Shown piece after piece: positions 1 to 64,000 of a stretch of 64,000 nt of DNA. Location of the stretch: positions 6,808,485 to 6,872,484 of the forward strand of contig NC_134027.1 in assembly GCF_964204645.1 (NCBI RefSeq), in the 5' to 3' direction. The notes below the pieces were generated by a model. It was given only the letters and a program-made list of their open reading frames with translations, was not told the DNA's origin and did no database searches. Position numbers and translations under genes: made by a program. The stretch is from Tubulanus polymorphus. Its lineage: Eukaryota > Nemertea > Palaeonemertea > Tubulaniformes > Tubulanidae. Every line of letters begins with the position of its first letter. Positions within the stretch are counted from its first letter, which is position 1.

Positions 1-609
1 AAAATATTGAGTAAAACTGATCGAGCAAAACCATATTTATGAAAAGATTTTTTCTTATAAAATACACTCATACAGGTACTTATCATACAATGGACAAGAA
101 TTTAAATGTGTTATCTTCGCAAATATGAGAACTTTTTTGCATATCCTTATATAAGCTACAGCAAGAGTTTTTCACAAAACAAAATCATGACAAGCTAATG
201 ATTACATGTACAGCTGTCTTAAAACCTCAACAAACCAGTAATCCTGATCAGATTCAAGAAACGGGATCAACTTATTACGAAAACATACTAGAGTATCAGC
301 TAAGAATATAATATGTGCATATTCTAGTCTACGCGCTACAACTACAAGAAAGACACAGTGCAAAAATCACACAATCTGAAAAATCACTATTGTGTATATG
401 ATGAATAACAGAATCCACAATAGCTACGCTAAGTACATATAGAGTGAAACACACACAAACCAATAAAAAGTCACAAAAGTTTGTGCATGCTTACGAAGAT
501 CTATGATCACATAATAATCACAGCAAGTCAGTAGTGATGTAACAATTCAATATATTACGTACAAGATACATTCCAAATACCAAATTAGTAAAGAAGGTTT
601 ATCACTCAC

Positions 610-3600
610 CGAGAGGACAGTGTCTGTCCTTAGCTTTTGTGAGTATGCAAGGAACAACTGTTTCTATTTTCAAAAGATTACTAGTAACATTTTATGACAG
701 GAATTCGAAATTTGAAGCAATGCATTGAAGATATACACAGCCCAAGGTTCATGCAATTTGGCAAGTTCAATTCATTTAAATTCTATGCTCAAATCTTCAG
801 CCAAAAGCATATACATGTGTATATACAATTACAAAGGCGATCTTGTTATTTCAATTCCATCATTTGTTCATTTGATACAATTAATGACAAATCATAGAAA
901 CGGCATTGCAAAACTGAAATTAAGTACGATGATAGAACAATGGTTAGTCTTTAAAAAAGTGTCTGACTATACCAATGATTCAAAAATAATACAGCCTAAA
1001 TCTATGAGATATCTTCGATACAAAGTTATTCTATATAGATATATCACAGCAAATACCTGTTGATCTACAACTGCATTTTCTTCTTCATAGTTCAATATCG
1101 AAGGAATGTCAACCAGACTTTTGTAATTCAACCCGGCCTCGATTTCTACAACTGGTTGAAACTGGCTGTTAGCGCCAATGTGCCCGGTGAAAAAGTCAAG
1201 ATGTTCCATACAAGCTGATGAAATCATATTCTGAAAAAATACCTAGCTCGATTACTCTACGTACAGGAACATACATATGTATCTAATCAAAATGAACATT
1301 TCCAAGGATCAAGTAACACAAAGGATCAAACAAGCCATAGCTGACAACAGTTCTCAGGCTCAGGCTCGAATTCATCGTCACTGAGGCAACACCGAAACTC
1401 CCTTGTGCTAGTTCCCATTGAATTTGGGATATGTTGTATAGGCCTATAGGACCAATAGCTAAATTTCTTGCAAGACAACTTATAGAATTTCGACCCTGTT
1501 CCTCAGTTATGACGTATGAACAAAGTTTTTAGTGCCTAGTTGTGCTAGGTAACAAACTGGGCCCATTCTTTGCACTGCTAGACCCCCATAATAACATTGT
1601 ACCCAAGTTTCATTATCAAGGTTGACCTACTATCAATGAAGCTAAGTCACTGAAACACACACACAGCACAAAAATAAGGGTCATGAAATAGAAGCCCGAG
1701 AACCAATGTTTATCATATATATGAATTCTTAAATTCTCGAAGGCATGTGCTCTGATGATTAATTGATTACCTGAAGACGACCAACTCGCACTTTAATACC
1801 ACCGACAGAACCGCGCTTCATCTCAGCCAATAAATCAATGAATTCCCTCCATTGAGGACCTCTAAAACCATAAAAAGATTAATGGTAATTCTATTCATAA
1901 TATATATTGATAATCAAGTTTTAATCATAAAACACCGGCTAACTTTCGACGATTAAAGATCAATTGGACCAGTTTAATCTAAAGGATCACTAGACAAACA
2001 GCGATGAGATTGCACAACACGCTATTACATAGAAGCAAATTGAGCACATGTGTAAACTACTGCCATGTATCAACAGATTGTCAAAACAACAACAGAACAG
2101 TTACTATCACAGACATCAGAACTAAAAAATGTCATTTTGAAAGTAGTTTTCATAAAGAGATTTTTCCAATATCTTGAAGATAGTTATAAAATGACATCCT
2201 ATGCAAATTGTCACTGGAGACAAATTAGGCTCTAATATGAAACTTACAAGTTTTCTCGACTAGGAAACATCAAATGTCTGTAAAACATTCACATATCTAG
2301 TTTAAACATTGTTCTCTATAAATCACTGCTAAAACCATCTTTCAGCCAAAAAATGTGTTATTCAATACAGTGCATGTGACCTATTGTACATGAAATACGT
2401 TTCTGCATAGTATTCAAATTGTACACCACTTAAGACTAACCTAATACTGTCTTCTCGAATTAGCATACAAAACGTCGGACGTCCCGATAGTTTCCATTGT
2501 TTAGACAGAAATGCTAAATCACTCTAGAAACCAGTTAAGATAAGACATGATTAGTTTCATGATTACATCCATTTCTGTGCATCAAATACAGATCCATGAG
2601 AATATCATTGAAATATATATCACCTTTAATTCATCAATGACTAGTGGCATATCTTGAGACAAATAGAAATCGTTCAGCTCAAACAACAGAGGGTAACATA
2701 ATACAGTCGTGTTGTAGATACGATAAAACTGAAATACATATAATAGTATTAAAAACTTGGGATAAAAGGATTTTTTCCTTTTTTTGGACAGTTATCTCAC
2801 ATACTTTTGAGGTGCCAAGTTGCCCAATTGGTCTGCGAGGTCTTCCAGTTAAGCCTAGTTTTCTATTAATGCCCATGAATTCAAAAACTTTCATCAGAGT
2901 ATTTGGCGACCAGATTTTCACCGGCTCGACCTGGTGAGGTGTTTGCGTTTGAATACCGTATGTTCCTAACAACTGTTGCAGACGAACGCTCTCAGCAATC
3001 AATACAATCTGAACACTCATGTCCTGAGCAGCTGACTATGCAACAAATTAAAAACAAAAACAAATATATGGATATGTTTCTAAAGTCATTATGAGTAACA
3101 ATTTATCGACACAGATGGACTATATTTTGAGAAGTGCTTTTGGTCACTGACCTGAAAACAAGAGTACCGAACATTTGGTCTCGGTCGATTTCCAGCTGGT
3201 AGAAATCGTCTGATCGGATCGACCTCACCAATATATAACAACTGGTTATCTATTGAACAAATAACATGTCGCATATTCAAATACATTGAAACAGTTCGTG
3301 TAATTGTTTTACATATAAAACCAGGGACAAACTACTTACACAATAATTGAGATATGATAAAAAGAGCCTGTCCCCACAGAAATAGACCATCTTGACTCGG
3401 CAATCTTTCTTGACTGCCCGGATTAGCCTTTTCAGCTTCGATTGATTCCTTAGGCACGTAGTAATACTTAGGTAACACGAATCCATCGTTTGTTTTTTGA
3501 AGGAGTGACTTAACTTTGTTCTGATAATGATCCATATCAGCAGAAGACCCAAAATAACAACCTACAAGCATTCACTATAAATTTAAGAGTTTCATAGATT

Positions 3601-6600
3601 TTAAGGGAGTTTTAGGAGCAAATTTGCATTTTATTATACTGTAGTAGTCAAATTTTGATTCTAGGGCAAGTTTGTTCCAATTCTTCCATGAAAATGGTAG
3701 GCGTAGTTGAATTTAGTCACAATTCAGATAGATATGAAGAATAAGTTAACGGCTGTTCACGAGCTTACTTTCAATCAGTAGAAAGACATCAAACAAAGGC
3801 CATTCACATTCAATACCATCAAACGTCTAGAAAGTAGTTTGAAAACATGAATTTCTCATCTGCATTCTGTCAACTACAAACACAACCGATTGTTACATGT
3901 AATACCTTGATTTCAGCTGGCCGATAGTATTTCCTGTTTTTGTCTTCTAGGACTGTCTTGTAACCGTCTCGAAGAAAGCGCTTTAAGCTGTATTTACCGT
4001 TGAGTTTACGTTTTAACTTATCTAACGTTCTGTTACGTAGCTTTTTCTCATGCAGAGCAAATGCCGGCCAACTCAACACCGGTATCAATGACGCATCCGT
4101 GTTCTGTCAATGATAAAATCAATAGATCATAGTCAGCTCATTTTCATATCTAAATATATTGTCAGTTACACACTAGATGGAGTTATATCATATTTACTTT
4201 AAACGCGAAAAAAATTCAGGTACAATCCAGGGGACAAGAATAAACCGATTCAACTTACCTTCGATGCAGACTCTCTGGGCAGTAAAGTCTCAAAAATAGT
4301 ACGATTACGATTATGCGCATCTACATCTACATAAATTACTGACCAGGCAGCTCCAACACTGCCGAACACATTGAAACCATTGATTGATTCTAGTGCTGCT
4401 TTTGCCATACCTATTGAACTAAACAAATATGTAAAATAGATAAAATATACCCGTTAATATCAAAACCTTACTGATCAGAAATAAAAGGCGTTATAATAAA
4501 TTTGGTATTACTATGGTATTTTCATTGAATTCGGGTGTGATTTGGGATATTTGTTCTCAGAAGAATGTTGGCGTTAAGTGAACACTGCCATTAAAAAGGA
4601 AGGCGTTACTATGTACTTCGAAATGCTGGTCAGTGTAGACAATACTATTCTAACTAAATCCATGAAATCAAGTACATTAGTCTTTTTATACAGCAAACCT
4701 ACCTAGCATGTAATTCAACCGATCCATTATTATATTTGTTTCCTCGTTCCCACATGCCATAGTCTGGAGTTCGGTATGCTCTTTCTAGATAAAATACTAG
4801 GTTCTGTATAAAATTCACTTCATCCGTAGTGAATATGATCTGAAATTGAATTGATACATGCATATACATTCTGCAACTATTTTTCTTATTCATACAGAAC
4901 CTTCACAATAATAGGGTTTCCAGTGGTAAGGCCAGTGTAAAAAGGAGTACTTATAGGGACTTTTTAGGCAATTTTCCACCCAAAAGAAGGGACTTTTTGA
5001 TTCGGAAAGAAGGACTTTGCTGTAAAATGCGGTCCCAGAAGGGAGCATTTTCACAATGCCTTCACTGGGATACTAGTCATTAAGATCAGTCATACATTGT
5101 AGGATAATTCCATAGCCTAACACTTTCCTGTAGGCCTATACTCAATCTTACTGACAATTGAATTACCAGGCCTGAGTAATAAAACACTTTGACAATCGAA
5201 TTCACGACAAAATTGCGCGCAAAAAAATACATAAAATCAAATTTGGAAGGACTTTTTTATCAAAAGGAAGGACTTACAGTCAAAAAAGACAAAGTTTTTC
5301 CAAAAGAAGGACAAAGAAAGACTTGGGAATGACCGCTGGACTATATTTGCAAGCAATATATAGGCCTACCTGTAAACTGGACTCGATCATTTCAACGAGA
5401 AACAGAATAAATAATGCTACAGCATCAATCTGCAGGTGTTCACCTTCGTCGTCTTTCGATAAAGCATCACCTGTTACCATGTCAAATTTACAATGTAACG
5501 CGTTCTTCGGCGATTGATTCTGTTTAAATCTTTCTACCTGTTAAAAGTAAAGAACAAACAACTTTTCCAATCACTGAAATTATACTAAAAAACCATTTCT
5601 CTATCTCGGAAAATGAATAAATTTGGTCAGACTAATTTTTATAAACTACCAGTAAAGTTATCAGCATTATTGTTGAATGATGAATATCTTCAGATTGCAT
5701 CACAAAATTCAATGTGTAGGCCTAACATAGCTCAGTTTCGGAAAATGAAGACATTATCTTTTTTCACCTTTTCAGATTGCTTCATCCAAGCCATCAGAAT
5801 TCCACGCATGCATTTTATTGTGCATTGAGCCAATTCGAATGTACGCCCTTTATCATTGTCAACTTTTCTGTAAAATGCAAACAGAATAATGAGACTATGC
5901 CTATGCATAATGCTAGAAATCATTCCTTTTCAAATCAATTCTGATCTTCAAGCACTGTATCTTTCTTAGCAATGGAAGAATACGAATAAAACTGACCTGT
6001 AACTAAGCGACAGAGACCAGATAGCAGCAGCGCAATAGAGACTATCCCGTATATGAGCTACCTTACATTCTTCAGGGCTGTTCGTTTGAGGAAAAAGACC
6101 AGTAGTCGGACTTTGGTACTCGAGCAAGTTCTTGCGCACTAAAAAACGAAATGGGAAAATATTCTTTCACAAGATTCTTAAGAAAACAATGCAGTTGAGG
6201 ATAAAATTTTACTTTATAAACGCGTTTATAACGACAGTCTTTTTGACAGATAATTCAGCATCGTTATATTTGACAATTGCATGAAATTTCCCTAATCACA
6301 GTAGGCTAATTGAAAATTTTGTTAGAAAAATATGGGGTTGTGGATTTATCAAGGGTTAGGCCATCCTCCCTCTGCAAGGACTCGAACCTGATGGCATCGC
6401 TACACTCTGCCACGGCACGAACCCCTGCATCAGTAGACCGGGTGCGCAGGTACATGCGCAGCTTTCCGAACGAAAACTGGCGGCACCAATCAGATTGCTC
6501 GTTGTATAATCGTTGAGGCAAATTTCAAGGAAGAACTATAAATGGGAAAACCCGGGCTAAAATAAAACGGGATTTCTGATTGGCTAAAAATCACATCATC

Positions 6601-7021
6601 TGAACTGCGCATGTATCTGCGCACACGGTCGATTATGGCAGGGTTTCATGCCGTGGCAATCTCGATGTCATCAGGTTCGAATCCCTGCCGGGGGAGGATG
6701 GGGTTAGGCCTAGGCCAACATAAAAAAGGATAGCGGAATCTAATGTAAAACTCCTTGACACCCCTCCTGTTTTAGGTACGCCCATGGGCCTGAACCCAAA
6801 TATATTTGACGAGTGTCTTGCGCTAGGTTCTTAAAAGTGTGACTGATCTGGATCTGGATGGACTCAGTCAGTGACACTGACAGCTAATAAATGTGATTTT
6901 TTAGAAGCCAACGTCAAGGCCTACCTAATTTGTAATAATCTTCTAAACTTTGACAGCGATATTTAAAATCAAGACCCTCTGCATCGAGGAGGACATCAAT
7001 TCGGTTTCTGGGTCGATCCAT
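610..7021 (-). CDS. PHKB: Phosphorylase b kinase regulatory subunit beta (N-terminal part; gene continues past left edge)
   Basis: Regulatory beta subunit of the (alpha-beta-gamma-delta)4 phosphorylase kinase, which activates glycogen phosphorylase in the cytosol. Coding exons, 5' to 3' on the minus strand: 7021-6925, 6138-5997, 5867-5768, 5537-5370, 4839-4703, 4418-4259, 4103-3906, 3826-3769, 3561-3340, 3249-3152, 3035-2805, 2728-2624, 2523-2441, 1861-1771, 1230-1057. All 15 join in phase with GT-AG introns and give 688 codons of a family length near 1090. Landmarks: [98 protein letters not shown] and [13 protein letters not shown] favour beta over alpha. The start Met (7021) gives a shorter N terminus than vertebrate forms. 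A 48-nt exon at 657-610 has good splice sites and phase 0 at both ends but no recognised homology; it may be a cassette exon and is tentative. The C-terminal part lies outside the window. Introns between 1862 and 2440, and 6139 and 6924, hold nothing else recognised apart from the palindromic element listed separately. Confidence 0.93.
4925..5320. repeat. Degenerate repeat rich in AAGGACTTT motifs, PHKB intron
   Basis: The intron between PHKB exons 4 and 5 carries repeated short blocks of the type AAGGACTTT, with variants, at about 4950-5030 and 5240-5320. They are separated by unrelated sequence. It looks like a decayed dispersed repeat; no termini or coding capacity are visible. Confidence 0.35.
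6350..6712. repeat. Palindromic dispersed element with pol III B-box-like motifs in both arms
   Basis: Two arms of about 110 bp (near 6350-6460 and 6605-6712) are reverse complements with scattered mismatches. The outer ends read GGTTAGGCCATCCTCC on the left and its complement on the right. Each arm, read outward from the centre, contains a tRNA B-box-like GGTTCGA(A/G)TCC. The left arm also has TGGCAGAGTGTAG, which resembles an A box, but the A-to-B spacing is too short for a normal tRNA gene. The centre holds a further CCAATCAGA / TCTGATTGG pair. It is either a MITE or two tRNA-derived SINE heads in inverted orientation. It lies in PHKB intron 1. Confidence 0.55.
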
Positions 7022-7127
7022 AATAAAAGTAGTTGATAAACACTAGAATAACATGGTTAAACATTTCATGACCGTGTTAAAAGTAGTGGGGGACAAATTC
7101 ATTATTTTATGGTATAGGCTACTACGG

Positions 7128-7255
7128 GTTAGTCAGTGGTGTACCAGAACACCGTTTCAAGATGGCGGCTATGTAGAGGGCGCCATGGGACAATACAGTG
7201 AGAACAGGACATTACCACCGCATACAACACGGGCCGAAAGCATCCGTAGCAATAC
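7128..7255 (+). repeat. Unique outer part of left terminal inverted repeat, with YY1-type motif
   Basis: This segment matches the reverse complement of 16485-16612 almost base for base apart from a 6-bp insertion (attacc) in the left copy and a few substitutions in the outermost 20 bp. It contains AAGATGGCGGC (7159-7169), identical to the YY1/Pleiohomeotic core consensus. It lies only about 100 bp upstream of the PHKB start codon. Confidence 0.75.
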
Positions 7256-7283
7256 TGGTATCAGTGGTATCGGGGTATCAGTA

Positions 7284-10068
7284 GTATCACCGGTCTCGGA
7301 GAGGATCGGACAGTATCGCTGGTATCAGTGGTATCGTGGAATCACTAGTATCACCGGTCTCGGAGAGGATCGGACAGTATCACTGGTAACAGTGGTATCG
7401 GGGTAGCAGTAGTATCACCGGTCTCGGAGAGGATCGGACAGTATCACTGGTTTCAGTGGTATCGGGGTAGCAGTAGTATCACCGGTCTCGGAGAGGATCG
7501 GACAGTATCACTGGTAACAGTGGTATCGGGGTAGCAGTAGTATCACCGGTCTCGGAGAGGATCGGGCAGTATCACTGGTAACAGTGGTATCGGGGTAGCA
7601 GTAGTATCACCGGTCTCCGAGAGGATCGGGCAGTATCACTGGTATCAGTGGTATCGGGGTAGCAGTAGTATCACCGGTCTCGGAGAGGATCGGACAGTAT
7701 CACTGGTAACAGTGGTATCGGGGTAGCAGTAGTATCACCGGTCTCCAGAAGGATCGGGCAGTATCACTGGTAACAGTGGTATCGGGGTAGCAGTAGTATC
7801 ACCGGTCTCCAGAAGGATCGGGCAGTATCACTGGTATCAGTGGTATCGGGGTAGCAGTAGTATCACCGGTCTCGGAGAGGATCGGGCAGTATCACTGGTA
7901 ACAGTGGTATCGGGGTAGCAGTAGTATCACCGGTCTCCTGAAGGATCGGACAGTATCACTGGTATCAGTGGTATCGGGGTAGCAGTAGTATCACCGGTCT
8001 CCGAGAGGATCGGACAGTATCACTGGTAACAGTGGTATCGGGGTATCAATAGTACCACCGGTCTCCAGAAGGATCGGACAGTATCACTGGTATCAGTGGT
8101 ATCGGGGTAGCAGTAGTATCACCGGTCTCGGAGAGGATCGGACAGTATCACTGGTAACAGTGGTATCGGGGTAGCAGTAGTATCATCGGTCTCCTGAAGG
8201 ATCGGGCAGTATCACTGGTATCAGCGGTATTGGGGTAGCAGTAGTATCACCGGTCTCCAGAAGGATCGGACAGTATCACTGGTAACAGTGGTATCGGGGT
8301 AGCAGTAGTATCACCGGTCTCCTGAAGGATCGGGCAGTATCACTGGTATCAGCGGTATTGGGGTAGCAGTAGTATCACCGGTCTCCAGAAGGATCGGGCA
8401 GTATCACTGGTAACAGTGGTATCGGGGTAGCAGTAGTATCACCGGTCTCCTGAAGGATCGGACAGTATCACTGGTAACAGTGGTATCGGGGTAGCAGTAG
8501 TATCACCGGTCTCGGAGAGGATCGGGCAGTATCACTGGTGTCAGTGGTATCGGGGTAGCAGTAGTATCACCGGTCTCCAGAAGGATCGGACAGTATCACT
8601 GGTAACAGTGGTATCGGGGTAGCAGTAGTATCACCGGTCTCCTGAAGGATCGGGCAGTATCACTGGTATCAGTGGTATCGGGGTAGCAGTAGTATCACCG
8701 GTCTCGGAGAGGATCGGACAGTATCACTGGTAACAGTGGTATCGGGGTAGCAGTAGTATCACCGGTCTCCAGAAGGATCGGGCAGTATCACTGGTAACAG
8801 TGGTATCGGGGTAGCAGTAGTATCACCGGTCTCCAGAAGGATCGGGCAGTATCACTGGTATCAGTGGTATCGGGGTAGCAGTAGTATCACCGGTCTCCAG
8901 AAGGATCGGGCAGTATCACTGGTATCAGTGGTATCGGGGTAGCAGTAGTATCACCGGTCTCGGAGAGGATCGGGCAGTATCACTGGTAACAGTGGTATCG
9001 GGGTAGCAGTAGTATCACCGGTCTCCAGAAGGATCGGACAGTATCACTGGTAACAGTGGTATCGGGGTAGCAGTAGTATCACCGGTCTCCTGAAGGATCG
9101 GGCAGTATCACTGGTATCAGTGGTATCGGGGTAGCAGTAGTATCACCGGTCTCCGAGAGGATCGGGCAGTATCACTGGTAACAGTGGTATCGGGGTAGCA
9201 GTAGTATCACCGGTCTCCTGAAGGATCGGACAGTATCACTGGTAACAGTGGTATCGGGGTAGCAGTAGTATCACCGGTCTCGGAGAGGATCGGGCAGTAT
9301 CACTGGTGTCAGTGGTATCGGGGTAGCAGTAGTATCACCGGTCTCCTGAAGGATCGGACAGTATCACTGGTAACAGTGGTATCGGGGTAGCAGTAGTATC
9401 ACCGGTCTCCAGAAGGATCGGACAGTATCACTGGTAACAGTGGTATCGGGGTAGCAGTAGTATCACCGGTCTCCTGAAGGATCGGGCAGTATCACTGGTA
9501 TCAGTGGTATCGGGGTAGCAGTAGTATCACCGGTCTCGGAGAGGATCGGACAGTAACACTGGTAACAGTGGTATCGGGGTAGCAGTAGTATCACCGGTCT
9601 CCAGAAGGATCGGGCAGTATCACTGGTATCAGTGGTATCGGGGTAGCAGTAGTATCACCGGTCTCGGAGAGGATCGGGCAGTATCACTGGTAACAGTGGT
9701 ATCGGGGTAGCAGTAGTATCACCGGTCTCCAGAAGGATCGGACAGTATCACTGGTAACAGTGGTATCGGGGTAGCAGTAGTATCACCGGTCTCCTGAAGG
9801 ATCGAGCAGTAACACTGGTAACAGTGGTATCGGGGTAGCAGTAGTATCACCGGTCTCAAGAAGGATCGGACAGTATCACTGGTAACAGTGGTATCGGGGT
9901 AGCAGTAGTATCACCGGTCTCCGAGAGGATCGGACAGTATCACTGGTAACAGTGGTATCGGGGTAGCAGTAGTATCACCGGTCTCCTGAACGATCGGACA
10001 GTATCACTGGTATCAGTGGTATTGGGGTAGCAGTAGGATCACCGGTCTGGGAGAGGATCGGGCAGTAT
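7284..10068 (+). repeat. 64-bp satellite array, left arm (about 44 units)
   Basis: The unit begins gtatcaccggtct and is 64 bp. Unit starts at 7284, 7348, 7412 and the last at 10036 all fall on exact multiples of 64, so there is no net length change over 2.75 kb. Units differ at a few diagnostic sites: cggaga / ccgaga / ccagaa / cctgaa after accggtct, ggaca or gggca, and aacag or atcag. Each unit contains the near-palindrome cactggtaacagtg. Neighbouring two-unit blocks recur, for example the agcggtattgg variant in alternate units near 8220 and 8350, which suggests unequal exchange or conversion. Confidence 0.97.
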
Positions 10069-10375
10069 GCCATGAAGTTATAAGCAATAGTGAACTTTTA
10101 ATTCTAGATATTTAAGATTCAAGCTAGTGTAGTATATTTGAAATGTGCGATGAACTGTGTTAATTTGTAGTAATGTTTTAATTCAAAGTTTGTATGATCA
10201 TGATATCCTTAAGATGTTCCACAATAATAAATTAGATATATGTATCATAAATATGAATTAATTGACCTTAAGATTGTATCTACTTACACTACATTCAGAA
10301 GGAGGGCGATTTTTACCTACTTTGAGGAATTTGGATTTTAGGGGAATTTAACCCTGAGGATTTTTACCACTAGCC
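10068..10375 (+). repeat. 5'-truncated direct copy of the 11850-12552 element
   Basis: From about 10075 the sequence matches 12165-12530 in the same orientation: the ttttaattctagatattt block, then gatgttccacaataataaa, then cattcagaaggagg, then gatttttacctactttga. The left boundary coincides with the end of the satellite array, so this copy is either truncated by the array or was cut when the array formed. Confidence 0.7.
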
Positions 10376-11099
10376 GCTTTATATACCATCGTCGAACTGT
10401 CTATTTTACAGATGCACAGCCACTATTTGACCATAAGTGGCAAGAAAATTATAAGTAGAGGGAACTGTCCCAGATTACCGCGAACAGCAGAATTAACAGA
10501 ACGTTTCTTTACCCTGAGCAGATATTTGCGAAATTTGATGAAAAATTTAAATTGTGGGCAATGTACATCTCTTAACAAATACATAGTAAAATACCCACGA
10601 TATATACCGTCATACTCTCTATACCGTCAAACTTTTCTTCACCGATGTGGATGGTATATCGGGGGTTGACTGTATTACAAAACAAAATAATTAATTCAAG
10701 TGATGAAAATATAATAGTAATAAAACTTGACGAGGACGTATCCAGGAAAATGCAAAATGTGATTTACTTCTTTAAAATGAAATATTACACGCTTCCGCAA
10801 ATTGTTCGCAAATGTTCTACATTTGAATTATCGATCCTGTAATGGGCTCAAGTAAAATTAAACCACCTGCATATTTTAACGCTCCAAGATCTGGCTATGT
10901 GACTACCAAAACTATGTAAGCTATCGATGCAAGCGGTGAAAAACAAAGAAGAAATAAGCCCCGGCCCTTGTTTTAATCCAATGAAAAATTCCGGTTTCAT
11001 GTAACCGGCATATTTCCATATGAAATAAAAATCAATTAAAATATTCTTCGTTTCAGTAATGATTTGAAAAGTAATGAGTAATGAATACGGTCGAAAGGG

Positions 11100-11752
11100 G
11101 GGTCATCCCTAGATTCCCCAGGTTCTATGTTCCCCGGGCCCTATATTCCCCGGGTTCCATGTTCCCCGGGTCCTATATTCCCCGGGTTCTATATTCTCCC
11201 AAAGGAAATAATACAACGAGGGTTCCATATATTCTCCAAATAATAAAAACGTTGACCGGTGTCCATACCTATGCTTTTTAATAATAGTCCATCAATCATG
11301 TCATGTATTTGCTAGATACTATAAATTTGATACAGACAAGGTGCTTTTATTTTTTGCAAACGCCAGAACTTAACGAGAGAAATTCGAGATGACAATTAAT
11401 CGATCGATCAGGTAATTTATTCAGTAGTTACGTCACACTGTAAAAAGGCTTTGAAACTTGCCCGGGAGATTTTTAATTGTGATTCATGTCGTTAATTTTC
11501 ATTTAATAGAATAAAGATAAAGATAAAGATACATGTAGTGCCGATTTTCAACATCAACTAATTGGCAGCCTGACGCGTTATCATGCTCTGAATTCCCGGC
11601 GCCGAAATTGAGTGTATGTGGCCATGGGAACAAAGGACCTTTTTATACATTTTCCATAATCTTCCAGGAATATCGGATCCGGGGAATATAGAACCCCTTT
11701 TATGTTTAATCTCCCTTGGGGGAACATAGGACCCGAGGAACATAGGTATGGA
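11100..11752. repeat. Inverted pair of TTCCCCGGGTCCTATA-type minisatellites
   Basis: 11100-11230 holds about six units of a roughly 17-bp motif (tattccccgggtcctat and variants). 11660-11752 holds degenerate units of the same motif in reverse complement. The pair encloses about 430 bp without recognised coding sequence. Likely termini of a small non-autonomous element nested in the foldback centre. Confidence 0.6.
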
Positions 11753-11849
11753 CCCGTCGAAAGCACGACTTGCGTCCAGTCTTGGAATAATAATAAGTAT
11801 AGCCGCGAGTACTCCAAGTCCAGTAGAACAGCATACAATCATGTGTACA

Positions 11850-12552
11850 CTATGGTAAAAAACTTCTAGGTAGAAATCCCCAAATATTCAAAGTAGGTAA
11901 AAATCCCCACTTGGTGATTTTCAAGACCATTTCAAAGCAAAATGATACTCCAATTTTATTAATTTGCGATGAGACTGAAATATGTTTGGACTGTGCAATG
12001 AAATCTTTCGTTGTGATAAATTCTTAAGTAAACTCTTAGATTTCAATAAATTGTTAGAATTAATAAGAATAATACACTTTTATTTGTAATACCTTTAAAT
12101 TCGAACCGGAATATCTTTGACCTGTGAACTCTTGTTAACTTGTGGTATATTTGAGCTGCGCGATGCAATGAATTATGAGCAATAACGAACTTTTAATTCT
12201 AGATATTTTAGTTTCAAACTAGTGTAATATATTTGACAAGTGCTAAGAACCCTTTCATTAAGCTGTGTGATAACTTTTGAGTACTAATTTAGTATTAATG
12301 AATTTTTGATTTGTAGTATGTTTGAATTCAAGTAGTATATGCAATAGTTTGTATACTCATGATATCCTTATGATGTTCCACAATAATAAATAGGATATGT
12401 GTATCATAAATATGAAATACCGGTAAATATGAATTAATTGACCTTAAGATTGTATCTACTTAAACTACATTCAGAAGGAGGGGGATTTTTACCTACTTTG
12501 AAGAATTGGGGATTTTTACCACGGGGATTTTTACTGCACGGTAAAAGACACA
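11850..12552. mobile_element. Non-autonomous inverted-repeat element with TAAAAATCCCC termini
   Basis: The left end (about 11850-11912) carries gtaggtaaaaatcccc and the right end (about 12476-12545) carries its reverse complement ggggatttttacctac, in arms of about 60 bp. The interior is AT-rich and non-coding. A direct partial copy is at 10068-10375, and a related fragment (ggatttttacctgttacc) lies near 12700-12720. Confidence 0.6.
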
Positions 12553-12844
12553 GATTATCCGAGGTGATTGTGAAAAACACCAGGGAAAATTGGAAATTTT
12601 TGTAAAACTATTAAAGTTTTTCAACTAAAGAATATTACAGTATTTCATTGACTTTTGCTGTGAAATCAAATTTGGGGGGATTTTGGGTTTTTTTTACCTA
12701 GGAGGGATTTTTACCTGTTACCAAATTATACTCTTCATCCATATGTGTACAGTTGCGTCCGCCTTACTCAGTGCTGGTCAACTTAGTATGACACTTAAGT
12801 TGTTGAATTTTACAAATAGGTATTTTGATGGACCTTCTATTTAC

Positions 12845-13592
12845 ACGGGATACGCCCATAATACCTCCGCCCAAAATGCCTCCGTCCAAAATCCCACACC
12901 CAGAATCCCTCCACCCAGAATACCCTCATATGTGTCCAAAATACCTCCACCCAGAATTTAAAAAAAAATACTATAATTATATTATTTAGATGTTTAAAGT
13001 ACCACCAATATTGACTATTATACATGTATAGGATCATATATAATGTATTACGGTATATATAAACCTACTGAATAATAATTGAATAACAATTAATGACAAT
13101 GTTCACTTGCAATTAGTTTTGGCTGGGAATATTAATTAGTTTATCTCATGTCTTTAATCTTATGCTAGATTTCTCTGGAAACTATTCAATATTTAGATTA
13201 TAGAATATTAATTAGTCCTATAATCTAAGAAAACAATGTACTACATTTCGCTTTACACACTGAATTCAGTTCATTTCCATTTAAGTGCAACTATGATCAC
13301 TGAAATTAACATTATACTTTGATTTGCTCAATTAACTACTTTTAAACTATAGAACTTTGGTTTATTTGAGTATTGCCTGTAAATTAAAACTTGGGGGGGG
13401 GGACAAAATATTCATTCTAAAAAATTATATTTCTAATAGGTTCAAATTTTTGTCCTTCGGGCATAAACCCATTAGATCTAGGGCCTGGAGGTATTTTGGA
13501 CACATATGAGGGTATTCTGGGTGGAGGGATTCTGGGTGTGGGATATTTGGGTGGAGGTATTTTGGGCGGAGGTATTATGACCCGGATTCATT
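12845..13592. mobile_element. Inverted-repeat element with CCTCCACCCAGAAT minisatellite arms
   Basis: The arm at 12845-12960 is a row of 20 to 22 bp units (acctccgcccaaaat, ccctccacccagaat). The arm at 13480-13592 is its reverse complement over about 110 bp, including the distinctive catatgtgtcc segment. The loop of about 520 bp is AT-rich and contains a G9 run near 13393. The open frames crossing the arms are low-complexity and not credible genes. Confidence 0.65.
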
Positions 13593-14443
13593 TACACAGC
13601 CGATAGTCAATTGGTGAAATATTTTCAATACCAATGCTACTAAGGCTGAGTTGTGGTCAATGGTAGTTCATTCAATGTTATAAAAACTGTGATGATCTGA
13701 TACATTACTGCGTTGTATGCTTTTGATATTTTTGTGTTGTATGACTTCATTGGTGATTATATTTCTCAGGTATCATTTACATTTTACTTTACATTTTATT
13801 GTATCATATATTGTACATAATAGCAATGATTTATTCTCCATAGTCTTAATCTGCAATCTTGATATTGGTGCATATGTTTGTTTACAATATACTTAATTAG
13901 GCTGTTTAAAATTGAGAAACACTAATTAGTGAGTGACTTGTGACTTAACTAATTTTTTTTAAATAAAGAAGTTTCCAGTTTCTAGGCGCCATTTTGTGGC
14001 GGTCCCTCGAGGTCCCCATTGTTGCGATAATTTGCACTCATTTTTAAAACATAAGTTTAGATTGAATATCATATAGTTCTGCAGTCCCTTGCTCGACGAA
14101 ATTAATTTATACACCATTTTTAAGGAAACGAAATGCAGATATTTGCTGGCGTTTCTTGGAATTTTTGAACGCAACAATTGAGAACACTGACGATGTGACC
14201 CCAAGGACCGCATATCTTAACCGCGCGTAAAAGAAATCGCAACATTCATTAATTTCAAAATATCTAAGTATCTCTTAAAGCTATATTTCCAATTTTTACA
14301 GAGTTTAAAGAGGGTTATTTGCAGTTTAAGCCTGCGTTGAATATTTTTTTGAATATCTTTCCTGACGACTGATCTGTACCCGCTTGAGTTTGAGATTACC
14401 CGATAAAGTTAGATAATTTGATACGCCTTCAACAAATCTTCCA

Positions 14444-14585
14444 GGGGCCAGTTGCATAGTTATGGCTTAGACTTAAGACCAGTCTAAGACCAACTTAGTT
14501 CTATAGCCAATCTAACAACTTGAGACCAGTCTTAAGATTTAAGACCACTTTTGGACTTAAGTCACAAACTGTGCAACTGGCCCCC
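14444..14585. mobile_element. MITE with GGGGCCAGTTGCA termini
   Basis: The left end reads GGGGCCAGTTGCATAG and the right end is the complement of GGGGGCCAGTTGCACAG. The interior (cttaagacc / ggacttaag and related blocks) is self-complementary. At 142 bp it is a typical hairpin MITE. Related elements with GGNCCCAGTT-type ends occur at 51992-52122 and 53647-53747. Confidence 0.75.
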
Positions 14586-14741
14586 GATCCTTAGCTGCTA
14601 TGTCCTATTCAAAATCAAAAAACTTAGTACGGAGAGTATTACCAGGCAGTGGATACGGCGCACCAAAAAATGAAACCAAATTTTGCAACTCTGGAAAATA
14701 AATACATGTACCACCGATAAAAATTCCACTGTAATACTAGT

Positions 14742-14808
14742 CAAACCTCGCTACAACGAGATCTTTTATAACGAAATATCGGTTTAATCAAACGTGTCCG
14801 GCGCAAAA
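14742..14808 (+). mobile_element. Pogo/Tigger-like terminus fragment abutting the right satellite array
   Basis: The sequence agtcaaacctcgctacaacg followed by tataacgaa resembles the terminal inverted repeat of pogo/Tigger-type elements. No matching second end is present; the fragment ends just before the satellite array. Family assignment is from memory of the terminal motif and is tentative. Confidence 0.4.
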
Positions 14809-14811
14809 AAG

Positions 14812-16484
14812 TCTACTGCTACCCCGATACCACTGTTACCAGTGATACTGCCCGATCCTCTCCCAGACCGGTGATACTACTGCTACCCCAATACCACTGA
14901 TACCAGTGATACTGCCCGATCCTTCAGGAGACCGGTGATACTACTGCTACCCCGATACCACTGATACCAGTGATACTGTCCGATCCTCTCAGAGACCGAT
15001 GATACTACTGCTACCCCGATACCACTGTTACCAGTGATACTGTCCGATCCTCTCAGAGACCGATAATACTACTGCTACCCCGATACCACTGTTACCAGTG
15101 ATACTGTCCGATCCTCTCCGAGACCGGTGATACTACTGCTACCCCAATACCACTGTTACCAGTGTTACTGCCCGATCCTTCTGGAGACCGGTGATACTAC
15201 TGCTACCCCGATAGCACTGTTACCAGTGTTACTGCTCGATCCTTCCGGAGACCGGTGATACTACTGATGCCCCGATACCACTGTTACCAGTGATACTGTC
15301 CGATCCTCTCGGAGACCGGTGATACTACTGCTACCCCGATACCACTGATACCAGTGATACTGCCCGATCCTCTCGGAGACCGGTGATACTACTGCTACCC
15401 CGATACCACTGTTACCAGTGATACTGTCCGATCCTCTCGGAGACCGGTGATACTACTGCTACCCCGATACCACTGTTACCAGTGTTACTGCTCGATCCTT
15501 CTGGAGACCGGTGATACTACTGCTACCCCGATAGCACTGTTACCAGTGATACTGTCCGATCCTCTCGGAGACCGGTGATACTACTGATACCCCGATACCA
15601 CTGTTACCAGTGATACTGTCCGATCCTCTCGGAGACCGGTGATACTACTGCTACCCCGATACCACTGATACCAGTGATACTGTCCGATCCTTCTGGAGAC
15701 CGGTGATACTACTGCTACCCCGATACCACTGATACCAGTGATACTGTCCGATCCTCTCAGAGACCGATGATACTACTGCTACCCCGATACCACTGTTACC
15801 AGTGATACTGCCCGATCCTCTCCGAGACCGGTGATACTACTGCTACCCCGATACCACTGTTACCAGTGATACTGTCCGATCCTTCAGGAGACCGGTGATA
15901 CTACTGCTACCCCGATACCACTGTTACCAGTGATACTGCCCGATCCTCTCAGAGACCGATGATACTACTGCTACCCAGATACCACTGTTACCAGTGATAC
16001 TGTCCGATCCTCTCAGAGACCGATGATACTACTGCTACCCCGATACCACTGTTACCAGTGATACTGTCCGATCCTCTCCGAGACCGGTGATACTACTGCT
16101 ACCCCGATACCACTGATACCAGTGATACTGTCCGATCCTTCAGGAGACCGGTGATACTATTGCTACCCCGATACCACTGTTACCAGTGATACTGCCCGAT
16201 CCTCTCCGAGACCGGTGATACTACTGCTACCCCGATACCACTGATACCAGTGATACTGCCCGATCCTTCTGGAGACCGGTGATACTACTGCTACCCCGAT
16301 ACCACTGATACCAGTGATACTGCCCGATCCTTCTGGAGACCGGTGATACTACTGCTACCCCGATACCACTGTTACCAGTGATACTGCCCGATCCTCTCCA
16401 AGACCGGTGATACTACTGATACCCCGATACCACTGTTACCAGTGATACTGTCCGATCCTTCTTGAGACCGGTGTTACTACTGAT
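14812..16484 (-). repeat. 64-bp satellite array, right arm (about 26 units, inverted)
   Basis: Same unit as the left array in reverse complement. Unit marks at 14871 and 16471 are exactly 25 x 64 bp apart, so register is again perfect. A variant with cagagaccgat in place of the usual accggt occurs several times here (near 14990, 15055, 15750, 15950, 16015) but is not seen with that neighbour in the left arm. The arms have therefore partly diverged. Confidence 0.97.
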
Positions 16485-16612
16485 ACCAGTGTTGCTACGG
16501 ATGCTTTCGGCCCGTGTTGTATGCGGTGGTCCTGTTCTCACTGTATTGTCCCATGGCGCCCTCTACATAGCCGCCATCTTGAAACGGTGTTCTGGTACAC
16601 CACCGAACAACC
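16485..16612 (-). repeat. Unique outer part of right terminal inverted repeat
   Basis: Reverse complement of 7128-7255, lacking the 6-bp attacc. It carries the same YY1-type core on the minus strand (16570-16580). Confidence 0.75.
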
Positions 16613-16621
16613 CTACTACGG

Positions 16622-19600
16622 CTCCGTGCAGGACACAGGTCGCGGCCGTTACAGGCCTCCAGTAAGACGGAAACTATGTGTACCATAACAGCGGAACGAC
16701 GATTCGAGTCAACGATAGAAAATAATTTCATCAACAGATTCTTTGCAACAGTTTCCTACAGAAAATATCCACATCTGTCTCATTGTGACTTATTTTATGG
16801 TTTTCTGCTCCTAAACGGTAGATTTGATGAAAAATGTAAAACTCATACATGAAACGTCTAATAGAAATGCCATTTTTAACAAAATTTCGATAGACCGTTG
16901 ACACAATTATAGACAAATGTAATGGAATATCATTGTAGGATGTGTTTGAAAAATTAAACCGATTTAGTGTAAAATGGAACAATATTCTACGCCAAAGGGG
17001 AGGGGGTACTATATTTGCTACGACGATTTGTGGAAACAAGGTGGCGAATAAACATAATACCCGGATATCTCTGCAAAGCAATAACCCGATCTGACGATCG
17101 ATTTTTACGTTATTTTGCTCGACATTTGCGTTTAGCTCTGTGTAGGAACTTGGTACGGTAGGCCTACTCGTAGGCTAGTAACGATGCCGTCTACCGTTCT
17201 CTGTTCAACAGCTTCCAAATAGCAAAGATACCAAAGGATCAATATCAGACTGCGAATGGAATTCACGGCCTGTTTAAAAAAAATCAACTGTGTTTCGTAT
17301 TGAAGACACGTTTTGAATGACTACTTGAAACCCTTGATTTAGAAATAATGTCTCTTGAAAATGTTCCACCGATTTCAATTCATGGGCGTGTTTGGTTTGG
17401 TTGCTAGCATAACTCTTCATGAAAACTATTTTCTCCGAAAGTTGATTATTTCCTCCAAATATGACAAATAAACCGCACGGCATACTTGAACAAATGTAGA
17501 GATGCAGGTTGTACTGAATTATTTTTTTTGAGCATTGAACCGTCGCCGACTATGCCATACGAAACAACAGCTCGCGCCCGCTGATGTGATTACGTACCGA
17601 ACAACCCCAACATAAAACCGTCCAATGACACATATGCACTTAAGTCTAGTCGATCCAATTCGTGTGCAAATAGTAGAATATCTCAAAACATAGTCTTGGA
17701 AAAAATAGGTACTTCAGTTCTTTTTCGGGTACCATACCCCCAACTATGGGTCGAATTTGTGGTCATATGAATGTGTAACATGATAATATCGTCCAATAAA
17801 ATGTGTCTAGTAATGGAAAACTATACAGAAAGTTCAACATCATCATGGACCGGTCGATTATGCAGAGTACATTGACGACGAAAATGAAATGACTTGAAAT
17901 CTCAGAAACCTGTGTACCAGCCGAAATTCGTTGGACATATAATTGTGCTGTCACATTTTTACGACGGTCATTTTCCGCTTTAATCGCGGCTATCATTGGA
18001 CATCTTCAAGAAATTGCTTTCTTATTATTCATAAAATCTGCCGTGCGTCCGGTTGGCTTCTGGTGGGCCCTGTAAGATAAGTCATTCGGTGCAAAGGTCG
18101 TAAACTGGATTTTATGTATAGTTTATCGTACGTCTTAATGATCATCTTTTCAAAAGAACGCGGTGGAGATCGAGCAAGTAAAATTACTGAAGGTGATTTG
18201 TCAATTATCGCCATTGTTAAAGGTATACGTGTCATGATTTAATGATGACGTATGGGAGCTATTCCTCTCAATACAGATGGATAATAATGGATAAACGAAA
18301 GCGGGATTAAGACGACTATTGGATGCATTAATAGTATAAGATTATATTATGTAACTACAGGATTTACGAACTGAACTGCGCACTGCTTGGTTGCAGACAG
18401 CAAATGCTCATTACTGATATTTTAACGCCTTCCTCAAATCACAGAAGACTTATCTCCTCGTCCAGGCAAACAGGCCCATCGAAAAACATTTTTTATTTTA
18501 TTGGACACTCATTTGCTTTTTTATTATCGTATTTGTTCTACTCTGGTTGATACGGAAGTACATGTAACTCGTGTGGTACAGGTAGTGTTAGCGCAGGCAG
18601 TTCCTTTGGATTATTCTGAAACTGGTGTTATCTATTCTCCATCATCCACCAGAGCATGTATGGCGGCAAATCGGACCGCTTAAACAGTTTACGACGCGTA
18701 TATTACCAGAGTTTGTGGCCGCAGCGATCTGGTACTTGTGACATTTTATAACCCGCGATGATGGTCGTTTTGAGACCAAGCTCGAACCGTAAAACGACCG
18801 AACATCGCTGAAGACAACGTTTTACAATGTCGATACCCAGTCTGCTTTAACCGATAGCAAATAGTCAATCAAAGTATATCAATAATTGGCTAAGACTGTG
18901 GGAGATAAGCGTCCTCGTATATGTCTGTCACGTACGATTGGACCTGGCAGAGCCATGAACACCATGCAGTCGCAATGAAAGACCGAATATTATTGTTTGC
19001 GATAAGATCTTCGACGACGCAAGGTCGTCACCGCACATCGGGTTGGATCCGCGCCTTGCAGCTCGTCTCGATTAAGCCATTTTCAGGTGTTACAACAGCG
19101 ATTTTGTGTCTTTCGGGAATAGTCAGGGAGAAACGTGAAAGGCATTTCACATCGCGTTTCGTCAACTTTTAGGAAACTGTGACAATTAAAGACGTCGAGC
19201 TACCTTTAGAGCGGCAGAACTTTTAAATTTAGAAATGGAGTGTCTTGACTTTGAGATGGCTTCCTAAAATTGATTAGATACGGATTCTCTCCAGTGAATA
19301 TGCTTTGGCGTATAATTTCACGGGAAATTAATCAGCATCTCTGCAGTTGCATACATGAGAGCATGTGTCGGGAAAACCAACCGATACTTACCATCTTCTA
19401 TGTATAAATATATGAAAAATATTTTGTGATGCTGAATCATTAAAATAAAACGACATCGAGTCTTCAGTAATGGATCCGACTGGTAAAGCATTCAAATTTG
19501 ATACGTGAAGTTACCGCGCTACGCATGACGACAAGGGTGGACCAAGGATTTTTTGAAAGGGCTGGACCTGAAAAATTGGAATTGGGAATTGGCACTTAAT

Positions 19601-22600
19601 TTGAAAAGGGTAGATTTGGCAATGCGAGGGCTGCAAGCGAAACATTGGTGGGGGTTCTGGTGGCTTCCCACAGAAAATTTAGGACAAAAAGGGGCTTTTC
19701 TGGCCATTATCAAATCTCATTTTGATATATTTTTAGTCTTAAAATTTACCTTGCAAAAAGAATTTCCACATCTAAGGCGCACATAAATTTTATCCCGAAA
19801 AATCTAGAATTAACGACAAAAAAGGAATACACCCCTAAATTGGCCGCTTTGTCGATTTATTTTTTTTAAAGAAAAAGAGAAAAAAGGACCGATAGGGTCA
19901 TGTAGTTGCCAGGTTCGTTTGTTTTCTCCCGGAAGTTAATTCTAGATGTCTTTTCTGCAAAATAAGTTCAATTTGGATTTTTATTTATTTTCTGAATGTC
20001 TTTTTCAGTGAATGTCCAAATCCGATGTATACGCTAGTGCGAATATCCGCAAATCGGACGTATTTTGTGTCAGTCCAAATTTCGACTCGCGCAAGTTTAT
20101 CTGTATCATGTAATGAAAACAGTATCCTCGAGATGGCTGGACCTGACAAGACAAATACAAATGCGAATCTAATGACTTCGTTAAATTCTCAATTGATGTG
20201 TCTTTTTTAACTCGAGCTCTTCTTTTTCGGTATCTTGACATTTATGGTATAAAAGTACACAAAGAATTTTTCTATTCTAATGTTTTACTGTTCACCAACC
20301 TCGTTCCAATATAACGCCAGGTGTTATCTGTAGACAGACGTCCTCAATTTTATTCAAAAAACCAAAGCAACAGAAGCCATTCACCTCTAGCCGATATATG
20401 TGTGGCGGCTTATTAAAAGTGCGGAAGAGTAATTCATTATATTTTGTTTTCGAGGCTATTCATGGTGGATTTAAATTACTCCTGTTGGGGAGAGACTTCA
20501 TCGGTGGAGAATTCATCTTCATGTCAATCAGAAGCTTACCGAACGTTTAAATGTTGAGACATCAGACCAGTGTTGAAGTGAAAATGGAAAAGAATTTTGC
20601 GTTATGGTAGCTACATATGTATATATATATATAAATGTAGAATACGAGACAAACATGTATTAAATCGAACAACCTACGTGTTCTATTTCGCTGTGTAGGA
20701 CCGCAATAGACATCATGGTGTATATATGTGAGTTAAGTACGTAGTCAGAGGCGCCAAATTTTCTAAGCGTAAATATCAATTTCAGCCTCAATGTTTCCAA
20801 TGCGTCTACGCCTTGTATAACGAGAATAATTTGTCGATAATTCTCCAAAAACAAGACGTCAATATTACGCATAACCGCCATACTTTCCCCTAAACAAATA
20901 TTTTAACTGATGATTGGAATCAAACAGAATACACGCCTCGATGGGGCATAGAACTGAAAGGGTGCCGCGTATCTATATTTCAGTGTACTGAAGTTAAATG
21001 TAGTATAGGTCTATACATGGACTCTATATATATTCTTATTTTCATCTCTTTTTTTATTATGGACGCACTTCGGTTAATCCAATTAACTGTCGTCAACCAC
21101 TGACTGCGGGTAAAGCAGCTAACGCACGCACACGCACACACACGCGACCAATCCGCCATCGGAAAAAGGTCTTACCGGTGAGACAAGACGTCTGTTTGTT
21201 ATACACTAATTGGATTTCATCTCGTTTCTCCACGGTCAAATCTTCCGCCAGACGTTCGATGGCCAGACTGGTTGGAAAAAATTTTCGTCTGGCCACGTTT
21301 TTATGTAGACATGTTATTCAGAATATATGACATACGTACGTCACGATCAATTTGGATGAAAATGAAATGGATATTTTATGGTCCTGACGATACTATGTTT
21401 AATAATACACCCACCACTAACCGACGGCCTGATCTGGGCCCTTGATTTACTTCTTCCTTGAAATATATATAAATTAAAAAAGGAAAAAAAATTAAAATTT
21501 TTTTCATATCACATAAAATCATAAAAAGTTACTATTCACCACCGAATTTTGATAGTTTCCATATATTCTTGTTCGTATGGATATGATACCATACATAATA
21601 ACCTTAATTTTTCAGCAATACCAAAGTAGATTAAATTGCCCTCGTATCTTTTTCTCGATCCTTGCTTCTGCTTTGAACACTAAAGGGACCATTTCGACGG
21701 AGACCTTATTTTCGCCTAGTCACTAATATACGGCAAAGTTATTTTGCATGTATTCTGACAGGAACATACCTGCCGGTCTTATACTGTACCTGTTGTTTTC
21801 GAAACTAAGGGTAACCCGTCTGGTATATTCAGACTATTACCTGTCGGTGGATTTTGTGCGTGTATGAAAGCCATCCGACCTGCTCATGATAACACAGTTG
21901 GATAACAAGATAAGTTTATGATATCTCCGCTTAGTCGCGATTAGAATCGCGATAATTCTAGTCAAGGACTCAAGGTTAGTTTTTCGTGAGATTTTTCTTG
22001 GTAAAAGAATTGGCCCTTCGCTGCAGTCTCATTTCGATGCCATTGTAAATATGCTCTGGCAACCAATGCATGATAATCTTCCGGGGCAAAAATATCACAA
22101 ATTTCTTGTGTGATAAAAACCCAAGTGCATTCTTAGTTCGTGCGTTTAATTTATGCGTTGTACCCCATACAATTGATAGAGTGCACAGTTTTTTTTTGTC
22201 GGATAATCAGTAATCCCACGTGATACGATCCTCACCTGCCAGGGAACGTGTGTATATTATACAAACCAATAACCAGTGTTACGTAGCATATACCCACTGC
22301 AAACTCAATTTTTAACCCGTTACAAGGCGAAACAGCGGCTATCTTTTTCTAAGCGTCAGAAAAAAGTCCATAAACTTGGATGTAAAACACTAAGAGTTAT
22401 GTCAAGACATCCACTCTATACCATCGGGCAAACCGACGAATGTGAAAGGCAACACGTTCACCAACACTAATAAAATCTGAACGCTGTATAGCTAGGAGGA
22501 GAATGTAGAGCCAATAATTTTGATAAGCCATTCACCAACCACGCTGTTTTTTAAGGATTAGAGCTTTCGAGTGGGATTTTCCAAAGCAAACGTTCATGTT

Positions 22601-25600
22601 TTGGGGCTAGCTTTTACAAGAAGGCATCGTGGGAACAGTGCAGTCAGACTCCCTTATCTGGTCGCTCTAGTCCATACGAAATTAGAGGTTTTATAACCAA
22701 GAAACCGTGAAAAATGCATTGAGAAATACTGCCGATCTAACCCCCTCTTTTAAGCATACGTACATTAACTAGTCCCTTACATATACGTTTCCACGACTGA
22801 ACATTCCATTATGAACGGCAAGGAATTTTATGTTTACACGGAGGATAAACTCTCTGGCACCTTCTATCCACATCACGACGACTTCTGTCACGAAAAAACT
22901 CCAATGATAGGAAAAGACGTAAGAATGTGCTTTACAAAATACAATACTCAGTATTTTTCATTTTTATTTCACTTATGTTTCACTTTCACAATTCCATATC
23001 ATCACGGTTTTACATACAAATAAATTCTCACGTCATTTAGTATCACGGCTAAATTACTCACAGAATGCACTGTATTTAACTAATGTCTCCTTTTAAGTCT
23101 GAGGGATTGATCGCCATTGGATAATACAACAAAAACGGTACATCTATGTAAAAAGCCTCTTGAGTGCTCTTAACAGCCTCAATAAATATTGATATCATTC
23201 CCCTAGAATCAATTAATAACAATCACTCTCCATGATTTTCAGCTATTTATCGCAAATTATGTTTTTACAAAATAATGTGAGTGCATTTACATCAACTGTT
23301 CAGCAGAACTGGGGCCGCGGGGTTCACAACGTTTTTCTTTTTTGTACAGAAAATTAATATTTGTTCGGCTTTAATGACGCTATAACTAAAGCTTTTCAAT
23401 GCTATTCCAATCTGAACAAGCCCCAATTTTCAATGAAATACAATCGGCTGAAAATTCCTACAAATACATCGACTGTTGATAAGGAATACAATGTATCAAC
23501 AATATATACATGAATAACAAAACAATAAATAAATATTCCGAGATATTGCATTAAAAAGTCTCAAAATAGACCTCGCAGATATCAATAATGCCCACATATC
23601 TATATATCATGTATGTTCAATGTGTTTCTATTAATTCAAATCGTTGCTGTTATTCCATACCCAGCCTAAATTCAAACCAGACATGATGAAAAAAATCATA
23701 GGTATGGATTGTCATTAGACAATGGCAATAAGTAAATGCATTCACACCCACGTATATATATATAAAACTAAAAGCTTTGGTGAGTCACGTTAGTGGCGGC
23801 TGCTGCGACTCAAGGTCTAGGGTCCACAACTTCGAACAAAATGAAACCTTGCCACTTCACAGCTGTGTTTTAACACTTTGCCTGAAACTAGTCGATATTT
23901 ATATCTAACCAATGTGTTCGTTTAGATTGAACCGATATCAAAATGACTAAAATTTGATTAATTCCACCAGCGTACAAATCATATCGATGAAATAGGCTTT
24001 ACTGTTACAGCATACTAACCTTTCAACAAGTTTGGTAACTCAATTTTCTTATAACAATGTTACATGTATTTTGGTTTGTGGCCCCCATGAGTAAAATCAC
24101 CTGTCTACTTCATGTACAGATCAGCAGACAGACACTCGAAGGATAGAAGTTCTGTCGATGATGATTTTTACGTAGACATTGCCTCTTTTCACAATAAAAA
24201 CCCACGACTAATATACGGGGATACGAGCAACACGTGAAGTGAAATGGAACAAAGAACGCGTGTTCTCTCGTAGCGCTGAACAATGTGAAAAGCTTAACCG
24301 TAGCGGTTTCAATTTTAGTTTTCAGAATTCAATATCTTTAGTCCGAGTATGTGGAAAATAACAAGAAAATAATGACTCATAAAATAAAATATATCGCCCA
24401 CAAATGATGATAATGATACAAAAAAACCATAAAAGTATGTGAGAGCAAGTTATTGCCTGAATTTTATGTATCGATAACCTTCTAAATACTGTTACCGAGA
24501 ACTATAAAACATTCTTTTATGTTCAGCATCATGGTTTTAAAAAGGCCAACTGTGGCCAAGTGAATTCATCATCATCCAATGGCAACCATCCCTATTTACA
24601 CATAGTGTATAATATAAACAGACAATTTTACACAGCAGTCTTTGAACAAGTAAATTTAGTCAAACACCAATCCTGGTTAAATTCATACATTCATACAATT
24701 CTTTTTAAGCATAATTAATCTTAAGTGCAAACTGTGCCCGTATTTGTCTTTTTTGAAGTTGTAATCCTGCACAACAATTGAAATCGGGAGAAAGTTCCCT
24801 CCTCCATCGTAAAAATGGCTGTGGAACCGACACTCGGGAATATCAAAACACTGAAAGAGTTATTATTAATTCCATGAAAACTTATCTATTCTGGACTCAC
24901 ATCAAGAAATGCTAAAAACGTGGTAAGTGAACACAGCGACATTGAAGGCAAGCAATCAGAATCGAACCTCTTCAACGAGCGGGAAGATGAATGTATCATA
25001 TATAATTATACATAAATCATTGTAGAATCTTAACCCGAACAGAAAATTCCATCGAAGGTGTACGTACACGAGAAGCATATCGTAATAGAGCTCATCGTTT
25101 AGTCAGCTTTTAAATGAGCTAATGTGATTGCGTTCAACTAAGTATATAATGAAATGATGAAAGTAGGAAATTACATTATATTAGAACGAGAATGACAGGA
25201 AGACTTGAGACTGGATCTATTATGTATTAATGTAGATGTCTGAACAAGTGATTTTTTTCAGTGATTTTTGTATGAAAATCATTCAACCTTCTATATTGTA
25301 TATATGTATATCTAAACATAATGTATAGGCCTGTATAGATGAAAATGCCGTGATATTTTCTTTACTTATCCCTGTTTCAAAGTAACTGCTCTGTCAGTAC
25401 TAGCCGTTCTTTTTTTCAAGTTAAAATTCTTTCCAATGAATTCAAAAGCATTCAACCGGACATCTTCATGGCCAATATAAAAAGCGGATTCTATTTCGAT
25501 CATGGAATAAATGCAGCCAGAATTGACAAACTGTTAAGAGAGCCAGATTCTAGTAAACATTCTAGTAAACATTGGTAAAAATCACTTGTCAGTGCATCAA

Positions 25601-27621
25601 CATTCAGATGATGCTGCTGCTGCTGCTGCTGCTCTGGGATAGCCGGTGAAATTACATAGTAAGTGCCTATTTGTAAAGCTACTCTCAAATAAATTTACAA
25701 TATTATAATATTTCAATCATATTGAGAATAATTGAATAATATTAATAGAGATGATAATAATGACAAAAATAATGATAATAATTAATAATAATGATAATAA
25801 TAATAATCATAATACTGATAACGACTTTTAAGAAGCAGGCCCATCATATAATCATTAATTAAGAGACATATTATAAGCTATCACAGTCGAACATTATAGC
25901 GCAGGCCTGCTTCAACAATTTATTGTGTGTCCGAGAAAATCATCAATCCTTATCTCATCGATTTAGTTTTCATATGGATGCAAAATGAAAAACTGTCAAA
26001 ATTCTTATGCTGAAGATACAAAATGAGAAAGGCAGCACAGAAATTTATGCGGGAAAAATGGGGGGGGGGGGGGGGTAAAGACGAGGGGGGAGTGAGGAGG
26101 AAAGGAAGAAGTTCTTTTTACAATGATCTATTCTAAGAGATTCACAAAACACACATTTCCAAATGACACAATAGAGGTTAACTAACAATCATATCATCTC
26201 ATTTAAATTCACTTTCTCGAGCTGTTTTAATCGCTGATATCTGCAAAAAGTTAGTTTCTTATACCAATCATTATTACAGTAGTGAATCGCGGTAGTAGGA
26301 ACTGTTATTCATCGAATAGCAGGTCACTTCGTGATGATTTTTCAAATTACATTTCTACAATTTCACCTACTGGGTATTTGAATGTCTGAAATTCCCGTCA
26401 ACTCTTGGCATGTTTTTCTAGCATTGGGGACATTTCATCGTTTCATGCAATTAGACGACATGCACAAATATGAAAACAACATCTGTCCACTTGAAACGTT
26501 TTTCTAAATAGTAATTAAGATATTGCAATTTTCACGGCGCTGTTAATCCGCTTGTAAAGCCATTAATCAATGCCATTTTTTCAAGTAACAATTTACTGAA
26601 ATACATATCATAGACATATTCATCAAGTCTATTTGACGACAAGTAGGCCTCACTTAGCCTTAATAGATGTATCAATTAAGTAATCAAATCAAATTACCCC
26701 GAGTGGTACGTATAAAACATTCACTTTTTATCAATAAAATAAAGAAAAAAGGATTTAATCAATTACTTGATTTGATCTCGGATACTCCCAAGATTTGATT
26801 CAACTAAAACAAAAATTGACATATATCTAATGAAGGGAAAACATGAGCCCACTGTACAGCAACTGCCGTTGTTCATTGAACGAACTTCATTAGAAAACGC
26901 AATGAGGATATGATGTCGTAGATATGCAACAACTGAAATTAACGTTTGTTATCTCTAGGTTAGCTATAGATTTGCTATTTCCAGCTTGGACTACCTCGAT
27001 CGTGTACGTAGACCCATAGAAGAATCAAATAGTTTAGTGGGAAATATCAGACGCCGTCAGTCAGTCAGATGGAAAAAATATATATCAGTTTTTAATTCTA
27101 GCTCTGATTTCATAGGAAATGTTAGCATTTTGAACTGGCAGTAATAATGTATTATGAAACCATTTATCCAACAGAAAATGTTTTCGTTGGCGCAAAATTA
27201 TGTTATTAGAAGCACTGCGCACATATTCGCAAGAGAAACAGAAGTAATGGTATATCTGATAAGAATCAAACTTCATTCAAACAATCAAAAGTTCATACGT
27301 ACATAGGCGGTTGTTTAACAACCCATTGTATGACATGTTCATTATCATAATCATCAAAACCCTCATAAAAATCCGAATCATCATTTTAGTATGAACGAAC
27401 ATAACAAATTTTAGCTTTAGAGAGGGAAGCTGAGCAGTATTATTATCGAAATCATCCTTGCACACACTCGACATCAACTTAAACACATTGACTACCAGGG
27501 CCAGTTGTTACAACCAATTCGGCTAGATTTACGCTCACCAGCACCAATTCTGTGACGAGGGGTTGAGCAAGTTGAGCATGCAAATCATCATCGTTATTTC
27601 ACATCTGGTAAACGTTGTAAT

Positions 27622-27656
<35 letters not shown>

Positions 27657-27768
27657 CTGTGGCGGCTGCTAACGAGGTCACATCGAATGACGGGGCAACA
27701 GTGGTCGGTCGGTCGGCGCGGACACCGTTCTGTGATCAAGTAGAATATACAGATTCTACCCACAGATA
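16622..27768. other. Long stretch without a recognised gene
   Basis: No open frame here is longer than about 120 codons, and none shows a recognisable domain or splice-linked series. The longest (17081-16731, minus, 116 codons) starts hydrophobic but matches nothing I know. 16.7-22 kb is less AT-rich than the rest. Simple sequence includes a short CTG run at 25613-25632, an AAT/GAT-rich stretch near 25740-25815 and a G16 run at 26060-26075. The right-hand part directly follows the stop codon of the minus-strand TMEPAI-family gene and is probably its 3' UTR; a TTTATT at 25918-25923 (AATAAA on the minus strand) is a possible end. Confidence 0.5.
27629..27662 (-). repeat. CAG-rich trinucleotide run in probable 3' UTR
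   Basis: About eleven CTG/TTG triplets on the plus strand, reading as CAG/CAA on the minus strand, start about 107 bp beyond the stop codon of the TMEPAI-family gene. The alanine-run frame it creates on the plus strand is not considered coding. Confidence 0.8.
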
Positions 27769-46898
<19,130 letters not shown>

Positions 46899-47756
46899 GA
46901 AGGGGTTGTAAGCGAATTGCTGCGATAACGGTTAAACGCGTCATCAAGTTTTTCTTCCGTAAAGCTCATATTTTAGAGCCGTATTTCGTTAATTTCGAGT
47001 GTCACATTTAGAAGAGACAGCGTCGGCCATGTTTTTAAACCATTGCGCATATGTCTGGTGCGCAGCCTTAACGAGACATCACGAATGGCTGCGGAAATAA
47101 CCGAATGCCGCCTCCGCGCTGACTCAATGAGGTTCGAACCCCGGCCATTACTTTTTCACTGATTAGACCTGCCTACAAATGATAATAGACTTGTCAAAAC
47201 CATGAATTTAAGTGATTGCAGGATATCATTGCTCTTAAACCAAGCTATGATTACAGTTAAATTGAAATGTCGTATGTAAATTTTCTTTAGGCCTACAGAT
47301 TTTCTCTCTATCAATTTGCTGTATAATTTAGGCCAGATTCTATGCCAGCATTATCATATCACCGAAATTACAACAATTGAATACTGTTTTATGTAAATTT
47401 TGTTTGATGGTTAATTTTCTGTGCCCATATTTATGGCCGATAATTCTGATGTACATTTCAAATATCTTTTTTTCAAGCAGCAATCATGGTCATGACTTTA
47501 TTGTGGTATACATTCCAAATCAAAGGTTGTCACAGTTCCAATGCCGCCACAAACCCGTCTTTGACAGTTAACTGTTAGTTGACAGCACGGTGTACTGTTG
47601 GCGTCTTGTTACCATGGCTCTTGTATACCAGTATACATTATTCATTATGATATACGTATACTAGGTCAACGTCATACGTATTATATACACTTCAATCTCA
47701 AATTGGTTTTCAAGGAATATTACGAAAATATTGACATCAGGCATCTAGAAACAACG
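46899..47756. promoter_or_regulatory. Head-to-head intergenic region with an X-box-like motif
   Basis: This 858-bp gap separates the divergent start codons of the TMEPAI-family gene (minus) and the CIMIP1-like gene (plus). GTTACCATGGCTCT at 47608-47621 matches the left half and centre of the RFX X-box (GTTRCCATGGYAAC), about 136 bp upstream of the ciliary gene's ATG. 47040-47150 is a repeat-like block with a tRNA B-box-like GGTTCGAACCC (near 47131), probably a SINE fragment. No TATA box could be assigned. Confidence 0.45.
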
Positions 47757-48558
47757 ATGACTGCTCCTCAATCTGACGGCTTGGGACGAGTGCAGGCTCG
47801 CTGTAATTTTGTTGCGCAGGACGAAATCTGGTACGGTTACAGAAATGATCAACCTTTGTCATTCATTAGCAACTATTTCTAATGACTATTTCTATTCCTT
47901 TAGAAGGCCATGTTTGCCCATGCAAAGACAAGTGGAAAGTCCATCGTATTTATTTGATTTTTTCTCAATCTATATACATATTTCTTCTGTTGATTTCTTA
48001 TAGGAAGGCACACGTCCACCATGAAGAAAATGCCTCGAAGCGTTGGGACAATGTCTGGCACTTCTTGAAGACATCAAAAGAAGAGGTAATTATGTCGTAA
48101 CACTTAATGTGTTTGAATGTTCCTCGCTTTGAGTTTTGATTAGTTAAACTTTATCAAAAGTAGATAATTCTAGGAGGCCATTTTATATGGGATAGTGACA
48201 CCAGAAAATGTAGAATAAAACCATTTGGTACCGTTTTACGTATATACGTTGTATAGTTTCGGTTGAGTTACGACCGTGGTTGTTTTGGTTTCAGCTCCTG
48301 AAAGATGAACTGAAAACTCTACGGAAGGAGCGTCCACCAAGAGAAATCCCGACTCCACTGAAGTTACCACCAATTACACCAACACACGAATATATTGAAG
48401 TGTTACCCTCTCCGCGTCCGTTCCCACGCACCACAGCACAGCAAATCGGATGGCGTTCGTCTCAACGCGACTTACTTTTGGACCGTTATGGTGGATATGC
48501 CCGCGGGAAAGGAGGCTTGATAAAGCAATTGAAGTGGCCAGCAGAAGCTGTGGGCTAG
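47757..48558 (+). CDS. CIMIP1: CIMIP1-like ciliary microtubule inner protein (C20orf85 homologue)
   Basis: Three coding exons: 47757-47830, 48004-48085, 48295-48558 (phases 2 and 0), 139 residues; the human protein is 137. The protein starts MTAPQSDGLG, then CNFVAQDEIW, HHEENASKRWDNVWHFL, LKDELKTLRKE, a proline-rich centre (PPITPTHEYIEVLPSPRPFP), then TTAQQIGWRSSQ and LLLDRYGGYARG. This order of FV.QD.IW, KRW, PPITP and IGWRS elements is what I recall for C20orf85/LLC1, a protein inside axonemal doublet microtubules. It has no membrane segment. The first donor, ATCTG|GTACGG, is inside the frame that reads on through the intron; choosing it restores the conserved W. Homology is from memory of the family. 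Confidence 0.78.
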
Positions 48559-48767
48559 TTAGATTTGAGTCTCCGAAGTGCATTTTTCCGATGTCGAAAA
48601 ATTCTTCATAGCTTACGTATAAATTTTATCTTTAGATATGTTGGCTTATCTTAACTCGATTGATTCGTGTCCGTATTATAATTCAGTCATCAATTAATTA
48701 TAACGCTCAAACGATGTTTTGATACTCATCTTGTTAACGTGTAGGTTTGATCGAAAAAAAACCGCTC

Positions 48768-48773
48768 AATAAA
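48768..48773 (+). terminator. Polyadenylation signal AATAAA
   Basis: First AATAAA after the CIMIP1-like stop codon, 210 nt downstream, inside a U-rich context. Confidence 0.5.
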
Positions 48774-49554
48774 ATGCTCAAATATAGACTTCGACTTGTT
48801 CGGTACCCCAGTACCGGTCAATTCAGAAGACATTGAATTTGATAACGATACCGAGCAAGGCTAGACTGTATAAATAGTTATATATTATCATCGTAGTGAT
48901 ATGCATTTCCCTGAATAAATATAATGACGCAAAACCACCTTAGACCACCATGACGATGCATCAATAAGAAGTATATAAATGCATACGATCAGAATCAAGC
49001 GGTACGCGATGCGATGATAATGCAGACTTGATATAATGCGTCTGTTTTTAGCACCAGGAAGTGTGCTCGCCATATGACGTCACATTGATTTGATCAAAAG
49101 GAACCCAGACAATTTGTTTTTAAGCGTCATCGTTAATTATAGCTTACTCATACGTACAATAATCATGTTTTTAGCCGTAAAAATACTCTTTTATACCGCG
49201 TAGACTAGACGACTCGTCTATATATGTATGTATACCTGTTGTATCTCTGAAAATTGATTTTTTTTATCTGTTTGTTTCTAGTCCTATATCTAGATTGGAA
49301 GGAGTATCGAATTATAGTGAAATAGACATTGAAGCTACGACAAATTTTAACAGTTCGCATACGGTGAATAATCTTGATTGTGCTTGAACATGTTGTAGTA
49401 ACGTGCGCGGATTCTTTTAGTTTTATTGATTTGTTTAATTGTATATTAATCATTGCTGCTCAAATGAAATATCATAAATATTTGACTAATTTCTTAGCGT
49501 TTTGATTTATGGATTTTGGAAAAATTGGAGGAGTCTGGAATGTGGGTTTACTTC

Positions 49555-49640
49555 TCCGGCCGAGGTTCCATTAGTAGAGACGGATTTGAATTACGACCGT
49601 ACGTAGCCAGCCAATGGGGTTCGATCCTCGCAATGAAAAG
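49555..49640 (+). repeat. SINE-like block with B-box motif
   Basis: GGTTCGATCC near 49618-49627 matches a pol III B box, and the block begins in a CGGCCGAGGTTCC segment. No clear A box or tail. It may be a tRNA-derived SINE fragment; weak. Confidence 0.28.
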
Positions 49641-50196
49641 GGCTTGGTTTTAATCGGGGTCCTGGGAGTGCTCCCCCAGAAGATTATTGAAAATCAGATG
49701 CTAGTGAAGCAAGTTCACGGCTTCTAGCACTCCCAGATGGGTGGAAAGGACAGACATTTTCATGAGTTGCTTCATTTTCCCAATCAAGTAAGTTTTGGTT
49801 GATAATATTAAGTTTTGAAAGCATCAGAAACGAGAATTTACGAAAAAGGATCAACAATCACTGAATTCTTTTTAAATTGATGCCCAAATTAACTGTCATT
49901 AGGGCGGACCTTCGTAGATGAGCGGGCAAACCCATCCCCCCTAACACGGACCCGCTGTTACAGCCCAAGAAGTTTTAGAATACTGAATTTTAAATGATTT
50001 TTTAAGTACCCAATAAACCCTAACATATGTGGAATTTGTTAATGCGGAATGATATATCTATATACATGATATACCAGACGGTAACAAATGCATTTGATTA
50101 TGTCGTTTGGACTGAAATATATGATTTTATTCAAGGACCATTCAAACCGCCATCGCACATGAATTTAGCAAACGAAAACAAACTGAAAGTACATAA

Positions 50197-50312
50197 CATC
50201 AAAAATACATCCTCTTTATGTATTTTTGATACAAAAAATCACAAATACATCCTTTTTAGGTATTTTTGATACATGAAATCATAAATACATAGATATTTTT
50301 GATACCCAATGA
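50197..50312. repeat. Three tandem hairpins of the AAAATACAT...ATGTATTTTTGAT type
   Basis: The first unit has perfect 13-bp arms (50198-50210 and 50218-50230). Two further units follow with increasing mismatch. Each ends TATTTTTGATAC. The same hairpin occurs singly at 38222-38251. Confidence 0.7.
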
Positions 50313-51991
50313 ATATTTACGAACCGATGAAATAATCCGGTATCCAGTTTTGAAAATGCTTCATCGATGGCACTGAATTGACCGGGTTCCTATGCGAAGT
50401 CGATTAACTGGGCCATATATTCATGCATCGCATTTCCTGCGAATGCGTTTCATCTTAAGAATTCGTCCGTTTACTGGACACATCGGTTGTTGAACTTTCT
50501 AGTCATCTTCATCAGTTACGTTCTGGTTTTTTACTACATGTATCTTTATATATGATAATAAGACTCGGAATTGCGAGCAAATTTACACATAGAAAAATGA
50601 GTTATTTTTGCTTATTTTATAAATAAACAGTTTTTATTACATCAAGAATTATTCGTACAAAAATATTTTCGATATTTTTCCTCAATTTCATCTATATATA
50701 CTACATTTATCTATGAAAAAAATACATACATCCATTTTCACTTATGCGAACGTTGCGCGTGAATGTTTATACATGTATTGAAATGGGTACTGTTACATGA
50801 AATGAAGCTTACACAGACTGTTTGTTCAGTTTAAAATGAATTCCGACATTATTATTAAAATGAATTATATATCTCGGACAATATACAGTAAGCGCTAAGT
50901 CTGGATTGATGACGACATCAAGCTGACTAAATTCACATACCAACATTTCATTGTACTTTGCCAATATCATATACGTACTTTTATAACAAGACTAGCTATA
51001 ATACTAAATAATGGTATGTCATAACCTTAACAGTTTCAAAATAAAAAGATACTACACGAAATTGATAAAATAATCAGAATGAAGATTTATTTTGTCTTTT
51101 TTTTATTAATTTACAGCTTAGTTCATGTCCTGTCCAGGGGTGGATTGGGGTGGGGGGGGGGGTGCACGGGCGAATGGTCGAATTAAATGTCTAGATATTT
51201 TTTCAAACAATAAAATATGCCATCAAATGAATGATGCTTTTCAGCTAACACCTACTGAAACGATATAGCGCCAGCAAATGCAACGTTTAGATAATTCCAT
51301 GGGAGAATCAATGGGCCACAGGACCGACTCGGTTCACTGGCTCGATACCATACTAAGTGCCATATGTACGTAGCCACAATCTCAACGCTCCATCCATGAA
51401 GGATAAAATTGAAAAGGTTATATTGTTTTCATATTCATGTTTGATAAAAAGAAAGCTTTAAAACTACCTTACTGTAACATTAACATTTGTACTACAGACA
51501 ACTTCAGAATAAATTCTTAAAATTCTTTTTACCCCCTGACCCCCAGTAATGGGCATCCCTTGCACTGTCAGCTTCACCTCCAATTAAAGGGATTTCTCAG
51601 AAACGTGCACCTCCTCTTCAAAATTCCTGGATCCACCCCTGCGGTCTATGACAGACTACACTAAATTGTCTTTGTGTGAATCAAAACTATATAAATCTAT
51701 AAATGAACTCAAAACATTCTAATAGCCTGTTAATGAAATTCAGCAGTGAGAACATAATCAATATGATAACATGTCCACCATCTGTTACATCATTTAGATT
51801 ACGTAATGAAGGCAGTTTGGTTGTGCTTAGTAACCTCATACTAGAATTAAAACTTTAATACAATCAACTCCACTTAAATTGTATCTTGACCGGTGATTTT
51901 TATATGGATTAAAGCCCTGAACACTATGCGATTTTCTTTCCAAAGCGTCTGCAATTACAGATTTCGCAGCAAAATTTGCCTAGTGTGTTCA

Positions 51992-52122
51992 GGGCCCAGT
52001 TTCACGAAAAAGTTTAAGCCTAAAATGGTTAAGTTTGAATTGTTGTCCTCATCGAAAACATGAAGTAACCATTGGCAATTACACCAAAAATTTGAGTTTA
52101 ACTTTTTTGTGAAACCGAGCCC
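51992..52122. mobile_element. MITE with GGGC(C/T)C(A/G)GTTTCAC termini
   Basis: The left end GGGCCCAGTTTCACGAAAAA and the right end, complement of GGGCTCGGTTTCACAAAAAA, bracket a 131-bp self-complementary segment with GTTTAAG / CTTAAAC-like blocks. Same style as the elements at 14444 and 53647. Confidence 0.7.
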
Positions 52123-52871
52123 AGGGCTTAAGTGAAATACCAGTAAGATGGCTTTCAATTTTCCACATCCCAAATTACATAATTATTGTCATAATTACCC
52201 CCAGTGGTCATACAACCCATACCTTGGTGTGTTACTTTAAATAAAGCCTAGATATGACTTTGAAAATACTTAGTTGTTGATTGCGTTATACATGAATTAT
52301 CTAGGTTTGACCTGAATAAATATGGACTTACCAACGAATATGAAATATGTGAAAATAAGAGTAAATCAGTTCCGAATAAAGCAGAGTCGAATGTAGCGTA
52401 AGTTTTTTCTTGTGAAATGGGATTGCAAAATTATGAATTATAATTCATTAACCATTTTAGTACAGACTAATTAATACCCAAAAGTTTGGGAGATAATTTG
52501 AAATTTAAAAAAGAATTCCACCCCACTGCGGTGTACAATGGGCATACCGCTATATTGGATCTACACTGTACTATCTTAAGTTACTATTATTTCACTGTCT
52601 TTGAAAGGTGCTGTCATCTTTCAATAGAGATAAAAACTAGATATAAGTTCATCACTTATTTACATGTTGCAATGCTGTGTAATCGCACTGAAAGGGTTAA
52701 GGGCACATTTTCAGACACTGACACACGCAGTCGTTAATGATTCAACTAAACATATCATGTTCAGTCTACATATTCATTGCTTTCGTGTCTGAATTACCTA
52801 GGCAGTATTCTATTCAGAACAATGGCTAACTAGCAACTTGAATTCTCATTTACGTGACTACGAAATCATAT

Positions 52872-54824
52872 TCATTGTTGATGCGATTTCAATGGATTAT
52901 CAACAACGCATGGGAACAGATGATTGTTGAAAATGAACCATTTTATTTGATTGAAACCGTATAAAAAGACGATGAGTACTGGCATATACTGTATGAATCC
53001 CCATTTCAAGGTCTGCCAAAATCCGGTGTATATTCTGTAGAATTATCATAAAAGAAAATAATCAAATCCATCAATGTATGTAATATTTCCGTCAATATTT
53101 CCTCATTCAGATCAGTTTCTTCATTCAGAAGTTTTATTTTATGTATGATAGAACAGTGGAAACTCATTATAACAACCTCGGGGGTAACAATTTGTCGGTT
53201 AAAAACCTAGAAATTTGTCCCTAATACGACAATTTCAATAAATCCTCAATGGATATAACGAAGTTTAGGTTATAACGAACAGATTTTTTGGTCCCCTGAA
53301 GAAGTTTTTTGTAATGAGGTTTCCGAAGTCCTGCTTGGACATTATCTGCATGAATTCAAATCAGTTAATATAGTTTCTTCAATTAGTCAAATATAACTAT
53401 CGTTTGTGAGGCTGGTTCGATTATTTTTGGATAAAAGGATACTCAACTGTTGGCGTTGGATAGATAATTGTGCCATTAATAGTAAATGGTTGACCAGATC
53501 CTCGGCCTGACATCCAAACCGGGTAAATATTCTCCAGTCTTGTACTCACTGCAAAATATACATAAATGATCCATTCAAATCTTATAATCATGGTAGATAT
53601 TATTTTCTTAGAAAGATTTTACAATACTTGGGATCATAAGTATTCTGGACCCAGTTCCACAGTTGTGAGTAAGAGCTAAAATTAGTTGAAATTTGCAATG
53701 AGTTAACTCTGAGTCAAATCTTAGCACTGAACTGTGGAACTGGGTCCTGTTGTTTACATACCATTTCTTTGTTGATAATCGTAAAAAATTTTTTGCAAAT
53801 CAAACGCTTCAACATAAGCACTGTTGCCATCAATGGGTGGTGACTAAAAGTAGCAAAAAAACTACTCTAAAGATGCACATCATATTAATCTACCAGTAAA
53901 CCAATTGATCATATACCTACATCATATCGAATATCAGTTCCTTGGTGCTTTAAGGGAGTTTTTTGTACCCACACCAAATCTGAAATGAAGCTGAAATCTG
54001 CTCCAGGCAAACGGCTTTCATGATTCACATAACCAAGGCTTTGCATATAAAATAATGGACGTAACTGAAACAAAAAAGATTTTGACGAATCATTATCCAT
54101 ATCACTGATGAGAGATGGAGGTCTGGTGTTTGAAAAATACAAAATGATGTATGTATGAAAAATCAAGCTTACCATCAAACTTGAATAAAATGTGAGAAGT
54201 AGTTTGACTCCATAAATCTGTTCAGAATCTGCTAAAGGCACTTGTAAGTTCAGAGACAGATAGTCATTAATACCATCACCATTCTTGTCTACTTCTCTTG
54301 ACTGAAACAATTATTGCATGTCAGTAGCTAACCTGTTGTTCAACTATGAAGAATTTAGGCAAATTGAAGTTACTAATGAATACCTTGATTAATGGAACAC
54401 GTAGATTGTTTTGCTGCATTTTGTTGAAATTATTGTAAGTGCTCCATGTTAAATATCCATTTGGCGTCTCGAGAAATAAGATGATATTGTGCTGAAATTT
54501 CACCTGCAATTGCTCCTTGTAGACATCTGTCTTCTTCCAAAAGCCTTAAAAATGTCATTAAAGCCAAAATTGAAGAAATATTTACACACCATAGCACGAT
54601 TGTCCACTTCAATAAACTTAATTTGATCTGAATGAATGGAATGTTTTCAAGGCTTTCTATAGAATTTTGAAACACGAAAGCTTACCGAAACTTTTATATA
54701 CAACAAAAAATGGAGCAATAAATGATACGAGAGAAATGAATATGATAAAGAAAGTGGCTTTCGAGCAGAAATGGGCCTTATATCGCCGAACTTCAGGGTG
54801 GTTATAAATTTCGAGCATCGCCAT
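52872..54824 (-). CDS. TMEM231: Transmembrane protein 231 (ciliary transition zone)
   Basis: Component of the MKS/B9 complex at the ciliary transition zone, needed for the diffusion barrier at the cilium base. Seven exons on the minus strand: 54824-54686, 54544-54384, 54301-54173, 54064-53921, 53843-53762, 53548-53443, 53034-52872. All join in phase and give 307 residues; the human protein is 316. Start MAMLEIYNHPEVRRYKA; first transmembrane helix about 24-44; luminal/extracellular domain with GYLTWSTYNNFN, NLRVPLI, DKNGDGINDYL and YGVKLLLTF; then GFWQTLKWGFIQY leading into the second helix, about 265-282; short tail. The donor of exon 4 is TATGAT|GTAGGT and of exon 6 GTTGA|GTATCC, the latter weak but the only phase-consistent choice. 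Introns 5 and 6 each contain a MITE. Confidence 0.94.
53153..53326. mobile_element. MITE with GGAAACTCATTATAACAA-type ends in TMEM231 intron 6
   Basis: The left end (CAGTGGAAACTCATTATAA) pairs with the right end, complement of GGAAACCTCATTACAAAAAA. The interior holds ttataacgaa blocks typical of pogo/Tigger-derived MITEs. About 170 bp, between exons 6 and 7. Confidence 0.55.
53647..53747. mobile_element. 101-bp MITE with GGACCCAGTTCCACAGTT termini in TMEM231 intron 5
   Basis: The termini are perfect complements over at least 17 bp: GGACCCAGTTCCACAGT at the left and its reverse complement ACTGTGGAACTGGGTCC at the right. The interior is partly self-complementary, so the RNA would form a near-complete hairpin. 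The near-identity of its ends suggests a fairly recent insertion or selection on the hairpin. Confidence 0.8.
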
Positions 54825-56182
54825 TTTTAAACAAAAATGTACCCGCAGGTAACTAACGAAAACCCGGAAATAGATAGAGCCACATCGCGGCGCGATTGGG
54901 AAATCCCGGGAAAAATTTTGATTTCCGCATCCGACTTCAGTGCGTTTTTCGAAAATCGAAAACAATAAATTTTCTGACCATGCGCGTCGTCATCATTAAC
55001 TCCATAGATTACATTTCTATGATCTGTTTATATATAACGCGATATATTTTTAAAAATTTGGGATTCGAACTCCGCTCAATCAATCTACTAATGTGCAAAA
55101 TCGTCAAATACGACCCAATGGAATCATTTTCGAATGGGCGTGGTCGTCTTTTTGATTGGTGGCTGTATGGGCCGCTGTATGGCGCGAAAATCTGAATGAA
55201 GCTGCGCGACAGAATTGTGAAGGTCGAGTGGTGAGGAAGTGAGTCTGTGTGGTGACTTTTTTGGTGTTGACATTTGTCGAATGAGCTAAAAAGTTCGTTG
55301 ATTAATTAGTTCGGTATATTGATAGCTTAATAGATTAAAAGAAAGTTAGGCCTAAAACAAGGTAAAATGGTTAAATTCTGCATAATCATCAGTGATATGT
55401 TTATCATTTCTATATTGTATAAGTTTTGATATGACATGTGCAGACTGCAGTCAACATTTATTTAGGCCTTTATATTTAAAAAAAGTAGACCTGTCCCATC
55501 CCCCATTCCCAGGCCCTGCCATTGCTTGCTCCTAGCTCTGATGCTGCTTTCTTAAGTCTACTTACCCTGCTTACTCCTCTCCTTATTCACAATAACTCTT
55601 TTCTGTGCCTGTGTGGTTCAGTCTCACGATCTTAGCAGCCCACCGGCAATATATCCAATTATAAAGGGGTGGGTACCACCAACGATTTGGCAACTATCTA
55701 ATCTAGTGAAGATCAGCATTCACCTAGTCAGTAACCTGTCTGTGGTTTAGTTTCACGATCGGATATTTTCACAAACCACAGTTGGTGTAAGCCCATCCGA
55801 TTATAAAAAGCTTACCACCAATGATTAGGTAACTAACTAAGGCAGCATTCACCATGGTCACGTATAAACCTTGTGTTGTAGGAGTAGTCCGAATACCAGC
55901 TGTTGTTACAGGTTCCCCTACAACAGGAATCACAGCTAGGTACTAGACTATACCAGGGGCTTACCAATTTAATAAATATTGTTTTAAGGAATATAGCAGG
56001 TTGTAGGCTTAGTAGGAAGGTACCTGTGTATTCTCTACAATACACCTACATATGTCATAATGACTTGACATATGATGGTGCACTTAAAAAATGTTATTAT
56101 GACTACTTACTTGCCTGTGCCTTAATAAATGATTAATTATGATTAATGGAATTTTTATATATCTTTCAGAATTTCATTCGAT
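54825..56182. promoter_or_regulatory. Divergent promoter region of TMEM231 and ORC5, with X-box-like, E2F and CCAAT motifs
   Basis: The two start codons are 1.36 kb apart. An X-box-like GTACCC-GCA-GGTAAC lies at 54839-54853, 15 bp upstream of the TMEM231 ATG, with one mismatch to GTNRCC-N3-RGYAAC. CCAAT motifs lie at 55115-55119 (plus) and 55155-55159 (minus). A perfect E2F consensus (TTTCGCGCC on the minus strand) lies at 55181-55190. The ORC5 ATG-containing exon is preceded by CTTTCAG (ending 56170), so ORC5 probably has an upstream non-coding exon in this region. The tandem duplication at 55611-55859 also lies here. Confidence 0.6.
55611..55859. repeat. Imperfect tandem duplication of about 125 bp
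   Basis: Block 55611-55729 and block 55737-55859 share, in the same order, CTGTGTGGTT/CTGTCTGTGGTT, (T)CACGATC, (C/G)ATTATAAA, ACCACCAA(C/T)GATT, GGCAACTA/GGTAACTA and CAGCATTCACC. Function unknown; it lies in the ORC5 5' region, possibly in its first intron. Confidence 0.7.
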
Positions 56183-59147
56183 ATGGCTATGGTTTATGGG
56201 TATCCTGAAAGTGATGTTGTATCGTTATTTGAAAAGCTGCCATGTAGAGATAAACAAATTCAACTGTTGTTGTCTTTATTTGGGCCTGTACGTGAGCATT
56301 GACCATCAGATTAATGAATCTAGTGCCTTCTGTAATTAAATGTACCTTAGTTGAGCAAACAATTTACCTCATCCAGATTTTATTTTCAGAGAGACCAAAT
56401 TGCAGCTCCGTCATTGTTTATATATGGACACACAGCTACTGGAAAAACAGATGTGGTCAAAAGTATAATGAATACATTAAAAGTAAAGTTTCTGACCATG
56501 TCTGATATTATAGAAAGATAGCATGCAAATGAAAGATAAAAAAGTTGATATTACGATATAAATGTACCTCCTGTTTTTAATTTAAACATGCTTTCAAACA
56601 GTATCTCCTTTTATTTGCTACGTTTAATGTTTCCATATTGCCAGTTTCTGCCATCTGGCACTTAGATATTTCTGTGTGAGTGTGGTGTGATTGGATGTAC
56701 GAGGGTGGCATGAAAATCTTATAAACCTTAATACGTTTCTTCATGCCTCCATCTTCAATTTTTGTATTTGTATCACTACTGTACAATTATAATAATTGAA
56801 AACGGATAAATGAATTATTGTTATCATCATTATATTACAGTTACAGCACGTCTATGTGAATTGTGTCGAATGTTACAATCAACGTTTATTATATGAACAT
56901 GTGTTGAATACATTATCGGGAGTGACTCCGTCGCCTGGAAATGATTATAAAGTATACACAAGATGTGACAACACGAATGACTTCGTATTGCACTTGAAAA
57001 GGCTGATAGAAGAAAAACATCTGTCCCAAGAAACGATTTATATTGTAAGTGATTTATTTTCTCCACTGTCAACTTATTCGAAAAACCTAAACATTGCGAT
57101 GCTTGCATTACTAGAAGAGGTAATATTAAGGTGATGGCTAGATCGAAGAAATTAATGACACATGAATATGCTTTCGTTAGACTTTAACAAGAAATTGTGC
57201 GTAGATGCCAATTCTGATCACCTTCATACACTGCTTTTATTTAAACTTGAGTGATGTATATACATTTTGAGGTTTTAGATAAAGCTGAAAGGTTAAGAGA
57301 TGCCGACTCCCACATGCTTCCTGTATTATTACGCCTTCAAGAACTCGTAAGTCCAGTTGATTTCAAATATCGGTGTGATATTAGTTTTGGTATTTTTTGC
57401 ATTATCGTTTTCTTTTCAGGCTGATGCGAATATATGTGTTATACAGATCAGTGAAATTGTTTGGGAAAAATTTCGCTGCGGGACTGGGTGTTTAGAACCA
57501 TTCCAGATTAGGTTTCCAGATTATTCTAAAGGTATGAAGTCATGGTCATTCATGTTTCGATAGAGTAACTCTTATGCTAAAAATTTCATTTGGACATTTT
57601 CTTTCAGATGAACTTTTAGAAATTCTTGCTATTGATTGTCCTGATGGGTATCCTCTGCCATTTTACATGTCGTATCTGAATCTATTGTTAAGTGTTTTTA
57701 TCTCCGCATGTCATGATCTGAAAGAACTGCGTCATCTGGTAAGCTGAAATGTTTCAAATGTTTACTGTGAAATGTGTTTTATCCCAATTGAATGTAGAAA
57801 TAATCATTTTAGGCTAGTTTGAATTTTCTGAAGTATGTTGAACCGATCGAAAGAGGAGAAGGTATGTTTGGCCTGGCAGGTGTCACATTAGACTTTAAAC
57901 GGATATCAATTTTGTAGCACATGTATGGGAATATTGTAGCTCTACATTGTAAAATGTGTAAATGGACATTACTTTGTAGCAACGATTGATGAAAGTCGTA
58001 AATTATGGAGAGCAATAGAGCCACACTTAAAGAAGGCATTGCATACCGTCTACCTTCGCGAAGTTTCAAGGTGAGCGGTCCCTATACAGCTTACCAATGG
58101 CATGATGTTATTTGCATATTTAATGTGAAAAATGTTGATTTAATCGTTGTTTTAAGTGTGCAGTGGGAAAAGTTGCAACAATCATTAGACAGTGATGCTA
58201 AAATTAAGGGTTTATCGTCTCGTATCCACCTGGAGCTTCCTTATTATTCCAAGTTTATGCTGATTGCTGCTTACTTAGCTTCGTATAACCCTGCTAAAAG
58301 TGATCGAAGATTCTTTACAAAGGTACAGAGTAAGAATCTGAATTCTAGTTTCACATGCTATGATTTAAGTATGTTGATGTTCTGAAAGTATTTATGTCAT
58401 TGTTGCAGAGAGATGACAAAATGTCAAAACGGATGAATCTCATGAAGAAAAAGGCTGAACGTGTAAGTATTTAGTTCACGTATAAAGAAATTTGATATTC
58501 AAAACAAAATGAACTTTAGATAGAAGTCTGAACATAGAGCAAAAGATATGAATCACCCTTTGATATTTTCATCTGCAGACGAATAATCAATTACTTGGAC
58601 CGAAGGCGTTCCCTTTAGATCGGATGATGGCTATTTTCTATTCAATCATAGAGGAAAAAGTAGCACCAACTGGATACTTTTACTCCCAGGTGGCTAAGGA
58701 ATACAATGTAGAATATTATATGACAGATGAATACTGGTAGTCAAATTGTATTCAGATTTCTTAATATTTTATGAATGAAATTATTTCAGATTTCGACCTT
58801 AGTTACTCTGCAACTATTAGGACAGATAGGCGGTGATGATCAACTCGATGCTCCACGATATAAATGTCTTGTTTCTTTGGATTTTATTCGTTCTATCTCT
58901 AGGTGAGAGTTAAGATAAAGCGACTTACCTGTATAAATTCCAACGATTTAACAATGATGTTTTTAGCCCACTTGGGATTTGAATCCCAGTTGCATTCACT
59001 TCTTGTCCAAGGGGTGTTGAATATTGAAATTGGATTGTCAAGCATTTCACCTAGTGGGTAAGATGTTTCTGGACCCCTAATTTTCTCTTTTATCTTTGTA
59101 GGACTGTTGACTTTGAGATAATGAGATATTTGTATGATTTCGCCTGA
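56183..59147 (+). CDS. ORC5: Origin recognition complex subunit 5
   Basis: AAA+ subunit of the six-protein complex that marks replication origins and loads MCM helicases in the nucleus. Thirteen coding exons: 56183-56287, 56390-56482, 56841-57044, 57272-57346, 57420-57531, 57608-57738, 57813-57861, 57980-58070, 58157-58322, 58409-58462, 58579-58689, 58790-58902, 59102-59147. All join in phase; 449 residues (human 435). Walker A is GHTATGKT; the sensor/Walker B region is [14 protein letters not shown]. Further conserved stretches: [80 protein letters not shown], ending RYLYDFA. Exon 9 begins at TTTTAAG|TGTGCAGTGG rather than the later CAG, which would break the frame. The start Met gives an N terminus about nine residues longer than human before LPCRDKQ. 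Probably cell-cycle regulated (E2F site upstream). Confidence 0.95.
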
Positions 59148-59867
59148 TGTTCGGTGTCATTTGTTTGGCGCATCGTTTGACCACTATGAGGATTTCTCTC
59201 ATCTCTAGAATTGTAATATTTTGTGTTAGCTGTGATACCATTTTAGGATGGAAGGATTTCATACACCGACCTACATTATACAATGGAACTTGTTGACGCT
59301 GTAATTATCAGTATAGCTACAAATCACTGTAATTCTGTGATTATGATTAATTTACATGTACAAACAAAATTGATTCAATCATTCGGGTAACTTACATGAG
59401 ATACATTTTTGTAGAATTCATACTATCTAATACTGTAGTATTGCAGTTATTTTGTAATTCTGTTTGGAACAATTTGGTTAGAAATCGAAAAAGAACTATT
59501 GTTAAGTAGCATTTATTAGGCTTTGAATAGTATACACTGCGTCTATCAGAACTGGGTTCACTGTTTTCTATATTGATGCATTGTATGAAACACTTTTTTG
59601 AAAATAAATATTTTTCATGATAACTAAAAGAAACCTTTGAATTTTTTGCTAGCTGCAATCAATGGTAGTTAAAATCATTTCGGTAAATGGTCTCGTTACG
59701 TACATGTAACAATCTGTGGATACGGAGTAATTACAAGGAGATAATTGGATCAAAACAGCCATGCGAACAGTCGACACAAATTAGTTATTTCCTCAATCTT
59801 GGTCATAGGTTCACTTCTGATCTGTAGCAAAATTTACCCCCATTAAGCACGCAGAATTTTTACCATC
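59148..59867. other. ORC5 3' UTR and short intergenic gap, with poly(A) signal
   Basis: No gene. AATAAA at 59603-59608, 456 nt after the ORC5 stop, is the likely polyadenylation signal. The remaining 260 bp before the transglutaminase ATG must contain that gene's promoter or 5' UTR; no distinct motif was recognised. Confidence 0.55.
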
Positions 59868-62800
59868 ATGGGAGCTGTAACAAGTATTTGTCATTGCAAA
59901 ATGCCGAATACATCGCGTGTAACGGACGCTTTTCGCCATGCGACTGTAAGATACACAACATGTTGTATTGGACCCCCTGGAAGTCGTTTAAGAGATAGGA
60001 AACCTGATCCACTGATTACTACTCCTGGATATGAAGGTAAACAGGCAAAATTTCAAACAATTCTTAGTTGGACCATGGACGTAAACTAGATTATACGTTA
60101 ACGGTTGGACGAATGAGTTCTATTTCCACCATGAGGAATAATTAGTAAAAGTTAGAGACAAAAACTCGTAATGGCAAAATTTAAGTAATTTACCTAGGAA
60201 AAAAGGAAGTCTACTGCATTGCATCTAATGGATTGTTTTGTTCTGCCTTTCAATCACAGTATTTTACCTAGATGTGAAGAAATTTTGATCACGTATTTTC
60301 TCAGGTTCTATCAGCGTTAAAAAGCGTACTATTCTACGCAGCTAAAACTTAAAAGAATCATTGAATTTGCTAGATCAACTTAAAGAATTATACTCGTAAT
60401 GTTTTTGCGTAGGCTGACGGTAACAAGAAGATAAGTTATTAAAGTGCCAAATTATCTACAGTAATTTGTATACATAATGAGCCCTCATTATGTACTGGTA
60501 CAAGGATCCTCTGTTCAAACTAATTCTTATGCATTGCATAAAATGTATATACGTATATATGCTATAAATGTCATTACAATCCATCTTATATACAGAAATC
60601 ACGGATGAAGATAAAGATGTGCTCCGAATTCTTGATGTTGATCTAGATATCCCTCAAAATACTTCCGATCATCACACAGATAAATATGAAGTTTCTGAGA
60701 ATAGTCGAGACGGCAGCGGGCCTGCAAGTCTCGTCATACGCCGAGGACGAAAATTCAATCTCAGTTTAAAACTTTCTCGACCATTTGAAATCATCAAGGA
60801 TGATCTCAAAATCATATTTGAGACCAGTAAGTTTCTATCCTATTGTCTGGTAAATAATTATGAGTAGCTTGTTCCAAGTGAGGTTCTGCTAATAATTTTC
60901 TTAGGTGAAAGTCCAAAAGCCAGTAGAGGAACAAGCGTTACTATTGTACTATCCGACTATGACCAACCTGGACGATGGACCGCTGAAATTAAATCACATA
61001 ATGTTAACGGTGTCACTATTGCCGTTTCTACTCCATATGATTGCATCGTTGGAAAATGGAGTCTTCAAGTGGATACATTCCTGAAATACAAGCCAAATGG
61101 AAAAGCGTATCGCTATTTCCATAAAAATCCAGTTTATATTCTTTTTAATCCATGGTGCCCAGGTAGGTAATTCAATTCGGTTATCAACTACTTCGATTTT
61201 CAAGAATCCATAGAAGAAAAGAAAAAATGAAAAATGAAACTGCGCAGATTTTCAATTGTGTGGACTCTGTACCGCGGATTTACTTCGATTTTGTTTATGC
61301 GTAAAACTCCAATCAGACAGTTACCGAAGACTCTCTATGAGCTATTTGAATTTACTTACTCAGATGATGGTACGTATATGTCCGATGAAGAAGGAAGAGA
61401 AGAATACATCCTCAACGATGTTGGAATGGTATTTGCAGGAACCCATAGACAGATATTTGCCAAACCCTGGAACTTTGCTCAGGTACGTTACGAAAACCAT
61501 CTAAAAACTTGCGCTATCAATTTATTCACGTCTTATTCAATTTTGAACATTTCACATGGAATTGTTACTTTCTTTGAAACTTTGTGTTAGTACTAGGCAA
61601 TACAAGTGCTTTGCAAATCTGATGCGCTTTCAGTATTGTCTGTTTAGCTTTCTGTTTTGTTTCAATTAAGTTTGAAGATTTTGTGTTGGATTGCGTATTC
61701 TATCTATTGGATCGAGCTAAAATGCCATATCGATTGCGAGGAAGTCCTGTTCATGTTGTACGGAAGATCTCAGCCATTGTAAGTACCCAGTAATCGTCAT
61801 GTTTAAATGCAAAACCTAGTCAAAATATATTACAATATATACATGGACTTTTATTTATCTACCGGAAAAACGTAAGAAGCTTTCGGCCTTTTTTTACAAA
61901 TGGAACACGCCGCAAAGTATAAAAAATGGACAATGTAATAATGATTACATTACAACTATTTCCAAATCTCGATGTATCAAATTAGGCAGCCGACAAAAAT
62001 TAACCCCAGTAAGTCGTTTGCCGGTTCATGCTGGATGGGCATTTATTTACACGAATCAGAACCGAAATTTCCATACTTCGTCAAGCCCCTGTTTCGTTCC
62101 CAGCGGGTTTGTAAATCAATCGATCAATCAGATAGATAAGAGCGACTATTTCAGGATACAAAAAGAAAAGAAAATGCAAAATATCATTTATTCAACGTGA
62201 TAGTGTACGTATTTTAGGTAAACACTCAAGATGAAGGAGGTCTACTGGTTGGTAACTGGTCCGGAGACTTTGGAAGATACACTAATCCAATAGCATGGAC
62301 AGGTAGTGAGGCAATCATTGAGGAATTCTGGAGGACCAAACAGTCAGTTAGATATGGACAATGTTGGGTATTCTCTGGATTAGTGACTACAGGTACGTAC
62401 GTCCGTGTCAATCAGGTTGGTAAAACCTATCTTGAAATTATCAAAATAGCATTAGTTGAGCTGTTGTGCGGGTATTATGTTCAAGCCTAGCCTATATGAT
62501 TCCAGTGTGTCGAGCAATAGGAATACCCAGTAGATGTGTAACGAATTTTGCATCTGCCCACGACACCGATGGTAGCATAACGGTGGACACCCATTGGGAT
62601 GCAAATGGCTCACCAATGACCGAATACAATGCTGATTCTATTTGGTACGTATGGTGATTCTGTTAACTTGGTCTTCTAATGATTGACAACGAGCTGAACA
62701 CCGAAATGTGAAGCCAGTGAAAAAGATGCATCTATCAGAAGTTGCATTTTTGTAGGAATTTCCACGTGTGGAATGATGTGTGGATGGCACGGCCGGATCT

Positions 62801-64000
62801 TCCTTCAGGATATGGTGGCTGGCAAGCAATTGATGCGACACCCCAGGAAACTAGTGAAGGTAGAAGTGCAAATTTATCGATACAATATATGCTGGACATA
62901 TTCATAAATATACAAGGCTTCGCTTTATTAGTCCGATTCTCTTCTCTGAATCGTTTATCAGGAACGTTTTGTTGTGGACCAGCTTCTCTGGAAGCGATCA
63001 AGCAAGGTATGCTCGAGTTGCCGTATGATGGCCCATTCATTTTTGCTGAGGTTAATGCCGACAGGATCAATTGGTTAAAACAAAGTGATGGAACTTGGAA
63101 CAAAAACTTTCAGAAAAATATGTATGTTATTTCGAACTATTACAATACAATCTCGATGAACAGCACGGTTGATAGAACAATCTTTCTTGTAGAGTTGGGA
63201 AAAACATCAGCACGAAACGACCAGGAAAAGGCTTCAGTTATAGACCACTGGACGACAGAGAGGATATTACACACCAGTACAAGTTTTTAGAAGGTTCACA
63301 ATGTAGATTTTGGAACATTTTTCGGTTAATTAAAAAGTAGCAACCAGCAACTGATCAGGAGTCAGGATATTTGGAGGCATTACATGCTAACGTTTATAAT
63401 GCTTGCAAATTTAATTCCAGGATCAAGGGATGAAAGAGCAGCAGTACTGAATGCATTTGAATGTTCAACACTACCCGACTTAAAACCCGCTGACCCACAG
63501 GTAGTGACAAATATTTTGTTGCAACTTTTAAAGCATATGATTTCTTCTCTCCAAATTTTGAGTCTGTCCATTCTAGGATGTTGCTTTCGATCTTATTGAA
63601 AAAGATGGTATTCTAATCGGTGAACCATTTGAAGTTTCCCTGAGAGCCCGGAATATAACTGGTGACAACCGTACGGTGAATGTAACACTGACAGCTTGTG
63701 TGGTGTATTACACTGGAGTTATTGCTTGTAAAATTAAAACGCAACGATATAATGTCAAGGTTCAACCATACACAGGTAAAACGAAAGAAATACCAAGATA
63801 ATTTCAGCCAAAAATGCATAGTTCCTGGGTAAAAGTGCATACATATTTAAGCAACGTTTCGCATATACTGATGATGGCTAGTAGTTTTTAATACGCTTTT
63901 AGACAAGAACTTTTCATCTTTGGCTGAAATTATTGTGGGATTTCTTTCGTTTTGATTTATCTTACAGGATCCGTGTATTTTCTCGACTTCAGCCTGGATC
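59868..64000 (+). CDS. Transglutaminase, annulin/TGM1-like, cut by the right edge
   Basis: Calcium-dependent protein-glutamine gamma-glutamyltransferase, forming Gln-Lys isopeptide cross-links. Exons: 59868-60036, 60596-60826, 60905-61162, 61364-61482, 61671-61778, 62218-62392, 62506-62644, 62756-62859, 62962-63121, 63193-63293, 63421-63500, 63577-63775, 63968-64000 onward. All are in phase; 625 residues are visible and the last beta-barrel is incomplete. The N-terminal beta-sandwich is about 60-220 and includes [17 protein letters not shown]. The core triad is Cys344 (YGQCWVF), His403 (NFHVWNDVW) and Asp426 ([11 protein letters not shown]); the spacings of 59 and 23 equal those of human TGM1. 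GKNISTK and [19 protein letters not shown] end the core. The N terminus [10 protein letters not shown]... fits N-myristoylation (Gly2, Ser6), and Cys8, Cys10, Cys32 and Cys33 could be palmitoylated, as in membrane-bound annulin. The exon 9 (AAAATAT|GTATGT) and exon 10 (GAAG|GTTCAC) donors were chosen because reading through loses the family signature. Paralogue identity cannot be fixed here. Confidence 0.93.

What the first reader, a model, noticed from the sequence alone, without database searches (positions are those of the whole stretch)
7119..16621. 9.5 kb foldback-like transposon whose arms are inverted arrays of one 64-bp satellite
Seen: 44 units on the left and 26 on the right of the same 64-bp sequence in opposite orientation, about 128-bp unique inverted caps, and a 9-bp direct repeat (ctactacgg) at both outer boundaries. 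Known: foldback elements (Drosophila FB, Galileo) and some Mutator-like elements have long terminal repeats made of subrepeats and target duplications of 7 to 11 bp. Inference: the whole segment moved as one unit and may spread satellite arrays around the genome. A 64-bp satellite with this unit inside terminal repeats is not something I recognise.
Basis: partly seen in the sequence, partly recalled or inferred. Interest (0 to 1): 0.85.

Follow-up and report, generated by a model that had tools for sequence, protein, structure and literature searches.

The report
Foldback transposon with 64-bp repeat arms
A 9.5-kb stretch of an animal genome is a transposon that carries no enzyme of its own and whose two arms are mirror-image arrays of a 64-base repeat; near-identical copies sit at other sites in the same genome, so it jumped recently, but elements of this general kind are already known.

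Summary
The element is window 7127-16612 (9,486 bp), flanked by an 8-bp, not 9-bp, duplication (CTACTACG). It has 127/125-bp caps, 44 left and 26 right units of a 64-bp repeat in opposite orientation, and a 4.7-kb middle with no ORF of 130 aa or more. In the 268-Mb assembly the cap has 37 hits, 29 of them in 14 inverted pairs; 10 of 14 pairs have perfect 8-bp duplications, each different. Two copies on different contigs (c08, c09) differ at 1 of 9,151 bases and have different duplications. Two insertions have matching empty sites: one identical over 260 bp, one in a dispersed repeat. So it moved as one unit, recently. Middles differ by 0.1-0.5%, while arms differ largely by whole 64-bp units. 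No autonomous partner was found: none of 198 MULE, Merlin, P-type or hAT domain matches lies within 14 kb of 60 terminus-like sites. Architecture matches the foldback elements Tetris, Tm1 and Galileo. I read it as a new family of a known kind, most likely moved in trans by a Mutator-like transposase (inferred, about 55%).

The parts
7119..7126 (+). left copy of the 8-bp target-site duplication CTACTACG
7127..7253 (+). left cap, beginning GGTTAGTCAGTGGTGTACCAGAACACC
   Evidence: 37 genome hits, 29 of them in 14 inverted pairs
7254..10068 (+). left arm: 44 tandem copies of the 64-bp unit
   Evidence: length changes between copies
10069..14812 (.). middle region, no stop-to-stop ORF of 130 aa or more; 98.9-99.7% identical by blastn in seven other copies, partly deleted in c06
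11854..12534 (.). dispersed repeat with about 55-bp inverted ends, inside the middle region
   Evidence: query 1786-2466
12845..13589 (.). nested MITE-like insert with about 93-bp inverted ends (96%); absent from older relatives c12, c13 and c14
   Evidence: query 2777-3521
13962..14408 (.). segment shared with a high-copy element whose matches often come as inverted pairs within about 1.8 kb
   Evidence: query 3894-4340
14444..14585 (.). short repeat with palindromic ends (ggggccagttgca...tgcaactggcccc); one further copy listed at C3:10673134 (94%)
   Evidence: query 4376-4516
14813..16487 (-). right arm: 26 tandem copies of the same 64-bp unit, opposite orientation
16488..16612 (-). right cap, beginning (read inward) GGTTGTTCGGTGGTGTACCAGAACACC
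16613..16620 (+). right copy of the 8-bp target-site duplication

Best explanation
It is a recently active, non-autonomous foldback-type DNA transposon. SHOWN: the whole unit, caps included, inserts at new sites and duplicates 8 bp of target; two target sites are known without the element and are uninterrupted; the young copies share a nested insert that older relatives lack, so they descend from one progenitor; arms differ between copies largely by whole 64-bp units. INFERRED: a transposase made by another element binds both caps, whose tips differ consistently (AGTCA versus GTTCG inside GGTT-----GTGG), cuts the unit out and joins it at an 8-bp staggered cut. The arrays lengthen and shorten by replication slippage or unequal exchange. 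They may hold many weak binding sites for transposase or host proteins, as reported for Galileo. I take the transposase to be Mutator-like at about 55%, because of the 8-bp duplication and the long, internally repeated ends.
For: 14 inverted cap pairs, 10 with perfect and mutually different 8-bp duplications. c08 and c09: 9,151 bp each, 1 difference, different contigs and duplications. c04: joined flanks identical over 260 bp to an uninterrupted place about 10 kb away. c07: 43 listed uninterrupted matches to the repeat it entered, two read and aligned without a gap at the junction. Middles 0.11-0.53% different in 21 pairs of 7 copies; 39 of 55 gaps in 14 same-arm alignments are exact multiples of 64 (right arms 22 of 22, left arms 17 of 33). 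Nested insert shared by c01-c09 and absent from c12-c14. MULE duplications are 8-11 bp (passages of PMC6446971).
Against: No autonomous copy was found, so the transposase class is a guess; none of 56 MULE-domain matches lies nearer than 146 kb to any of 60 terminus-like sites. c11 and c12 lack duplications and c11 has left-type ends on both sides. In the left arms 16 of 33 gaps are not multiples of 64: 11 are 1-4 bp and 5 are 60, 63, 66, 127 and 127 bp; mismatch in aligned array reaches 5.4%, so the whole-unit picture is clean only for the right arms. No empty allele of the window site was seen.
Confidence: 0.92

Rival explanations
1. The mirrored arrays are an assembly artefact or a local inversion of an ordinary satellite.
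For: Inverted tandem arrays are hard to assemble (general knowledge), and long reads could not be checked.
Against: The same architecture with different flanks is found at 14 places, 10 with perfect duplications, and two empty sites exist. The rows listed of 404 unit matches lie in element copies.
Confidence: 0.03
2. The element belongs to the P superfamily, like Galileo: a foldback-shaped element moved by a P-type (THAP) transposase.
For: Galileo has long internally repeated ends and belongs to the P superfamily (passages of PMC3573991 and PMC4079207). The genome holds 20 P-type domain matches.
Against: No P-type match within 79 kb of a terminus-like site. From memory, Galileo makes 7-bp duplications and its ends start with CA; here the duplication is 8 bp and ends start with GG.
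Confidence: 0.12
3. The element is moved by a Merlin (IS1016-like) or hAT transposase.
For: Both are recalled to make 8-bp (Merlin 8-9 bp) duplications, and Merlin ends to start with GG. The genome has 43 Merlin-domain and 79 hAT-domain matches.
Against: Nearest matches are 14.7 kb (Merlin) and 31 kb (hAT) from a terminus-like site. The three Merlin loci read, of 43, showed no inverted ends resembling these. hAT ends usually start C/T-A-G (recalled), which does not fit.
Confidence: 0.25
4. The copies spread by segmental duplication or recombination, not transposition.
For: c11 and c12 have no matching duplications, and arms of this length could recombine between copies.
Against: Each of c01-c10 is bounded by the same tips (c10 short of one base at its right end) and its own 8-bp duplication, and the two empty sites are uninterrupted with one target copy.
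Confidence: 0.03

Closest known systems
Tetris (foldback element of Drosophila virilis; PMC4079207)
   Same: End cap, then an outer domain of tandem repeats of variable number, then a middle without coding capacity; 8-9 bp duplications in three complete copies, 9-10 bp in four rearranged ones; no autonomous copy found (passages).
   Different: Tetris repeat is about 220 bp and its units also form kb-size arrays outside the element; here the unit is 64 bp, one arm holds 59 units, and arrays outside copies were not seen. Tetris also has an inner domain. No sequence comparison was made.
Tm1 (Mutator/Foldback family of root-knot nematodes; PMC3169594)
   Same: Composite ends with internal tandem repeats, short tip motifs that differ between the two ends, non-autonomous and MITE-like forms (passages).
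   Different: 9-bp duplications, a 14-bp repeat motif, sizes of about 0.9-2.3 kb in the passages seen, and a Phantom-type MULE transposase was found; none was found here.
Galileo (P superfamily, Drosophila; PMC3573991)
   Same: Long ends whose length changes through tandem-repeat expansion, independently in the two ends (passages).
   Different: P-type transposase; about 210-bp repeats in two or three copies; ends up to about 1.26 kb against up to 3.9 kb here.
Rehavkus (MULE-related; insects and annelids; PMC6446971)
   Same: MULE-like structure with terminal inverted repeats and a minisatellite before the 3' end (passages).
   Different: 9-bp duplications, a PHD-finger transposase and a minisatellite described before the 3' end only; the Rehavkus transposase was not searched for here.
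Sea-urchin TU and Drosophila FB/NOF elements (recalled, not read)
   Same: Foldback shape with arms built of short tandem repeats; TU recalled to make 8-bp duplications.
   Different: Repeat units are shorter (recalled); no sequence comparison was made.

Membership tests
Foldback (FB-type) elements as a structural class | long terminal inverted repeats that contain internal tandem repeats of variable number | tested here: met
Foldback (FB-type) elements as a structural class | target-site duplication of about 7-11 bp and precise insertion | tested here: met
   8 bp in 10 of 14 paired copies; two empty sites
Foldback (FB-type) elements as a structural class | dispersed copies at unrelated sites | tested here: met
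Mutator-like elements (MULE) | MULE DDE transposase in an autonomous copy with the same ends | tested here: inconclusive
   56 MULE-domain matches, nearest 146 kb from a terminus-like site; a divergent copy could be missed
Mutator-like elements (MULE) | 8-11 bp target-site duplication | tested here: met
   range from PMC6446971
Rehavkus | 9-bp target-site duplication | tested here: not met
   8 bp in 10 of 10 copies with a perfect duplication; the 9-bp figure is from PMC6446971
Rehavkus | transposase with a PHD finger | not tested
   no genome search left
P superfamily / Galileo | P-type transposase in an autonomous copy with the same ends | tested here: inconclusive
   20 matches, nearest 79 kb away
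Merlin | IS1016-like transposase in an autonomous copy with the same ends | tested here: inconclusive
   43 matches, nearest 14.7 kb; three loci read without matching ends
hAT | hAT transposase in an autonomous copy with the same ends | tested here: inconclusive
   79 matches, nearest 31 kb
Tetris | sequence homology to Tetris ends or repeats | not tested
   the Tetris sequence was not at hand

The most novel reading that the evidence does not exclude
The family is moved by a transposase outside the four classes searched (MULE, P, Merlin, hAT), one that reads a deliberately asymmetric pair of tips, and the 64-bp arrays are a functional, length-tunable array of binding sites whose size sets how often each copy moves.
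Probability: 0.08. Interest if true: 0.7.

Novelty: new member of a known kind. Interest (0 to 1): 0.42.

Why it matters
In Tetris only three complete copies were reported (PMC4079207, passages). This family offers nine large, precisely bounded, closely related copies whose arms differ in unit number, plus two exact empty sites. One can ask how inverted satellite-like arrays grow, whether array length affects mobility, and whether such elements seed satellite DNA or cause inversions. Which transposase moves the family is open.

Tried and rejected
Assembly artefact and segmental duplication: rejected for c01-c10 by their duplications and by the c04 and c07 empty sites. A coding middle: rejected; no ORF of 130 aa or more lies inside the middles of c01-c09, and the ORFs of 224, 158 and 130 aa listed for c02, c04 and c05 run across an arm and its flank. 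The larger copies as autonomous elements: no support. By their translations, c12 seems to carry a nested gypsy-like retroelement, and c14 a Polinton-like and a gypsy-like element; Pfam was not run on those. Pfam on seven other ORFs (four from c11, two from the solo-cap locus s16, one from s22) gave a reverse transcriptase in c11 and one in s16, a weak receptor match in c11, weak matches in s22 and none of the transposase families considered here. Two places with a solo terminus, on C5 and C7: 3.4 and 3.7 kb from the tip read, no second end by BLAST or exact motif. Motif GGGTTTTCTGTGATGTAACAGAAAACC: judged a separate high-copy repeat because two copies share their left flank, and its sites were dropped from the 60 termini; 5 of the 50 places are of this kind. 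Secondary structure of the unit and of the left cap: not better than shuffles (z -0.68 and -0.62). Three Merlin loci: no matching ends. A first unit-splitting script was crude and is not used for numbers. Paper searches brought up nothing closer than the papers cited; one search returned none, one paper each, and mostly unrelated papers, so they are weak tests of absence. No search was made for a 64-bp unit as such.
Full report
THE OBSERVATION. The window holds 44.0 units of a 64-bp repeat at 7254-10068 and 26.2 units of its reverse complement at 14813-16487. The whole right array pairs with the left at 92-94%. The outer caps are inverted copies, 95% identical over 120 bp with a 5-bp indel. 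The element is 7127-16612.

OTHER COPIES. The window lies in a 267.8-Mb assembly of 77 contigs. The 127-bp cap has 37 matches there; 29 fall into 14 inverted pairs (c01 is the window copy; c14 has a third, partial match) and 8 stand alone. Ten of the 14 pairs (c01-c10) have perfect 8-bp duplications, all different. c13 has CTCCAACG if a base at its left end is taken as lost, c14 matches at 7 of 8, and c11 and c12 have none. c11 has left-type ends on both sides and arms with 2.5 kb of 97% inverted similarity reaching beyond the 64-bp array. A terminus pattern with up to 3 mismatches gave 50 places against 0 for the reversed pattern; 5 of the 50 belong to a separate repeat. A shorter pattern with 1 mismatch gave 44 places against 2 for its control.

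MOVEMENT AS ONE UNIT. c08 (contig C9) and c09 (contig C2) are 9,151 bp each and differ at one base, with different duplications. I joined the flanks of c01-c10 with the target copy once and searched the genome. The c04 junction matches C2:5352049-5352309 without a difference: over the 260 joined bases the place carries CGTCTTAT once and no element. c07 sits in a dispersed repeat: the 43 other rows listed are all matches that run through its junction, at 92-94% identity (some may be two inverted ends of one repeat), and the two that I read align without a gap at the junction and carry CCATTTCT once. The other eight junctions, the window's included, gave no match in the listed rows; only 40 of 1,071 first-look candidates were scored, so this says nothing about their absence.

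AGE AND ORIGIN. Among seven copies with intact middles (c09 left out as a near-duplicate of c08, c06 for its deletion, c10 for lacking a middle), the middles differ by 0.11-0.53% in 21 pairs, indels aside. The middle contains dispersed repeats. The nested insert at 12845-13589 is in c01-c09 but absent from the older relatives c12, c13 and c14, whose matching middle blocks are 82-90% identical. The young copies thus appear to descend from one progenitor. c10 is a 594-bp derivative made of the two caps and a few units, with its own duplication.

ARRAYS. Across c01-c09 the left arms measure 1,854-3,453 bp and the right arms 392-3,912 bp, cap included. I aligned the same arm in seven pairs of copies. 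In the right arms 22 of 22 gaps are exact multiples of 64. In the left arms 17 of 33 are; of the other 16, 11 are 1-4 bp and 5 are 60, 63, 66, 127 and 127 bp. Mismatch in aligned array is 0.1-5.4%; I suspect that the higher values come from alignments shifted by whole units, but did not test it. The two arms of one element differ in length without an evident rule. Array length thus seems to change faster than sequence, largely by whole units, separately in each arm; slippage or unequal exchange is the likely cause (inference). In the c08/c09 pair both arrays have the same length, so transposition need not change it. The rows listed of 404 matches to a two-unit query all lie inside identified copies, so I saw no free-standing satellite; the unlisted rows are unknown. 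Neither the unit nor the left cap folds better than its shuffles.

TRANSPOSASE. I found none encoded in the copies. I searched the genome for four domains: Merlin (43 matches), MULE (56), P-type (20) and hAT dimerisation (79). Against 60 terminus-like sites gathered, the nearest are 14.7 kb, 146 kb, 79 kb and 31 kb away. Three Merlin loci, of 43, showed no such ends. The 60 sites include weak matches and both ends of each copy, and a partner sharing only the outermost bases would be missed. One inverted pair of related tips, C3:19113630/19116082, 2,453 bp apart, is the best lead and could not be read.

COMPARISON. By structure this is a foldback element. Tetris of Drosophila virilis has the same order of cap, tandem-repeat domain and non-coding middle, 8-10 bp duplications and no known autonomous copy (passages of PMC4079207). 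Tm1 of root-knot nematodes has tip motifs that differ between its two ends, as here, and a Phantom-type MULE transposase (passages of PMC3169594). Galileo shows independent tandem-repeat expansion in its two ends and belongs to the P superfamily (passages of PMC3573991), so shape does not fix the class. MULE duplications span 8-11 bp, and Rehavkus elements carry a minisatellite before the 3' end but make 9-bp duplications (passages of PMC6446971). I therefore call it a new family of a known kind, with Mutator-like mobilisation as the likeliest but unproven class.

VERDICT. What is unusual is the size and youth of the arms and the natural experiment in array length; what is missing is the transposase.

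Noticed in passing
window 48214-48555 (+), 53912-54310 (-), 60568-61167 (+): Exon-like ORFs matching LLC1, transmembrane protein 231 and a transglutaminase N-terminal domain, which suggests a ciliated animal.
   Followed up: partly
c11, C2:8888634-8908906 (L029-L031): A 20.3-kb relative with left-type caps at both ends, no duplication, and arms that share 2.5 kb of 97% inverted similarity including ORFs of 249 and 327 aa with no Pfam match.
   Followed up: partly
C4:8846799-8846990 (L043): A 192-bp palindromic element with tips GGTTATATACTGGTGTACCAGAACACC and a cap-like inner sequence, apparently without an 8-bp duplication.
   Followed up: partly
caps, window 7127-7253 and 16488-16612; also L040, L041, L042: The motif AGATGGCGGCTATGTAGAGGGCGC (with small changes) is kept in old, otherwise diverged relatives; its AAGATGGCGGC core resembles the YY1 site (recalled).
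   Followed up: no
C2:5330567 (c04) and C2:5352049-5352309 (L053): c04 interrupts what looks like the start of a coding sequence (ATGGCGAACTACGGCCGTGATTACGATG...), of which an identical uninterrupted copy lies about 10 kb away; a recent gene duplication or two haplotypes assembled side by side.
   Followed up: no
high-copy motif GGGTTTTCTGTGATGTAACAGAAAACC, many places: A separate near-palindromic repeat, sometimes in short tandem groups; the pattern had 364 places, which also count this element's own ends and of which only the first hundred or so were listed.
   Followed up: no
C4:11491800-11511799 and C1:18812000-18849200 (c12, c14): Old copies that seem split by nested gypsy-like and Polinton-like elements, judged from ORF translations only; described, not studied.
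   Followed up: no
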